A stretch of DNA of 64,000 nt from Thomasclavelia ramosa DSM 1402 (GTDB lineage Bacteria; Bacillota_I; Bacilli_A; Erysipelotrichales; Coprobacillaceae): the NCBI RefSeq assembly GCF_014131695.1, contig NZ_CP036346.1, positions 1,922,001 through 1,986,000 on the forward strand, given 5' to 3'. A program made the position numbers and the translations under genes. Shown in pieces: positions 1 to 64,000 of the stretch. The notes beneath the pieces are model-generated. The model saw only the letters and a program-made list of their open reading frames with translations, was not told the origin of the DNA and searched no databases. Each line of letters opens with the position of its first letter. Within the stretch, counting starts at the first letter, position 1.

Positions 1-636
1 TTTAATTTCTACATAATCGACTGTTTCTCCTGCTAATCCAGCTAAAAAGCCAGTAAAAACTAATAGTAGTCCTGCTCCACCACTATCTACTACTCCAACT
101 TCTTTTAAAACTGGTAATAATTCCGGTGTTCTTTCTAATGAAGCCTCTGCTTCTTTAACAAAATAAGAGAAAACATCTTCAATTTCCATTCCAGGCTTTG
201 CGTATTTTACTACCGCTTCACTCGATTCTCTAATCACTGTTAAAATAGTTCCTTCAACAGGACGCATAACAGCTTTATAAGCAACTTTTGCACCACTTTC
301 TAGTGCTTGAGCCCAAAGTACTGCGTCAGCTTCTTCATGACCTTGAAGTGCCATTGAAACCCCTCTAAAAATTTGTGATAAGATAACTCCAGAATTTCCT
401 CGAGCTCCCATTAAAAGTCCCTTAGATAATTTTTTTGAAATTTCTCCAATATTATTTGAATCCATTCCCTCAATTTCTTTAGCACCAGCAGAAAATGTCA
501 AAGACATATTTGTTCCAGTATCACCATCAGGTACAGGAAAGACATTTAATGCATCAATTTCAGGATGATTATTATGCAACGTATTTGCGCCACATAAAAC
601 CATCTCTTTAAATAATTTTCCAGTTACAACTTTCAT
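1..636 (-). CDS. fakA: FakA/YloV-like DAK-domain kinase, 3' part outside window
   Basis: Reading leftward from the ATG at 636 gives 212 codons open to the window edge, so the C-terminal part is missing. The visible part is a complete-looking DAK2 (dihydroxyacetone-kinase-like, DhaL) domain: PVPDGDTGTNM at residues 34-44 supplies the Asp residues that bind Mg-ATP, followed by GARGNSGVILSQ at 77-88 and VVDSGGAGLLLVF near the end. In Firmicutes this architecture next to an Asp23-type gene (yloU) is FakA, the ATP-binding subunit that phosphorylates FakB-bound fatty acids. It follows yloU by 12 bases in the same operon, as in Bacillus. The family call is secure from the motifs; the fatty-acid kinase role is inferred from family and neighbour. 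Confidence 0.88.
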   Translation of the reverse strand, partial: MKVVTGKLFKEMVLCGANTLHNNHPEIDALNVFPVPDGDTGTNMSLTFSAGAKEIEGMDSNNIGEISKKLSKGLLMGARGNSGVILSQIFRGVSMALQGHEEADAVLWAQALESGAKVAYKAVMRPVEGTILTVIRESSEAVVKYAKPGMEIEDVFSYFVKEAEASLERTPELLPVLKEVGVVDSGGAGLLLVFTGFLAGLAGETVDYVEIK

Positions 637-648
637 CTTCTATCTCCT

Positions 649-1005
649 CTACTCTATTCCTCGAACACCTTGAACATATACATTCACTGATTCGACATTT
701 ACATCTAAAGTAGACTCAACTACATATTTAACTTTCTTTTGGACTTCACGTAATACTTCCGTCATTTTAATTCCATATCCTAATAAAACATATAGATCTA
801 AAATTAAACCAGTTTCACCATCTCGAGCAACGATTCCCTTAGAATAATTTTCTTTACGTAACAAATCATAATAACCATCTTTTAATTTTTTTTGACTTGC
901 CATTCCAACAACGCCATAACATTCAATTGCAGCACCGCCAGCAATTGTAGCAACAACATCTAAAGAAATGTTAACAGTTCCCATATTATTATTTTTTTCA
1001 ATCAT
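649..1005 (-). CDS. yloU: Asp23/Gls24 family protein (YloU-like)
   Basis: This 118-residue protein has the Asp23/Gls24 (DUF322) pattern: an N-terminal strand region followed by IAGGAAIECYGVVGMAS at residues 21-37 and a C-terminal VNVYVQGVRG. Such proteins are small cytoplasmic or membrane-associated factors often linked to envelope stress; the exact function of YloU is unknown. The start is fixed by a strong GAGGAGG ribosome-binding site just upstream of the ATG. It is the first gene of the yloU-fakA unit and diverges from rpmB, the same arrangement as in Bacillus subtilis. Confidence 0.88.
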   Translation of the reverse strand: MIEKNNNMGTVNISLDVVATIAGGAAIECYGVVGMASQKKLKDGYYDLLRKENYSKGIVARDGETGLILDLYVLLGYGIKMTEVLREVQKKVKYVVESTLDVNVESVNVYVQGVRGIE

Positions 1006-1051
1006 TTATATACCTCCTCGTATACAATTGAATTGTATTCATCAATAACTA

Positions 1052-1080
1052 ATTATATCTTAAAAATTCGTTCTTGACAA
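1052..1080 (-). promoter_or_regulatory. Sigma-A-type promoter of yloU-fakA
   Basis: On the minus strand TTGTCA (1080-1075) and TATAAT (1057-1052) are separated by exactly 17 bases. They sit about 50 bases upstream of the yloU start. Confidence 0.65.
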
Positions 1081-1160
1081 TTATATTGCAGTCAGAAATT
1101 ATTGTAACAAACCATAAAAAAATTCAAGCAAAAAAAATGTAATAATTTTTCAAAAAATAA

Positions 1161-1189
1161 TTGCAATTTAAAACTAAAAATGATACTAT
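1161..1189 (+). promoter_or_regulatory. Sigma-A-type promoter of rpmB
   Basis: TTGCAA (1161-1166), a 17-base spacer and TACTAT (1184-1189) lie about 45 bases before the rpmB start. The promoter is divergent from the yloU promoter. Confidence 0.6.
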
Positions 1190-1233
1190 ATGCAAGTACG
1201 TTAAAACACTACTAATGAAGAGGAGGAGAACCT

Positions 1234-1419
1234 ATGTCAAGAAAATGTCAAATCAGTGGTAAAGGACCTATGTCTGGAAATACACGTTCTCATGCATTAA
1301 ACTCAAGTAGAAGAAAATGGAATGTTAATTTACAAAAAGCTACTATTTTAGTAGATGGTAAACCTACGACTGTAAGAATTTCTGCTAGAGAATTAAGAAC
1401 TTTGAGAAAATCAGCTTAA
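1234..1419 (+). CDS. rpmB: 50S ribosomal protein bL28
   Basis: This 61-residue basic protein is bL28. It has the characteristic start [16 protein letters not shown], the [17 protein letters not shown] block and the [11 protein letters not shown]-terminus. Only one of the cysteines used by zinc-binding L28 forms is present (C5), so this is a zinc-free type. It has a strong GAGGAGG ribosome-binding site and is followed by its own terminator, so it is monocistronic. The position divergent from yloU matches Bacillus. Confidence 0.97.
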
Positions 1420-1425
1420 TAATAT

Positions 1426-1450
1426 AAATAGTACTGCGGTACTATTTTTA
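1426..1450 (+). terminator. Rho-independent terminator of rpmB
   Basis: A perfect 9-bp stem (AAATAGTAC at 1426-1434, GTACTATTT at 1439-1447) with a TGCG tetraloop runs directly into T-rich sequence. Confidence 0.85.
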
Positions 1451-1560
1451 TTTTATCCAATTATAGTTATTCTATGATTGGTTTTTTTGAAACTTTTTTT
1501 CATTAAATTTACATTATTTTCTTATTCAATGAAACTATATTAATAAACAAGGCCAATGTA

Positions 1561-1589
1561 TTTACACCTCAATTATTTCCTAATATGAT
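1561..1589 (+). promoter_or_regulatory. Probable promoter of the GH1 gene
   Basis: TTTACA (1561-1566), 17-base spacer, TATGAT (1584-1589), then an AGGAGG ribosome-binding site and ATG at 1619. No cre-like or antiterminator site was recognised in the 200-base gap after rpmB. Confidence 0.5.
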
Positions 1590-1618
1590 AATACTATATA
1601 AATTAGGAGGATAATTAA

Positions 1619-2977
1619 ATGACATTTCCAAAAGATTTTCTATGGGGTGGTGCTGTAACCGCTCACCAGAGCGAAGGTGCTTATAACGCAGGTGGTAAAA
1701 GTCCTGCAGTGTGTGATCTCTTCCCTAAACCAGAACATAGTGATTTTAAAGACGGAATTGATAGCTATCATCGTTATGATGACGATTTTTCATTATTTGA
1801 AGAAATGGGCTTCACCAGTTATCGTTTCTCAATTGACTGGTCAAGAGTATGCCCAGATGGTATTAACTTTAGTGAAGAAAGTATGCAATTCTATGATGAT
1901 TTTATTGATTCAATGATTCGGCATGGAATGGAGCCAATGTGCTCATTATATCACTTCGAAATGCCCCAATTGCTAATGAATAAATATAACGGATTTTATT
2001 CACGGGAAGTAGTAGATATGTTTGTTACCTATGCTAATAAAATGATTGACCGTTATGGTGATCGTGTAAAAAAATGGATTTCATTTAACGAACAAAATGC
2101 AATTGCTTTACCAGGCAGCAGTAAGGTAGCTTATGGTGCCGTTTGTCCAAAAGACATTGACGAACAAACATTTATTAATCAGCTGGTTCACAATACTTTT
2201 GTTGCTCATGCTAAAGTTGTTGAAAAAGTTCATACTATCGCTGATGCTAAAGTCTTAGGAATGGTAATATATATTCCTGCTTATGCCGCCACTTGTAATC
2301 CTCTTGACGAGCTAGAATCTCGAAATCAAATGGCACTTACAGACATGTATTTTGATATGTTTACGTACGGGGAGTATTCAAGTTACATGATGGCAAAAAT
2401 GAAAAATGAAAATAATCTGCCAAAAATGCTAGATGGAGATTTAGAGTTGCTCAAAAAGAATAAGGTTGACTGGCTATCATTAAGTTATTATTTTTCAACA
2501 GTAGCTTCACATGGCAAACTAAGCATTGAAATGAACGGTAATGCAAAAGCAGCTACCAATCCATATTTAAAAGCTAGTGAATGGGGTTGGCAAATCGATC
2601 CCCTTGGTTTACGTATTGGTTTAAGGGATATTTATGCGAAATATCGTTTACCGATTATGGTCGTTGAAAACGGCTTTGGAATGCGTGATATTTTAGAAAA
2701 TGAAACCGTTATCGATGATACAAGAATTGATTACATGAAAGATCATCTTGAGCAAATCGCATTAGCAATTAATGAAGGTGTTGACTGTCGTGGATATTTA
2801 ATGTGGGGACCAATTGACATTTTGAGTTCTCAAGGAGAGATGTCTAAACGCTATGGTACTATTTATGTTAATCGGGATGATAAAGACTTAAAAGATATGA
2901 AACGTTATAAAAAGAAAAGTTTTTATTGGTATAAAAAAGTTATTTCTACCAATGGTGACGATATAAAAAATGATTAA
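1619..2977 (+). CDS. 6-phospho-beta-glucosidase, glycoside hydrolase family 1
   Basis: This 452-residue GH1 enzyme opens with FPKDFLWGGAVTAHQSEGAY. The acid/base glutamate lies in FNEQN (E158) and the nucleophile in VVENGFG (E350). The C-terminal SSQGEMSKRYG (residues 403-413) matches the Ser, Lys and Tyr positions that hold the 6-phosphate in phospho-beta-glucosidases, so the substrate is probably a PTS-imported aryl- or cello-type 6-phospho-beta-glucoside. NEQ replaces the more common NEP after the acid/base residue. No PTS permease or antiterminator gene lies beside it, so uptake must be encoded elsewhere. Own promoter and terminator make it a single-gene unit. Confidence 0.9.
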   Translation: MTFPKDFLWGGAVTAHQSEGAYNAGGKSPAVCDLFPKPEHSDFKDGIDSYHRYDDDFSLFEEMGFTSYRFSIDWSRVCPDGINFSEESMQFYDDFIDSMIRHGMEPMCSLYHFEMPQLLMNKYNGFYSREVVDMFVTYANKMIDRYGDRVKKWISFNEQNAIALPGSSKVAYGAVCPKDIDEQTFINQLVHNTFVAHAKVVEKVHTIADAKVLGMVIYIPAYAATCNPLDELESRNQMALTDMYFDMFTYGEYSSYMMAKMKNENNLPKMLDGDLELLKKNKVDWLSLSYYFSTVASHGKLSIEMNGNAKAATNPYLKASEWGWQIDPLGLRIGLRDIYAKYRLPIMVVENGFGMRDILENETVIDDTRIDYMKDHLEQIALAINEGVDCRGYLMWGPIDILSSQGEMSKRYGTIYVNRDDKDLKDMKRYKKKSFYWYKKVISTNGDDIKND

Positions 2978-2980
2978 TCT

Positions 2981-3010
2981 AAAAATTAGCCGTTTTGGCT
3001 AATTTTTTTG
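2981..3010 (+). terminator. Terminator of the GH1 gene
   Basis: An 11-bp stem (2981-2991 with 2997-3007) whose core is TTAGCC/GGCTAA is followed by a T run. Confidence 0.85.
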
Positions 3011-3068
3011 TTTTAATATCTATACATCTAAATAAAAAGTAAGGTACAATAAAAAGTAGGTGATAGAA

Positions 3069-3932
3069 ATGAAAAAACTAATTCAAAGATTATATTATCG
3101 TATTAATAATCGGGTCCTCGACTACCGCTATAAAGTTAATAAAAATGCTGGTTTATGCTTTGCTTACTATTTAATCATGTCAATCATACCGATTTGTTCA
3201 CTGTTTGCCTTCTTTGCCTCCATATTAAATGTTGATCTTGGCACCTTAGAACAATTACTAAAAAACTACTTAACTCCTGAATTTTCTAACATAATAATTG
3301 CATCCTTAAAATCAAGTCATATTACTTTATCATCAATAATTATCTTATTTATCTCATTATTTGTTGTTAGTCGAGGAATCAACCAGCTTTATGGAATTTC
3401 AAAAAACTTATTTCCTTCTGCACATCAAAGGAATATAATTATTGAACAATTATTAATGCTTTTAAAAACGATTGCTGTTTTCGTTTTATTATTACTAATA
3501 ATATCCATATTAACAATCATCCCTCTAATTAATTATTTTATTAATTTTAAAGATATTTTAGTACTTGGTGATTTATATTTATTTTTAGTTTTTTTTATTA
3601 TTTTATTTTTATTATATAAGATTATTCCAGATGTTCATGTTCACATTTTTGACATTGTAAAAGGAGCCTTTTGTTCAAGTATACTGATGTTAATTTTATT
3701 ATCTGCTCTTGAATTTTATTTTAGCATAGCAGATTATACTAGCGTATACGGTCCATTGGCTTCTGTTGTAGTTATTATGATATCTTTTTCTCTGATTGCT
3801 GAAACAATTTTTATTGGCATGTATATCATGTTTGAAGCTCATATGAAAAGATTAATCATTGAAATGAAAAAAATAATCATTCTTAAAAAAATAAAAAACG
3901 AAGAATATTTTTCCTTCGTTTTTATTTTTTAA
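3069..3932 (+). CDS. YihY/BrkB family inner-membrane protein
   Basis: This protein of about 287 residues has roughly six hydrophobic segments and the YihY signatures [17 protein letters not shown] near the N-terminus and [17 protein letters not shown] near the C-terminus. The family was once called RNase BN, but this is now considered wrong; it is an integral membrane family of unknown transport or envelope role. ATG 3069 is preferred over GTG 3060 because the AGGTGA ribosome-binding site overlaps the GTG. The last 13 codons run through the shared terminator hairpin and overlap the end of the convergent dnaJ by 11 bases, leaving a lysine-rich tail. Confidence 0.85.
3893..3923. terminator. Bidirectional terminator between yihY and dnaJ
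   Basis: The stem AAAAACGAAG/CTTCGTTTTT (3893-3903 with 3914-3923) has A-rich and T-rich flanks, so it can end transcription from both sides. It lies inside the yihY reading frame. Confidence 0.75.
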
Positions 3933-5046
3933 ATTGACGTTTAAATGCATCAAAAATTGATTCTTTCTTCTTTGAAAGTTTTGATAATTTAGTATATAAT
4001 TCTTTTTCTTCAGATGAAAGTTTAGTCGGAATCTTAACTTCGATTCTAACCATTTCATCACCATAATTAGTACTACGAAGATCTTTAACGCCCTTACCCT
4101 TTAGACGCAGTATTGTTCCTGATTGTGTTCCAGCAGGAATTTTTACTGTAACATCCCCTTGAACAGTTGGAACATCAACTTCACATCCTAATGTAGCATC
4201 TACATTAGAAACAGGAATAGTAATATGAATATTTCGCCCTTCACGTTTAAAATGTTCGTGACTTCCTACTTGAATTTCTACAAATAAATCTCCATTAGGT
4301 CCACCATTTGCTCCTCGTCCACCTTTGCCAGCTACGCGCAATTGTTGATTAGAATTAATACCAGCTGGTATATCTAATTGTACTGTCACTGTCTTAGTTT
4401 CATATCCACGTCCATGACAATGTGGACATTTCTCTTTAACAACTTTTCCAGTTCCATTACAGTCAGGACAAGTAGTTTCAGTTACAAATGTCCCAAATGG
4501 TGAACTTTGCTGCTGTTGAACAGTTCCACGTCCACCACAGCGTGAACACGTTTGGACATCATTAGGATTTTTAGCCCCACTACCGTTACAATGAGTACAT
4601 GGTGCATCATAAGTAACTTTAATATCTTTCTTTACACCATTTACTGCTTCCATGAAACTGATATTTAAACGCATTAAGCGATCATCACCACGACGTGGTC
4701 CTGTATTTCTTTGACGTGATCTTCCGCCACCACCAAAGAAAGATCCAAAAATATCTCCTAAATCAACATCTTCAAATCCAAATCCACCAAAACCACCAGC
4801 ACCACCATTACCAGCACCTTGCTCAAATGCAGCATGACCAAAGCGGTCATAAGTGGCTTTTTTATTAGCATCTGATAATACTTCATAAGCTTCTTGGACT
4901 TCTTTGAACTTTTCTTCAGCACCAGGCTCTTTGTTGACATCAGGATGATATTGTTTTGCTTTTTTACGATAAGCTCGTTTGATCTCATCGGCTGAAGCCT
5001 GTTTACTTACACCTAAGACTTCATAATAATCTCTTTTATCAGCCAT
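3922..5046 (-). CDS. dnaJ: Chaperone protein DnaJ
   Basis: This 374-residue class I J-protein stimulates DnaK ATPase and delivers substrates. Visible domains are the J domain with HPD at 34-36, a Gly/Phe-rich linker (about 75-115), the zinc centre with four CxxCxGxG repeats ([32 protein letters not shown]) and the C-terminal substrate-binding region. It is the last gene of the hrcA-grpE-dnaK-dnaJ operon, with a 60-base gap after dnaK that holds a stable hairpin. Confidence 0.98.
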
Positions 5047-5072
5047 ATTTTCACCCTCTTTTTATACTATTT

Positions 5073-5100
5073 AAAACCAAGGCGGCAAAGCCTTGGCTTT
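5073..5100 (-). promoter_or_regulatory. Intercistronic hairpin between dnaK and dnaJ
   Basis: On the minus strand CCAAGGC (5096-5090) pairs with GCCTTGG (5083-5077), followed by only four T residues. This may be a partial terminator or a 3'-end stabiliser that lowers dnaJ output relative to dnaK. Confidence 0.55.
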
Positions 5101-5106
5101 AAATGA

Positions 5107-7484
<2,378 letters not shown>

Positions 7485-7495
7485 TACATTCACCT

Positions 7496-8536
7496 CTATT
7501 CATCGTTTGAATCATCTGATTCGTCAAAGAACGCCTCTTCAATATTCCTTGAAATATACTCTACTAAGGAAACTACTTTTTCATAAGGCATTCTTGTTGG
7601 CCCAATTACTGAAATAGATCCCTTGGTTCTCTCTCCTGTTCTAAATGAAGCTGAGATGACCGATACATCCTCAATTTCATTAATCGGTGAATCAGAACCA
7701 ATTCTTACCGTTACTCCTTCTTCATCAGATAAAGGTTGTAAGGCATTCCATACTTGAGAGTTTTCAAATGCACTAACGATTCTTCTCAATTTATTTACAT
7801 CATTATACTCAGGCTGGTATAACATATTTTCTTTTCCTGAAAAATATACATTGCTCGAAGCAAATCGAACAAAAGCTTCAAGAAAAGCATTAAATAATTC
7901 CTCATGCTCCTTGATTTTAGCTGATAACACCGGTTTTACATCACGTTCTAAACGAAATGCTACCTGATCAATCGGTGTCCCTATCAATAAATCATTCATC
8001 ACTGCAACACAACTCACCAAATCATCAATTTTATGATTACGGTTTAAATCAAACACCTTGTTTTCAACATAGCCTTGATTCGTAATAATAATCGCAGTAA
8101 CTCGGTTATCATTCAAAGGAACAATATTGATTTGCTGCAAAGTATCTTCGCTAGAATCTGGTCCCAAGACTACCGATGTTAGATGCGTTAGTTCACTTAA
8201 CATCTCACAACTTTCATGAATAATTTCATTCAAACCACGATGACGATCGCTAAAAATTTGCGCTACTTGGTTTTTAATCCCTTCATCTAGATCCCGCTTT
8301 GCAAGATTATCAACATAGAATCGATATCCTTCAACCGAAGGAACTCGTCCGGAAGATGTATGAGTTTTTTCTAAATAACCATACTCTTCAAGAAAACTCA
8401 TCTCATTACGAATGGTTGCACTTGAATAAGGCAATTGATATTTTGTCATCAAAGCTTTTGACCCAACTGGTTCAGCCGTTTCAATAAACTCATCAACAAT
8501 ACATTTAAATACTAATAGTTGCCTCGCTGTAAGCAT
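7496..8536 (-). CDS. hrcA: Heat-inducible transcription repressor HrcA
   Basis: HrcA is the dimeric repressor that binds CIRCE. The protein has an N-terminal winged-helix domain (MLTARQLLVFKCIVDEFIET, then PYSSATIRNEMSFLEEYGYLEKTHTSSGR split over residues 39-67) and a GAF-like dimerisation region; 346 residues is the normal size. ATG 8536 is preferred over an upstream GTG at 8557, which falls inside the first CIRCE element; a GGTGG site precedes 8536. It heads the dnaK operon and so represses itself. GroEL, its usual co-regulator, is not in this window. Confidence 0.97.
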   Translation of the reverse strand: MLTARQLLVFKCIVDEFIETAEPVGSKALMTKYQLPYSSATIRNEMSFLEEYGYLEKTHTSSGRVPSVEGYRFYVDNLAKRDLDEGIKNQVAQIFSDRHRGLNEIIHESCEMLSELTHLTSVVLGPDSSEDTLQQINIVPLNDNRVTAIIITNQGYVENKVFDLNRNHKIDDLVSCVAVMNDLLIGTPIDQVAFRLERDVKPVLSAKIKEHEELFNAFLEAFVRFASSNVYFSGKENMLYQPEYNDVNKLRRIVSAFENSQVWNALQPLSDEEGVTVRIGSDSPINEIEDVSVISASFRTGERTKGSISVIGPTRMPYEKVVSLVEYISRNIEEAFFDESDDSNDE

Positions 8537-8550
8537 CAGTTTCACCACCC

Positions 8551-8577
8551 TTAGCACTCATCTTTCCTTTGTGCTAA
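8551..8577 (-). promoter_or_regulatory. CIRCE element 1 (HrcA operator, downstream copy)
   Basis: TTAGCACTC (8551-8559), a 9-base spacer, then TTGTGCTAA (8569-8577). The left arm is perfect against the consensus and the right arm differs at two of nine positions. It lies between the -10 box and the hrcA ribosome-binding site. Confidence 0.92.
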
Positions 8578-8581
8578 ATAC

Positions 8582-8609
8582 ATTATACATCAATAATTAG
8601 CACTGTCAA
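8582..8609 (-). promoter_or_regulatory. Sigma-A promoter of the hrcA-dnaK operon
   Basis: Consensus TTGACA (8609-8604) and TATAAT (8587-8582) are separated by 16 bases on the minus strand. The -35 box lies inside the upstream CIRCE, and the transcription start should fall at the downstream CIRCE. Confidence 0.9.
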
Positions 8610-8623
8610 CACCTTTGTGCTAA
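8597..8623 (-). promoter_or_regulatory. CIRCE element 2 (HrcA operator, upstream copy)
   Basis: TTAGCACTG (8597-8605), a 9-base spacer, then TTGTGCTAA (8615-8623). It is slightly degenerate and covers the -35 region. The two CIRCE centres are 46 bp apart. Confidence 0.88.
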
Positions 8624-8697
8624 AAAATAAAAAAAGAATTATAAATCCGATTTCTATTTAAAACAACTCTATAATCAATCTAATTCCTTGATAAAAT

Positions 8698-8724
8698 CAC
8701 AAAAAAAACAGCCCTAAGGCTGTT
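8698..8724 (-). terminator. Terminator of the flavin reductase-rubredoxin gene
   Basis: The stem AACAGCC/GGCTGTT (8707-8713 with 8718-8724) is followed by eight T residues on the minus strand and overlaps the stop codon. Confidence 0.88.
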
Positions 8725-9346
8725 AAATTTTTTCAAAAACACTTGACGGTTGTTTACAAACTGGACAAATAAAATCTTCAGGCAATTCATCTGCTTCTAA
8801 AATAAATCCACAAACAGTACATCTCCAACCATGTTTTGAAGTATCTGCTTGATAACTAGAAGCATTTTTAGGTGTTGTTCCATTTTTCTTATTATGATAA
8901 TTTGCATAAGTTAATACTTCACCTTCATTAATCACTTTACAATCAATAACATCGCCAACAAACATAATATGTGTTCCAACATCTGTCATTGAAATAACTT
9001 TAACACTAAATGAAGCAGCTATTCCTTCGGTGATTTGTTTAATATTTTGACAATCAACTTCATAATCAATCCCATCAAATTTGTTAACATCTTTACCAGA
9101 CTGAAAACCAAATCTTCTGATAACATCCATATCAATATCATCAAGTAATACCCCAACGTTATAAACACAACTATTTTCAATTAACGATGTAGTATAATTA
9201 TTTTTATTCAGCGTAATACAAACTCGTGCCGGCTCTGAAGTAACCTGTACAAAAGTGTTAGCAATACAAGCACTATCCTTACCATCACAACTGCTAGATA
9301 CAACATACAACCCATAACTTAACTTAAAAAATGCTTTATTGTTCAT
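8723..9346 (-). CDS. Flavin reductase-like protein fused to rubredoxin
   Basis: Residues 1-160 form a flavin reductase-like FMN-binding domain (SSSCDGKDSACIANTFVQVT, LNKNNYTT, HIMFVGDVIDCKVI). Residues 172-207 form a rubredoxin with the iron ligands C176, C179, C194 and C197 in CTVCG and CPVCK. This is the 'high-molecular-weight rubredoxin' layout of anaerobes, which passes electrons from NAD(P)H to O2- or peroxide-reducing partners such as flavodiiron proteins or rubrerythrin. It stands alone between its own promoter and terminator, and a Fur/PerR-type palindrome covers the transcription start region. The partner protein is not in the window. Confidence 0.88.
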   Translation of the reverse strand: MNNKAFFKLSYGLYVVSSSCDGKDSACIANTFVQVTSEPARVCITLNKNNYTTSLIENSCVYNVGVLLDDIDMDVIRRFGFQSGKDVNKFDGIDYEVDCQNIKQITEGIAASFSVKVISMTDVGTHIMFVGDVIDCKVINEGEVLTYANYHNKKNGTTPKNASSYQADTSKHGWRCTVCGFILEADELPEDFICPVCKQPSSVFEKI

Positions 9347-9362
9347 ATCCCAACCTCCTTAT

Positions 9363-9377
9363 TAGTAATGATTACTA
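9363..9377. promoter_or_regulatory. Fur/PerR-type 7-1-7 operator
   Basis: TAGTAAT-G-ATTACTA is a perfect 7-1-7 inverted repeat with the TAAT-N-ATTA core of Fur-family boxes. It lies just downstream of the -10 box of the flavin reductase-rubredoxin gene, a good repression site. The regulator is inferred, not identified. Confidence 0.6.
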
Positions 9378-9381
9378 TTTG

Positions 9382-9410
9382 ATTATACATCTTTTATTTC
9401 CTATTGTAAA
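9382..9410 (-). promoter_or_regulatory. Promoter of the flavin reductase-rubredoxin gene
   Basis: TTTACA (9410-9405), 17-base spacer, TATAAT (9387-9382) on the minus strand, about 36 bases before the ATG. Confidence 0.75.
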
Positions 9411-9466
9411 CCCAATTTAGAAGATTTAACCGTTCACTATACGATAACTCATCTAATTATCCCCGT

Positions 9467-10561
9467 TTATAAAAAATCTATTAAGATTTCATTTAATAAC
9501 TTAATTGATTCACTAGTTGCATGTAAATAATCATTTTCAATTACTAACGTTTTCATCTTCAAATGTTTATCAATAGCAGTTTGATAAACATCAACTGCTC
9601 TAAGACCATATCTCTTTTCAAATTCTTTTAAATCTAAGCCTTTCACCAAACGTAATGACATCATTAAATGGTTAAACATCGTTTCTTCTTTAGAATTAAT
9701 CATCTTTGTGATTGTATTTTGACGACGTAAATAAGCATTTAAATTACGATTATGTTCTATTAAGCAATCATCAATTTTTCCACTGGCTCCTACCCCAATT
9801 CCATAATAGTTATCATACTGCCAATAAGCTAGGTTATGAAGTGACTCATATCCAGTTTTCGCAAAGTTACTGATTTCATATTTATGGAAACCTATTTGTT
9901 CTAAAGATTCCTCTATCAATTGAGTGATTTTCGATTCCACTTCTTCATCAAGCGGTTGATAATTTAGATTTTTCAAGACAGTATGATCTTCTAAAATTAG
10001 TGAGTAGTAAGAAATATGCTCGATCGGTAACTGTCTAACCTTAGCTAAATCATTTTTTATATCCGTAATCGTTTGATTAGGCAAACCATACATAAGATCA
10101 ATTGAAATATTATTAAAACCAATTTTGCGTGCATAATCGATAATCCGCTCAACTTGTATAGTCGTATGCTGGCGATTAATCTTTTTTAAAAGGATATCAT
10201 TAAATGTTTCAACCCCGATACTTAAACGGCTAACACCACCTCTTTTTAAAATATCTAATTTATAATAATCGATACTTTCTGGATTAACTTCTATGGACAC
10301 CTCTTTAGTCTCACTACTTATGTATGGTTTAATAATATCCATCAGCCATTCTAATTGTTCATCATTTAAACTGCTCGGTGTTCCACCACCAATATATATA
10401 GTCTTTAGCGGCTCTGTAATATTTAAAGCTTGAAGTTCATGTTTTAAAACCGCCAAATAATCATCGGCTTGATGTTCGTTATAAAAAACTTTACAAAAGT
10501 CACAATATGCACAAATTTGTTCACAAAAAGGAATATGCAGATATAATGAATTAGTCTTCAT
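9467..10561 (-). CDS. hemW: Radical-SAM HemW-like protein (oxygen-independent coproporphyrinogen oxidase family)
   Basis: This radical-SAM protein of 364 residues has the cluster motif CEQICAYCDF (C13, C17, C20), the SAM-binding GGGTPSSL and a HemN C-terminal domain. The CxxxCxYC-D spacing and lack of HemN-specific N-terminal extension indicate HemW, a heme-binding protein thought to insert heme, rather than true HemN. ATG 10561 is chosen because the family begins here; it overlaps the last codons of sdaA by 11 bases, implying translational coupling. In Bacillus hemW lies directly before hrcA-grpE-dnaK; here one gene intervenes. Confidence 0.9.
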   Translation of the reverse strand: MKTNSLYLHIPFCEQICAYCDFCKVFYNEHQADDYLAVLKHELQALNITEPLKTIYIGGGTPSSLNDEQLEWLMDIIKPYISSETKEVSIEVNPESIDYYKLDILKRGGVSRLSIGVETFNDILLKKINRQHTTIQVERIIDYARKIGFNNISIDLMYGLPNQTITDIKNDLAKVRQLPIEHISYYSLILEDHTVLKNLNYQPLDEEVESKITQLIEESLEQIGFHKYEISNFAKTGYESLHNLAYWQYDNYYGIGVGASGKIDDCLIEHNRNLNAYLRRQNTITKMINSKEETMFNHLMMSLRLVKGLDLKEFEKRYGLRAVDVYQTAIDKHLKMKTLVIENDYLHATSESIKLLNEILIDFL

Positions 10562-11765
10562 TTTCAAAACCAAATTCTTTAGCCAAACCACCTAAAGAAG
10601 TTTCCTTATACGCACTATTTAAATCTTTTCCTGTTTCTTTCATCACCCGAACAACCGCATCAAAAGAAACTTTATTTTTTCTCAAGTAACCCAGCTGCTT
10701 AGCATACATCGCCGCATCCATTGCTCTAAGTGCACCAAAACCATTACGCTCAATACAAGGAATTTGAACATAGCCGCCTACAGGATCACATGTTAAACCA
10801 AGATTATGTTCTAAGCCCATTTCACCAGCATATTGAATCAGATTATTATTAAGTTCTAAAATCCAGCCATAAGCAGCCGCTGCCATTGCACAAGCACTTC
10901 CGATTTCTGCCTGACAACCACCATCAGCGCCAGAAATAGTTGCATTTGTTTTAATAACATTGCCAAATATTCCAGCTACTGCTAATGCTTTTATAATCTC
11001 TTTTCGAGGAATTTCTAATTGTTTGTAACAATAATATAAGACTGCTGGTAAAACTCCGCTAGCTCCACATGTCGGTGCAGTAACAATACGATGTCCACTG
11101 GCATTTTCTTCACTAACCGCATAAGCATAACTACTAACTAATAAGCGATCTCGTTCTCCACTACGACGTGTGTTGATTGCTTGTTGATACATTGATTTAG
11201 CAACTCTTTTCAATCCCAGTTTTCCTGGAATAACTCCCGTTGTTGATAATCCAGCTTCAACACAAGCAAACATTGCATTTAGTACTTCAAATAAATAAGC
11301 TTTAAAATGCTCATCTTCATACTCGATTGTATAATCATATAAATTGATTCCTTTACGATCACAATATTCTAAAATTTCCGTTAAATTACCATGCGGATAT
11401 ACTTGCTTAGAAGGTTGCAAAGAACTATCATCATACATTAAAGCTCCACCACCTACTGAATAAACTGTAATTTTATCAAGCAATTGATTTTCCCGATATA
11501 TTTCAAAAATCATCCCATTTGGATGTTTAGGTAATGCTGTATTAACAAAGTGTATCTTAACACTATCTTTACCTAAAGTTTCTTCAATAATGTAATCTGT
11601 TAAATGGCCTTTCCCTGTCAATGCTAACGAGCCATGTAGATATACTTCAAAATGTGTAGCCTGAGGATAGGTTTCCTTAACCTTTAATGCCGCTCTTTGT
11701 GGTCCCATCGTATGGGACGAAGATGGTCCAACCCCAATTTTATATAACTCTCTTAATGATTCCAT
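10551..11765 (-). CDS. sdaA: L-serine dehydratase, single-chain iron-sulfur type
   Basis: This 404-residue protein joins the beta domain (SVGPSSSHT-type motif VGPSSSHTMGP, residues 12-22) and the alpha domain (RIVTAPTCGASGVLPA) in one chain, whereas Bacillus splits them into SdaAB and SdaAA. Conserved cysteines for the oxygen-labile 4Fe-4S cluster are in TCGASG, GGCQAEIGSACAM and TCDPVGGYVQIPC. It deaminates L-serine to pyruvate and ammonia in the cytoplasm. A clean AGGAGG site sets the start; it follows holA by 8 bases. Confidence 0.95.
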   Translation of the reverse strand: MESLRELYKIGVGPSSSHTMGPQRAALKVKETYPQATHFEVYLHGSLALTGKGHLTDYIIEETLGKDSVKIHFVNTALPKHPNGMIFEIYRENQLLDKITVYSVGGGALMYDDSSLQPSKQVYPHGNLTEILEYCDRKGINLYDYTIEYEDEHFKAYLFEVLNAMFACVEAGLSTTGVIPGKLGLKRVAKSMYQQAINTRRSGERDRLLVSSYAYAVSEENASGHRIVTAPTCGASGVLPAVLYYCYKQLEIPRKEIIKALAVAGIFGNVIKTNATISGADGGCQAEIGSACAMAAAAYGWILELNNNLIQYAGEMGLEHNLGLTCDPVGGYVQIPCIERNGFGALRAMDAAMYAKQLGYLRKNKVSFDAVVRVMKETGKDLNSAYKETSLGGLAKEFGFENED

Positions 11766-11773
11766 AATACCTC

Positions 11774-12721
11774 CTAAATTCTTACCATAAATAATTCTAA
11801 ACCCATTTTTTTATCCATTTTACCTGTTTTGATTTCTACATCAAGACGTGATAAATCATCTAAACATTGCAATAATTCATTTAAATCAAAATCTTTTCCT
11901 TCTTGACGAACATATTTTAATCGGTAAGGATTAACTCCCAGTATTTTTCCAATTTCTTTATCATTATAACCTTTACGATCCAATAATTTAACTTGGTAAA
12001 TTAGCCGCATTTGACCCGCTATAAGAACAATCAACTTAATTGGTTCCTCATTTAAAATCATTAGATCATGATAAATCGAAAACATTTTTCTTCGATCTTT
12101 TTGAAGAATCGCACTAGTTAATGCAAAAACATTTTCATCCAACGGCTTACTTACCAATTCATCAACAATATCATATGTAATATGTTTGCTGTACAAACAT
12201 AGTTTTTCCACCTCAAGAGCAACATTATTCAAACTATCTCCTAAACGACTCAATAATAATTCTAATGCATCATCATCGATCGTTGCATCTCGACGTCTGA
12301 TTGCTTGACGTGTACTGTCTGATAGCTTATAATGATTAACTTTATCTATTTCAAAAAATTGTGCTTGTTTACGTAAATTTTTAACAATTTTTTTACGCTC
12401 ATCAAAATCTTTACCAACATGATAAATTACAAATATTACTTCTTCACTATTAATTAAACATTTTTCAAAATACTCTAACTCATTATTATCTTTTTTTACT
12501 TTCTTTGTCGTTAAAAAATAAGGGTTTTTCAACACAACCATTTTCTTGTCGGTTAAAAAAGGAGGTGTGATCAAATCTTCATAAACTTCTTCTAAACTAT
12601 CTTCATTAGCCCGATATGTTGAAATATTCATATTATCCTCATTACAATCATATTCTTTTTTTAAAGACTGTAATTTTTGTTCCATCAAAAAACTTTCTTC
12701 ACCATATATTACAAATATCAT
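11774..12721 (-). CDS. holA: DNA polymerase III delta subunit
   Basis: This 315-residue protein opens clamp rings within the clamp loader. It has the HolA N-terminal pattern FVIYGEESFLMEQKLQSLKK without an intact P-loop, the middle DDDALELLLSRLGDSLNNVALEVEKL helical region and the C-terminal collar domain. Its position directly after comEC is the usual Firmicutes order. The start follows a GGAGGAACG site. Confidence 0.95.
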   Translation of the reverse strand: MIFVIYGEESFLMEQKLQSLKKEYDCNEDNMNISTYRANEDSLEEVYEDLITPPFLTDKKMVVLKNPYFLTTKKVKKDNNELEYFEKCLINSEEVIFVIYHVGKDFDERKKIVKNLRKQAQFFEIDKVNHYKLSDSTRQAIRRRDATIDDDALELLLSRLGDSLNNVALEVEKLCLYSKHITYDIVDELVSKPLDENVFALTSAILQKDRRKMFSIYHDLMILNEEPIKLIVLIAGQMRLIYQVKLLDRKGYNDKEIGKILGVNPYRLKYVRQEGKDFDLNELLQCLDDLSRLDVEIKTGKMDKKMGLELFMVRI

Positions 12722-12756
12722 TTATCGTTCCTCCAACAGTAATAATTATAGACTAT

Positions 12757-14763
12757 TTAATCATTAAAGTCATTGAAAATATAATTATCATCACCATAAT
12801 AAACAATCTTCACCATGCCCATTTCATCACTACGATAAACCTTTACTCCATAATCATTTAAGCGGGTAATTACATCATCATGGGGATGACCATAATAATT
12901 ATCTTTACCACAGCTAATTAGGGCAATTTTAGGTTTTATTGCATTTAAAAAAGCTGCACTAGTCCCCGTATTACTGCCATGGTGGGAAACCTTTAATACA
13001 TCAATTTTAAGCTCTGGATAATCGTTGATCAACTGTCGTTCTACTGCATTGGATATATCCCCTGTAAATAAATATTTCAACTTATTGATCGTTACCAACA
13101 AAACTAACGAACTATCATTATTATCTGTTGATTCAGGTGTTTTCAGTATCTCAATTTCTACCTGCCCAATTTTAAATTTATCTTGGTATGATGTAATAGT
13201 ATGTCCAATTTCAATTTGATCCGCAAGTGACTGATAAGCTCCACTATGATCAAAATCATCATGAGAAATAAAAACATGATCTAATTTAAACACTCCTACC
13301 GAACGTAAATATGGTACTAATGTTAAAGCAGCTAGATCTTTATTTCGCAATCCCCCAGTATCGATTAAAATATTTCCTTGATTATAAGGCTGTTGAATAA
13401 AAAAACAATCACCTTGACCTACATCAATCATAACCACTTGACCAAAAGTCTGATAGTATGGTTTAAAATAAAACATGATCACTAAACTTAGCAGTAATAG
13501 AATCTCACGGTGAATTCGCTGTTTAATATTTATTTTGACTATTAATTTAAAATAAATATAGTAATATCCTAAAATAAAAAATAAAGATGGTTTAGAAAAA
13601 TTAATAAAAAAAGAGAAGTCCGTACTAAAAACAACAATATTATCTAGAACTTCAATTACTAGACTAATAACCGGTTTAAAGAAATTACCAAAAATCACAT
13701 ATAACCATAGCAGTTGATATAACACTGAAATCAGTGGTGTTAAAATAATCCCTAAAAACAATGACAGTATATTAATTCGATATTGAATCGAAATAACGAT
13801 TGGTACGCTAGCTCCATAAACTATCTCATTCAGGTACCTATGATGATTAATCAAAATAATTATTAAATACATAAAATAGGAAAAAACAAAAGATAAATTA
13901 TAAATAATATATGGATTCATAAATACAAAAAACATAGCAACAAGACTAAAGCAGTCTAATTGATTTAGATACTTTTTAAACAAAGTCATCAAAAGCATTA
14001 CTAAATACGCCCGCATAAAAGAAATATTATATGGAATAATATACATATACACACCAATTATAATTAGACTGAGGTAATTAATTAAATATTCCGGTAATAA
14101 AAAAATTAATACTTTTTTAATCAACCTTCTTAATATATGAATATGTAGTCCTGACAAAGCAAACAAATGAACAATCGACAACTCTGTTAATTGATGATAA
14201 TAATCATTGATCATTTCATCTCTTATTCCCAAAATAAACATGCTTGCATAACTATTAACTAGCTCTTTACCGTCTATTCGTTTTTGAAGTTTTTGAAAAA
14301 GCGTATTATGTTTTTGACTATTTATAAGGCGTAGTAAAGATGCATTATTAGTAATCCCTTGACTATACAAATAGTTACGATAATCAAATGCGTTATCGTT
14401 TGTTGCACGACTAATTTCAAAATAATTAACCTCAATTTCTAATTCATCACCAACTTCATAGCCAATAAACTCACCATATACTTTGATCTTTGTTTTTGTT
14501 GTTTTCAATACAATGCTCTTTTCATCCCTACTAATTATATACCCGCTTATAATTGGTTCATCGGTCGGCTGAGGCCACCTAATAAACACTAAAAAGAAAA
14601 TCATAACCAGCCCTATCGTTACAAGTCGCCCCCACCCAAAATGACGAATTATAAAGAACGCATAAATAATTAAGAGCACTAAAAAAACTGGATGAATCAA
14701 CATGACCAAAACACCTAACAAACATGCTACCGCATAGTAAATCAAATGATATCTTAAAGACAT
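12757..14763 (-). CDS. comEC: Competence protein ComEC/Rec2
   Basis: This 668-residue membrane protein is the DNA-uptake channel of competence. It has N-terminal membrane segments, the OB-like DUF4131 region (about 65-130), the Competence domain with LFALSGLHIHIL (around 200) and about eight further membrane helices. A C-terminal metallo-beta-lactamase-like domain carries VMIDVGQGDCFFIQQP and SHDDFDHSG, likely the nuclease that degrades the non-transported strand. It overlaps the end of comEA by 10 bases. The frame is intact, so the uptake machinery is probably functional or recently so. Confidence 0.95.
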   Translation of the reverse strand: MSLRYHLIYYAVACLLGVLVMLIHPVFLVLLIIYAFFIIRHFGWGRLVTIGLVMIFFLVFIRWPQPTDEPIISGYIISRDEKSIVLKTTKTKIKVYGEFIGYEVGDELEIEVNYFEISRATNDNAFDYRNYLYSQGITNNASLLRLINSQKHNTLFQKLQKRIDGKELVNSYASMFILGIRDEMINDYYHQLTELSIVHLFALSGLHIHILRRLIKKVLIFLLPEYLINYLSLIIIGVYMYIIPYNISFMRAYLVMLLMTLFKKYLNQLDCFSLVAMFFVFMNPYIIYNLSFVFSYFMYLIIILINHHRYLNEIVYGASVPIVISIQYRINILSLFLGIILTPLISVLYQLLWLYVIFGNFFKPVISLVIEVLDNIVVFSTDFSFFINFSKPSLFFILGYYYIYFKLIVKINIKQRIHREILLLLSLVIMFYFKPYYQTFGQVVMIDVGQGDCFFIQQPYNQGNILIDTGGLRNKDLAALTLVPYLRSVGVFKLDHVFISHDDFDHSGAYQSLADQIEIGHTITSYQDKFKIGQVEIEILKTPESTDNNDSSLVLLVTINKLKYLFTGDISNAVERQLINDYPELKIDVLKVSHHGSNTGTSAAFLNAIKPKIALISCGKDNYYGHPHDDVITRLNDYGVKVYRSDEMGMVKIVYYGDDNYIFNDFND

Positions 14764-15212
14764 AATAACTCCCTTATTCGCAAATAAGTTTTTTCTCCTA
14801 TCCCTGATACTTCTTTTATCTCTTCGATGGTAGCAAATGGGTGTTCATTACGATAATCAATAATTTTATCTGCAGTTTTTGGCCCAATTCCCTTAATCGT
14901 CATCAATTGTTCTTTTGATGCATGATTTAAAGAAATTAAATTTTTATTTATAGGGATATAAAAAACTGTTTGGCTATCCAAAACAGTTTTTTGATCAAAT
15001 CCATAAACATTATCAGTATTTAATGCTTTAAATACATCTTCGATTGTTGGTGAAGAATTAAATACTAAAGTTTCATTATACTTACCTTCAACAATTATTT
15101 TTACTTGTGGATCTGATTCAATTTCATTTAATGATGTTTCAGGCAATGTAAATGAATAAACAGTTGAGATAATTAAAATAATTAACAAACCAATAATTTC
15201 ATGTTTTTTCAC
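14754..15212 (-). CDS. comEA: Competence DNA receptor ComEA
   Basis: ComEA is a membrane-anchored double-strand DNA receptor. The 152-residue product has one N-terminal membrane helix (IIGLLIILIISTVYSF), an SLBB-like domain (about 35-85) and a C-terminal helix-hairpin-helix pair starting at LNHASKEQLMTIKGIGPKTA. I choose GTG 15212: it follows a GGAGG site, and the longer alternative from 15257 would run backward through a terminator hairpin into ruvB. Confidence 0.93.
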   Translation of the reverse strand: MKKHEIIGLLIILIISTVYSFTLPETSLNEIESDPQVKIIVEGKYNETLVFNSSPTIEDVFKALNTDNVYGFDQKTVLDSQTVFYIPINKNLISLNHASKEQLMTIKGIGPKTADKIIDYRNEHPFATIEEIKEVSGIGEKTYLRIRELLCL

Positions 15213-15222
15213 AATACCTCCA

Positions 15223-15246
15223 CAAAAAAAGACTGTAAAAACAGCC
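15223..15246 (-). terminator. Terminator between ruvB and comEA
   Basis: On the minus strand GGCTGT pairs with ACAGTC around a TTTT loop (15246-15231), followed by seven T residues. It separates ruvAB from the comEA operon. Confidence 0.75.
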
Positions 15247-16236
15247 TTATTCATCAATATTTATATTTAAATGTTTATATGCTTCACTCGTTGCAACACG
15301 ACCGCGAGGAGTTCTCTTTATCAAACCGATTTGAAGAAGATAAGGTTCGTAGACATCTTCTAATGTTTGTGGTTCTTCTCCAATTGAAGCTGCCAGAGAT
15401 TCCAGACCTACCGGTCCCCCCTTAAAGCGATGAATGATTCCTAACAAGTATTTATGATCCACATCATCTAGTCCTAATTGATCTACTTTAAGACGATCTA
15501 AAGCCTCAATCGTCCGCTCTTTACTGATAATTTCTTCACCGTTGAACTGTGCAAAATCTCGAACCCGTCTAAATAATCGATTAGCAATACGCGGTGTTCC
15601 GCGGGAACGCATCGCCAAAGCCGATTTAGCGTCATCATCCATTGGCATTGAGTAGACACGACTGGTCCGATCAATAATCGTTTTTAAATCCGTTTCATCG
15701 TAATATTCCAGTTTAGAAATAATTCCAAAACGGTCTCGTAATGGTGCTGACAGATCACCAGCTCTAGTTGTTGCTCCAACTAAAGTAAATGGCGGTAAAT
15801 CAATTCTTACTGAACGTGTTGATGCTTCTTTACCAATCACTACATCAACACAAAAATCTTCCATAGCTGGATAAAGAATTTCTTCAACCACTTTATTTAA
15901 ACGATGAATTTCATCAATAAATAAAACATCACCCGGTTCCAATGCTGTTAGAATAGCAACTAAATCACCAGTTTTTTCAATACTTGGACCAGTTGTAATT
16001 TTGATATTTGTCCCCATCTCATTAGCAATAATCATTGACATCGTTGTCTTTCCTAGTCCAGGAGGCCCGTACAATAACACATGATCTAGTGATTCGTCAC
16101 GCAGTTTAGCTGCCCCAACAAAAACTTTTAGATTTTCTTTTAAGTTAGTTTGACCAACATATTCATCGAATGATGAAGGACGCAAACTACTATCATCATC
16201 AATAACATTTGCATCAAGAATCTCATTCCTTGTCAT
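15247..16236 (-). CDS. ruvB: Holliday junction branch migration ATPase RuvB
   Basis: This 329-residue AAA+ motor of branch migration has Walker [10 protein letters not shown], Walker [12 protein letters not shown], sensor [20 protein letters not shown] with the arginine finger region, and the C-terminal winged helix ending in [16 protein letters not shown]. It follows ruvA by 10 bases and forms hexamers on RuvA-bound junctions. Confidence 0.99.
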
Positions 16237-16246
16237 TTTCTACCTC

Positions 16247-16813
16247 CTACTTTACTAATAAACTTAAAGCTCTTTTTACATAACCGTTAGTATCTAGTTT
16301 TTCATTTAATAGGACTGCCAAAGCTTTATCCACTTCAGATTTTTTATAACCTAGGGCAATTAATACTTCAGCCGCCTCGTCTAAATCATTATTATTTATC
16401 AGTGTTGTTGCTGTTGGTGTATTTTTAAACTTACCTTGAAGATCTAAAATAATCTGCTGCGCTGCTTTTGGTCCAATTCCAGGAATTTTCTTTAAATATG
16501 CTACATTCCCTGTTTCAATTGCACTTATAATGCTTGTTACATCACCAGTAGCTAAAATTCCTATCGCTGTTTTACAACCAATCCCTTTGACCAGAATTAA
16601 TTTTAAAAACATTTCTTTTTCTTCACTTGTTTTAAATCCATATAATAATAATGCATCTTCTTTAACTTGTTGGTAAAGAAAAATCTTTATTTCTTTACCT
16701 CGTGTATATTCATATGGATTATTGACATATATCAAATAACCAATTCCACTATTTTCTACAACAATATGATCAATATTCATCTCAACTACCGTACCAATTA
16801 AGTAACTATACAT
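16247..16813 (-). CDS. ruvA: Holliday junction binding protein RuvA
   Basis: This 188-residue protein has the N-terminal OB fold (MYSYLIGTVVEMNIDHIVVE), tandem helix-hairpin-helix motifs (LVKGIGCKTAIGIL and LKKIPGIGPKAAQQIILDL) and the C-terminal domain III that docks RuvB. It tetramerises on four-way junctions. First gene of the ruvAB unit. Confidence 0.98.
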   Translation of the reverse strand: MYSYLIGTVVEMNIDHIVVENSGIGYLIYVNNPYEYTRGKEIKIFLYQQVKEDALLLYGFKTSEEKEMFLKLILVKGIGCKTAIGILATGDVTSIISAIETGNVAYLKKIPGIGPKAAQQIILDLQGKFKNTPTATTLINNNDLDEAAEVLIALGYKKSEVDKALAVLLNEKLDTNGYVKRALSLLVK

Positions 16814-16910
16814 TCCCTACTCCTTCACATTTACTATTATACAGCACATCGTACTGTTTTTTATCTCAAAATCGTTTCAAACCATTCTCAACAATTATAG
16901 CATTGTAAAA

Positions 16911-16941
16911 GAAAAAAACCAACTAGTATTACTAGCTGGTT
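16911..16941 (-). terminator. Terminator of obg
   Basis: An 11-bp imperfect stem (16917-16927 with 16931-16941, one mismatch) is followed by a T run on the minus strand. It overlaps the obg stop codon. Confidence 0.85.
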
Positions 16942-18223
16942 ACTCATAAAAATCAAATTCAAACTCACCGATAGCAACATTATCACCATCTTGAGCTCCG
17001 GCATTTCTAAGTGCATCATCAACACCCATATTACGCATTTTAATCAATAGTCGTTTTAATGAATCATCACTTACTAACGATGTCATTGCCACCATTCTCT
17101 CGATCTTCTTGCCAGTAATTTGCCAATTACCATTACCTAAATTATGTAATTCAAATGGTTTATCTTCCTCATCACCCATTGTATAAAGAACAGTATGTTC
17201 AACTTCATCTTCCATTGTGAAAGTTGGTGCAGTAGCTAACGCATCAGCAACCGCATATAAAACCTGATCTACACCATCATGAATAATAGCACTAATTGGG
17301 AAAATCTTAACATCTTCACCAACCTGTTTTTTAAAACGAACTAAATTTTCTTCAGCCCCTTCTTCATCCATTTTATTTGCTACAACGATTTGAGGACGTT
17401 CTAATAAACGATATTGATATTCACCAAGTTCTTTATTAATAGTAACATAATCCTCATATGGATCACGGCCATCGACTGCTCCCATATCAACAATATGAAC
17501 GATTACTCGACAACGTTCAATATGGCGCAAGAATTGATGCCCCAAACCTTTACCTTGAGCCGCTCCCTCAATCAATCCTGGTAAATCAGCCATAACAAAA
17601 CTACGTCCATCTTTTACTTGAACCACTCCTAAATTAGGAACGATCGTAGTAAAATGATAATCTGCAATTTCCGGGCGTGCTCGTGAAACAACTGATAAGA
17701 GTGTTGATTTACCTACTGATGGAAAACCAACCAATCCCACATCCGCCAATAATTTCAATTCACAAATAAGATCGAAATTTTCACCAGGTTCACCACGCTC
17801 ACAAATTTGTGGTGCAGGATTCCGTGAAGTTGCAAAACGCGCATTTCCGCGACCACCACGGCCACCTTTAGCAATTACAACACGTTGCTTATCTTCGGTT
17901 AAATCCGCCATGATCTGCCCAGTTTCTTCATTAAGAATCATTGTTCCAACCGGTACTTTAATGACCGTATCAATAGCATCTTTACCATGCATTTTTTTAG
18001 CCATCCCATTTTGACCAGATGGTGCCTTATATAATCGATTATATTTCAAATCTAACAAAGTTGATAATGAGGTCGTCGCTTGAAAAATCACACTTCCACC
18101 ACGACCGCCATCACCTCCAGCTGGACCACCTTTTGGTACATGGGCCTCACGTCTAAAAGCTACTGTCCCGTCACCGCCTTTTCCAGCTTCAACTCTAATT
18201 TTTGCTTTATCAATAAACTGCAT
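16940..18223 (-). CDS. obg: GTPase Obg/CgtA
   Basis: This essential ribosome-assembly GTPase has 427 residues. Domains in order are the glycine-rich Obg fold ([19 protein letters not shown]...), the G domain with [25 protein letters not shown] and NKMD, and the C-terminal OCT domain. ATG 18223 follows an AGAGGTGG site, so the longer frame to 18262 is not used. It lies beyond a terminator after rpmA; the spo0B gene found between them in Bacillus is absent. Confidence 0.98.
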
Positions 18224-18283
18224 ATATCCACCTCTTTTCATCTCTTTATTATTATGATACAAATAATCAGTTATTAGTACAAG

Positions 18284-18307
18284 AAAAAATCCCTTTGCAG
18301 GGATTTT
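18284..18307 (-). terminator. Terminator after rpmA
   Basis: The stem AAAATCCCT/AGGGATTTT (18286-18294 with 18299-18307) is followed by T residues on the minus strand. Confidence 0.85.
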
Positions 18308-18309
18308 AA

Positions 18310-18594
18310 TTATGCAGCTGGGTAAACAGAAACTTGTTTTCTATCTCTACCAAGTCTTTCGAATTTTACAACTCCATCAACTGTAGCAAATAAAGTGTCA
18401 TCTCCACCTTTTCCTACATTAGTACCTGGATGAACTTTAGTTCCTCTTTGTCTATAAATAATAGACCCTGCAGTACAAAATTGCCCGTCAGATAATTTAG
18501 CTCCTAATCTTTTTGATTTAGAATCACGACCATTTTTAGTTGACCCTACCCCTTTTTTAGAAGCGAATAATTGTAAATCTAATTTGAACATCAT
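18310..18594 (-). CDS. rpmA: 50S ribosomal protein bL27 with cleavable N-terminus
   Basis: This 94-residue precursor begins [19 protein letters not shown]. The extension ending LQLFA before SKKG is the Firmicutes form that must be cut by Prp so that the mature N-terminus can reach the peptidyl-transferase centre. The core [12 protein letters not shown] and GSIIYRQRG are typical of bL27. The protease gene lies immediately upstream. Confidence 0.98.
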
Positions 18595-18597
18595 ATG

Positions 18598-18921
18598 TTA
18601 CACCTCCACTTTAGATATCTTAATAAATCGACCATAGCTTTCAACCATCGTTTCTAAAGTTACAACAAGTGTCTCTAGCACCACTTGACAAACTTCATCA
18701 GTATGATTGACAACTACATTTATATATCCTTCATTAATCTCAATCGTTCCTAAGCCTTTAGCTAAGAATCCTTTTTTTGCAAGCATATTCATTGCTCCAA
18801 TACCAACAGTAGAAACACCAGCACAAACTAAATCTTTACCATATTCTCCACTGTCAGCGTGACCTGTAATACTAAGATTAACAATTTGATTATTATTTTG
18901 TTTTACTAAAACCTTAATCAT
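18598..18921 (-). CDS. prp: bL27 N-terminal processing cysteine protease Prp
   Basis: This 107-residue YsxB-family protein cleaves the bL27 leader. The catalytic pair is visible as GHADSGEYG (His21) and LVCAGVSTV (Cys33). It sits between rplU and rpmA, 3 bases before rpmA, the universal order in Firmicutes that make the cleavable L27. Confidence 0.95.
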   Translation of the reverse strand: MIKVLVKQNNNQIVNLSITGHADSGEYGKDLVCAGVSTVGIGAMNMLAKKGFLAKGLGTIEINEGYINVVVNHTDEVCQVVLETLVVTLETMVESYGRFIKISKVEV

Positions 18922-18925
18922 TTGA

Positions 18926-19270
18926 TTAAGCTTCTGCAGTTTCTTCAGCAGCTTTTTTAGCAGTTTTATTAATTGTATTGATTACTAATTTTGTATAAGG
19001 TTGTCTATGACCTTGTTTTTTGTGGTAATGTTTTTTAGCGTTATATTTATAAATAACAACTTTCTTTTCTTTACCTTGTTTTTCAACAGTAGCTTCAACA
19101 GTAGCACCTTTTACATAAGGAGCACCTAATTTCATTGTTTTATCGCCTACAGCTAATACTTTATCAAAAACAACTTTTTCTCCTGCTTCAACATCTAATT
19201 TTTCTACAAAGATAGTATCTCCGGCTTCAACTTTTAATTGTTTTCCACCTGTTTCAATAATTGCGTACAT
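18926..19270 (-). CDS. rplU: 50S ribosomal protein bL21
   Basis: This bL21 has the start [18 protein letters not shown] and the C-terminal [19 protein letters not shown]. The 114-residue length includes an Ala/Glu-rich tail ([13 protein letters not shown]) longer than usual. First gene of rplU-prp-rpmA, with its own promoter and an autoregulatory-type leader. Confidence 0.97.
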
Positions 19271-19361
19271 ATCGCACCTCCTATAATATTCTAAGACTCG
19301 CCAACCAAGGCAGCATTGCTTTAATACCTTTTATGTGCGGTTGTAGCTAGAGGTCTACAAC
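19271..19361 (-). ncRNA. Ribosomal protein L21 leader (cis-regulatory RNA)
   Basis: The 90-base untranslated leader of rplU folds into at least one clear hairpin (GTTGTAG with CTACAAC, about 19357-19334), followed by a conserved-looking single-stranded part and the AGGAGGTG site. Position and layout match the known L21 leader of Firmicutes, in which the ribosomal protein is thought to bind its own mRNA. Assignment is by context; a covariance search was not run. Confidence 0.6.
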
Positions 19362-19367
19362 ACATGC

Positions 19368-19396
19368 ATTATATTATTTTTACCCATCAAAGTCAA
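19368..19396 (-). promoter_or_regulatory. Promoter of rplU-prp-rpmA
   Basis: TTGACT (19396-19391), 17-base spacer, TATAAT (19373-19368) on the minus strand. Confidence 0.85.
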
Positions 19397-20136
19397 TTAC
19401 TTTTTAAGTTTTTTATTAAATATTGAAGTACTTCTTTTTCACTATAACCATTCCCACCAATCAAATAATAATTTTCATATGGGCGGTAAAAACGGTAGTC
19501 ATGATTAATTTTAAGCCGATGATATTGATTATCATGCATCCTTTTCAAATATAATCTGATAATTATATAACGGAACTCTTTAATATATTGATAATTTATA
19601 TAGAGCAAATAAAAATAAACTAAGATATATCCCATTTGATTATATAATACAATCAAAACTGATAAAGAAAAAATTGAAACTTTAATTTGTAACTTGACTG
19701 CTCGATAATAATCTTTAAATAATGAAAAAACTAGTAATAATATTTTTGATCCATCAAGAGGATAAATCGGTAAGAGATTAAAAACAAATACTAATTGGTT
19801 AACTGCCAATAAATATTCGCTATCAAAAAATACTTTTATTACTATAAACATTCCCAAATGAGTAGATAGACCCGCCATGACTATTACCAGTTCTTCAATA
19901 ATATGATGAGTCCCATAATCATTTAAACTCAAAAAAGCTCCAAAAGGGAAAATCTCAACTTTCTCAATTTCAAAATTAAATTTTTTAGCAAAATAATAGT
20001 GTCCAAATTCATGAGTACAGACAATAAACAAAGCACTCAAATAAGCAAATAAATTGTCATTTAACCAAGCAGCGATTAGATAAATCAAAGTAAAAGGATG
20101 GATATACCAATCACTCCATCCTTTGATACTCTTCAT
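19393..20136 (-). CDS. spoIVFB: SpoIVFB-like site-2 protease (M50 family)
   Basis: This 247-residue polytopic membrane metalloprotease has zinc motif HEFGH (H42, E43, H46) and the second motif NLLPIYPLDG with D128. In spore formers SpoIVFB cleaves pro-sigma-K in the mother cell. It overlaps the SpoIVFA-like gene by 26 bases and lies directly before rplU, as in Bacillus. No CBS domain is evident; the C-terminal 60 residues are basic and cytoplasmic. Whether this species cuts pro-sigma-K is inference. Confidence 0.88.
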   Translation of the reverse strand: MKSIKGWSDWYIHPFTLIYLIAAWLNDNLFAYLSALFIVCTHEFGHYYFAKKFNFEIEKVEIFPFGAFLSLNDYGTHHIIEELVIVMAGLSTHLGMFIVIKVFFDSEYLLAVNQLVFVFNLLPIYPLDGSKILLLVFSLFKDYYRAVKLQIKVSIFSLSVLIVLYNQMGYILVYFYLLYINYQYIKEFRYIIIRLYLKRMHDNQYHRLKINHDYRFYRPYENYYLIGGNGYSEKEVLQYLIKNLKSN

Positions 20137-20689
20137 AACTAATTTCCTTACCTAAATGTTCAAACTGTAAAACAAACTGATCTTGATAACTACCTAAAAC
20201 CATCCCTTGATCTACCTCGTCATACAATGTCACCATTACATTATCAATATTACTATAAGTAATTTCTACATCATTCTTGCCTAGAATTACTACATATCCG
20301 CTCAAGTTTTCATCATTACCAGTTGCAATTACGCGCCCAGCTTCAATACTTAATACCTCATTACTATTATTTTTATAATAGTCATCTTTAACATGCTGAT
20401 ACTCCACGCCACTAGAAACACTAACATCATCACTTGGCAAAAAAGAAAATAAATTATCAGATATCCAGCTTGTTACCGCTTTATAATTAGTATCATTCAA
20501 AATCATTTTCTTAATATTAGAATCCGGATTGATTTTAATATATGACATTGATACTAAAACCACTAAAATTACGACCATAAACTTTACCATAAAATTATAG
20601 AATCGCTTAAAATTATCATCATTTAATGGCTTTTTATTAGTGCCCCGGCGCTTTTGCATTCTTTTTCTTACATCATCTAGATCACTCAT
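20111..20689 (-). CDS. spoIVFA: SpoIVFA-like membrane protein with degenerate M23 domain
   Basis: This 192-residue protein has a basic cytoplasmic N-terminus (VRKRMQKRRGTNKK), one membrane helix (about 33-50) and an outer domain resembling an inactive lysostaphin/M23 fold (AGRVIATGNDENLSGYVVIL, then YDEVDQGMVLGSY). In Bacillus SpoIVFA anchors and inhibits SpoIVFB. It overlaps spoIVFB, and the metal ligands of true M23 enzymes are not present. The homology is distant, but the context is strong. Confidence 0.8.
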   Translation of the reverse strand: MSDLDDVRKRMQKRRGTNKKPLNDDNFKRFYNFMVKFMVVILVVLVSMSYIKINPDSNIKKMILNDTNYKAVTSWISDNLFSFLPSDDVSVSSGVEYQHVKDDYYKNNSNEVLSIEAGRVIATGNDENLSGYVVILGKNDVEITYSNIDNVMVTLYDEVDQGMVLGSYQDQFVLQFEHLGKEISYEEYQRME

Positions 20690-20737
20690 TCTATCACCTA
20701 TTCCATTATATGAATCTGATGATATTAAAGACGTTAA

Positions 20738-21517
20738 TTATGAATAAAAAAATCGACGAATTAAACTTTTCTTTTTATATTTAGCATAAGGTACTTGCTG
20801 CCCGAGTATGCGCTTTGAAATATTAACAAAACAGCTATGTAATAAATGTTGATTATTTAAGAAAATCGGCACACCACGATTATTAGCTTCAATCATATCA
20901 TGGCTATCGTAAACAATCCCTAGCAGCGGTAATGATAAAATCTCTTGAGCATCTTCCACCGTTAATGAGCGAGCTCCTTCAATATCATCAACATTAACTT
21001 TATTAATGATCATATTAATAGTATTAATTCCCTTTTTCATCAATAAACCAACAACACGATCGGCATCACGTAATGATGATACATCTAAATTGACAACAAC
21101 AATTGCTTCATTAGCTAATGAAGCAGAATATTGAAAACCTTTTTCGACTCCAGCTGGACTGTCCACAATAATAAAATCATAATCTTTATTTAATCGTTCA
21201 ATTAATGAATTCATTATTTCTGTATCTAGATTTTCAAATGATAAAGATTTACATGACGGTAATAAGCTCAATCCATCTATACGCTTATCCTTAACTAATA
21301 CTTGTTCAATTGTACAGCGGCCTTCAACGACGTCATTTAAATCATAAACTACACGATTTTCTAACCCCATCATCACATCCAAATTCTTCAATCCAAAATC
21401 ACCATCAATTAAACATACTTTAAATTTTGAAAAAGCTAAGGCACTAGCCAGATTAACGCTAACACTACTTTTACCTACCCCACCTTTTCCGGAAGTAACT
21501 ACAATAACTCTAGACAT
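20738..21517 (-). CDS. minD: Septum site-determining ATPase MinD
   Basis: This 259-residue deviant-Walker ATPase has KGGVGKSS at 11-18, DGDFGLKNLD and DSPAG motifs. The C-terminal KKKSLIRRFFYS is the amphipathic membrane-targeting helix. MinD recruits MinC to block polar division. It overlaps minC by 8 bases. Confidence 0.97.
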   Translation of the reverse strand: MSRVIVVTSGKGGVGKSSVSVNLASALAFSKFKVCLIDGDFGLKNLDVMMGLENRVVYDLNDVVEGRCTIEQVLVKDKRIDGLSLLPSCKSLSFENLDTEIMNSLIERLNKDYDFIIVDSPAGVEKGFQYSASLANEAIVVVNLDVSSLRDADRVVGLLMKKGINTINMIINKVNVDDIEGARSLTVEDAQEILSLPLLGIVYDSHDMIEANNRGVPIFLNNQHLLHSCFVNISKRILGQQVPYAKYKKKSLIRRFFYS

Positions 21518-22085
21518 ATATCATATCCCCCTTATCTAAGAATATTTCGTTGTCCTTATAATAAAGCATCGTAAGTTCATAACTTGTATAATTTCGTCGA
21601 GATACCCCATTAATTCTAACATGGGCATTTTTAAAGAATTGTCCACTAATTTTTGCTCGAGCATTTAATCCCTCAACCAATCCACTGACGCGCCCCATTA
21701 CATACAACTTTCCTTTAAATCTAACAATAGCTCCGGGATTAACTTGACCAATAATCAAAGCATCTTGATCCAATTCTAAAATTTCTCCAGCATGAACAGT
21801 TTTGTTGATTACTTTAATCTTATTTTTCTTCTCTACTTTGGCCATATTGATTCCATCAAACAATAATACCTGCTTACTAAATAATAAATCCAATAATCTT
21901 AATAATTCATGAATACTTAAAATTCGACTTTTAAAATCAAAAAAAGCCCTCGGATAATAGCCATCACTTTTAAGCAATGGTGATTCCAAGAGACTTTCCA
22001 ATTCATTCATTAAACTATTAAAATCTTGATTATCATCTAAAACAAAAACTAGATGATTATTAACTCCTTTTACTTTGATATGCAT
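21510..22085 (-). CDS. minC: Septum site-determining protein MinC
   Basis: This 191-residue FtsZ-polymerisation inhibitor has a divergent N-terminal domain and a C-terminal right-handed beta-helix (AGEILELDQDALIIGQVNPGA, then MGRVSGLVEGL and ARAKISGQFF) that binds MinD. It starts 26 bases inside the end of mreD, after a GAGGGTAAAG site. Confidence 0.92.
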   Translation of the reverse strand: MHIKVKGVNNHLVFVLDDNQDFNSLMNELESLLESPLLKSDGYYPRAFFDFKSRILSIHELLRLLDLLFSKQVLLFDGINMAKVEKKNKIKVINKTVHAGEILELDQDALIIGQVNPGAIVRFKGKLYVMGRVSGLVEGLNARAKISGQFFKNAHVRINGVSRRNYTSYELTMLYYKDNEIFLDKGDMIYV

Positions 22086-22593
22086 TGACTTTACCCTCGA
22101 ATCCTAATTTCTTGTGGATAAAATATACTGGTGCAATCAATAATAAATTAGCTCCTAACGTCGGTAAAAGACGATTTGTCAAGAAAGCTACGATTGATAG
22201 CTGCGTAACATTTGTTATCCACACTAACCAATATATCACAACTTCTTGGGCGATTATTGTCACAATTACGGCGATAAACATCTCTAAAAGGGTATAAGTT
22301 GCTAATTTAGTATATTTCTTTCCAAAAAAAGCATAAACACAATAAAGCAACACATAAATCAGTAAACTATTTGCGTAGACAATCGCATAATAAAGTCCAG
22401 TCACAGTTGCAAATATGTATCGGTGTTCATCACCAATTGTATTATTCAGCAATGTGAACATCATCAAACTAACACAAGGAACAATTGTTATTCCTAATTT
22501 ATCAAAATTATACGGTAAATAATAACTAATAATGCTATCAACAACAAAACTTAATGCCATCACTAGATAATAACGATATAATTGCTTATTCAT
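22060..22593 (-). CDS. mreD: Rod shape-determining protein MreD
   Basis: This 177-residue protein has about five membrane helices and the small polytopic MreD fold (VMALSFVVDSIISYYLP near the start). It overlaps mreC by 8 bases and minC by 26. It couples elongation proteins to the cell-wall synthesis complex. Sequence signatures of this family are weak, so context carries much of the call. Confidence 0.88.
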   Translation of the reverse strand: MNKQLYRYYLVMALSFVVDSIISYYLPYNFDKLGITIVPCVSLMMFTLLNNTIGDEHRYIFATVTGLYYAIVYANSLLIYVLLYCVYAFFGKKYTKLATYTLLEMFIAVIVTIIAQEVVIYWLVWITNVTQLSIVAFLTNRLLPTLGANLLLIAPVYFIHKKLGFEGKVNAYQSKRS

Positions 22594-23431
22594 TACTATC
22601 GCTCCTAAACACTACCGCAACATATGACAGATCATTAAAATCTGCTGCCGGCTTAACTCTAATTGTTTTTGATGTTCCATCTTCAGAAACAATAGAACTT
22701 TCTACAGTTCCAATATAAATTCCTTTAGGCGCTTTCCCACCTAAGCCAGAAGTTATTACTTTGGCATTATCTTCAAATTTTTCAACATCACTAAATAGAG
22801 TAATTTCAAAACATTTTGACTCAATGTCATAACGATTTAAAAGTCCATAAACATTTTGATCACCATTAATAACTTGAATCGGTAATGCAGAAGTAGGATT
22901 CTCTGCTGTTAATAACTGAACTCGCGCCGTCACTTCTGTAACCGAAGTAACCTTACCAATCATTCCTTTTGAAGAAATTACGACCATATCTTTGCTAACT
23001 CCAGCCAAACTTCCTAAATCAATTGTAATTTCGTTATTCCAATCATCACTTTCACGAACAAATGATGTTGTCTTAACATTATAATCAGTTGGCAAATATT
23101 CAATATTTAGCATCTTTTTCAACTCATCAATCTCTTTTGAAAGAACATCAGTATTAACTTCGACACTGGCATAAGATGATAATTTTGCTTTTAAAATCTT
23201 ATTTTCTTTATAAACATCTTTTAACTCATTATATTCACTAAATAAATTACTTACAAATTCAACTGGTTTTTTTACTACATAATACTCTATTGCAGCAATC
23301 GAATCGCTGACCATTCGCTCAAGTCCCCCTTGGGTTCTTGAAAATACCAATGATATAGTAGAAAAAACAACAATTGCTACCGTTATAATTAAAACTATTC
23401 TCTTATTTCTTTGTTTTTTACGATTATTCAA
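22586..23431 (-). CDS. mreC: Rod shape-determining protein MreC
   Basis: This 281-residue protein has a single membrane helix (about 12-30), a coiled coil (NELKDVYKENKILKAKLSSY) and the extracytoplasmic beta domain with GSLAGVSKDMVVIS and GMIGKV. It scaffolds elongasome proteins. Only 57 bases separate it from radC, so the mreB gene that normally intervenes is missing here. Confidence 0.95.
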   Translation of the reverse strand: MNNRKKQRNKRIVLIITVAIVVFSTISLVFSRTQGGLERMVSDSIAAIEYYVVKKPVEFVSNLFSEYNELKDVYKENKILKAKLSSYASVEVNTDVLSKEIDELKKMLNIEYLPTDYNVKTTSFVRESDDWNNEITIDLGSLAGVSKDMVVISSKGMIGKVTSVTEVTARVQLLTAENPTSALPIQVINGDQNVYGLLNRYDIESKCFEITLFSDVEKFEDNAKVITSGLGGKAPKGIYIGTVESSIVSEDGTSKTIRVKPAADFNDLSYVAVVFRSDSNE

Positions 23432-23488
23432 ATTACCACCTCACATCCATATCATTATAAGGCATTAATATAAAATAATCAATTATCT

Positions 23489-24166
23489 TTAAACTTCAAT
23501 AATCTTATTTGAAGCAAAACTATAAAATCTACTACGACCAATAATTAAATGGTCAACTACATCTATATCTAATTCTTTTGCCATACTATATAGGCGCTCG
23601 GTTGCTTCAATATCTTCAATTGATGGTTCAGGATTACCCGAAGGATGATTATGAACGACCATCACACGATTACTACCACAGATCAATGCTTCTTTAAACA
23701 GCTCTCTCCCACTAATAATAGATATGTTATTCCCACCAATAAATACGGTTTTTTCTTTAATTACCTCTAAGCGTGAATTTAAACATAATACAATCACTTT
23801 TTCCTGCTGTTCAAACATTAATTGATTTTTCAACAATTCATAACCATCACGCGGTTCTTTAATAGCTGACATAGCCACAGGCTGTTTATCCAAACGTTTA
23901 GCAATTTCAATAATAGCTAAAACTTCTATTGCTTTAGCTTGTTTGATTCCTTTAATCTGAATCAACTGATAATAATTGATATCATGCAAATAACGAAAAC
24001 CCCCAATTTCATTTATAACACGTTGAGCCAATTCAATCGCTGATTCTTGCTTATTTCCAGTTCTTAAGACTAATGCTAATAATTCAATATTATTTAGGCT
24101 TTCAATTCCGTGATGGAAGGCTTTTTCGCGCGGTCGTTCTTCCAATGGATAGTTTTTTAATTTCAT
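23489..24166 (-). CDS. radC: DNA repair protein RadC (JAB/MPN family)
   Basis: This 225-residue protein has an N-terminal helix-hairpin-helix region (NNIELLALVLRTGNKQESA, then LIQIKGIKQAKAIEVLAI) and a JAMM metalloprotease-like motif, VVHNHPSGNPEPSIEDIEAT. The exact biochemical role is unresolved despite the name. It overlaps the SPOR-like gene by 4 bases. Confidence 0.95.
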   Translation of the reverse strand: MKLKNYPLEERPREKAFHHGIESLNNIELLALVLRTGNKQESAIELAQRVINEIGGFRYLHDINYYQLIQIKGIKQAKAIEVLAIIEIAKRLDKQPVAMSAIKEPRDGYELLKNQLMFEQQEKVIVLCLNSRLEVIKEKTVFIGGNNISIISGRELFKEALICGSNRVMVVHNHPSGNPEPSIEDIEATERLYSMAKELDIDVVDHLIIGRSRFYSFASNKIIEV

Positions 24167-24549
24167 GATCCTAATTCTTTAATAATTGCTTCATAATCTT
24201 GTTTTTCAATAACCTCTTTAAAACTACTTTCGAATTTCGTTTGTTTTATTACACATGTGATTCCACTTTCACTAATTGTATTCCCCATGTCCTTTGCCTC
24301 CTTTTCATCCAAAAACACACCTGTTATCACTACGAAATTATTATCTTTTTGATACTTATAATTCGGTTTCCCTAAATCTGATAACTTTTTTATCATTTCA
24401 TTAGCGTTTTCATCTTGTTTATATATTCCTACTTGAACTATGTAAGTATTAATATAACTATTGATCGTTGAAAAAAACTTCAAATAGATTCCACAAAAAC
24501 AAATTGATAAAGCAACTGCTAACACTACTACAAGTCTTACTATTTTCAT
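24163..24549 (-). CDS. Membrane-anchored SPOR-domain-like protein, SpoIIB position
   Basis: This 128-residue protein has a short N-terminal membrane helix (LVVVLAVALSICFCGIYL) and an SPOR-like domain (about 36-105): YIVQVGIYKQDENANEMIKKL, then FVVITGVFLDEKEAKDMGNTI. SPOR domains bind denuded septal glycan. In Bacillus the gene beside radC is followed upstream by spoIIB, which encodes an SPOR protein acting at the sporulation septum. This protein is much shorter, so SpoIIB equivalence is a positional inference. Confidence 0.72.
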   Translation of the reverse strand: MKIVRLVVVLAVALSICFCGIYLKFFSTINSYINTYIVQVGIYKQDENANEMIKKLSDLGKPNYKYQKDNNFVVITGVFLDEKEAKDMGNTISESGITCVIKQTKFESSFKEVIEKQDYEAIIKELGS

Positions 24550-24598
24550 CTTGCACCTCCAAATCTAGTATATGTTAGCAGTTTATAAATATGCTCAA

Positions 24599-24736
24599 TT
24601 AACGTGTAATTGAAAAACGTTTTCTTAATAATTTAGCAACGCTATAACCAGCAGCTACAGCTACTAAAGAAATCACATAAACAATCGCTCCGCCACCATT
24701 GATCTTTTGCTGAGATGTAATCGATAATTCTTTCAT
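24599..24736 (-). CDS. Double-glycine-leader peptide 2 (bacteriocin-like)
   Basis: This 45-residue peptide starts at ATG 24736: leader MKELSITSQQKINGGG, then a hydrophobic, strongly basic segment ending KLLRKRFSITR (net charge about +6). The leader fits the class II bacteriocin/peptide pheromone pattern (ELxxxxxxxIxGG). The mature part, about 29 residues, would be a membrane-active helix with GYSVAK. The stop of peptide 1 is 2 bases before this ATG (TAAAATG), so the pair is translationally linked. No peptidase-transporter or immunity gene is recognised nearby. Confidence 0.72.
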   Translation of the reverse strand: MKELSITSQQKINGGGAIVYVISLVAVAAGYSVAKLLRKRFSITR

Positions 24737-24737
24737 T

Positions 24738-24896
24738 TTAACGCCACTCGATTGAAATAATTTTAGGAATCGATACACGTCCAGCCCCCGAACGAAACAT
24801 CTTATAAATTGCAGTTCCAATTACGACACAAAAGAAAAATCCCGTAACACCACCGCCCATTACTTCCATTTGCATACATTGCTGTAATTCATTCAT
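24738..24896 (-). CDS. Double-glycine-leader peptide 1 (bacteriocin-like)
   Basis: This 52-residue peptide starts at ATG 24896, set by a strong GAGGAGG site 7 bases upstream. The leader MNELQQCMQMEVMGGG precedes a hydrophobic stretch (VTGFFFCVVIGTAIYKMF) and a polar end with RSGAGRVSIPK and a terminal EWR. The 16-residue leader with GGG matches the partner peptide in length and cleavage point. Such paired small genes are typical of two-peptide bacteriocins or secreted signals; the function here is unproven. Confidence 0.72.
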   Translation of the reverse strand: MNELQQCMQMEVMGGGVTGFFFCVVIGTAIYKMFRSGAGRVSIPKIISIEWR

Positions 24897-24993
24897 TTTT
24901 CTTGCCTCCTCTTTTGAATTTAAGGTCACACTCACCACTAAACCTTATATTATTATTTACTGCAAGAAAATAATTTTTACTTTTAAAAATAGA

Positions 24994-25019
24994 AAAAAGA
25001 TGAATTTCTTCATCTTTTT
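24994..25019 (-). terminator. Terminator of valS
   Basis: The stem AAAAAGATGAA/TTCATCTTTTT (24994-25004 with 25009-25019) overlaps the valS stop and precedes a T-rich tract on the minus strand. Confidence 0.85.
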
Positions 25020-27639
25020 ACATTTGTTCTAATTTTTCTTTTACAGCATCATACTTAGATTGATAATCCGCTAATTTATTTCTTTCTAGTTCAACTTTTT
25101 CTTTTGGAGCTTTTGAAGTGAACTTCTCATTTGCCAACATATTTTGACAACGTTTAATTTCTCCTTCTAACTTTTTAAGTTGATTAGCTAATTTTTCTTT
25201 TTCAGCATCTTTATCAATATAATCCCCTAATTCAACTAATAATGAATTGCCACCTTTAATTGTAATATTTGCAACCTCACCAGCAGCATTAAGATTATAA
25301 CCTGAACAAACTGCATTACATAATTTCTTGATGTAAGGTAAACATTTATTTAACAATCCTTCTAGATCATCGTTTTTAGTATTGATCACGTATGGCACTT
25401 CAATTGCATTTTTAATCGTATATTGTGTTCTGATTTCACGGATACCTTTTACAATATCGATTAAATATGTAAATTGATCATTAATACTTTCATCAGTAAA
25501 ATGATCATTTACTTCTGGCCAGATAGCAATACAAATAGATTCTTCTAAATGTGGAATTGCCTGGAAGATTTCTTCAGTTACAAATGGCATGAATGGATGC
25601 AGCATTTTAACAATCGCATTTAAAACATAAACTAATGTATTTAAACTTGCCTGTTTTTCTGTATCATTAGTACTATTTAAATGTACTTTTGTAAGTTCAA
25701 TATACCATGAACAGAAGTCATCCCAAATAAATTTATATAACTCACTACCAACATTAACAAATTCAAATTTATCCATGTTAATATCTACTTCACGAATCAC
25801 TTCATTTAAACGATTTAAAATCCATTTATCACAAAGATTTAGATTATCAAATGATAATTCTTCAAATTTCATTTCATCATCAATATTCATTAAAACAAAA
25901 CGAGCACTATTCCAAATTTTATTGATAAAGTTCCATGATGCTTCTAATTTTTCCGGAATATAACGCAAATCCATTCCTGGTGCCGAATTAGTTGTTAAGA
26001 AGAAGCGTAATGTATCAGCACCATATTCATCAATAACATCCATCGGATCAACACCATTGCCTAACGATTTTGACATCTTTCTCCCTTGTTCATCACGAAT
26101 CAAACCATGAATTAAAACATGTTCGAATGGTCTTTCCTCAGTGAAGTGTAATGATTGGAAAATCATTCTGCTCACCCAGAAGAAAATAATATCGTACCCT
26201 GTAACTAAAGTATTGGTAGGAAAATAACGCTTAAATAATTCACTATCGGTATTAGGCCATCCAAGTGTTGAAAATGGCCATAGTGCACTTGAAAACCATG
26301 TATCTAGGACATCTTCGTCTTGTTTCCAGTTTTCTAAATCAGCAGGTGGATTTTTCCCAACATAAACTTCACCGGTTTCTTTATGATACCAAGCCGGTAC
26401 TTGATGTCCCCACCATAATTGACGAGATATACACCAGTCTTCAATATTTTCCATCCACTGATTAAATGTTTTTTCAAAACGTTCAGGGACAAAATTTACT
26501 TTAGAATCCTTTAACTGATTTTCTAAAGCTGCCTTAGCTAATGGCTCCATTTTAACAAACCATTGTTTTGATAAATATGGTTCAACGATTGCATTACTTC
26601 TTTCTGAATGCCCCACCTGATGCATATGTTTTTCAATATGGTCAACAACCCCAGCTGCTTTAAAATCAGCAACCAAAGCCTCTCGACAAGCAAAACGATC
26701 CATTCCTGCATATTTATGTGCCAGTTCATTCATAGTTCCGTCATCATTCATACAAATTGGCATTTCTAAGTTATATTTTTTTGCTAACGCAAAGTCATTA
26801 GGGTCATGAGCAGGGGTACATTTCATTACCGCTGTCCCAAATGACATATCAATATAGCTATCAGCCATGATTGGTAACGCTTCACCATTAGCTGGATTGA
26901 TTGCTTTTTTCCCGACTAGGTGAGTATAACGTTCATCATCAGGGTGCACAAATATAGCTTGATCGGCAAACATTGTTTCAGGACGTGTTGTCGCAATAAT
27001 TAATTGTTCATCACTATCAACGATTTGATATTTAAAATAATACATCGCCCCTTCAATTTCTTTATGAATCACTTCAATGTTACTTAATGCCGTTCTTTGA
27101 ACTGGGTCCCAATTAATGATCCGTTTCCCTTGGTAAATCAATCCTTCATTATATAATTTAACAAATACTTCTTTAACTGCTTCGCTTAAACCATCATCTA
27201 AAGTAAAACGTTCTTTAGAATAATCTAATGATAAACCTAATTTTTCCCATTGAGCTCGAATAATTGAAGCATATTCTTCCTTCCATGACCATGCTTTTTC
27301 TAAAAAGCCATCACGACCAAGATCATAACGAGAAATACCTTCTTCACGCATCCTTGCCTCTACCTTAGCTTGAGTTGCAATACCCGCATGATCCATTCCC
27401 GGCAGCCACAAAGCATCATAACCTTGCATTCTTTTATAACGGATGATCATATCTTGTAAAGTTGTATCCCAAGCATGACCTAAGTGTAATTTACCAGTTA
27501 CATTAGGTGGGGGAATAACAATTGAATACGGCTTTTTGCTAGTATCACCAGCTTCAAAATATTTTTTATCGATCCAATGACGATATTTTCCTTCTTCTAC
27601 TTTATGATGATTATACTTCGGTTCCAGTTGTTTGCTCAT
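25018..27639 (-). CDS. valS: Valine--tRNA ligase
   Basis: This 873-residue class I synthetase has the HIGH-type motif [15 protein letters not shown] (45-59), the editing CP1 insertion with [10 protein letters not shown], the KMSKS motif ([11 protein letters not shown]), an anticodon-binding domain and the C-terminal coiled-coil arm ([19 protein letters not shown]). It charges tRNA-Val. It lies 3' of a T-box leader but with one unrelated gene between, and it overlaps that gene by 29 bases. Confidence 0.98.
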
Positions 27640-28282
27640 CAGTTGTTACCTCCAAATCAATAAAATCATTTTTGTTTTCACGAATAAATTTAGCTGCTTT
27701 ATTAACAATTCCAGAAGATTTCAACATTGACAATAATGAGCTTGTAAAATCAGAAAAATTATATTTTCCATAATCACTATCTTCATCTAATTCAATTTCT
27801 TCCTCATTTTCAATCATTACAGCTAATTTTTCTGCTGCAGTCATCAACTCAGCAATTTCATGGCAATCCACAGCCTCAAATGCTTTAATGGCATATGGAC
27901 GATAAAGGCAATATGGTTCCTTAATAAAGAATGAGTGCAATGAACCACGCCCTCCTTCCATTGAAAGTTCTACTTGATAAATAGTGTAGATCAGTAATTC
28001 GCTTGGTGTCATTACATCAATCAATGTTCCAGTAATTTCTTCTCCTTCATACAATTTATCTTCTTTTGCTAAAAGGTGGAATAAAACAGCATGTGTTAAC
28101 TCTTCATCAGGAGTTTGATCAAACACTTCGCTTGTAAAATGACTATACTTAACCCGGTTTTCTTCATATGCAGCCCGCTGTTGTTTTTGATATTTTTTAA
28201 CTTGACGCATTTTACCACTATAAAAATACATTAAAAATAAACATCCACCTAAAAATAAAATCCAAACCACTGAATAACTCAT
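27611..28282 (-). CDS. Membrane-anchored unknown protein, DMP19/DUF4375-like
   Basis: This protein of 223 residues has one N-terminal membrane helix ([18 protein letters not shown]), a basic stop-transfer segment ([13 protein letters not shown]) and a cytoplasmic helical domain with [18 protein letters not shown], resembling the DMP19/DUF4375 core. ATG 28282 follows GGAGGAAATT, so the longer frame through the T-box terminator is not used. It is the first gene after the T-box leader and is coupled to valS. The link between this protein and valine charging is unknown. Confidence 0.75.
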
Positions 28283-28299
28283 AATTTCCTCCTTAAAAT

Positions 28300-28329
28300 A
28301 AAAAAGCACCGTCATAAGGACGAATGCTC
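28300..28329 (-). terminator. T-box-controlled terminator
   Basis: On the minus strand AGCA-TTCGTC pairs with GACG-GTGCT around CTTAT, followed by six T residues. It is mutually exclusive with the antiterminator that includes the T-box sequence. Confidence 0.88.
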
Positions 28330-28510
28330 GTGGTACCACCTTACTTTGCATAGCTTATCTATGCCTCAAGACCTTAACGCAGTCATACGTGTCTACCTAC
28401 TTTTTTCAATAGACATGCTCCTAGGCTACCTTCAATCCATTATCTTATCCCCTTCCACCAGCCAGGGACTCTCTTAAAAGTTTCTGGATCTACTCCTCCT
28501 AATCATTGCT
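28330..28510 (-). ncRNA. T-box riboswitch, valine type
   Basis: The canonical T-box sequence AAGGTGGTACCACG occurs at 28342-28329, preceded by a long structured Stem I region containing AGAGAGTCCCTGGCTGGTGG and followed by the terminator. A GTA triplet in GAAGGTAGCC (28429-28427) sits where a Val specifier codon would be expected. Uncharged tRNA-Val would pair with it and with the T-box bulge to permit readthrough into the DMP19-like gene and valS. The specifier is inferred from position, not from a folded model. Confidence 0.93.
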
Positions 28511-28537
28511 AGAAATATTCTAACAAAATCATCAGCC

Positions 28538-29452
28538 CTAGTCAATCGCTAACTTTTTATTTAACGAAGAAATTGAATCCAAATAATATAATAAGCGAGA
28601 CATCATGATAATATTATTAATTTCATCATGTCCTAATTCAATGATCGGAACAACATGTAACAAACACTGTAATAAAAGCCGCTCTTCTTTTAAGAGCTTT
28701 ATCTTACAAAAATAACTATCAAGAATAACGTCAAAATCAAAGATAAACTCTGGAATTCTTTGATACATATTATAAATATCATAAATACATAAGTTGATTT
28801 TAATTTGATCAATAGAAATTAATTTACTTTCTTTCATCATTACATGACTATAATTAAAATTATTATATGTCAGACATAATCTTATCGTATCTAGATTGCA
28901 AACATATTGTTCATAGCATTCCAAAAGTTCTAAGGCTTTTTTTAGACAACCTTCAATTCGATGATAATTTAAAACAAACATCCATCCTGTTGGACTACGA
29001 TACGATAAAACTTCAAAATTACTCATAATTTCATTGTAATAAGCTTGACGCTCATGAATAATATTTGCTATATCTTCAATTTGACGTTTAAAAAAACTCT
29101 TTGAAACACTATAATTAAAAAAAGAAGTTGAATGCAAATATGATAAGCATTCATAATAAAATTTTAATTTTAATTCTTTAACGATTGCATTATCACTTGC
29201 TAACCAAGGACTTAAATAAAAAGTTTTATCCTCATAACTTGTTAGAACTTGTTTTTTATAATTTCTGATTACTGGCAAAAAGCATTTTAAATGCAAGCTC
29301 TCTATATGATCAATAACAACAGTCAATCCATTGTCTTCAACAAACTTTAAACAAAAGAATCCTTCACGACATTTTACTTTATAGACTTTTTTTGTTACTT
29401 TAATATAACCAATAACTTCTAGTGAATAGGCTTCCTTAATTAATTCGTTCAT
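28538..29452 (-). CDS. ysxE: YsxE/CotS-like spore coat kinase-fold protein
   Basis: This 304-residue protein has the aminoglycoside-phosphotransferase-like fold of the CotS/YsxE/YutH spore coat family: an N-terminal lobe (GFFCLKFVEDN) and a C-lobe in which the catalytic HxDxxxxN is replaced by LTYNNFNYSHVM and the metal DxD by ISIDQIK. It is therefore probably a pseudokinase. It overlaps the SpoVID-like gene by 4 bases and precedes valS, exactly the Bacillus order spoVID-ysxE-valS. Assignment rests on fold pattern plus synteny. Confidence 0.8.
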   Translation of the reverse strand: MNELIKEAYSLEVIGYIKVTKKVYKVKCREGFFCLKFVEDNGLTVVIDHIESLHLKCFLPVIRNYKKQVLTSYEDKTFYLSPWLASDNAIVKELKLKFYYECLSYLHSTSFFNYSVSKSFFKRQIEDIANIIHERQAYYNEIMSNFEVLSYRSPTGWMFVLNYHRIEGCLKKALELLECYEQYVCNLDTIRLCLTYNNFNYSHVMMKESKLISIDQIKINLCIYDIYNMYQRIPEFIFDFDVILDSYFCKIKLLKEERLLLQCLLHVVPIIELGHDEINNIIMMSRLLYYLDSISSLNKKLAID

Positions 29453-30426
29453 GGAACATATGGAATGATTAAGACACTGCCGGCTTCTAGAGCCTTATCT
29501 TGGTTATAATTGCGGATTATTTCTTCTTCCACACTATAACGGGTCGCCACTTCACTATAACTATCATTTTCTTTAACTATATATAAGTAATAAGTTCCCA
29601 CACTATCGCTAGTGTCTTGAAAAATTGGTCGTGACTTGCTTTGGTAAACCTTTTCTTGAAGTTGTTCACTAATCTCCTCAGCCATAGCTGTTTCTTTTTT
29701 ACTGACTTCCATTACAGCAGCTTCTTTAGCAACATGTGCCATTGGTTCTTTGGTCATATGAACAGCCGGTTCTTTTGCTGCGTGTACTGATGACTCTGAT
29801 TTCTGCGGTATTACAGCAACTTTTGATGTTTCTAAGTTTTTAGGATGATTATCCATTTCTTTTGCCACTGCTTTTATCTCTTTTACTGTTGAAGTCGTAG
29901 TTTCAGCAGCCATCGGCTTACTTTCTGGCTGCTTTGCTTGAGCAACGTAAGCTGGAGTTACTGGCCCAGTTTCTTGGACTTCGACAGGTTTAGCTCGAAC
30001 TAATTGCTCAATTGAAGCATTAGCTGGTTCAGTATCCTTGATTAAGTTTTCAATTTCTTCAAGTGCTTCATCATGCCCAAGATGCTCATCCCGTACATAT
30101 CGATCTTCTCCTTCTACCACCCCATGAATACCTACTTCAATCTTAATTTGGATATTTCCATCTTTAATAAAATAATCAAAATCTTCAACTTTAATATTGA
30201 AATCTCGCTGATCAACAATCTTATCAAATGTTGCCAATACATCTAATTCAATATTTTCATCAAATTTATGATTGCCATTATACTCTCCTTTAACAATTAA
30301 ACTTCCTACTGCTCGAACGCCTACACTTTCAATCTTGTAATTAATAGACTCATCTACTGATAATGATAATAATTCATTCAATTGATGATTTAAATCAATC
30401 CATTTTTCAAAATATATCTTTTGCAT
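29449..30426 (-). CDS. spoVID: SpoVID-like spore coat morphogenetic protein with C-terminal LysM
   Basis: This 325-residue protein has three parts: an N-terminal beta-rich region resembling SpoVID (LNELLSLSVDESINY, then GSLIVKGEYNG), a low-complexity linker rich in Ala, Glu and Lys with the recurring HxxKEP pattern (about 140-265), and a C-terminal LysM domain (YYLYIVKENDSYSEVATRY, ending VLIIPYVP). In Bacillus SpoVID guides the coat around the forespore together with SafA. The stop overlaps the YsxE-like gene. A sigma-E-like promoter lies directly upstream. Confidence 0.85.
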   Translation of the reverse strand: MQKIYFEKWIDLNHQLNELLSLSVDESINYKIESVGVRAVGSLIVKGEYNGNHKFDENIELDVLATFDKIVDQRDFNIKVEDFDYFIKDGNIQIKIEVGIHGVVEGEDRYVRDEHLGHDEALEEIENLIKDTEPANASIEQLVRAKPVEVQETGPVTPAYVAQAKQPESKPMAAETTTSTVKEIKAVAKEMDNHPKNLETSKVAVIPQKSESSVHAAKEPAVHMTKEPMAHVAKEAAVMEVSKKETAMAEEISEQLQEKVYQSKSRPIFQDTSDSVGTYYLYIVKENDSYSEVATRYSVEEEIIRNYNQDKALEAGSVLIIPYVP

Positions 30427-30442
30427 ATATACCTCCCATCAA

Positions 30443-30470
30443 ACTATATGCACGATTCTTAAAAATATGA
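30443..30470 (-). promoter_or_regulatory. Sigma-E-like sporulation promoter of spoVID-ysxE
   Basis: TCATATT (30470-30464), a 13-base spacer and CATATAGT (30450-30443) resemble the sigma-E consensus (ATATT, then CATACAAT). The implied transcript would begin only a few bases before the GGGAGG site. Bacillus spoVID is also a sigma-E gene. Confidence 0.5.
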
Positions 30471-30619
30471 AAAAAGACCGCCTTTTATAGAATATACTAA
30501 TTCATTCTACTTTGTTCCACCAGAATCTAGATACTTTGATATTATTTAAACAAAATAAAAGTAGATACATTTAAAAGCTCTATCTTTCTTGCATCTACCA
30601 TCATTTTACTTTTTAAAAT

Positions 30620-31219
30620 CTAATTAAAATTAATATCGCATAGCTCATAGATAAAGTTCCATGCTTCTTCAATTCCTTTTTTCCTTAAGCTTGAAAAACG
30701 AACAAATTTATCTTCAGGATGAAACCCCAAAGTATCTTTGATAATTTTTTCATTCTTTTTCAGATCATTTCTTTTTAATTTATCTTCTTTGGTTGCCACG
30801 ACCATTACCGGAACATCATGATGTTTAACAAATTCATACATCAGCACATCATCTTTAGTCGGTTTATGACGATAATCAACTAATAAAATAAATCCTCTTA
30901 AAGTTGAACGTAAAGTTATGTATTCATCCATTGTCTTACCAAATTGCTTAGTAATACTATCATTAACTTTAGCATAACCATAACCAGGAACATCAACAAA
31001 ATATAATGCATCATTGACATTAAAAAAATTTAATGTTCTTGTCTTTCCTGGAGTTCCTGAAACTTTAGCTAAACCATTATGATTTAACATTGCATTAATA
31101 AAACTGCTTTTACCAACATTACTACGTCCCGCCAAACACATTTCAGGAAAACTTTCTTCTGGCCATTGACTTTTCCATGCTGCGGATAAAACATATTCTG
31201 CTTTCTTTATTTTTACCAT
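30620..31219 (-). CDS. engB: Ribosome biogenesis GTPase EngB/YsxC
   Basis: This TRAFAC GTPase of 199 residues has the P-loop GRSNVGKSS, switch region SGTPGKTRTLNFF, DVPGYGYAK and the TKEDK specificity motif. It assists late assembly of the 50S subunit. ATG 31219 has an AAGGTGAT site; upstream in-frame ATGs at 31225, 31237 and 31249 lie on or before that site. It follows lon by a terminator and 57 bases. Confidence 0.96.
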   Translation of the reverse strand: MVKIKKAEYVLSAAWKSQWPEESFPEMCLAGRSNVGKSSFINAMLNHNGLAKVSGTPGKTRTLNFFNVNDALYFVDVPGYGYAKVNDSITKQFGKTMDEYITLRSTLRGFILLVDYRHKPTKDDVLMYEFVKHHDVPVMVVATKEDKLKRNDLKKNEKIIKDTLGFHPEDKFVRFSSLRKKGIEEAWNFIYELCDINFN

Positions 31220-31252
31220 TCTCATCACCTTTTTCATTGTACCACACAATAA

Positions 31253-31276
31253 GAAAAAAAGGGTTATTTTTAACCC
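31253..31276 (-). terminator. Terminator after lon
   Basis: The stem AGGGTTA/TAACCCT (loop TTTT, 31260-31277) is followed by a T run on the minus strand. Confidence 0.8.
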
Positions 31277-33597
31277 TATTTTTCAAGTGCGTGATCTAGT
31301 ACTGTATCAATATGATCAGCTAATACGATTTCTAATTCATCTTGAACAGATTTTGGTATATCATCAATATCTTTAGCATTATCCTTTGGGATAATAATCT
31401 TTTTAATTCCAGAACGATGCGCTGAAATTGATTTTTCTTTTAAACCACCAATTGGCAGCACATTTCCCCGTAATGTAATTTCACCCGTCATAGCAATATC
31501 ATTGCGAACCGGCTGATTTTTAAAAGCTGAGTAGATAGCAGTGGTCAAGGTAACACCTGCACTAGGGCCATCTTTCTTTACAGCTCCTTCAGGCACATGA
31601 ATATGAATATCTTCTTTATCAAATGCAATTTTTTCAAGACCATATTTCTCTTTATTAGCTTTCATATAGTCTAATGCAATCGATGCTGATTCTTTCATTA
31701 CATCCCCTAATTGACCAGTAATAATAAATTTACCAGATCCTTGGAAATGATTGACTTCAATTGGTAAAATATCTCCACCAAATTGTGTATATGCCATACC
31801 AGTAACGACACCTATTTGGCTATGATCTAATTTCTTAGTATGTTCAAATGGTGCTTTACCTAAATGTTTTTCTAAACTTTCTTTATTAACTGTTAAGTTA
31901 TCACGTTTTTCTTTTAAAACGATTAATACCGCTTTACGACAAATCTTTGCCAGCAATCTCTCAAGATCACGAACTCCAGCTTCGCGCGTATAGTGACGAA
32001 TAATCGCCATAATTGCATCATCTTCAATTACTAGTTGATCTTCCTTTAAACCGTGTAAAGCTAACTGCTTTTTAATTAAATGATTTTTAGCGATCATTAG
32101 TTTTTCTTGTTCTGTATATGAAGATAGTTCAATGATTTCCAAACGATCTCTAAGCGGAGCTGGAATATTTCCTAGATCATTTGCAGTAGCGATAAACAAT
32201 ACTTTTGATAAATCATATGGTTCTTCCAAATAATTATCAGAGAATTGACTATTTTGTTCAGGGTCTAAAACTTCAAGCATTGCACTAGTCGGATCACCTT
32301 TATAGTCACTTGACATCTTATCGATTTCATCAAGTAAGAAGACCGGATTTATTACTCCCGCTTTCTTCATCCCTTGAATAATTCTTCCTGGCATAGACCC
32401 AAGATAAGTACGACGATGTCCACGTACTTCAGCTTCATCTTTAACTCCACCTAATGATGCCTTGATGAATTCACGCTGTAGTGCACGGGCAATACTTTTA
32501 GCGATTGAAGTTTTCCCAACCCCTGGTGGCCCAGCAAGACAAATAATTGGTGCTTTTAGCGATTTAGTCATTTGTTTAACCGCTAAGTATTCAACAATTC
32601 GTTCCTTTACCTTTTCAAGACCATAATGATCTTCATTTAAAACATCTTCAATTGCTTGAATATCTTCAACATCTTTAGTTTCTTGATACCAAGGTGTTTT
32701 CATCATCCAGTCAATATATGTTCTTACTACATTAGCTTCTGAAGAAGCTGCTGGCATTGTTTCAAAACGGCGTAATTCTTCTTCAATTTTATCCTTAACA
32801 TGCTGTGGATAAGGATTTTTTTCAAGTTCTTCACGAATCATTTCTGCATCGTCTTCCTTCGGTACACTATCACCTAATTCCTCTTTAATAGCCCGAAGTT
32901 TTTCTCTTAAATAGTACTCACGTTGATTTTCATCAATACTTTCACGAACTTTACGATTAATCGTTTCTTCAATTTCACCTATCACTTTTTCCGATTCAAT
33001 TGAACTAGCTACTAATAATAAACGTTCATTGATATTAATAGTTTCTAAGATTTTTTGTTTTTGATTAAGATCAATTGGTAAATATTGTCCAATTGTGTCA
33101 GCTAAAACACTTGCTGATACTCCACTAGTTAATCGATTGATTGAATCTAGCGGCATATTTGGCATACTGCGTTTTGCTTGTTCAAAATACGAAGTTGTCT
33201 TACGAACTAAAGCAACTTCTTCATTTCGATCTCCAAATTCATCTTCAATAATTTCAACAGTTGAGTAGATACTTCCTTGTTGTTCTTCAAAGTTAGTCAG
33301 CCTAACTCTTTTTGCCCCCAAAACAGTTAATTTGATAGTTCCCGAACTGTCACGGCGCACTTTACGATCAATTTTACAAAGAGTTCCAATATGGAACACA
33401 TCATCAAAAGAAGGATTATCCACTAATGGATTGATTTGTGAGACAAAAATGATATTGTTATCATGTTCATTAGCACTTAATTCAAGTGCCTTTAAACTCA
33501 CTGGACGACCAACATCTAATGTTAACCTGTTTTCTGGGAAAACAATCATGCCCCGTGTACAAACTACCGGTAACGTTAATACAGTTTGTTCATTCAT
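31276..33597 (-). CDS. lon: ATP-dependent protease Lon
   Basis: This 773-residue protein has an N-terminal substrate domain (LPVVCTRGMIVFPENRLTL), an AAA+ module with GPPGVGKTS and FLLDEIDKM, and the Ser-Lys protease domain with KDGPSAGVT (catalytic Ser) and the distal catalytic Lys in GGLKEKSISAHRSG. It degrades damaged and regulatory proteins in the cytoplasm. In Bacillus clpX and lonB lie between tig and lonA; both are missing here. Confidence 0.99.
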   Translation of the reverse strand: MNEQTVLTLPVVCTRGMIVFPENRLTLDVGRPVSLKALELSANEHDNNIIFVSQINPLVDNPSFDDVFHIGTLCKIDRKVRRDSSGTIKLTVLGAKRVRLTNFEEQQGSIYSTVEIIEDEFGDRNEEVALVRKTTSYFEQAKRSMPNMPLDSINRLTSGVSASVLADTIGQYLPIDLNQKQKILETININERLLLVASSIESEKVIGEIEETINRKVRESIDENQREYYLREKLRAIKEELGDSVPKEDDAEMIREELEKNPYPQHVKDKIEEELRRFETMPAASSEANVVRTYIDWMMKTPWYQETKDVEDIQAIEDVLNEDHYGLEKVKERIVEYLAVKQMTKSLKAPIICLAGPPGVGKTSIAKSIARALQREFIKASLGGVKDEAEVRGHRRTYLGSMPGRIIQGMKKAGVINPVFLLDEIDKMSSDYKGDPTSAMLEVLDPEQNSQFSDNYLEEPYDLSKVLFIATANDLGNIPAPLRDRLEIIELSSYTEQEKLMIAKNHLIKKQLALHGLKEDQLVIEDDAIMAIIRHYTREAGVRDLERLLAKICRKAVLIVLKEKRDNLTVNKESLEKHLGKAPFEHTKKLDHSQIGVVTGMAYTQFGGDILPIEVNHFQGSGKFIITGQLGDVMKESASIALDYMKANKEKYGLEKIAFDKEDIHIHVPEGAVKKDGPSAGVTLTTAIYSAFKNQPVRNDIAMTGEITLRGNVLPIGGLKEKSISAHRSGIKKIIIPKDNAKDIDDIPKSVQDELEIVLADHIDTVLDHALEK

Positions 33598-33621
33598 TCT
33601 ATTTCCTCCTATTTCGCTATT

Positions 33622-33649
33622 TTACTAAAAAGACGCATGAGCGTCTTTT
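33622..33649 (-). terminator. Terminator of tig
   Basis: The stem AAAAGACGC/GCGTCTTTT (33628-33636 with 33641-33649) with an ATGA loop is followed by a T-rich stretch on the minus strand, 2 bases after the tig stop. Confidence 0.88.
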
Positions 33650-33651
33650 CA

Positions 33652-34932
33652 TTATTTTAAGTTGTCTTTTACTAAATCAACAGCTTTACGAGTTAACAAA
33701 TCGTTTTCGATACGGCTCATATTTCCTTCGAAAATTTTCTTAACTTCGTCTAATTCTTTTTGATAATATTCAGCAATTGTTTTTAATTCTGTTTCTAATT
33801 CTTCATCACTAACTGCTAATTTTTCTTCTTCGATAATTGCTGCAAGAATAGCATTTAATTTTACTCTTTCTTCAGCTTGAGGTTTAATATCTTCTTTGAT
33901 ATCATCTTTTGATTTACCAGTAAATTGTTGGTAAACTTCAAAATTTAACCCTTGTCTTTGTAAATTTTGTTCAACTTCTTGTAACATTAATCCTTGTTCT
34001 TGTTCTAATAAAGCATCACTGTCTTCTACTTTAGAAGACGCTACGATTGCTTTATATAAATCATCCATGAATTTATTTTCATTTTCAGATTCTTTACGAG
34101 TTTTAATATTAGCTTTGATATGATCCTTCAATTGATCTAAAGTTTCAACACCATCAATATTTACATCTTTAGCTAATTCATCATCAATTTCTGGTAAATG
34201 TTTTTCTTTGATTTCATGTACAGTCACTTTGAAAGTAGCTTCTTTACCAGCCAAATCAGCTGCACCATAATCTTCTGGGAAAGTAACAACGATATCTTGT
34301 TCTTTATCTACAGTCATTCCAATCACTTGATCTTCAAATCCTGGAATAAATGAACCACTACCGATTTCTAATGGATAGTTTTCACCTTTTCCACCTTCAA
34401 AAGCAACACCGTCTACAAATCCTTCAAAATCAATTACTGCAGTATCACCTTTAGCAACTTTCCCACCTTCTTTTACTGTTAATTCAGCAAATTGAGTTTG
34501 ATAGTTTGCTAATTGTTCTTCGATTTCTTTTTTAGTTACTGTAACGCGACCTTTTTTAACTTCTAATCCTTTATATTCACCAAGCTCAACTTGTGGTTTT
34601 ACTGGTACTAAGATTTGAACTTCCAATTCATCAGCATCTACTTTTTGAACACTTAAAGCAGGTTGTGCTACTGGTTCAACATTTGCTTCAGTTAAAATTT
34701 CAACAAATTTTGTTTGTAAAATCATATCTGTTGCTTCTTCTAAAACACTAGCTTTAGAAACTCTTGCTCTTACCATAGCTGCAGGTGCTTTACCTGGTCT
34801 AAAACCATCGATTTTCACATTTTTAGCTAATTTATCAAGTGCTTTTTCTTGAGTAGCTTTCCATTCTTCACTATCAAATGCTACTGTTAGTTCTACGATT
34901 GCATTTTCTAATTTTTTATTATTGATTTTCAT
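33652..34932 (-). CDS. tig: Trigger factor
   Basis: This ribosome-bound chaperone and peptidyl-prolyl isomerase has 426 residues. The ribosome-binding loop is GFRPGKAP (residues about 44-51), the FKBP domain contains GDTAVIDFEGFVDGVAFEGG, and a long helical C-terminal domain follows. ATG 34932 has a GGAGAATAGT site and is preferred over the longer frame to 34959. Confidence 0.98.
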   Translation of the reverse strand: MKINNKKLENAIVELTVAFDSEEWKATQEKALDKLAKNVKIDGFRPGKAPAAMVRARVSKASVLEEATDMILQTKFVEILTEANVEPVAQPALSVQKVDADELEVQILVPVKPQVELGEYKGLEVKKGRVTVTKKEIEEQLANYQTQFAELTVKEGGKVAKGDTAVIDFEGFVDGVAFEGGKGENYPLEIGSGSFIPGFEDQVIGMTVDKEQDIVVTFPEDYGAADLAGKEATFKVTVHEIKEKHLPEIDDELAKDVNIDGVETLDQLKDHIKANIKTRKESENENKFMDDLYKAIVASSKVEDSDALLEQEQGLMLQEVEQNLQRQGLNFEVYQQFTGKSKDDIKEDIKPQAEERVKLNAILAAIIEEEKLAVSDEELETELKTIAEYYQKELDEVKKIFEGNMSRIENDLLTRKAVDLVKDNLK

Positions 34933-35025
34933 ACTATTCTCCTTTTTTAGTTTCATCACGTATTATATACTAACAATACTATTAATTCAACTTTTTTGAA
35001 CAATTAATCTTGCAATTTCAGTACT

Positions 35026-35949
35026 TTAATATTCAATTTCTTTAATTTCATTTAATTTTTCTAAAATTTCTTCTTTATCACAATTATAAAGGTACTCGAT
35101 ATCATCTAATTCAATGTCAATATACTGCATCGACGCAATATGATAATGAATTGCTGCAGCAATTGGACGATAATCATAATCATCGATATATTTAGGATAA
35201 ACTAAATATAGATAGAAATTTAGAAACTGCTCACACAATGAATATAACGAAGGATTATCATCTTCAATTCCTTCAGATAAAAGATTTAAGATCGTTCCAC
35301 CAACTTCTTGATTCAAAACTAATGGAGCATAACTTGGATTAATTCCATATTCAATCCCCTTTTTTACCAAGGTCATTTCTTCATCTATTTCTTGATCAAT
35401 CATCAATTCAATGAGTAAACTCTTAGCGAAGCTAGGCTTATTTTCATCTTTCAAAAAATTACGAATAGCTGGTAATAGGCGCCGAATATTAATTCCTTCC
35501 ATTTGTTCAATTGCCATATACAATAAATCCTCATTAGGCAAATCTTTCATCAAAATATTTTCCATATCATCCAAACTAAAAGCATTATTATGCCGTTCCA
35601 TTCCCTCGTTTGCTTCACGTTTAGCTAACAGCAGTTCATCATGAGCAGCATTAAAGATTGCTTCATATTCATACGGAATATATGGCATTGATAATTCTTC
35701 TACCATGATATTGATTGCTTCTTCAAACTCCTCTAGTTCCTTTAAAGTAGCCACATAAATACTTACAACATCATAATAGGTATTACTTGCTTTCGCTTTT
35801 GCTAACATTCCTTCAGCTTTAGCCATTTGATATTCACCTAAACCATAAAGACAAACAAGACGCTGATACCGCGTCATTTCGTCATCCATATCATTCAATA
35901 GATCAAGTGCATCTTGAAATTGATTATTAGCTATATATTCTTCAATCAT
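35026..35949 (-). CDS. Tetratricopeptide-type helical protein, YsoA position
   Basis: This 307-residue acidic all-helical protein has TPR-like pairs at the N-terminus (NQFQDALDLLNDM, YGLGEYQMAKAEGM, LEEFEEAINIMVEEL). It lies upstream of tig, where Bacillus has ysoA (a TPR gene of unknown function). The start follows an AAGGAGAA site that lies directly after a terminator, so expression may depend on readthrough or a promoter inside the preceding small gene. Function unknown. Confidence 0.75.
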   Translation of the reverse strand: MIEEYIANNQFQDALDLLNDMDDEMTRYQRLVCLYGLGEYQMAKAEGMLAKAKASNTYYDVVSIYVATLKELEEFEEAINIMVEELSMPYIPYEYEAIFNAAHDELLLAKREANEGMERHNNAFSLDDMENILMKDLPNEDLLYMAIEQMEGINIRRLLPAIRNFLKDENKPSFAKSLLIELMIDQEIDEEMTLVKKGIEYGINPSYAPLVLNQEVGGTILNLLSEGIEDDNPSLYSLCEQFLNFYLYLVYPKYIDDYDYRPIAAAIHYHIASMQYIDIELDDIEYLYNCDKEEILEKLNEIKEIEY

Positions 35950-35960
35950 ATTTTCTCCTT

Positions 35961-35986
35961 AAAAATGATGTATCTAGGATACATCA
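35961..35986 (-). terminator. Terminator between the 43-aa gene and the TPR gene
   Basis: The stem TGATGTATC/GATACATCA (35966-35974 with 35978-35986) is followed by five T residues on the minus strand. It starts one base after the small gene's stop and ends just before the ribosome-binding site of the next gene. Confidence 0.8.
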
Positions 35987-36118
35987 CTATTCTTCTTCTA
36001 AATCAAATTCATAATCCAAGACATCTGTAGTTTCTTCTTGTTCTTGGAGACTTTCAATCACTTCATTATAAAGTTCTAACTTACTATCCTTTAAAAAATC
36101 ATCATCTGTCAAAGGCAT
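35987..36118 (-). CDS. Small acidic protein, 43 residues
   Basis: The ATG at 36118 follows a strong AAGGAGTGAT site. The predicted peptide opens MPLTDDDFLKDSKLEL and ends DVLDYEFDLEEE; about 17 of its 43 residues are Asp or Glu, and it has no membrane segment. A terminator follows immediately. I do not recognise the family. The good ribosome-binding site and the tight terminator make it a likely real gene. Confidence 0.65.
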   Translation of the reverse strand: MPLTDDDFLKDSKLELYNEVIESLQEQEETTDVLDYEFDLEEE

Positions 36119-36142
36119 AATCATCACTCCTTACAAACGTAA

Positions 36143-37036
36143 TTATAGCAATACTTTATCATTTTGCAATCGAAACACCTCAAATAATTCTTCGTAGTAG
36201 TCATTAAAAACACTATTTTTACGCCAGATAAAATTAATATCATGTTTTATTGTTAAAGCATTTACTTTGACTTGCTTCAATCTTCTTTCAGCTAATTCTT
36301 TTTCAACAGCTAATTTATAGATAAAAGTTATTCCATGATTATTTTTAACAAGACGTTTGATCATATTAATATTACCAATTTCAATAATATTACTAAAATC
36401 ATCAATATCTAAATTCCGCTCTTTTAACCATCGTTCAATAATTTCTCGTGAACCTGAGCCATTTTCACGAATAATTAGATTATACTTAAATAATTCACTA
36501 ATATCATGGACTATTGACAATGGAAAATCAATTGAACCAACACATATATATTCATCTTGACAAAATTTTCGATAATCATACTCTAATTTATTAAAGTATC
36601 CTTCAACTAAAGCAAAATCAAGTTGTCCTTCATTGATCATCTTTAATAACTCACTTGTATTTGCAACCTGCATCTTAATCATTGTGTTTTGATTTTCATT
36701 TAACAATTGATCAATCACTTTAGGCATCACATATTCCCCTACTGTAAGTGTTGCTCCAAAAACCAGCTCTTGTTTCAATGACAAATTATTTAATTTATTT
36801 TTCAAAAAAATATCATCATGCTTTAATGTTGTAGCTACATCAAACAAAATTTTTCCTGCTTTAGTTAATTGCATCTTTTTACCAATATACATAAATAACT
36901 TAACATCATAATATTCCTCTAAATAACGAATATGACCCGAAACAGCTGGCTGAGTAATATTTAAATACTGACTTGCTTTAGTAAAATTCATATATTTGCA
37001 TACCGCCAAAAAAGTATCGATCCGAAAATCTAACAT
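36143..37036 (-). CDS. LysR-family transcriptional regulator
   Basis: This 297-residue protein has an N-terminal winged helix-turn-helix (FLAVCKYMNFTKASQYLNIT, QPAVSGHIRYLEEYYDVKLF) and a periplasmic-binding-fold effector domain. It is divergent from a yeiH-family gene, the classic arrangement of LysR regulators (YeiE or CysB-like) with these transporters. A palindromic candidate box lies between them. The effector is unknown. Confidence 0.93.
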   Translation of the reverse strand: MLDFRIDTFLAVCKYMNFTKASQYLNITQPAVSGHIRYLEEYYDVKLFMYIGKKMQLTKAGKILFDVATTLKHDDIFLKNKLNNLSLKQELVFGATLTVGEYVMPKVIDQLLNENQNTMIKMQVANTSELLKMINEGQLDFALVEGYFNKLEYDYRKFCQDEYICVGSIDFPLSIVHDISELFKYNLIIRENGSGSREIIERWLKERNLDIDDFSNIIEIGNINMIKRLVKNNHGITFIYKLAVEKELAERRLKQVKVNALTIKHDINFIWRKNSVFNDYYEELFEVFRLQNDKVLL

Positions 37037-37055
37037 TAAATCACCTCATTATAAC

Positions 37056-37078
37056 TATAACATATTATTATCGTTATA
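37056..37078. promoter_or_regulatory. Candidate LysR operator
   Basis: The inverted repeat TATAAC-N11-GTTATA fits the T-N11-A LysR box in the 109-base gap between the divergent regulator and yeiH genes. A TATAAT (37116-37121) for the yeiH side lies about 40 bases further on. Confidence 0.55.
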
Positions 37079-37145
37079 TAAATATATATAATTTTTATTT
37101 ATTGTTTGATTTATGTATAATAACTTCGACAAAGGGGGATTAGAA

Positions 37146-38150
37146 ATGTCAAAAATAAAAAATAATGCTTTAGGAGTTATTCTATGTCTAGCTATTGCAA
37201 TGCCAGCATACTATCTCGGTAAACAACTGCCATTGATTGGCGGTCCCGTATTTGCCATTTTAATGGGAATGATCATTACATTCTTAGTTAAAGATAAAAG
37301 CAAAGTTCAAAGTGGGATCACATATACTTCTAAAAAAATCTTACAATACGCCGTTATATTATTAGGATTTGGTATGAATTTAAGCGATATTGTAAAAACA
37401 GGAAGTTCATCTTTACCAATAATTATCTCAACGATTGCAACTTCTCTAGTCGTAGCCTATGTACTATGCAAAGTATTAAAAATGCCATCAAAGATTTCAA
37501 CACTGATCGGGGTTGGTTCATCAATTTGTGGTGGTTCTGCAATCGCTGCAACCGCACCAGTTATCGAAGCTGACGATGAAGAAATCGCTCAAGCTATATC
37601 AGTAATCTTTTTATTCAATATTCTTGCCGCCTTAATTTTCCCAACTTTGGGCGGTATGCTAGGATTATCAAATGATGGTTTTGGACTTTTTGCTGGAAGT
37701 GCAGTCAATGATACATCCTCTGTTACCGCCACTGCAACTGCATGGGATGGTATTCATGGAAGTAATACCCTAGATCAAGCAACGATTGTTAAATTAACAA
37801 GAACACTAGCAATTATTCCAATTACCTTAGTATTAGCTTTTAAACGTACTCGCGATGCTGAAAAAAGTGAAAGTACTTTTAATCTCAAGAAAATTTTTCC
37901 TTTCTTTATCTTATTCTTTATCCTAGCTTCTGTTATTACAACAGTCTTCAACCTGCCTGGTAATATTACCGCACCAATTAAAGATCTTAGCAAATTTTTT
38001 ATTGTTATGGCAATGGCAGCTATCGGATTAAATACAAATATTGTTAAACTTGTAAAAAGCGGTGCCAAACCAATTTTCATGGGATTTTGCTGTTGGGTGG
38101 CTATTACTGTGGTTTGTTTATCAATGCAAGCACTATTAGGTTTATTTTAA
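37146..38150 (+). CDS. yeiH: YeiH/UPF0324 family membrane transporter
   Basis: This protein of 334 residues has about ten membrane helices and the family motifs [44 protein letters not shown] and [15 protein letters not shown]. The family is annotated as putative sulfate or sulfonate-related exporter, but substrates are unproven. ATG 37146 with an AAAGGGGG site is preferred over the longer frame at 37113, which precedes the -10 box. Confidence 0.92.
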
Positions 38151-38180
38151 AATGACGAATATTCGTCATTTTTTATTTTT
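38149..38180 (+). terminator. Terminator of yeiH
   Basis: A near-perfect palindrome AAAATGACGAA-TA-TTCGTCATTTT at the stop codon is followed by a T-rich tract. Confidence 0.85.
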
Positions 38181-38201
38181 AAAACGCCAAGTTATTTACC
38201 T

Positions 38202-38954
38202 TTATCCATCTAGACAAGCAATATATGCGATTAATTTCAAACGCTCTGGATCAATTACTTCATTTCCATATGCTTCATAAAATAAATCACCATATTTATC
38301 ATTACCTAGATTATAAGCAAGTGACCATCTTCCCCAAAACAAATCATAATGGCGATCACCTACTCCCGCACGTCCCATATCCAAAAAACCGCAAAAACGA
38401 TAATCTTGGTCTAAAAAAATATTTGGCAAACAATAATCACCATGAATAACTGTATCTTCAACTAAAATATCCTTTTTAGCATTAATATAACTAAACACCT
38501 CGTCAAGTTCTAAGCAGCCAATACCTTGTGTCATTTGCTCATCTAAGTTGGCTTGTTGATAATTTAAAAATACACGTTTTAATATTTCTTCATTATGATT
38601 TATAGATATAGCTTCAGTAAATTTTGTATCATGGAACTTTCTTAACAGCTTTCCCAAAGTTACTGCTAATATCTCTGGATTAGAAATTAGTTTTGGGGCA
38701 CAGCTGCACATACCTGACATTCTCTTAGTTAATAAATAATCTCGCTCACTACTGCTATATTCTAGCGCCGCTTGACTGTAATTATACTTACTAAAATATA
38801 TTAATGCCCGATACTCTGCCTCTAATTCATGTTTTTTTCCAATTTTTAAATAATAATCTTGATAGCAGTAGGTTTTGGCACCAGATCTCCCACTTGTATC
38901 TAAAAATAGTTCGGGAGATTTTCTAAATAACTCTAGCAAACTCTTAATATCCAT
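38202..38954 (-). CDS. Aminoglycoside 3'-phosphotransferase-like protein
   Basis: This 250-residue APH-fold kinase has the catalytic loop VIHGDYCLPNIFLD (Asp in HGD, Asn at the metal site) and the metal Asp in CGFLDMGRAGVGDRHYDL, both very close to APH(3') enzymes. The N-terminal lobe has GAKTYCYQDYYLKIGKK. Its length is near that of APH(3') (about 260). All visible catalytic residues are intact. It could give kanamycin or neomycin resistance or act on another small molecule. A decayed ABC ATPase and a GNAT gene lie just upstream. Confidence 0.85.
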   Translation of the reverse strand: MDIKSLLELFRKSPELFLDTSGRSGAKTYCYQDYYLKIGKKHELEAEYRALIYFSKYNYSQAALEYSSSERDYLLTKRMSGMCSCAPKLISNPEILAVTLGKLLRKFHDTKFTEAISINHNEEILKRVFLNYQQANLDEQMTQGIGCLELDEVFSYINAKKDILVEDTVIHGDYCLPNIFLDQDYRFCGFLDMGRAGVGDRHYDLFWGRWSLAYNLGNDKYGDLFYEAYGNEVIDPERLKLIAYIACLDG

Positions 38955-39100
38955 ATAAAGATCACCTGCCTCTTTTAAAAATCATCTTTTTTTATTATTA
39001 TATCAAGGTTATTAATTGTTTCAATTAATAAAAATAGAGTAACGTCATTAGTTGAATCCCTCTACTCATAACGTTAACTCTAAAATCTATTATTACGCTT

Positions 39101-39243
39101 TTATTTACTTTTAATGTCATCAATGATGATTCCATCTTCAATTGTAATGATGCGGTCTGCCTGATAATTCACTAATAAAAGCAGTTTTTTTATTTTTAAT
39201 ATCAAGCAATTCTAAAACCTCATCAATATTGTATTCCTTTGTC
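39101..39243 (-). pseudogene. Remnant of an ABC transporter ATPase gene
   Basis: Two pieces of an ABC ATPase are joined out of frame on the minus strand. The upstream piece reads IDEVLELLDIKNKKTAFISELSG, split here as IDEVLELLDIKN and KKTAFISELSG, the classic approach to the LSGGQ signature. The downstream piece reads ADRIITIEDGIIIDDIKSK followed by a stop, the usual ATPase C-terminus after the H-loop. The Walker B and H-loop segment is deleted at about 39156, and the N-terminal half is absent. The rest of the 38955-39283 gap holds only an imperfect inverted repeat near 39034-39083. Confidence 0.75.
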
Positions 39244-39283
39244 AAAGGTGAAATTCAAGAACAATTAGTACTTTATTCACAAC

Positions 39284-39715
39284 TTATTCACATTTCTTAA
39301 TAAAGCTATAACCTTTTTTATAATAATCATTTTTCTTATAAAATTCATGTGCTCGACGACGTTCAAGTCCGCTATTGACTGTGATGGCACTTACCTGTTT
39401 GCTCAGGGCGTATTGTTCACTATATGCAATTAAAGAACTTCCAATTTTTTGCCCTTGATATCTATGTTCTACTGCCAACGCAATAATTCTCATAATTTTC
39501 CCTTCAATTTCTAACCCCCAACCTAACATCAATCCAATTATCCCTACTACTCTGTAATCGATAATTGCAACATAAATTTGATAGTTTGTATCTTGAAGCA
39601 TTTGATCAAGTCGCCAACAAAATTTATTAAATTCCAAGTTTTGGTATCCTAATTCATATTTAACTAATTGATACACGTCCTGATAATCAACTTCCTCTAT
39701 TTTACGTATTAACAT
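39284..39715 (-). CDS. GNAT family N-acetyltransferase
   Basis: This 143-residue single GNAT domain has the acetyl-CoA loop VEHRYQGQKIGSSLIAYSE (R/Q-x-x-G-x-G/A pattern) and the C-terminal SGLERRRAHEFYKKNDYY. Such proteins acetylate small molecules or protein N-termini. Sequence alone does not name the substrate; the nearby phosphotransferase makes an aminoglycoside possible but unproven. Confidence 0.85.
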   Translation of the reverse strand: MLIRKIEEVDYQDVYQLVKYELGYQNLEFNKFCWRLDQMLQDTNYQIYVAIIDYRVVGIIGLMLGWGLEIEGKIMRIIALAVEHRYQGQKIGSSLIAYSEQYALSKQVSAITVNSGLERRRAHEFYKKNDYYKKGYSFIKKCE

Positions 39716-39767
39716 TTAATAATCTCCCTTCTTCCTACAGTTTAAACCCCCTTAAAATTTTAAGCAA

Positions 39768-39803
39768 ACAAAAAGGCCACATGTTATTTACAATGTGACT
39801 TTT
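39768..39803 (-). terminator. Possible terminator of the HD-domain gene
   Basis: AGTCACAT pairs with ATGTGGCC (39800-39793 with 39782-39775) around a 10-base loop, followed by four to five T residues on the minus strand. The stem has mismatches. Confidence 0.45.
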
Positions 39804-40395
39804 CTAACCATCGGTATGCCTCAATGATCCAACAATGAGGAAATAATAATAGATCGTGGTCAAACTGATATTTTATATACTGATAACAAGCTGCTTCTAA
39901 AGAATCATTTAATGCCATTTCAATATTCTTTTTAAACGGTGGTTCCCCAGGCTGATCCCAAGCTAGTTTATCAGCAATAAAAATAATCATATCTAATTTA
40001 CTAGGATTAGATCTTAGTGTTGTATGTGATTCGATTGCCTTTAAAATTGATAAATTCCTAATTTGAAAATACTCATAAGCTATTAAAGCAGATATTTTTT
40101 GATGCAATAAAAATGGATATATCTTTTCTGCACTATCTAATTGCCATTGTAATTCATTAGCAATTTTCATCATATCTTGGGGAGTAATAACAGCACTAAT
40201 ATCATGTAATAAAGCTGCTAAAATACAGGCTCTAATATCTTCTTGATATTGCAAAGCTAATTTTTCTGCTGCCATAGCCACTCCAAGAACATGCTGATAT
40301 GTTCTCTCCTTATTATTAAGCAAATAAAAATCTTTTATTTGTTCTTCAATAGTTTGATTCCTTAGTGGAGTTTGAATGTAATTTAAATCCATCAT
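39784..40395 (-). CDS. HD-domain protein, YqeK-like
   Basis: This 203-residue metal-dependent phosphohydrolase resembles YqeK (Ap4A hydrolase family): HVLGVAMAAEKLALQY supplies the first His, LAALLHDIS the HD pair, and SHTTLRSNPSKLDMIIFIADKLAWDQPGEP (split over 126-155) is the YqeK-type C-terminal signature. True yqeK is usually next to nadD; that neighbour is absent, so this may be a paralogue. It follows the DUF305 gene by 31 bases. Confidence 0.82.
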   Translation of the reverse strand: MMDLNYIQTPLRNQTIEEQIKDFYLLNNKERTYQHVLGVAMAAEKLALQYQEDIRACILAALLHDISAVITPQDMMKIANELQWQLDSAEKIYPFLLHQKISALIAYEYFQIRNLSILKAIESHTTLRSNPSKLDMIIFIADKLAWDQPGEPPFKKNIEMALNDSLEAACYQYIKYQFDHDLLLFPHCWIIEAYRWLEKSHCK

Positions 40396-40426
40396 AGTTA
40401 CCTTTCCATTTAATAGCCAATATTAA

Positions 40427-40996
40427 TTAACAAGTTATATCTTCTAAAACTGTTTTTAATTGCCTTACTCCATTTGATTGAGACGTTATAATAGCTTGTA
40501 AAATTGTTTTTAATTCAGAACAAATTGGATATTCCAAAGTTGTTTTCGCCATTGCAATAGCACCTTCATGATGTGGAATCATTTCATTAATAAAATTTAC
40601 ATCAATGTCATTACTGCATGATGGCTCAGCCATTTTTGTGAACATAGTTCCTACGATAATATCAAGCCTATTTTGATAATCATACAACTGTTCTTGAGAA
40701 TTTGTCTGATTTTGACAATCACATAAAATTCTCCGCATATTCTCAATACTTCTTGTTTGTTCTTTTATAATGTTAAAAGCAATATTTTGTAAAGCTTCAT
40801 TCTTAGTGTATTTTAATAAATTACATGACATTAAAATTGCCGCACGATGATGCGGGATCATTTGAACCATAAAATTATAAGATATGCTGCACGACAATTC
40901 AACACTAGTCATTTTATTAATCATTTGATTTAAAATACAGTGATACTCATCTAAATAGGATTGAAGTTTTTGTTCATAACAATACAAATTTTCCAT
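40427..40996 (-). CDS. DUF305 protein with two HHxxA-type motifs
   Basis: This 189-residue helical protein is a duplicated ferritin-like DUF305 domain. MVQMIPHHRAAILMS and FINEMIPHHEGAIAMAKTTL are the two His-His motifs, probably metal-binding. No signal peptide or lipobox is visible, unlike many secreted DUF305 proteins, so this one appears cytoplasmic. Function unknown; members are often linked to copper or silver handling. Confidence 0.85.
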   Translation of the reverse strand: MENLYCYEQKLQSYLDEYHCILNQMINKMTSVELSCSISYNFMVQMIPHHRAAILMSCNLLKYTKNEALQNIAFNIIKEQTRSIENMRRILCDCQNQTNSQEQLYDYQNRLDIIVGTMFTKMAEPSCSNDIDVNFINEMIPHHEGAIAMAKTTLEYPICSELKTILQAIITSQSNGVRQLKTVLEDITC

Positions 40997-41060
40997 CTGC
41001 TCATCTCCTATTTATTTATATGCATCATGAGCATCAAATGTTCCTTTTATATAAAACAAA

Positions 41061-41093
41061 AAAAGCCCCAAACCATTGGTTTAGAGCCATTTT
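41061..41093 (-). terminator. Terminator of the tRNA-Arg gene
   Basis: GCTCTAAACC pairs with GGTTTGGGGC across an AAT loop on the minus strand, followed by seven T residues. Confidence 0.8.
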
Positions 41094-41100
41094 TAATCAA

Positions 41101-41177
41101 TGGCGTCCACGAAGGGATTCGAACCCCTGACCGCACGCTTAGAAGGCGTGTGCTCTATCCAGCTGAGCTACGTAGAC
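41101..41177 (-). tRNA. tRNA-Arg (anticodon UCU)
   Basis: Reading leftward, the 77-base sequence folds as a full cloverleaf: acceptor GTCTACG/CGTGGAC, D arm GCTC...GAGC, anticodon stem CACGC/GCGTG with loop CTTCTAA (anticodon TCT), T arm AGGGG-TTCGAAT-CCCTT, discriminator G and encoded CCA. It reads AGA codons, abundant in this AT-rich genome. It stands alone with its own terminator. Confidence 0.97.
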
Positions 41178-41236
41178 CTCTCTCTCTTGACTGCTCATAT
41201 ATAATAGCATATCTAAAAGAGATGTGCAAGCATTTT

Positions 41237-41704
41237 TTAACAAAATATTTGTTTAAATTTAACTTCTATTTTTCCCTGGTCAACTAGAATAATACAATAA
41301 GATTTTCCACTCCCACGACGAGGCAAAGTGGTTGAACCAGGATTAATTAAATAAAAACCCGTCACCTCATCACATTGAGGAACATGGGTATGTCCTGATA
41401 ATAATACATCACAACCATGTCTCAGCAAATCATCTACCATCGCTTCTTCACGTTTATAATATCCATAACGATGCCCATGAGTAACTAAAAATCTTACTCC
41501 TTCAACTTCAAAAACAACTTCATCATCAAAAGGAGCCATCCAATCGTTGTTTCCACGAACACATATCCAGCCTTTTAACTGCTCTTCACGTGCTTCACTA
41601 TCACCACAATGAACATAGTAATCGCCATCAGGTTCTAAACGTTGTACTTCATCGATCATCTTATGATAACCATGGCTATCGGACATTACTACTACTTTCT
41701 TCAT
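41237..41704 (-). CDS. MJ0936/YfcE-type metallophosphoesterase (YsnB-like)
   Basis: This protein of 155 residues has all calcineurin-like motifs: MSDSHG (D-x-H), HCGDSE (GD), RGNNDW (GNxD), THGHRYG and SGHTHVP. Its B. subtilis counterpart in the same neighbourhood is ysnB. ATG 41704 is used; the in-frame GTG at 41713 is part of the AGGTGAT ribosome-binding site. The substrate is unknown. Confidence 0.92.
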   Translation of the reverse strand: MKKVVVMSDSHGYHKMIDEVQRLEPDGDYYVHCGDSEAREEQLKGWICVRGNNDWMAPFDDEVVFEVEGVRFLVTHGHRYGYYKREEAMVDDLLRHGCDVLLSGHTHVPQCDEVTGFYLINPGSTTLPRRGSGKSYCIILVDQGKIEVKFKQIFC

Positions 41705-41750
41705 ATTTATCACCTGACATTATTATACACAATTAAGGTTCAAAGTTAAA

Positions 41751-42668
41751 TTACATTTTAATTCGGTTGTCTACTTCACCATTTACATCTTGAACTGGGT
41801 CTATCTCTTGATTATCTACAAATAATGAAACTTTTTTAACATTTTCTAAATGACTAGCTGATTTAACGATTCGATTATACAAAGTATTATCAATCGATTC
41901 ATTATCATTTAAAATATTAGCAGCTAAATGAATTGATAGTGTTCCATCTTGTAACGAACATTGATCAACTAATGATAATGGTTTATCATAATCCATTTCA
42001 TTTAACATGATTGATACTTTTGTATCAATATCATTTTCATTTGTTTCAATTCGTTTAGTTACAGGAACATAATATTCTTTGTTATTGATAGTCTCTGTAT
42101 TATAAACAACAACTGGTGTTGTTTTATAAATATAATTAGTGCTTGCTTCAAAATTATTGATACCCAACTGATTTGTAATACAGCTTGCTGGTACTGTACT
42201 ATTCGGTAAAGTACTAATATCATTACCATCAATTTTTAAATTTACTTTTTCAATATCTCCGTTACAAAAAACATAAGAAAACATTTCAAAAATGTCAAGT
42301 GCTTCCTGATTACTGTTAACATACAAATTATCACTTAAATCAAAGGTTAATGATTTATCATTAATTGCCATGGCATTCACTTGCAGGTTCGAATCTAAGA
42401 TAGGATGTAAACCTAAATACTCGTAATCATTAGATTTCATTACCTCAATCATATTACGATATTTTGTATCATCTTCAACTTCAGCACCAAAATCTACTTC
42501 AATTGGAACTAATGTGTTTTTATCGTCTCTAAATACAACTGTTTGATAATTTGCTGTCATCGTAGCAGTATTCTTTTTTTCATTCCTATTATTATCTTGT
42601 TTAATACAGAAAAAGCATACCATCAAACAAGCACAAATGATAATACCATTACGTAGTTTTCTTTTCAT
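41751..42668 (-). CDS. gerM: GerM-like protein with two GerMN domains
   Basis: This 305-residue protein has an N-terminal membrane or signal helix (GIIICACLMVCFFCI) and two GerMN-type repeats: residues about 95-150 (LTFDLSDNLYVNSNQEALDIF) and about 230-290 (LSIHLAANILNDNESIDNTLY). Bacillus GerM is needed for sporulation and germination. The order gerM, murI, gerE follows Bacillus. No clear lipobox cysteine is placed for lipidation, although C20 in FFCI follows a hydrophobic stretch. Confidence 0.85.
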   Translation of the reverse strand: MKRKLRNGIIICACLMVCFFCIKQDNNRNEKKNTATMTANYQTVVFRDDKNTLVPIEVDFGAEVEDDTKYRNMIEVMKSNDYEYLGLHPILDSNLQVNAMAINDKSLTFDLSDNLYVNSNQEALDIFEMFSYVFCNGDIEKVNLKIDGNDISTLPNSTVPASCITNQLGINNFEASTNYIYKTTPVVVYNTETINNKEYYVPVTKRIETNENDIDTKVSIMLNEMDYDKPLSLVDQCSLQDGTLSIHLAANILNDNESIDNTLYNRIVKSASHLENVKKVSLFVDNQEIDPVQDVNGEVDNRIKM

Positions 42669-42760
42669 CCAATCACCTCAATATAATAATATGAAGTGAT
42701 CCTCTTAAAAGACCAAATAAATATTATATATTTCTTATTTAATAAAAATACTTTCATCAA

Positions 42761-42792
42761 AAAAATTAGTCGGATTATAAAATCACGACTAA
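42761..42792 (-). terminator. Terminator of murI
   Basis: TTAGTCG/CGACTAA (42786-42792 with 42766-42772) closes a 13-base loop followed by seven T residues on the minus strand. Confidence 0.82.
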
Positions 42793-43578
42793 CTATTTTA
42801 TAATAATATGTTCAACAACCAAATCTGTATAATCAAAAAAACCTGTTGATGATTTTAAAAATTCATCAACTCTACCTGTTGTATAAATCTTAATAAATTT
42901 ATTTTTATTAAGATTTAATAGATTATTTTTAATTAAAACATCTCGAACATTTTTACAAACAGCATCACTGCTGGAAATATATTCAATATCTGGTAAAATA
43001 TCTTTTATTTGATTCTCTAAAATGGGATAGTGCGTACAACCTAAAATAATTGATTTAATCTTTCCTGCATAAGAATCCAAATACTCATGCAATACATCAT
43101 AAATATCTTTTTTATCCATTCCAGCCTCCACTAAAGGAACTAACTTAGGTGTTGGCAACGTAAACACCTCAATTCCAGTCTGATAACAATCAATCGTATC
43201 TGGATACTTATGAGAATTAATCGTCGCTGCTGTTGCTATAACAAGAGTATTATCGACTCCGCGACTGATAAAATCTTCCACTGTTGCATCAATCACTCCA
43301 ATGATCAAGACTTCCTTATAAACAGCTTGCAGTTCATTTAAGACCGTAGCACTAGTAGTATTACATGCCAAGACAATCAATTTGACATTTTCTTTAATAA
43401 AATACTCAACTATTTCACTTGCATAACTAAATAGTTGTTCTCGTGTTTTTTCACCATAAGGGCAATGATAATTATCACCAATATAAATAATATTTTCATT
43501 AGGCAGCAGGGTCCTGATAGAATTCAAGACCGTTAGACCGCCTACACCGGAATCAAATACCCCAATCGCTCTTTCCAT
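42793..43578 (-). CDS. murI: Glutamate racemase
   Basis: This 261-residue racemase makes D-glutamate for peptidoglycan. Visible are the N-terminal GVFDSGVGGLTVL, the first catalytic Cys in VLACNTTSATV and the second in LGCTHYPILE. It is 2 bases downstream of the VanY-like gene and co-transcribed with it. It corresponds to racE of Bacillus in the gerE-racE-gerM order. Confidence 0.98.
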   Translation of the reverse strand: MERAIGVFDSGVGGLTVLNSIRTLLPNENIIYIGDNYHCPYGEKTREQLFSYASEIVEYFIKENVKLIVLACNTTSATVLNELQAVYKEVLIIGVIDATVEDFISRGVDNTLVIATAATINSHKYPDTIDCYQTGIEVFTLPTPKLVPLVEAGMDKKDIYDVLHEYLDSYAGKIKSIILGCTHYPILENQIKDILPDIEYISSSDAVCKNVRDVLIKNNLLNLNKNKFIKIYTTGRVDEFLKSSTGFFDYTDLVVEHIIIK

Positions 43579-43580
43579 AG

Positions 43581-44738
43581 TTACTCCTCGTTTGCGTTAT
43601 ATTCTTCTAAAGCTAAATTTTGAACATGTAATTTAGAAGCAATTTCTTTACCTACATACCTAAATGTTGTAGAGCTATATTCATGATTTGTCACATCAAC
43701 TTTATCACTTGGATACCGCAGTATAAAACCATATTCATGGCAATGATTGATCAACCACTTATATATGTCAGTTTGATCAAAATCAGCAATACTTATTTCC
43801 CTTTTTTGAAGATTTATAGTGGTCCCAAGCTGATATTCGTTATAGCCCGGTAAGATCCCGCTACTACCTAAAGATGCCACATCATAGCTGATATAAGCCG
43901 CTGTTAAAACCATATCATTATATCCCTCATCATTAAGTGCCCGATACATCTCCATTAAACTATTATTTGCATCTTCTTGAAGATACATAGAATATTTGAC
44001 TCGAGGTATTCCTCGTATCTCAACCTGATTTTTCGGTTCATAACCACCTATATATGTCTCGTTATTGACAACCAAAGCTAAATCACTTGGGTTATAAATT
44101 CGTTTGGCATTAGGCTGCAAATCATGATTAAAGAGCGATGCTAATGAACCCTTAGTAAAATTATTACTCAGCAATTTAACATTATCATATAATTTTTTAC
44201 CTTCTAAACCATCAAACTCTTTCATAATTGATAAATAAGTATTAGTATCTGCAATGTATGTATAATCACCCTCATCATAAAGTGACCGTAACAATTGGTA
44301 ATAATCAATATTATCGAAAGAAAAACCTTCTTGATTAATATAAGCATTGACTAAATCATTTTTTATTAGTGTATTGCATCTTGATAGTGCATTACTAGCA
44401 AAAGAAACTTCCAATTTACTTGCCAGCTGATTACCAACATTGATCAAATCACTATAGTTTGAATATTTATTTGTTCTATTTAACGCATTATAAAATTCAT
44501 AATACTGTAATTTAAACTCCGGAAATTCTATATATTTAATAAACTGATCGACTGCAATCGCATTTTCCACTAAGTAATCTTGTTCTTCATCATCTAAATA
44601 CATCTCTATTAAAGCGCGATTATCATTATTAATTCCATTAACCCGATAAAAGCGATCATACTTGCGGTTTATTGAAATAAAAGCAATCGTAAAACAAAGT
44701 GTTACAATTAAATATAAATGCCATCTTTTCAATTTCAT
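43581..44738 (-). CDS. VanY/DacB-fold protein lacking the catalytic zinc site
   Basis: This 385-residue membrane-anchored protein (helix LYLIVTLCFTIAFISI) has a helical middle region and a C-terminal M15B D,D-carboxypeptidase fold (about 270-375). The usual SxHxxGxAxD motif is NEYQLGTTIN (300-309), losing both zinc ligands. The usual EPWHxRYVG is SSTTFRYVG, losing the catalytic Glu and the last His, although YGFILRYPSDK and RYVG are kept. It is thus a pseudoenzyme, perhaps a peptidoglycan-binding or scaffold protein. ATG 44738 follows AAGGTGATATT. It is coupled to murI. Confidence 0.82.
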   Translation of the reverse strand: MKLKRWHLYLIVTLCFTIAFISINRKYDRFYRVNGINNDNRALIEMYLDDEEQDYLVENAIAVDQFIKYIEFPEFKLQYYEFYNALNRTNKYSNYSDLINVGNQLASKLEVSFASNALSRCNTLIKNDLVNAYINQEGFSFDNIDYYQLLRSLYDEGDYTYIADTNTYLSIMKEFDGLEGKKLYDNVKLLSNNFTKGSLASLFNHDLQPNAKRIYNPSDLALVVNNETYIGGYEPKNQVEIRGIPRVKYSMYLQEDANNSLMEMYRALNDEGYNDMVLTAAYISYDVASLGSSGILPGYNEYQLGTTINLQKREISIADFDQTDIYKWLINHCHEYGFILRYPSDKVDVTNHEYSSTTFRYVGKEIASKLHVQNLALEEYNANEE

Positions 44739-44800
44739 AATATCACCTTGTTCCATTATATACCAACTAGTATTAAAAAACCATAATAAAAGGAACTAGA

Positions 44801-45004
44801 TTATAGTTCTAATTCCTTAAATTTAATCAATTCAAAAACTGCTTGAATCCTTGAATCGACACCTAATTTTTGAATCACATTAGAAATATGATTACGAACT
44901 GTTTTTTCACTAATTCCTAACGTTTTAGCAATATCTCTCGTTGACTGATTCTTAATTAAAAGATTAAAAATTTCCTTTTCTCTAGGAGTCAGGATTATAT
45001 TCAT
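44801..45004 (-). CDS. gerE: GerE-like LuxR-type regulator
   Basis: This stand-alone LuxR helix-turn-helix has 67 residues: ILTPREKEIFNLLIKNQSTR, then DIAKTLGISEKTVRNHISNV and IQKLGVDSRIQAV. Lacking any receiver domain, it matches GerE, the late mother-cell regulator of coat genes. ATG 45004 lies 8 bases from an AGGTGA site; the upstream GTG at 45016 is part of that site. It lies between uvrC and murI as in Bacillus. Confidence 0.9.
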   Translation of the reverse strand: MNIILTPREKEIFNLLIKNQSTRDIAKTLGISEKTVRNHISNVIQKLGVDSRIQAVFELIKFKELEL

Positions 45005-45040
45005 CTTTACGTTCACCTCATACTCTAATATATGAGAAAA

Positions 45041-46813
45041 CTACTTTTCGGTGTCTGCTTTTAATACATTAAATAGATTTAATGCTACCTCATGTGGTAA
45101 AACACGTTCTAACTGTTCCAGTTGTGCTTCTTTTAGTTGTTTTACACTGCCAAACTCTTTAAGTAACATTTTTCTTCGCTTTGGTCCAATTCCTTCTACA
45201 CTATCTAAAATAGATTGAAATAAAGATTTAGAACGAACATTTTTATGGAAACTGATTGCATAGCGATGAACTTCATCCTGCATTCTTGTCAGTAAGAAAA
45301 ATAACTCACTTTTTCGATTTATTTCTACCACTTCACCACTACTATCTAACAAGACTGAAGTTGAATGTCTATCATCCTTTGCCAGACCACAGACCATAAT
45401 ATTAAGATTTAACGCATCAATGACTTCTTTTGCCACTTTAATTTGCCCTTTACCACCATCGACGATAATTAAATCCGGCTTTTCCAGCCCTTCCATTAAA
45501 ACACGATAATAACGCCGATAAATTACCTCTTTCATACTGGCATAATCATCCGGTCCTTCAACTGTCTTGATCTTAAATTTACGATAATCTTTTTTTGATG
45601 GTGTTCCATCTTTAAAACAAACCATCCCTGCAACCGCATAAGCCCCCTGGATATTTGAGTTGTCAAATAATTCAATTCTTCGAGGCAATTGAATATTTAA
45701 TATTTCTCCCAGCTGCTTGATTGCTCCAATTGTAGAAGCTTCATTTTTTTGAATCAATAAAAACTTCTTTTCTAGTTGTTCTTTAGCATTTTCATTTGCC
45801 ATTGCTACTAAATTTGCTTTATTTCCTTTTTGGGGTTTGATAATTTTACAATTTACAATTTCTTTTAATAATTCAATATCTAGTTCTTGGGGCACCAGCA
45901 ACTCTTTAGGCTCAGTATTTTCTTGATAAAACTGTACTAAAAATGAGATAATTTGTTCTTGATAGTCATCCTGTGCAGGAACTAGATTTAAATCACGAGC
46001 TAATAACTTTCCATTTCGCATAAAGAATAACTGCAAGCATAAATATCCTTTGTCACTATAATAACCTACAATATCACGATCAACTAAATCATTAAATTGC
46101 ACATGTTGCTTACTTGTCACATGCTGAATATGAGTGATTAAATCACGGCATTCTTTAGCCAATTCATAATTTTGTACCTCACTGGCACTCATCATTTTAT
46201 TTTGTAAATCATTAATGATTTCTTTCGTATCCCCTTGAATAAACTTCGTAATACTTGATGTCATTTCCTTATAAACTTCATCACTGACCTCTTGAATACA
46301 TGGTGCAACACATTGATTCAAGGAATAATATAAACATGGTTTTTTAGGAATATGATTACATTTTCTCAATGGATAGAGCCGATTTAACAATTTAAATGTT
46401 TCACGAGCCGCTGTACCATCAGGAAACGGACCAAAATGTTTATGTTTTTTATCTTGAGCATTGCGAACAATTTTTAAACGTGGATGCTTTTCTTTAGTCA
46501 ATTGTATATATGGATAATATTTATTGTCCATAAAAGAGATATTGTATTTAGGACTATAGTCTTTGATTAAATTTATCTCTAATAATAATGCCTCTTTTTC
46601 TGAATCCGTAACAATATAATCAAAATCAACAATTTCTTGAACTAACTTTGTTGTTTTATAATTATGTGCTCCAACAAAATATGAAGAAACACGATTTTTT
46701 AATTTTTTCGCTTTACCAACATATATAACTGTATTATCTTTATCTTTCATTAAATAACAGCCTGGCTGTAACGGTAAAAGCGAAAGTTTATCTTTAATCA
46801 TCTGACGATTCAT
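45041..46813 (-). CDS. uvrC: Excinuclease ABC subunit C
   Basis: This 590-residue protein has an N-terminal GIY-YIG nuclease (LQPGCYLMKDKDNTVIYVGKA), a UVR motif, a central cysteine cluster (CNHIPKKPCLYYSLNQCVAPC), an RNase H-like second nuclease domain (FDNSNIQGAYAV, then LIIVDGGKGQ) and C-terminal helix-hairpin-helix motifs (SVEGIGPKRRKMLL). It makes both incisions in nucleotide-excision repair. It overlaps the end of mutS2 by a base. Confidence 0.98.
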   Translation of the reverse strand: MNRQMIKDKLSLLPLQPGCYLMKDKDNTVIYVGKAKKLKNRVSSYFVGAHNYKTTKLVQEIVDFDYIVTDSEKEALLLEINLIKDYSPKYNISFMDNKYYPYIQLTKEKHPRLKIVRNAQDKKHKHFGPFPDGTAARETFKLLNRLYPLRKCNHIPKKPCLYYSLNQCVAPCIQEVSDEVYKEMTSSITKFIQGDTKEIINDLQNKMMSASEVQNYELAKECRDLITHIQHVTSKQHVQFNDLVDRDIVGYYSDKGYLCLQLFFMRNGKLLARDLNLVPAQDDYQEQIISFLVQFYQENTEPKELLVPQELDIELLKEIVNCKIIKPQKGNKANLVAMANENAKEQLEKKFLLIQKNEASTIGAIKQLGEILNIQLPRRIELFDNSNIQGAYAVAGMVCFKDGTPSKKDYRKFKIKTVEGPDDYASMKEVIYRRYYRVLMEGLEKPDLIIVDGGKGQIKVAKEVIDALNLNIMVCGLAKDDRHSTSVLLDSSGEVVEINRKSELFFLLTRMQDEVHRYAISFHKNVRSKSLFQSILDSVEGIGPKRRKMLLKEFGSVKQLKEAQLEQLERVLPHEVALNLFNVLKADTEK

Positions 46814-49134
46814 TATTCAAAATATACAAGGGTTGCCCCAAGTCCTCCTTCATTAGGCCCACCATCCCGGTAGCTAACAATATTCTTGTTTTTATCTAAC
46901 ATTTTACGAACTCCATTTCGTAATACTCCGGTTCCCATTCCATGAATAATCCGAACCATTGTATAATTATTAACAATTGCATCATCTAAAAATTTGTCAA
47001 CGATTGCCATTGCTTCTTCATAACGTTTACCTATAATATTCAACTCATAGCTTTGATTTGTTGTTTTTCGCAAAGATTTTAGATTTGATTTAACTTTTTT
47101 AGGCTTCACTTTCTTAGAAATAAAGCTAACTTCCTCGGGCTTTGCATTTAATTTTAATCCACTCATATTAATAGTTAAAATTCCCTTTTTATTAATTGAA
47201 AGAATTTCCCCCTGACGATTAGCTGATAATACTTTGACTACGTCACCAACTTGATATTCATGGACTTCTTCATTAATAACTTTTTTTGGTTCATGTTTTA
47301 ATAAATCAAGATTTCTCTTAGCATCAATGACAACATGTTGTTTTAAAACAGCTTGTTGTTTTAAATCTTCTACCACTAAATCAATTTCCTGCTTCGATTC
47401 CTCAAGTAGTTTATTAGCTTCCGCTTTTGCCTTTTCCATCATTTCATCTTTATGTTTTTCAAAACTGCTAATTAAGCGTTCATATTTATTCATCTTAACT
47501 TCTGTTTCGTTTGTTAAAGCTTCTAAACGATCTTTTTCAATTTGAACCTGAGCTAGTTCATTTTGCAGTTTTTCTAATAATTTATCTGTATCTGTCAGAC
47601 TTTCTTCTTTGATTTGATAAGCCATATCAACAATTTCTTGATTAAGACCTAATCGCGATGAAATTTCGATCGCATAAGAATTCCCAACACTGCCCTCAAT
47701 CAAGCGATAAGTTGGCTGCATCAGTTCTTGATCAAATTCTACTGCTGCTACTAAAATATAATCTTCATTTTTAGCAAATTCTTTTAAGCCTGAATAATGG
47801 GTTGAAGCTACAATCAAGGGATTGATTTGATGTAAATATCTTAAGATTGCTTCAGCAATACTTTGTCCTTCACGCGGATCTGTTCCAGAACCAATTTCAT
47901 CTAGTAAAACTAATGATTTTTCAGTTACTTCATTTGTTATTTCAACTAATCTTTTCATATGGCTAGAAAAAGTTGACAATGATTGTTCAATTGATTGTTC
48001 ATCACCGAGATCAACACAAATTTGATCAAACATTGGAACCGTTGCTTTAGTACAAGGCAAAGCCATAGCACACAGTGCCATCACACTTAATAACCCAGCC
48101 GTTTTTAAAACAACTGTTTTCCCTCCTGTATTCGATCCACTAATCAATAACATTCTCTTTGGTGCATTTAACACTATATCATTAGCTACAACATCATGTG
48201 GCTCAATTAAAGGATGTCTCGCTCTAATCAAGCTAAAATGCTGGTAGTCTTCAGCCACTTCTGGAACTATTCCATCTATTTTGACTCCATAAGCAGCCTT
48301 TGCGAAAATAACATCAATATCAATCATTAGTTCTTGGTCTTCATGTAGAACATCATAATGGTCTTTTACATTATTCGAAAGTACGGTTAAGATTCGATTT
48401 ACTTCACGTCGTTCATCATCTTTAGCATGAACTAGCTGATTATTCATTTGAACAATTATATCAGGTTCAATAAACATTGTTTGTCCGCTTGATGAAACTG
48501 CATGGACAATTCCTTTAATTAAATTTTTATTGCCGGCTTTGACAGGCAAAACCAGATGATTATTTCTTGAAGAAATAGCTTCTTGACTTAAATAATCTTT
48601 ATTAGCAACTTTTACTTGATCAATTTTTGTTCTAATATTAGATTCAATTGATAAAATTTGGCGTCTAATTCGTCTTAATTCCGAACTAGCACCATCTAAA
48701 ACATTTCCACTACTATCAATACAGCGATTAATATCAGCTAATAATTGTTTAGGTAAAACTAGCGCATTGCATAATTGCAACAGCTCATTGTCTACCAATT
48801 CTTTTTCGCTCAAATAGCTTTGTACTTCTTTGACATTATTCAACAAATAAACAATTTGGACAAAATCTTCACCGAATAAAGTACCATCTTTTGTTGTTTT
48901 TAATAATAACGGTTCAATATCAATAAAATGACCGATTGGCATTTTCCCGTATTTAAAAATCAGTTTCATTGCTTGATCTAAATATTTTTGTTCCAGCTTC
49001 AAATCATCAGTATCTTTTAACGGCATTAACTCAGCTATCCTTGTTTTCCCTAATGAACTAACACAATAAGTACTGATTTTATTTTTAATTTGATTAAATT
49101 CTAATGTATCATATATATTTTTCATTCTATTCAC
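46813..49134 (-). CDS. mutS2: Endonuclease MutS2 / ribosome rescue factor RqcU
   Basis: This 773-residue protein has the MutS core and ATPase: P-loop SGSNTGGKTVVLK, then VLLDEIGSGTDPREG and STHYSGLKEF. A coiled coil follows (about 510-610), then the KOW-like and Smr domains ending HGMGTGVLRNGVRKML. It lacks the mismatch-recognition N-terminus. The family suppresses recombination and, in Bacillus, splits stalled ribosomes. It overlaps cvpA by 8 bases. Confidence 0.97.
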   Translation of the reverse strand: MNRMKNIYDTLEFNQIKNKISTYCVSSLGKTRIAELMPLKDTDDLKLEQKYLDQAMKLIFKYGKMPIGHFIDIEPLLLKTTKDGTLFGEDFVQIVYLLNNVKEVQSYLSEKELVDNELLQLCNALVLPKQLLADINRCIDSSGNVLDGASSELRRIRRQILSIESNIRTKIDQVKVANKDYLSQEAISSRNNHLVLPVKAGNKNLIKGIVHAVSSSGQTMFIEPDIIVQMNNQLVHAKDDERREVNRILTVLSNNVKDHYDVLHEDQELMIDIDVIFAKAAYGVKIDGIVPEVAEDYQHFSLIRARHPLIEPHDVVANDIVLNAPKRMLLISGSNTGGKTVVLKTAGLLSVMALCAMALPCTKATVPMFDQICVDLGDEQSIEQSLSTFSSHMKRLVEITNEVTEKSLVLLDEIGSGTDPREGQSIAEAILRYLHQINPLIVASTHYSGLKEFAKNEDYILVAAVEFDQELMQPTYRLIEGSVGNSYAIEISSRLGLNQEIVDMAYQIKEESLTDTDKLLEKLQNELAQVQIEKDRLEALTNETEVKMNKYERLISSFEKHKDEMMEKAKAEANKLLEESKQEIDLVVEDLKQQAVLKQHVVIDAKRNLDLLKHEPKKVINEEVHEYQVGDVVKVLSANRQGEILSINKKGILTINMSGLKLNAKPEEVSFISKKVKPKKVKSNLKSLRKTTNQSYELNIIGKRYEEAMAIVDKFLDDAIVNNYTMVRIIHGMGTGVLRNGVRKMLDKNKNIVSYRDGGPNEGGLGATLVYFE

Positions 49135-49948
49135 TCACTATTATCTTATTTAAAATTTTTGTTTGATCAAATTTAGCTGAATCTAATTTTGATAATACAT
49201 CAACAACCTCATTATATTGATCTTGATTTAACGAAATAGGCTCATTAACCCGATCGATTTCATCATAATATTTTATTAACGCTGATTCAAGGTCTTCCTG
49301 ATTAATTAAACCATGTTTATAAGCACTGTTCAATGAAGCAGCAAGCGCAGCAACGTTTCGGGCATCAAAACTATCATAATTTATCCCATCATTAATAATA
49401 TTAGTAAAAACATCAAACCCGTCTGATAATGCTTTCATTTCTTCAGTAACTGAAGGTACAAGCTCTAAAATTTTGCTTGCTACAACTGTTTTCTCAACAT
49501 TCTCTTTTCCTCCTGGAATAATTGGTGTAATTACAAAAATTAAAGCTAAATAAATAATGATCGTTCCTTCAATTAAGCTAACTAACGCTCCTAAAAGATG
49601 ATCAAGATGCTCAAAAATACTAATTGTATAGATTATATTTTTTAATATTGGTTTAATAAATTTACCAATAATTAATAAAATAACTTTTAAAGCAATAAAT
49701 AAAATAATAAATATAATAAATCGATTTATTGTCTTACCAACAATTTCCCCAATCCCTTCAACTTTATATATTTGATATATTGCTGAAAGCGGTGAAGAAG
49801 CATATAGTGCTGCAAGCAACGATACTACTGTTGCCATCAAATCATATACTCGATATACAAAACCTTTAAAATAGCCAAAAATCAACATTAGCAATAGAAT
49901 AAAAACAATAACTGTGTCGATTGCCATGGAATTTAGTGCAAAATTCAT
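49127..49948 (-). CDS. cvpA: CvpA family membrane protein
   Basis: This 273-residue protein has four hydrophobic segments in the first 150 residues (TVIVFILLLMLIFGYFKGF is the family's first helix motif) and a soluble acidic C-terminal region. The family is linked to bacteriocin production in E. coli, with unclear role elsewhere. Position upstream of mutS2 and divergent from rnhC follows Bacillus yshB. Confidence 0.88.
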   Translation of the reverse strand: MNFALNSMAIDTVIVFILLLMLIFGYFKGFVYRVYDLMATVVSLLAALYASSPLSAIYQIYKVEGIGEIVGKTINRFIIFIILFIALKVILLIIGKFIKPILKNIIYTISIFEHLDHLLGALVSLIEGTIIIYLALIFVITPIIPGGKENVEKTVVASKILELVPSVTEEMKALSDGFDVFTNIINDGINYDSFDARNVAALAASLNSAYKHGLINQEDLESALIKYYDEIDRVNEPISLNQDQYNEVVDVLSKLDSAKFDQTKILNKIIVSE

Positions 49949-50055
49949 TAAAACACCTCAATTTCTTTTAATATACATTGTATCAAAACAAATTTGTACT
50001 GTCAAAAAGATTAGAAATATGATATACTAATTTAGTAGGACTAGGAGGACAAGTA

Positions 50056-50844
50056 ATGAACATGAATGTAGTTAGAAATAATAGTTCAAAAAGAATCAAC
50101 ATTATTAATATGCATGCTTACGATAAACTTGTAGCTTTTAGCGACTCTAGTATGGCCGACAGTAGCAGTGCCTTAAACGACGCTAGTAAATATACTAATA
50201 TTAGTCATATTGGATGTGACGAGACTGGATCTGGAGATTTCTTTGGACCATTATGCGTTGTTGCCTGTTATGTAGATGAGCGCGATTTTGACTGGTTAGT
50301 CAGTATCGGTGTTCGCGACCCTAAAGACATGGACAACAAAGAACTTGTTCGGGTTGCTAAAGAGATTAAAGATCGTCTTATATATAGCTTATTAATCCTT
50401 GATAACTCTCATTATAATGCAATGGCCAAAGCTGGAAATAACCTAGCTAATATTAAGGCAAAACTTTATAACCAAGCTGTTACTAATGTAATGCAAAAAG
50501 TAAGTATGCCAATTAAAAACAAACTAGTCAATCAGTTTGTTTCTCCCAAAACGTATTATAACTATTTAAAAAGTGAAGTGATCGTTGTTAAAGATCTAAC
50601 CTTTGTCCAAAAAGGCGAAGAAAAATATTTAGCAATTATATGTTCAATGATTTTATCAAAATATGCATATTTACAATATTTTAGTAACATGTCACGAAGT
50701 CTTAAAATGAAGTTACCGCGCGGGAATAGTAATAGCGTTGATGCCATTGCTATTGAAGTAGCTAACAAATATGGCGCTAAGATGCTTAATAAAGTTACCA
50801 AAACAAACATGACTAACTTTAAACGCATTAAAGATTTGATCTAG
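50056..50844 (+). CDS. rnhC: Ribonuclease HIII with reduced N-terminal domain
   Basis: This 262-residue RNase HIII has the catalytic start GCDETGSGDFFGPLC (about 53-67), DNSHYNAMAKAGNNLANIKA and MILSKYAYLQYF. It removes RNA from RNA-DNA hybrids. The N-terminal TBP-like substrate domain is about 50 residues instead of 80-90 and rich in Ser and Asn, so hybrid recognition may differ. The start follows TAGGAGGAC. Confidence 0.9.
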   Translation: MNMNVVRNNSSKRINIINMHAYDKLVAFSDSSMADSSSALNDASKYTNISHIGCDETGSGDFFGPLCVVACYVDERDFDWLVSIGVRDPKDMDNKELVRVAKEIKDRLIYSLLILDNSHYNAMAKAGNNLANIKAKLYNQAVTNVMQKVSMPIKNKLVNQFVSPKTYYNYLKSEVIVVKDLTFVQKGEEKYLAIICSMILSKYAYLQYFSNMSRSLKMKLPRGNSNSVDAIAIEVANKYGAKMLNKVTKTNMTNFKRIKDLI

Positions 50845-50867
50845 GATAACATGGTTATCCTTTTTTA
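50844..50867 (+). terminator. Terminator of rnhC
   Basis: A perfect GGATAAC-ATG-GTTATCC hairpin (50844-50860) is followed by six to seven T residues. Confidence 0.88.
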
Positions 50868-50894
50868 TTATTCATTTTTTTAAAATAAATATAC

Positions 50895-50921
50895 AAAAAG
50901 GTTGTCAAAACGACAACCTTA
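50895..50921 (-). terminator. Terminator of comEB
   Basis: AAGGTTGTC/GACAACCTT with a GTTTT-type loop, T run on the minus strand, at the comEB stop. Confidence 0.85.
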
Positions 50922-51383
50922 TTTAACTTCAATCACAAAAGGCTCAACTTTAGTATATTTTACACCTGCTGCATCTAACATCCTTTTAGCCGCACGATCG
51001 CTGTCAGTCCCTTTATATTTATCATCTTCATAAACAATTTCACTAATACCACTTTGAATAATCGCCTTTACACACTCGTGACAAGGAAATAATGAAACAT
51101 AAATACGACAACCTTTTAATTGTCCTGTACTATTTAAAATTGCATTTAATTCAGCATGAACGACATAAGGATATTTGGTCTCATACAAATCACCTTCACG
51201 CACTTCCCATGGAAATTCATTATCTTCACATCCCCATGGTAAACCATTATACCCCACCCCAACAATTTTATTTGCTTCATTTACAATACAAGCACCTACT
51301 TGGGTATTTGGATCCTTTGAACGAAAAGCTGATAATTTAGCAACTCCCATAAAATATTGGGTCCAATTAATTACTTTACTCAT
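50919..51383 (-). CDS. comEB: dCMP deaminase family protein (ComEB)
   Basis: This 154-residue zinc deaminase has HAELNAIL (zinc His and catalytic Glu) and PCHECVKAII (zinc cysteines). It converts dCMP to dUMP; the Bacillus comEB name reflects only its operon position there. Here it is away from comEA and comEC, and overlaps rluD by 8 bases. Confidence 0.95.
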   Translation of the reverse strand: MSKVINWTQYFMGVAKLSAFRSKDPNTQVGACIVNEANKIVGVGYNGLPWGCEDNEFPWEVREGDLYETKYPYVVHAELNAILNSTGQLKGCRIYVSLFPCHECVKAIIQSGISEIVYEDDKYKGTDSDRAAKRMLDAAGVKYTKVEPFVIEVK

Positions 51384-52296
51384 CTTTCAATTCCTCCTGT
51401 AACTCATCTAATTTAGCTTGGAAATAATCAGGTAATGGGCTTTCAAATTCCATATATTTTTGTGTGGTTGGATGAATAAAACCAAGTTTTTTTGCATGTA
51501 AAAACTGTCCGTGACTAAAATCATCCTTACGATACCCATATTTAGGATCTCCATAAACCGGATAGCCAATATAACTCATATGTACTCTAATTTGATGTGT
51601 CCTCCCTGTTTCTAATCGACACTCAATCAAACTCATAGCATTATAGCGCTTTAATACTGTAAAATTAGTAACTGCTTCTTTACTGTTTGTCCGTGTCACT
51701 GCCATACTTTGACGATCTTTAGGATTACGCCCAATTGGAGCATCGACTTTCCCATGTTCATGAGGAATAAGTCCATGCACTAATGCTACATATCGACGAA
51801 CAACAGTATGATCCTTTAATTGTTTTGATAGTAAACGATGTGCATTATCATTTTTAGCGACCATCAAGAGACCACTTGTTTCCTTATCAATTCGATGAAC
51901 GATTCCCGGCCGGTTAACACCATTGATTCCTGAAAGATCTTTACAATGAAATAATAATGCATTTACCAATGTTCCGTGCATTATTCCAGCCGATGGATGA
52001 ACGATCATTCCTGTTGGCTTATCAACTACAATTACATCCTCATCTTCATAAACAATTTTTAAAGAAATATCTTCCGGTTCGATATCCAAATCCACATTAT
52101 CTAAAATTGTGATTTCAATTTCATCATTTAATTTTGTTTTATAACTTGCTTTTTCCTTTTTTTGATTAACCAGCACTAATCCCTGATTGATCATATCTTG
52201 GATCTGCGTCCGTGATAACTCCTGTAACTGCATCGCAATAACTTTATCAAGCCGTAAATTATTATCCTCTTCAATTATTAAATTAATTTTTTCCAT
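51376..52296 (-). CDS. rluD: 23S rRNA pseudouridine synthase RluD
   Basis: This protein of 306 residues has an N-terminal S4 domain (LDKVIAMQLQELSRTQIQDMI) and the pseudouridine synthase core with catalytic Asp in GIVHRIDKETSGLLMVAK (HRIDKxTSG). It modifies uridines of 23S helix 69. ATG 52296 has a GAGGAGTAC site and lies inside the last codons of lspA. Confidence 0.95.
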   Translation of the reverse strand: MEKINLIIEEDNNLRLDKVIAMQLQELSRTQIQDMINQGLVLVNQKKEKASYKTKLNDEIEITILDNVDLDIEPEDISLKIVYEDEDVIVVDKPTGMIVHPSAGIMHGTLVNALLFHCKDLSGINGVNRPGIVHRIDKETSGLLMVAKNDNAHRLLSKQLKDHTVVRRYVALVHGLIPHEHGKVDAPIGRNPKDRQSMAVTRTNSKEAVTNFTVLKRYNAMSLIECRLETGRTHQIRVHMSYIGYPVYGDPKYGYRKDDFSHGQFLHAKKLGFIHPTTQKYMEFESPLPDYFQAKLDELQEELKDE

Positions 52297-52768
52297 GAAT
52301 GTACTCCTCAAAAACAATCTCAACAATTATCAATGCTACTCCAATCACAACTGCCATATCTGCAATATTAAAAATTGGGAAATTATAATTGAAAATAATT
52401 ACATCGATAAAATCTCGGACATATCCTAAAAAGATTCGATCAACTAAGTTTCCAATCATTCCTCCAAAAGTCAACACTAGACCAAAACGTGTCAACACTT
52501 CCTCACTTTTTGTCTTTCTAAAAAATACGATCATCACAACTGCTGCAATAATAGCAACAACAATAAATAACCCTAATTTACCAGCAAACATCCCCCAGGC
52601 AACTCCAGTGTTATGAGCATAGGTAAAATAAAAGAAATTATTTATGATTTCATGAGACTGTCCTAATAACATTGATGATGATACTAAATGTTTTGTAAAC
52701 AAGTCACCACCAACTACTAATATCAATGTAACTAAATATAATATTTTATTTTTTTTTGTTAAATTCAT
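52283..52768 (-). CDS. lspA: Lipoprotein signal peptidase II
   Basis: This 161-residue aspartyl membrane protease has four helices and catalytic motifs VDRIFLGYVRDFIDV and FNIADMAVVIG (the two Asp residues in NLVDR and NIAD), plus N-terminal DLFTKHL. It removes signal peptides from diacylated prolipoproteins. ATG 52768 is chosen; the upstream GTG at 52780 lies within the GGTGGGTGAT site. Confidence 0.97.
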   Translation of the reverse strand: MNLTKKNKILYLVTLILVVGGDLFTKHLVSSSMLLGQSHEIINNFFYFTYAHNTGVAWGMFAGKLGLFIVVAIIAAVVMIVFFRKTKSEEVLTRFGLVLTFGGMIGNLVDRIFLGYVRDFIDVIIFNYNFPIFNIADMAVVIGVALIIVEIVFEEYIHGKN

Positions 52769-52860
52769 TATTTTTATCACCCACCGACATTATACAATAA
52801 TCTAAAACTAACCACAAGAAAAAGCACCACTGCTCATTTAGTAAAAAATTAATAAACTTC

Positions 52861-53199
52861 TCAGCTTAAAATTACTGTTTCATTGATGATAGCAGTTTTA
52901 GCAATATTAACGACTTTGATTAAGTTTTTAAAACGTGTATTCCTGAAACTTAATAGGCCACTTACTACTCTTGATAATGATTAATGTGATTGGTGCCAAA
53001 GCTACTTGTAAATCTTCTTATATATATTTATCATTGACATTTCTTTTCATTATTAACATTTTAGTAATTTCTAAAGTTTGAATTATATTTTTAATAATGT
53101 TACTTGAGCTGTTTCAATTCTAAATTCAGGTTGCATCTTACTACAATTATCAATACTGGTTTCAATTACTTTTAGCACTTCAATGAAATAATTATTCAT
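52861..53199 (-). pseudogene. Decayed small two-repeat helical protein
   Basis: From an ATG at 53199, immediately after the VOC stop (TAGATG), the frame reads MNNYFIEVLKVIETSIDNCS, then KMQPEFRIETAQVTLLK before a frameshift. It continues as NIIQTLEITKMLIMKRNVND, has an in-frame TAA, continues as EDLQVALAPITLIIIKSSK, and after a second frameshift ends YTRFKNLIKVVNIAKTAII. The two parts repeat each other (TLLKNIIQTLEITKMLI and YTRFKNLIKVVNIAKTAII). At least two frameshifts and one stop show it is inactive. It fills the 430-base gap before lspA. Confidence 0.7.
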
Positions 53200-53568
53200 C
53201 TAGCTTTCTTTTACTATTTCTATTGGCGCAGTCAATTCAATATGATTACCTTCAGAATCAATTATTTCTACAACCCAATTAGTGCCTATTGGAGTTAATG
53301 GAAAACATAATTTATAAGAGCTGATTTTTGCTTTTAAAACTTCTTTATTAAGAAACTCAATACTAGGTAAACAATTACTGCCAAATATATGTTCTTCATT
53401 CATTTTTTTATAAGCAAATAAACCAAGACGGAAACCATTAATATCAAAAATACTATATATTTCATCTTTTTTTGTCACTCTTTGTTCAAAAAACTGTTCA
53501 TAAAAACTAACTGCCCTATCCATATCATTGACACATAAATACATTGATTCAATCCTACAATTCACCAT
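53200..53568 (-). CDS. VOC (glyoxalase/dioxygenase) superfamily protein
   Basis: This single VOC domain of 122 residues opens RIESMYLCVNDMDRAVSFYE and ends with IIDSEGNHIELTAP. Metal-ligand positions are only partly kept: the final EGNHIEL glutamate is present, but the first His is a Met or Tyr. So glyoxalase activity is not assured; binding or antibiotic sequestration is another possibility. A 26-bp perfect palindrome lies just before its ribosome-binding site. Confidence 0.82.
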   Translation of the reverse strand: MVNCRIESMYLCVNDMDRAVSFYEQFFEQRVTKKDEIYSIFDINGFRLGLFAYKKMNEEHIFGSNCLPSIEFLNKEVLKAKISSYKLCFPLTPIGTNWVVEIIDSEGNHIELTAPIEIVKES

Positions 53569-53583
53569 TTCATTTCTCCTCCC

Positions 53584-53609
53584 TTTAAAATAATGATCAT
53601 TATTTTAAA
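53584..53609. promoter_or_regulatory. 26-bp perfect palindrome in the VOC leader
   Basis: TTTAAAATAATGA is followed directly by its exact reverse complement (53584-53596, 53597-53609). It lies between the promoter and the GGAGG site of the VOC gene, so it is probably a repressor operator. The AT-rich core ATAATGATCATTAT resembles but does not match a Fur-type 7-1-7 box. Confidence 0.6.
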
Positions 53610-53632
53610 CTTTTACTGCTCCTAATCCCCTT

Positions 53633-53662
53633 GTTATATCACTCTAATTCTACCACTGTAAA
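53633..53662 (-). promoter_or_regulatory. Probable promoter of the VOC gene
   Basis: TTTACA (53662-53657), 18-base spacer, TATAAC (53638-53633) on the minus strand. Confidence 0.5.
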
Positions 53663-53680
53663 TACTAGATGTCACTTTAT

Positions 53681-53706
53681 AAAAAAAGAACAAATTAAAT
53701 TTGTCC
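53681..53706 (-). terminator. Terminator of the hemolysin-III family gene
   Basis: GGACAAA/TTTGTTC (53706-53700 with 53694-53688) around a 5-base loop, then seven T residues on the minus strand. Confidence 0.8.
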
Positions 53707-53707
53707 T

Positions 53708-54364
53708 TTACAATAAAATATAAATGATGACTGCCAAAAAATGAAAAGCAGAGCCAATCATTACAAATATATGGAACAATTCGTGAAAACCAAATGTTTT
53801 AAACCAATTTGGCTTCTTCACAATATAGACGATTGCCCCAATTGTATAACTAATGCCACCACAGGCAATTAATCCCAAGCAACCAAGCGGAACCTTACTA
53901 AATGCGGGTAAATCAAAAATCAGTGCCCATCCCATTAATAAATAAAAAATAGTAGAAATAAATCTCGGTGCATTCATCCAAAATAATTTAATGATAATAC
54001 CAACACAAGCAATTGCCCATATTACTGCCAAAAAATAAATACTATGCGGATACTCTAAATATGACAAACAAATAGGAGTATACGTACCAGCAATCAGTAC
54101 ATAAATCATCGAATGATCTAGTTTTCGTAAAATCAGCTTAATTTTATTATCTTCATTCGCGTTATAATAGTGATAAAGACAACTGGCACTATACAAGGCA
54201 ATTGACGATAGTCCAAAAACAATAATTCCAATTATAGTTAAGTGATCTGACCCTTCAATAATAGCAATAATCATCATCATAACTAGTGTTGCCAATGATA
54301 AAACAGCACCAATAAAATGCGTTTCACTACTAACTGGATCCATCGCTTTTTTAAAAAATCTCAT
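53708..54364 (-). CDS. Hemolysin III / PAQR-type membrane protein (YqfA-like)
   Basis: This 218-residue protein has seven hydrophobic segments and the family motifs SSETHFIGAVLSL, SASCLYHYYNANEDNK, LRKLDHSMIYVLIAGTYTP and FHELFHIFVMIGSAFHFLA. The conserved His, Asp and Ser residues form the presumed zinc site of hydrolase-like PAQR proteins. Despite the name, hemolysis is not established for most members. An inverted repeat overlaps its -35 box. Confidence 0.93.
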   Translation of the reverse strand: MRFFKKAMDPVSSETHFIGAVLSLATLVMMMIIAIIEGSDHLTIIGIIVFGLSSIALYSASCLYHYYNANEDNKIKLILRKLDHSMIYVLIAGTYTPICLSYLEYPHSIYFLAVIWAIACVGIIIKLFWMNAPRFISTIFYLLMGWALIFDLPAFSKVPLGCLGLIACGGISYTIGAIVYIVKKPNWFKTFGFHELFHIFVMIGSAFHFLAVIIYILL

Positions 54365-54424
54365 ATCTCAGCCTCCTTAAGTAGTTTTGATAACTATATT
54401 ATGTATTTATAATATCATTATTGT

Positions 54425-54445
54425 AAGATATGTCAACCATATCTT
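54425..54445. promoter_or_regulatory. Inverted repeat over the hemolysin-III gene promoter
   Basis: AAGATATG-TCAAC-CATATCTT is an 8-bp perfect inverted repeat. A TTGACA on the minus strand (54436-54431) lies inside it, with a TATTAT-like -10 box 16 bases further. It sits in the divergent gap before the DUF1836 gene. Confidence 0.55.
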
Positions 54446-54489
54446 GAAACATTAACTCAAATATTATAAAATATCCATGAGGTGATTTT

Positions 54490-55038
54490 ATGAATCAATT
54501 AGAATTATCAGAAATAATTGATAAAGTTGTAAATAAAAGCGATTTAACCACAAAAGATATTCCATCATTAGATCTATATATGGATCAGATTATGACTTTG
54601 TTTGATGACCATCTTCAAGACAATAAACGCTTTGTTGATGATAAATTACTTACCAAAACAATGATCAACAATTATTCTAAAGCCGGAGTAATTAAACCAG
54701 TAAAAGGAAAGAAATATACAAAAGAGCAAATCATTGGAATGCTTCTTGTTTATAACTTGAAAAACACGATTACTATTCAAGAGATAAAACAAGTTTTGGC
54801 TCCTGTTTATGCTAATGATGAATCGTTAGAAAATATTTATGATCAATTTATTGAAATAAAAAAGTTTCAAAGCGATCAATTAAAACCATTAGTATTGAAA
54901 ACAGTTGAAAATTTTAATTTAGATATTGATAATGATAACCAAAGGTTGATTAGCATCATGGCTTTATCATCATTGTCTAATCAATTAACAAATATCGTTC
55001 AAGGGATCATTGATAACTATTATATTGAAAGTGAGTAA
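54490..55038 (+). CDS. DUF1836 protein, likely DNA-binding regulator
   Basis: This 182-residue protein has a DUF1836 domain with an N-terminal helix-turn-helix of MerR-like type (LLTKTMINNYSKAGVIKPVKGKKYTKEQI split over residues 55-83). It is divergent from the hemolysin-III gene and upstream of metF. It may act on the inverted repeat in the shared gap, though this is inference. Starts after an AGGTGA site. Confidence 0.85.
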   Translation: MNQLELSEIIDKVVNKSDLTTKDIPSLDLYMDQIMTLFDDHLQDNKRFVDDKLLTKTMINNYSKAGVIKPVKGKKYTKEQIIGMLLVYNLKNTITIQEIKQVLAPVYANDESLENIYDQFIEIKKFQSDQLKPLVLKTVENFNLDIDNDNQRLISIMALSSLSNQLTNIVQGIIDNYYIESE

Positions 55039-55075
55039 CAAGGGGTTTTAGTTGACTAGACCTCTTGTTTTTCTT
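55038..55075 (+). terminator. Terminator of the DUF1836 gene, overlapping the metF promoter
   Basis: ACAAGGGGT pairs with ACCTCTTGT (with one G-T pair) around a loop containing TTGACT, then five T residues. The -35 box of the next promoter lies in the loop. Confidence 0.7.
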
Positions 55076-55080
55076 ATAAT
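55052..55080 (+). promoter_or_regulatory. Promoter of metF-metH operon
   Basis: TTGACT (55052-55057), 17-base spacer, TATAAT (55075-55080), 30 bases before metF. The short leader leaves no room for a SAM or B12 riboswitch. Confidence 0.8.
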
Positions 55081-55110
55081 TAACGTAATTTATTTAAGGA
55101 GAGACTACAC

Positions 55111-56001
55111 ATGAAAATTATTGATTTATTACACCGGCGACCAACTTTGTCGTTTGAAATCTTTCCCCCTAAAAATCACGATGGGGATATAAGCTCAATC
55201 TATCAAACAATTGATGAATTAGCAAAACTTAAACCTGACTTTATTTCAGTTACATATGGGGCTGGGGGGTCAACAACTGAAAACACGGTAGAAATTGCAT
55301 CTAAAATCAAAAACGAATATAGTATTGAAGCAGTTGCACATTTAAGTTGTATTGATGCGACACCAGAACAGTTAATTCGCGTTCTAGATTCATTAAAAGC
55401 TAACAATATTGAAAATGTCTTAGCTTTACGTGGAGATTATCCAAGAGGATACGATCCGATGAAGGCTCCGCACTATTATAAATATGCTAGTGAATTAAAT
55501 GATTTTATTAGTAAAAATTATCCTGATACTTTTTGTTTAAGTGGTGCATGTTATCCCGAGGTACACCAAGAAGCAGCGTCATTGGAAGAAGATTTAATCG
55601 CTTTAAAGAAAAAGGTTGATGCTGGAGCAGAATATTTAATTACACAAATTTTCTTTGATAACAACTATTATTATCGTTTGGTTAGAGAAGCTCGAATTAG
55701 AGGAATCAATGTTCCGATTATTGCAGGAATAATGCCTGCAACAAATTCAAAGTCGTTATTAAATATTGCTAAATTAAGTGGTTGTAATATTCCTTATAAT
55801 TTATCAGCCTCAATTGAGCGTTTCAAAAGCAATCCTCAAGCAATGAAAGAAGTTGGGATGAACTATGCGACAAATCAAATTATTGATTTGATCACTAATG
55901 GAGTAGATGGAATTCATCTTTATACAATGAATAAACCGGAGACTGTACATGAAATTTTAAAACGAACTAGTAATATTTTAGCTGAGTTTAAAAATGATTA
56001 A
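55111..56001 (+). CDS. metF: Methylenetetrahydrofolate reductase
   Basis: This 296-residue FAD enzyme reduces methylene-THF to methyl-THF for methionine synthase. Motifs: LSFEIFPPKN with the catalytic Glu, ISVTYGAGGS, ALRGDYP and the FFDNNYYYRL region. It is first in the metF, activation protein, metH operon and overlaps the next gene by 8 bases. Confidence 0.97.
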   Translation: MKIIDLLHRRPTLSFEIFPPKNHDGDISSIYQTIDELAKLKPDFISVTYGAGGSTTENTVEIASKIKNEYSIEAVAHLSCIDATPEQLIRVLDSLKANNIENVLALRGDYPRGYDPMKAPHYYKYASELNDFISKNYPDTFCLSGACYPEVHQEAASLEEDLIALKKKVDAGAEYLITQIFFDNNYYYRLVREARIRGINVPIIAGIMPATNSKSLLNIAKLSGCNIPYNLSASIERFKSNPQAMKEVGMNYATNQIIDLITNGVDGIHLYTMNKPETVHEILKRTSNILAEFKND

Positions 56002-56626
56002 AGAAAATGCTTTAAAATATTTGGGCTATTTAGATAATCAAGTAGATTCTAATACTGAAATTCTTTTAAATGAATGTCTTAAAGAATTAGAACAAGTAAC
56101 ACCCAAATTCATGTATCAAAGATACACCTTAACTCATCATCCCTTAACTATAAAAGAATTAAACTTAACGATTAACTATCCCGATTTAATTGATTTATTT
56201 GACAGTTGCGATAGAATCGTTATAATTGCCTGTACTTTGGGGTTACAGCTAGATCAACAGTTACGTTATTATTCAAAAATAAATTTAACGAAAATGACTG
56301 TGATGGATGCCTTAGCTAGTAGTTATATTGAAATTAAATGTGATGAATATGAAGCAAAGCAAAATTTTGGTAAACGGACCTTCCGTTTTTGTCCGGGATA
56401 TGGTAATGTTCCACTCGAATTAAACAAAAATCTTGCTAACGCATTAAATTGCAGCAAACATATTGGTTTGACTGTTCAAGAAAGTAATCTGCTGCTACCG
56501 CAAAAATCAATGATCGGACTAATTGGTCTTGGAGATGAAAAATTGACTAAACATTGCTTTTCATGTGTTAATAAAGAAAATTGTATGTATCGGAAAAGAG
56601 GACAAAGATGTTACAAGAAAGATTAA
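55994..56626 (+). CDS. Stand-alone methionine synthase activation-domain-like protein
   Basis: This 210-residue protein resembles the AdoMet-binding activation region normally at the C-terminus of MetH: DALASSYIEIKCDEYEAKQ, RFCPGYGNVPLELNKN, IGLTVQESNLLLPQKSMIGLIGL (split over 154-176). These RxxPGYxxxP and SxMxP-type motifs bind S-adenosylmethionine. A Cys-rich tail (HCFSCVNKENCMYRKR) could bind metal. It should reactivate oxidised cobalamin on the neighbouring MetH, which lacks this domain. Confidence 0.88.
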   Translation: MIKENALKYLGYLDNQVDSNTEILLNECLKELEQVTPKFMYQRYTLTHHPLTIKELNLTINYPDLIDLFDSCDRIVIIACTLGLQLDQQLRYYSKINLTKMTVMDALASSYIEIKCDEYEAKQNFGKRTFRFCPGYGNVPLELNKNLANALNCSKHIGLTVQESNLLLPQKSMIGLIGLGDEKLTKHCFSCVNKENCMYRKRGQRCYKKD

Positions 56627-58962
56627 AAAATGATATTTTGGTTTTTGATGGTGCGATGGGGACGCAACTTCAAGATGCTGGACTTAAAGCTGGTGATATT
56701 CCAGAATGTTTAAATATTACTGACCCCAAACTAATTCAAACAATTCACTTAAATTATTTAAATGCTGGTGCTGATTTTATTACGACTAATACTTTTGGGG
56801 CAAATCCTCTAAAAATGGCAGAGGCTCCATATTCTTATGAAGAAATAATCAATGCTGCAATTGATAATGCGACTATTGCTCGTAAGACAGCTGACCGTCA
56901 AAACGATAGTTATATTGTTTTAGATATTGGTCCCATTGGTCAGCTTCTTGAACCAATGGGTACTCTAACTTTTGATGAGGCATATGAAATTATTAAAAAA
57001 CAAGTTATTATCGCTAAAGATAAAGTTGATGCTGTATTATTAGAAACAATGACTGATATTTATGAAGTAAAAGCTGGAATTTTAGCTGTTAAAGAAAATA
57101 GTGATCTTCCTGTATTTGTTACCATGACATATGAAAATAATCTGCGAACACTTTCCGGCTGTGATCCTTTAACTATGGTCAATGTCTTAGAAGGGTTAAA
57201 TGTTGATGTTTTAGGCGTAAATTGTTCATTAGGACCAATTGAATTAACCCCCATCATTGACCAAATCTTAGCCGCAGCTACAATCCCTGTACTGCTCCAG
57301 CCAAATGCTGGCCTTCCTTGCCTTGTTGAAGGTAAAACCTGTTACAATATGGATAAAGAAACGTTTGTTCAAGAAAGCTTAAAACACGTAAAAAATGGGG
57401 TAGCAATTATCGGTGGATGTTGTGGTACAACACCCGACTTTATCGCTTCACTAAAAAATAATTTACCTGTTCGTAAGAAAATTACCCCAAAACGAGCCAC
57501 TCGGGTTTCTAGCGGAACGAAAACTGTTGAATTTGGGCATCATGTTGTAGTTTGTGGGGAACGACTAAACCCTACCGGTAAAAAGAAATTAAAATTAGCA
57601 TTAAAAGAAGAACGATATGATGAATTAGTTGTAGAAGCAATCAAACAAGATCAAGCTGGAGCCCATGTTCTTGACGTTAATGTTGGTCTTCCCGGTATTA
57701 ATGAAGTTGCGACTATGAAACATGTGATCAAGTTACTTCAAGAGGTAATTTCTTTACCACTACAAATTGATAGTTCTGTTCCTGGAGCAATTGAACAAGC
57801 TTGCCGTTATTATAATGGTAAACCCTTGATTAATTCTGTAAATGGTAAAGATGAAACGATGGATGCAATTTTCCCAATCGTAAAAAAATACGGCGGGGTT
57901 GTCATTGGATTGACGTTAGATGAAAATGGTATTCCTCCTCTTGCTAAAGACCGCTATAAGATTGCTAAAAAAATAATAAATAAGGCAGCTTCTTATGGTA
58001 TTACCAAAGAAAATATTATTATTGATTGTTTAGTTTTAACTGTTTCTGCTCAGCAAAAAGAAGTTATGGAAACGGTCAAAGCAGTTGCAATGGTCAAAGA
58101 ATTAGGTGTTCATACTGTTTTAGGAGTAAGTAATGTCTCTTTTGGACTGCCAAATCGTCCTTTATTAAACAAAACTTTCTTAGCTATGGCTATGTCAGCT
58201 GGTCTAGATCTCCCAATCATTAATCCAATGGATCAAGAATTAATGGCTACAATCGATGCTTTTAACGTATTATACAACTATGATCATGATGCTGCAGTAT
58301 ATATTGAACGTCGTGCCAATCAAGAAACCATAACAAAAAAGGACACTTCAACATTTACTTTAAATGATATTGTTCTTCATGGTTTAAAAGATGAAGTTAC
58401 TAATGCTACAAAAGAATTATTGAAAACAACACCTGGTTTAGAAATAATTAATAATATTCTCATTCCTGCTTTAGATACCGTTGGTAAACAGTATGAAAAA
58501 AATATAATCTTTTTACCTCAATTGATTCAATCTGCTGAAACATCAAAAATTGCTTTCGGGATAATTAAAGATACTTTTAAAGATACTGCTGCTACAAAAG
58601 GACCAATCATTATGGCAACAGTTCATGGAGATATTCATGATATTGGAAAAAATATTGTTAAAGTAGTATTGGAGAGCTATGGCTATAAGGTAATCGATTT
58701 AGGTAAAGATGTTCCACCAGAAACTGTTGTTGAAGCTTTCCATAAGCATCATCCTAAGGCAATCGGTTTAAGTGCATTAATGACTACCACCGTAGTTTCA
58801 ATGGCAAAAACTATCGAACTATTAAAACAAATCGATAATATATGCCCTATTTTTGTAGGTGGTGCTGTTCTTACTGCTGATTATGCTAAAGAAATTAATG
58901 CTGATTATTATTCTAAAGATGCTATGGAAGCAGTAGAACTACTTAATAAGATAATAAAATAA
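56608..58962 (+). CDS. metH: B12-dependent methionine synthase without activation domain
   Basis: This protein of 784 residues has the homocysteine domain (FDGAMGTQLQ; zinc cysteines in GVNCSLGP and IIGGCCGTT), the pterin domain (GERLNPTGKKKLK), the B12 cap helices and the cobalamin-binding domain with axial His in HGDIHDIGKNI. It ends there, about 350 residues shorter than E. coli MetH. ATG 56608 with an AGAGGAC site overlaps the activation gene by 19 bases. Confidence 0.95.
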   Translation: MLQERLKNDILVFDGAMGTQLQDAGLKAGDIPECLNITDPKLIQTIHLNYLNAGADFITTNTFGANPLKMAEAPYSYEEIINAAIDNATIARKTADRQNDSYIVLDIGPIGQLLEPMGTLTFDEAYEIIKKQVIIAKDKVDAVLLETMTDIYEVKAGILAVKENSDLPVFVTMTYENNLRTLSGCDPLTMVNVLEGLNVDVLGVNCSLGPIELTPIIDQILAAATIPVLLQPNAGLPCLVEGKTCYNMDKETFVQESLKHVKNGVAIIGGCCGTTPDFIASLKNNLPVRKKITPKRATRVSSGTKTVEFGHHVVVCGERLNPTGKKKLKLALKEERYDELVVEAIKQDQAGAHVLDVNVGLPGINEVATMKHVIKLLQEVISLPLQIDSSVPGAIEQACRYYNGKPLINSVNGKDETMDAIFPIVKKYGGVVIGLTLDENGIPPLAKDRYKIAKKIINKAASYGITKENIIIDCLVLTVSAQQKEVMETVKAVAMVKELGVHTVLGVSNVSFGLPNRPLLNKTFLAMAMSAGLDLPIINPMDQELMATIDAFNVLYNYDHDAAVYIERRANQETITKKDTSTFTLNDIVLHGLKDEVTNATKELLKTTPGLEIINNILIPALDTVGKQYEKNIIFLPQLIQSAETSKIAFGIIKDTFKDTAATKGPIIMATVHGDIHDIGKNIVKVVLESYGYKVIDLGKDVPPETVVEAFHKHHPKAIGLSALMTTTVVSMAKTIELLKQIDNICPIFVGGAVLTADYAKEINADYYSKDAMEAVELLNKIIK

Positions 58963-58989
58963 TCCATCTTAAGATGGATTATTTTTTCG
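58958..58989. terminator. Bidirectional terminator between metH and the P-type ATPase
   Basis: The perfect palindrome AATAATCCATCTT/AAGATGGATTATT (58958-58983) is flanked by T and A runs on opposite sides. Confidence 0.85.
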
Positions 58990-61578
58990 TCTATCAAAAA
59001 ATTTTACAAGTTCACAAATCACAGTAGTTGATAAACAAAGTCCTACACAAATTCCCCATTGAACAATGTTTAATGGTTGCAATTTAAAAATCGCACTTAA
59101 TTCAGGAATTGCTAAAATAATCACTTGTAACAATAACCCTGCTGCTAATGCTCCCCATAAATAAGGATTATTAAATAGTGTTCGATTTAAAATCGAAGCA
59201 CTACTTTTAACATTAAAAGAATGCACTAACTGACAACCACATAAAGTAATAAAAGCCATTGTCATCCCAACTGTATGATCTTGGTTATTGCCTATTGCAT
59301 AAGCAATCAACGTTAGCGTTCCGATCATTAATCCTTGCCAAGCAATAGTAAAACCTAAACCATGCGAGAAAAATCCTTCATCTTTTTGGCGTGGTTTACG
59401 ATGCATTACTGTTGGTTCAGTCGGTTCCATTCCTAATGCAAATGCTGGTAAACTATCAGTAATTAGATTCACCCATAACAAATGGATCGGTAACAATGGC
59501 ACCCCAAAATTATGTGGTGTTAACAATGAGATCAACGAAGCTCCAAAAATTGTCAATACTTCACCTATATTACTTGATAATAAGAATTGAACATCTTTTT
59601 TGATATTATCAAAAATACCGCGACCTTCACGAATTGATGTAATAATTGTCGCAAAATTATCATCTGTCAAAATCATGCTTGCAGCACCTTTTGCAACATC
59701 AGTTCCAGTTATTCCCATCGCGCAACCAATATCCGCTGCTTTCAAAGCTGGTGAATCATTAACTCCATCACCGGTCATAGCTACTACTTTACCTTTGGAT
59801 TTCCAAGCATTAACAATTCGTACTTTATGTTCTGGTGCAACTCGTGCATAAACAGAATACTCTTCAATATGCTCAGCTAGTTCTTGATCTGACATTTTTG
59901 CCAACTCACTTCCCATGATTGCTTTTTGACCAGATTCTAAAATTCCAAGACTTCGAGCAATTGCACTTGCGGTAATAACATGGTCACCGGTAATCATAAT
60001 CGTTCTGACCCCAGCTGATTTAGCTTCTGCCACTGCCTGTTTAGCTTCTTCACGTGGGGGATCAATCATTCCAACCATCCCAATAAAAGTTAAATTATTT
60101 TCAATCATTTCACTGGTGAATTCTTGTGGTTCTTCATCCCAATATCTAATTCCTAAAGCTAAAACCCTCAGTGCTTCATTTGACATTGTTTCATTAACTA
60201 CGCTAACCTCATCAATGTCTAAATTATTGCATCGCGCAAAAATAACATCAGGTCCCCCTTTAGTAATCGAAATAATCTTATCTTCATGTTTAACAAAAAC
60301 TGTCATCATTTTACGCTCAGAATCAAAGGCCAGCTCATTAAATCGAGGATATAATTCGGCTAAACCATCTTTGGTAAATCCTTTTTCTAAACTAGCTTTA
60401 ACAAGAGCAGTTTCCGTAGGATCACCAACTGCAACTTCCTTTCCTGCAACAGTAGAAATACTACCATCACTACACAAAGTAAAATAATTCAATAATTGAT
60501 TAGTCTCTTCACTACAAGTTTCTAATAATTCAATTTTGCGATTATAAAGATATGTTTTTACAACTGTCATTTTATTTTGAGTCAAAGTCCCCGTCTTATC
60601 TGAGCATACTATTGAGGTACTACCTAATGTTTCAACTGCTGGTAAACTTTTAACAATTGCATTCTTTTTAACCATTCGCTGAACACTCAAGGCAAGAACT
60701 ACAGTAACAACAGTTGCCAACCCTTCAGGAATTGCTGCAACTGCCAATGCAATTGATGTTTTAAAAGCCTCAAGAATTGAGAGACCTTCCAACAGTTCCA
60801 TTCCAAAAACAACGATACAAATAATAATACAAATAACTCCTATTGTTCTTCCAATTTGATCCAATTGATCTTGAAGCGGTGTATTTTCACGCTTAGTCTG
60901 CTGAATCATCGTTGCAATCTTTCCAACTTCATTTTCTTCACCAGTCGTGGTAACAATTGCGATTCCCCGTCCATATGTAACATTACAAGAAGCATAAACC
61001 ATATTATTTCGTTCTGCTAACGGGATCTCTTCTTTATCAAGAATCGAGCTGATTTTTTCGACAGGAACACTTTCACCAGTTAGTGCACTCTCATCAACTT
61101 TAAGGTTAAAACATTCCACTAATCGCCCATCACTTGCAATACAGTCACCCGCTTCAAGCACTAACAGATCCCCTGGTACGACTTGACTGGCATTGATCGT
61201 AATAATATTACCCTCACGAATAACCTTAGCTTTAGGACTCGCCATTTTTTGCAAAGCCTCTAGTGCTCTTTCTGCATTATTTTCCTGAACTAAGCCTAAA
61301 ATCGCATTAACTACTACCACAAAAACAATGATTGCACTATCGATCCATTCAGTTGGTTCAACAATAATGCTGACAACTGCAGCAATAATTAAAATAATCG
61401 TTAACGCATCTTTGAACTGCAAAAAGAATCGAACTATAATAGATTGTTTTTTAGTCTGTTCTAATTCATTTGGACCATATTTTGCCAAATTCTCTGTGAC
61501 TTGCTGTTCAGTTAAGCCACTTTTTAAATCAGTTGAAAATTCCTGGGCTAACTCTTTAATCTCACGATTGTAATACAT
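58969..61578 (-). CDS. P-type cation-transporting ATPase (P2A type, Ca2+/Mn2+)
   Basis: This pump of 869 residues has an N-terminal cation-ATPase domain (YYNREIKELAQEFSTDLKSG), an actuator loop with DESALTGESVPVEK, the M4 ion-site motif VAAIPEGLATV, phosphorylation site CSDKTGTLTQNK, and hinge MTGDGVNDSPALKAADIG. The PEGL motif and overall length fit SERCA/PMR1-type pumps, which move Ca2+ or Mn2+. The preceding yybP-ykoY-type riboswitch favours Mn2+ export. ATG 61578 with an AAGGAGAG site is preferred over a frame that enters the terminator. Confidence 0.93.
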   Translation of the reverse strand: MYYNREIKELAQEFSTDLKSGLTEQQVTENLAKYGPNELEQTKKQSIIVRFFLQFKDALTIILIIAAVVSIIVEPTEWIDSAIIVFVVVVNAILGLVQENNAERALEALQKMASPKAKVIREGNIITINASQVVPGDLLVLEAGDCIASDGRLVECFNLKVDESALTGESVPVEKISSILDKEEIPLAERNNMVYASCNVTYGRGIAIVTTTGEENEVGKIATMIQQTKRENTPLQDQLDQIGRTIGVICIIICIVVFGMELLEGLSILEAFKTSIALAVAAIPEGLATVVTVVLALSVQRMVKKNAIVKSLPAVETLGSTSIVCSDKTGTLTQNKMTVVKTYLYNRKIELLETCSEETNQLLNYFTLCSDGSISTVAGKEVAVGDPTETALVKASLEKGFTKDGLAELYPRFNELAFDSERKMMTVFVKHEDKIISITKGGPDVIFARCNNLDIDEVSVVNETMSNEALRVLALGIRYWDEEPQEFTSEMIENNLTFIGMVGMIDPPREEAKQAVAEAKSAGVRTIMITGDHVITASAIARSLGILESGQKAIMGSELAKMSDQELAEHIEEYSVYARVAPEHKVRIVNAWKSKGKVVAMTGDGVNDSPALKAADIGCAMGITGTDVAKGAASMILTDDNFATIITSIREGRGIFDNIKKDVQFLLSSNIGEVLTIFGASLISLLTPHNFGVPLLPIHLLWVNLITDSLPAFALGMEPTEPTVMHRKPRQKDEGFFSHGLGFTIAWQGLMIGTLTLIAYAIGNNQDHTVGMTMAFITLCGCQLVHSFNVKSSASILNRTLFNNPYLWGALAAGLLLQVIILAIPELSAIFKLQPLNIVQWGICVGLCLSTTVICELVKFFDRRKNNPS

Positions 61579-61607
61579 AAATATCTCTCCTTTTTCTAAA
61601 ACATTAT

Positions 61608-61654
61608 GCAAAAAACGAGACTATATCGTATTTGCATACAATAAAAGTCTCGTT
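61608..61654 (-). terminator. Riboswitch-controlled terminator before the P-type ATPase
   Basis: AACGAGACT (61654-61646) pairs with AGTCTCGT (61622-61615), followed by six T residues on the minus strand. Its 5' arm includes the GAGAC of the upstream riboswitch, so the two structures exclude each other. Confidence 0.85.
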
Positions 61655-61730
61655 GTTTAATTACGATACGGATATAAAATAATATCGAGTTGACGGCATC
61701 GTAAACCTAATGGCTAACTACTCCCTTTTA
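61645..61730 (-). ncRNA. yybP-ykoY manganese riboswitch
   Basis: On the minus strand the aptamer begins AAAAGGGAGTAG and contains TGCCGTCAACTCG in the middle and AACGAGACTTTT at the end, in the order of the yybP-ykoY class conserved blocks (GGGGAGUAG, CUGUCAAC-type, GAGACCUUU). This class senses Mn2+ and controls exporters, including P-type ATPases. The terminal GAGAC arm overlaps an intrinsic terminator, so ligand binding would permit readthrough. Identified by eye; no covariance search was possible. Confidence 0.82.
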
Positions 61731-61826
61731 TATATACTTATTTTATCATTAAGCGTTTTAAAAAGCAACTAATACAATAATTCTTGATCATCAATATTAT
61801 TCCCAATTTTCCATATTTAATCCTAA

Positions 61827-62108
61827 TTAATGCATATTTCTGCCTCTCCAGCAATCATTAGAACGACTATTACCATTATTAATAACAATAATATTTATTT
61901 TTCGACGTTTTTTATATACTTCTAATTTTTCCATATTTGCAATTGCACTTAACCGTTTATGACCATCTTGACAATAAAATTTCCCTTGTTCTAAACTTAC
62001 TTTTACCGGAAATGACAGTCCAATTCGAACAATCGAATCATACATTCCTTGAGTATACTCCTTTGTTTGAAAAAAAACCTCTGTTATATCTACCTGCTGG
62101 ATCCTCAT
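61827..62108 (-). CDS. ParB-like mini-protein
   Basis: This 93-residue protein has the ParB/sulfiredoxin-like core: IQQVDITEVFF, GLSFPVKVSLEQ and the key YCQDGHKRLSAIA (GHKRL replaces the usual GxRR). The rest is a basic tail (KKRRKINIIVINNGNSRSND). It lacks the DNA-binding and dimer domains of true ParB. Translation is coupled to the GNAT gene before it (TGATG). Function unknown. Confidence 0.72.
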   Translation of the reverse strand: MRIQQVDITEVFFQTKEYTQGMYDSIVRIGLSFPVKVSLEQGKFYCQDGHKRLSAIANMEKLEVYKKRRKINIIVINNGNSRSNDCWRGRNMH

Positions 62109-62542
62109 CAAATATTCTCCTCATTTAAACTAAAATCACGATAAGTTAAGTCCTCACGCTCCTTAAATCCTTGACTCTGCCAAAAATCATTACCTAGCTG
62201 ATTGTCCGCAAAAACAACTAAAGCAGTCTTATTAATTCCCTCAGCTTTAACCGCTGACAAACATTCTTTTACTAGCTGCGTCGCAATTCCCTGACCACGA
62301 TAATCACTTCGCACAGTTGTATGATAAATATAAGCACGGCGCCCATCATTACCAGCAAGGATCACCCCAACAATTTTATTACCATCACTCGCAATAAAGT
62401 TTGTTGTCGGATTGCGTTCAAGAAATTTAGCAATTCCACTACGACTATCATCAAGATTTCTCATTCCCATTCCTTTGGTATTCATCCAAAGCTCATACAC
62501 ATCGTCGTAATCTTTAATTGTCATTACTCGTACCACTATCAT
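62108..62542 (-). CDS. GNAT family N-acetyltransferase
   Basis: This 144-residue GNAT domain has VRVMTIKDYDDVYELW at the N-terminus and acetyl-CoA loop VRSDYRGQGIATQLVKE (R-G-Q-G-I-A). ATG 62542 overlaps the aldo/keto reductase stop (TAATG) and follows GGGAGAAG. The substrate is unknown; ribosomal-protein or small-molecule acetylation are both possible. Confidence 0.9.
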   Translation of the reverse strand: MIVVRVMTIKDYDDVYELWMNTKGMGMRNLDDSRSGIAKFLERNPTTNFIASDGNKIVGVILAGNDGRRAYIYHTTVRSDYRGQGIATQLVKECLSAVKAEGINKTALVVFADNQLGNDFWQSQGFKEREDLTYRDFSLNEENI

Positions 62543-63495
62543 TACATTTTCTTCTCCCAAAATCCTTTGATTTTTAATTGAAAATTATTACTAAAATATT
62601 CTAGTTTATGAATGTCTTCTTCACTCATAGTTATTTTTAAAGCAGCCAAAGCACTATCAATATGCTTAACTTTCGTTACCCCAATAATTGGAACAGTATT
62701 TTTTGCCAGAGCATAAGCAATAGCAATTTCAGCAACACCGACATTATATTTTAATCCAATATTTTTCATTTCTAGAATCAATGGTTCAATCTGTTTTAAA
62801 CGTTGCTTACTAAAAGCCCTGGCACGTCTTGTCCGTTTAGGAAAGGGATGATTATAATTGTAATATCCAGTTAATGCCCCTTGTTCTAAAACCATGTAAG
62901 CAAAAAAAGTAATTCCTTGTTCTTCACAATATTTCATAATCCCATTTTCTTCACTGTTACGATATAATAAACTAAAATGATTTTGAATTGCCGCTAATTT
63001 AAGACCTGCATTCTTTAAAATTAGCTCTACTTCTTTGATTTGTTTCAAATTATGATTTGAGATTCCACAATATCGAATTTTATTAGCCTTCATTAATGGA
63101 ATAATTTCTTTAGCCCATTTAGTTACATTGGCAGGTCGATGAATCCAATAAATATCAGTATCTTCTCTTTTCAATCGACTCAGACTAGAATTAAGTGTCC
63201 AAGACATTGATTTACGCGGCAGCCAAGATGTCGGCATAAACTTAGTTGAAATAAGAATATCTTCACCGTTAGATAGATCCCCAATTATTTTTTCAGATGA
63301 CCCTAAACTATAAACAGGCGCTGTATCAAAAAGCGTTAGCCCATTTTTTACTGCATAATGATATATGGGCTTTAATTCTTCAATTCCATGACTAACACCA
63401 AAAATAAATTTACTCCCAAATGGTCCTTTTCCCCAAGCCCAAGTGCCAATAGCAATTGGAGGAATAGTCAAATCTTGCATTTCTATCTGTTTCAT
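62542..63495 (-). CDS. Aldo/keto reductase
   Basis: This 317-residue (alpha/beta)8 oxidoreductase has LFDTAPVYSLGSSEKIIG with catalytic Asp and Tyr, STKFMP with catalytic Lys, YWIHRPA with His, and the NADPH end VPIIGVTKVKHIDSAL. It heads the three-gene unit with the GNAT and ParB-like genes. The natural substrate cannot be read from sequence. Confidence 0.93.
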   Translation of the reverse strand: MKQIEMQDLTIPPIAIGTWAWGKGPFGSKFIFGVSHGIEELKPIYHYAVKNGLTLFDTAPVYSLGSSEKIIGDLSNGEDILISTKFMPTSWLPRKSMSWTLNSSLSRLKREDTDIYWIHRPANVTKWAKEIIPLMKANKIRYCGISNHNLKQIKEVELILKNAGLKLAAIQNHFSLLYRNSEENGIMKYCEEQGITFFAYMVLEQGALTGYYNYNHPFPKRTRRARAFSKQRLKQIEPLILEMKNIGLKYNVGVAEIAIAYALAKNTVPIIGVTKVKHIDSALAALKITMSEEDIHKLEYFSNNFQLKIKGFWEKKM

Positions 63496-63512
63496 TTTAA
63501 CCTCCTTATGAG

Positions 63513-63534
63513 ATAAAGGACGCTTAAAGCGTCC
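63513..63534 (-). terminator. Probable terminator of murE
   Basis: GGACGC-TTTAA-GCGTCC hairpin (63518-63534) overlapping the murE stop, followed by a short TTTAT on the minus strand. Weak T run. Confidence 0.6.
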
Positions 63535-64000
63535 CCTGTTTAGTTATATATTTCATCACTTCTTCTTGATCACTAAAATGATGTTTCCCTGTTTTAGTAA
63601 TCTGATAATCCTCATGTCCTTTTCCAAGAATCATTAAAATATCATTATGCTTTAATTGTTGCATCCCTTTAATAATTGCCTTTTGGCGATCAACTTCTAT
63701 TTCAAAATTACTTCCAGAAAGTCCATTAGTAATATCATCTAAGATCATTTGAGGATCTTCACTGCGCGGATTATCACTTGTAAAAATTACATAATCACTA
63801 TGTTCTAACGCCGCTTTTCCCATAATTGGACGTTTAGTTGCATCACGATCACCACCACAACCAATAATGGTAATAATACGACCATTTTTAAACTCTTCAG
63901 CACTTTTTAATACATTGATCACCGCATCGGGAGTATGAGCATAATCAACAAAAATACTATTTGTTCCATATTTAAGCAATTCCATTCTTCCTGCTGGTGC
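63524..64000 (-). CDS. murE: UDP-MurNAc-tripeptide synthetase MurE, 5' end outside window
   Basis: The visible 158 codons are the C-terminal part, running off the window edge in the same frame (APAGRMELL before the first Met at 63985). IFVDYAHTPDAV, GCGGDRDATKRPIMG and LGKGHEDYQ are Mur ligase motifs. DNPRSEDP is the DNPR signature of meso-diaminopimelate-adding MurE, so peptidoglycan is predicted to contain meso-DAP, not lysine. Confidence 0.95.
   Translation of the reverse strand, partial: APAGRMELLKYGTNSIFVDYAHTPDAVINVLKSAEEFKNGRIITIIGCGGDRDATKRPIMGKAALEHSDYVIFTSDNPRSEDPQMILDDITNGLSGSNFEIEVDRQKAIIKGMQQLKHNDILMILGKGHEDYQITKTGKHHFSDQEEVMKYITKQGTL

Follow-up and report, generated by a model that had tools for sequence, protein, structure and literature searches.

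A conserved micropeptide gene beside radC whose double-glycine leader co-occurs with a C39 gene beside ybeY in Thomasclavelia and its relatives

The stretch of DNA analysed here, referred to below as the window, comprises 64,000 nucleotides of Thomasclavelia ramosa DSM 1402 (contig NZ_CP036346.1, positions 1,922,001 to 1,986,000). Between valS and radC it carries two tiny adjacent genes, here called pep1 and pep2, which a first-pass annotation of the DNA had picked out and which are indeed present, conserved and under purifying selection. The features discussed in this report are the following.

25018..27639, minus strand: valS, the conserved upstream neighbour, seen across the loci of relatives
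24905..24911, minus strand: ribosome-binding site of pep1, GAGGAGG in the sequence, 8 nt before the ATG
24738..24896 (stop codon included), minus strand: pep1, a precursor of 52 aa; open reading frame with a strong ribosome-binding site, relatives in 40/43 genomes of the family, median dN/dS 0.15
24852..24896, minus strand: leader of pep1, residues 1-15, MNELQQCMQMEVMGG; predicted site of C39 recognition, with putative cleavage after GG
24741..24851, minus strand: core of pep1, residues 16-52; membrane helix, cationic tail and conserved SIP...W end, the part retained by leaderless orthologues
24599..24736 (stop codon included), minus strand: pep2, a double-glycine-leader paralogue of 45 aa, translationally coupled to pep1; found in 9/9 genomes of the genus, where its median dN/dS is 0.40
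24163..24549, minus strand: SPOR-domain protein (PF05036, E 8.8e-10), the next gene downstream, adjoining the peptide in many relatives
23489..24166, minus strand: radC, adjoining the peptide at almost every locus examined

The translation of pep1, from the ATG at 24896 to the stop at 24738-24740, is MNELQQCMQMEVMGGGVTGFFFCVVIGTAIYKMFRSGAGRVSIPKIISIEWR, and that of pep2, from the ATG at 24736 to the stop at 24599-24601, is MKELSITSQQKINGGGAIVYVISLVAVAAGYSVAKLLRKRFSITR. The strong ribosome-binding site and the translational linkage claimed earlier are both borne out, the latter by the junction TAAAATG, and the first 16 residues of each peptide do end in GGG. Since every one of the nine genomes in the genus repeats this arrangement, and the median pairwise dN/dS values across these nine genomes (given above) indicate purifying selection on both, pep1 and pep2 are real genes. 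A pep1 profile run against the genome of the window picked up pep2 at E 3.4e-7 and nothing else, so that pep2 is best read as a diverged paralogue of pep1, a faster-evolving local copy that is probably handled by the same exporter.

By the leader consensus of PMC6363468, pep1 and pep2 both have leucine at -12, a hydrophobic residue at -4 and GG, GA or GS at -2/-1, and the double-glycine-type leaders proposed for them are judged genuine; the MMMPAN leader motif of MAM-like envelope proteins is absent from both sequences. The core consists mostly of 16-21 uncharged residues, then K or R, then a tail whose G and W never vary among the 30 cores aligned. The charge of this tail, about +3 to +4, would fit insertion with the N-terminus out and the C-terminus in under the positive-inside rule. 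No Pfam or NCBIfam model matches the pep1 core, a PHROGs search with the peptide gave no credible match, and the comparison with solved structures gave at best a chance match (E 0.45). The AlphaFold model of pep1, a long helix over residues 3-36 with mean pLDDT 61.7 and pTM 0.33, is too weak for use, and scans for promoters and terminators around the pair gave signals not above chance.

The surroundings are those of a housekeeping region. On the minus strand, window positions 16940-27639 read valS, peptides, SPOR gene, radC, mreC, mreD, minC, minD, two SpoIVF-like genes, rplU, ysxB, rpmA and obg. The names mreC, mreD, minC and minD were assigned by recognition of the translations; the order presumably resembles that of Bacillus, with the SPOR gene near the place that spoIIB takes there. 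A mobile or phage origin of the peptides was considered and ruled out by the fixed valS/radC synteny across families, together with the PHROGs result.

In the family of the window, which we take to be Coprobacillaceae (Thomasclavelia and relatives), with Erysipelotrichaceae as its sister family, the profile finds pep1 relatives in 18 of 20 genera. Across the family loci examined, pep1 lies between valS and radC, often with the SPOR gene before radC, and a contig search with pep1 returned one locus, in a Thomasclavelia MAG, at the same chromosomal place. Their leaders have L(-12) in 23/23 members examined and a GG end in 22 of these. The chromosomal place had been called unexpected, but the valS-radC interval is the conserved home of pep1; the proposed search of relatives for the pair beside radC, in which lack of conservation would have counted against the first-pass annotation, found pep1 conserved there. 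Three genomes of the family are without pep1 (G016, G017 and G050). In G017 and G050, which possess the exporter at ybeY described below, a radC match is absent as well, so that the missing peptide probably reflects assembly gaps. In G016 the peptide is absent though valS, the SPOR gene and radC are retained, and the protein that this genome encodes at ybeY, of 540 aa (L127:2928-4550, G016:C83), has a C39 domain but nothing recognisable as an ABC domain, a finding that favours the link between peptide and ybeY gene proposed below. Taken together, the sequences indicate that pep1 has been conserved and vertically inherited at one fixed place.

The observation that no transporter lies nearby is true within the window, but some 210 kb away from the peptides the genome carries one full C39-membrane-ATPase exporter (PCAT), so the proposed search for a C39-peptidase ABC transporter elsewhere in the genome, whose failure would have counted against the first-pass annotation, succeeded. 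This protein of 680 aa (G000:C1:2156155-2158194) contains PF03412, PF00664 and PF00005, and its gene lies between ybeY-cdd-era and a regulator-like gene. Its closest solved structures are ComA of Streptococcus and PCAT1, and among NCBIfam models it scores highest with that of the mycoplasma Mbov_0121 family (NF045998), at 293 bits against a cut-off of 500. The PCAT was found in 23/25 family genomes first searched, and stands beside ybeY wherever the contig permits a check. No sensor kinase or response regulator occurs beside the peptides or the PCAT, apart from the sensor-less regulator-like gene next to the PCAT.

Several minor features were seen around this exporter, which occupies L003:8153-10195 (minus strand) in our locus listing. 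The adjoining regulator-like protein of 430 aa (L003:10250-11542, minus) has relatives next to the PCAT in part of the genus only (G002, G005, G008), and a huge repetitive surface-type protein, with an open frame of 2057 aa, lies close by (L003:13696-19869, minus). A second C39-like protein of the genome (L004:9319-10047; G000:C1:2371642), of 242 aa, has an N-terminal membrane segment, lacks ABC domains and stands among unrelated genes; it was set aside.

In the sister family, a refined profile recovered orthologues in 55 genomes among those sampled, nearly all directly upstream of radC or of SPOR-radC. In some of them a leader persists, in many cases with G-K, G-L, G-R, G-S or G-M replacing GG, and many are leaderless, starting at the membrane helix with a ribosome-binding site of their own and few open codons upstream; the leaderless forms retain the helix and the C-terminal motif. 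Directly upstream of ybeY, in the place taken by the PCAT in the first family, the sister family has stand-alone C39 proteins of about 110-127 aa. These are very divergent, yet catalytic Cys, His and Asp are invariant in the 14 aligned, while the upstream active-site Gln is absent from all 14, which begin just before the Cys. With PF03412, whose cut-off is 22 bits, G286 scores 56.3, and G068 (20.2), G110 (17.1) and G069 (14.6) fall below it; the protein of G069, the weakest member, reaches 19 bits against our own C39 profile. One of them also finds its best NCBIfam model in Mbov_0121, at 30 bits, so that both this protein and the PCAT fall far under the cut-off of the same model; in the papers found, no substrate of the mycoplasma family is described.

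The peptide extends beyond the order. A core-only profile detects it outside the two families; besides the sister family, four other families of the class have orthologues adjoining radC. Of 25 outer-family loci that were read, nearly all have it immediately ahead of radC, and most place it between valS and rplU. An extension resembling a leader is present in 24 of the 25: ten show GG, the others one conserved G. These extensions make it likely that the leader is ancestral and that parts of the sister family have lost it together with C39. No C39 gene near radC was found in the fetched stretches of 20 outer-family loci.

These distributions bear on the reading first offered for the pair, a two-peptide bacteriocin, which in the present version would be of class IIb and exported by the distant PCAT. 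Two coupled, short, cationic and hydrophobic peptides with double-glycine leaders in a genome with a PCAT would suit it, and some relatives in the outer families score near or above the cut-offs of bacteriocin-leader models (TIGR01847, 16.9 against a cut-off of 15.7; TIGR03949, 20.7 against 21.5), but pep1 itself matches no bacteriocin model. A bacteriocin would also be hard to reconcile with a single fixed locus that is near-universal in the family, inherited vertically, conserved across the order and beyond, kept under purifying selection and represented in places by leaderless orthologues that lack a C39 recognition signal. Moreover, pep2 is not conserved as a partner, and the adjacent genes (valS, SPOR, radC) provide neither immunity nor export, although an immunity gene might lie at a distance, as the exporter does. 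We therefore regard a bacteriocin pair as very improbable. The signalling alternative, in which pep1 would be a secreted pheromone of the ComC/BlpC type, draws on the double-glycine leader and on the resemblance of the PCAT to streptococcal ComA. It must contend with a core that is a membrane helix, leaderless orthologues that carry no PCAT export signal, a lack of the between-species diversification usual in pheromones, and the want of an adjacent sensor kinase or response regulator at the two loci, and we give it the same very low credence as the bacteriocin.

One pointer to how the leader may be used is the company it keeps. On a RadC+YbeY tree of 63 genomes, with the C39 state taken from the PCAT and ybeY searches in the first family and from a separate survey of ybeY loci in the sister family, a C39 gene stands directly upstream of ybeY in 31/31 leader-bearing and 0/29 leaderless genomes (60/60 concordant); G203, whose contig ends there, was excluded from the comparison, and G016 and G031 are without the peptide. 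This co-occurrence, like the conservation and the synteny of pep1, is read directly from the sequences. Leaders of relatives keep L(-12), the hydrophobic residue at -4 and G(-2). Outside the tree, G192 agrees in having both leader and C39 gene, and G189 (L147, G189:C7:11600-14800) may be an exception, its peptide having an odd GGA-containing N-terminal extension (MKSMIIGLGSVMFGGA) although a C39 gene is missing from its ybeY locus. As leaderless G087 and G120 possess ordinary PCATs elsewhere, the link appears specific to the ybeY-linked gene.

Shared phylogeny alone could in principle produce such agreement between an unrelated leader and C39 gene, for the tree requires just four changes, of which two are forced by well-supported branches, and with so few independent events an independent-pairs test is powerless. 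All four changes are nevertheless concordant, including that of G221, the lone leaderless genome within a leader-bearing clade; the form of the C39 protein and that of the leader shift together between the two families; and the pep1 profile matches nothing but pep2 elsewhere in the genome of the window, where no other gene is known to encode a substrate of the PCAT. Coincidence is thus improbable in our estimation.

We consider it fairly probable that pep1 is the precursor of a conserved housekeeping membrane micropeptide, whose leader is bound and cut by the unlinked C39 protein from the ybeY side, and whose core is thereby released or exported and probably acts in the envelope of the producer. 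In this scheme, the C39 peptidase encoded at the second conserved place, directly upstream of ybeY, would bind the 15-residue double-glycine leader and cut it. In the family of the window, where C39 is part of a full PCAT, the core would be cut and exported or put into the membrane; in the sister family, with C39 lacking a transporter, removal of the leader would be intracellular; and in lineages without the ybeY C39 gene the leader is gone and the core would be made directly. On this view function would reside in the core, with the leader serving as a tag dependent on C39. Cleavage, location and function in the envelope are all deductions from sequence. The core most likely acts in the envelope of its own producer and not as a weapon or signal, perhaps working with the SPOR, MreCD and Min machinery encoded alongside; housekeeping-like conservation and the neighbouring SPOR, mreC, mreD, minC and minD genes hint at such a role, a weak step in the argument. 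More tentative, and in our judgement rather doubtful, is the broader proposal of a class-wide membrane micropeptide gated by a removable double-glycine tag, which a C39 protein encoded elsewhere, whether or not joined to an ABC exporter, would cut to allow membrane entry and action on the shape or division machinery of the cell itself; lineages losing the protease would lose the tag as well and produce the active core directly.

Cutting by the stand-alone proteins is an uncertain part of this scheme, as they have no upstream Gln and several leaders show G-X in place of GG. The same two features, with leaders often ending in G-K, G-L, G-R or G-M, would favour a C39 protein that holds the leader as a chaperone or tether without cutting it, at least in the sister family. 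On the other side, Cys, His and Asp persist in all 14 aligned proteins despite their great divergence, as catalysis would lead one to expect, and the isolated C39 domain LahT150 cuts leaders, so cutting without a transporter is possible; the LahT150 data leave the role of the upstream Gln open (PMC6363468). Binding without cutting is accordingly unlikely, if less so than the alternatives above. LahT150 and the sister-family proteins are alike in being C39 without a transporter and in keeping Cys-His-Asp, but LahT150 is a laboratory truncation (PMC6363468), whereas the latter occur in nature, with an N-terminus just ahead of the Cys and no upstream Gln.

Returning to the proposed housekeeping micropeptide, its likeness to known substrates of PCATs (class II bacteriocins and ComC/BlpC, with transporters such as PCAT1 and ComA) lies in the leader, with L(-12), a hydrophobic -4 and G(-2)G(-1), and in a full C39-membrane-ATPase PCAT in the genome. 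Unlike the usual systems, pep1 and its PCAT are unlinked, both at fixed places of the core genome; orthologues of pep1 occur with a transporter-less C39 or without a leader, and no genes for immunity or sensing are seen beside them. The leaderless orthologues resemble small single-helix bacterial membrane proteins, at about 40 aa with one helix and a short conserved tail, and a protein of that kind bearing a double-glycine leader in part of its lineages is not known to us. Among the published cases found, the nearest is MAM of Faecalibacterium duncaniae, an abundant, genus-wide envelope protein that is not a bacteriocin and whose double-glycine leader is thought to be cut by a PCAT that exports it (PMC12184118). 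MAM has about 135 aa, is adjacent to its PCAT and is mostly confined to Faecalibacterium (PMC12184118), whereas pep1, of 52 aa with a single membrane helix, is encoded at a distance from its PCAT and occurs much more widely. An open-access literature search found no description of the pep1 family, which is present in many gut bacteria and had been neither named nor annotated. C39/double-glycine systems are usually treated as bacteriocin or pheromone machinery, and here the substrate would be an old core gene; leader-based genome mining can mislabel genes of this kind as bacteriocins. With two fixed places changing together, pep1 and the ybeY C39 gene offer a natural experiment that separates leader, protease and transporter, and the case may serve as a lead for other orphan PCATs, such as those of mycoplasmas.

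Finally, the interval next to pep1 is itself variable. Outside the genus, pep2 is replaced, multiplied or missing: four pep1-like genes occur in G014, two additional double-glycine peptides in G010 and a different coupled peptide in G020. In genus g7 (L039 = G014:C98:1-2130; also G051, G052 and G053), three or four tandem pep1-like genes stand instead of one, and these tandem copies suggest that local duplication of the pep1-like peptide is recurrent.
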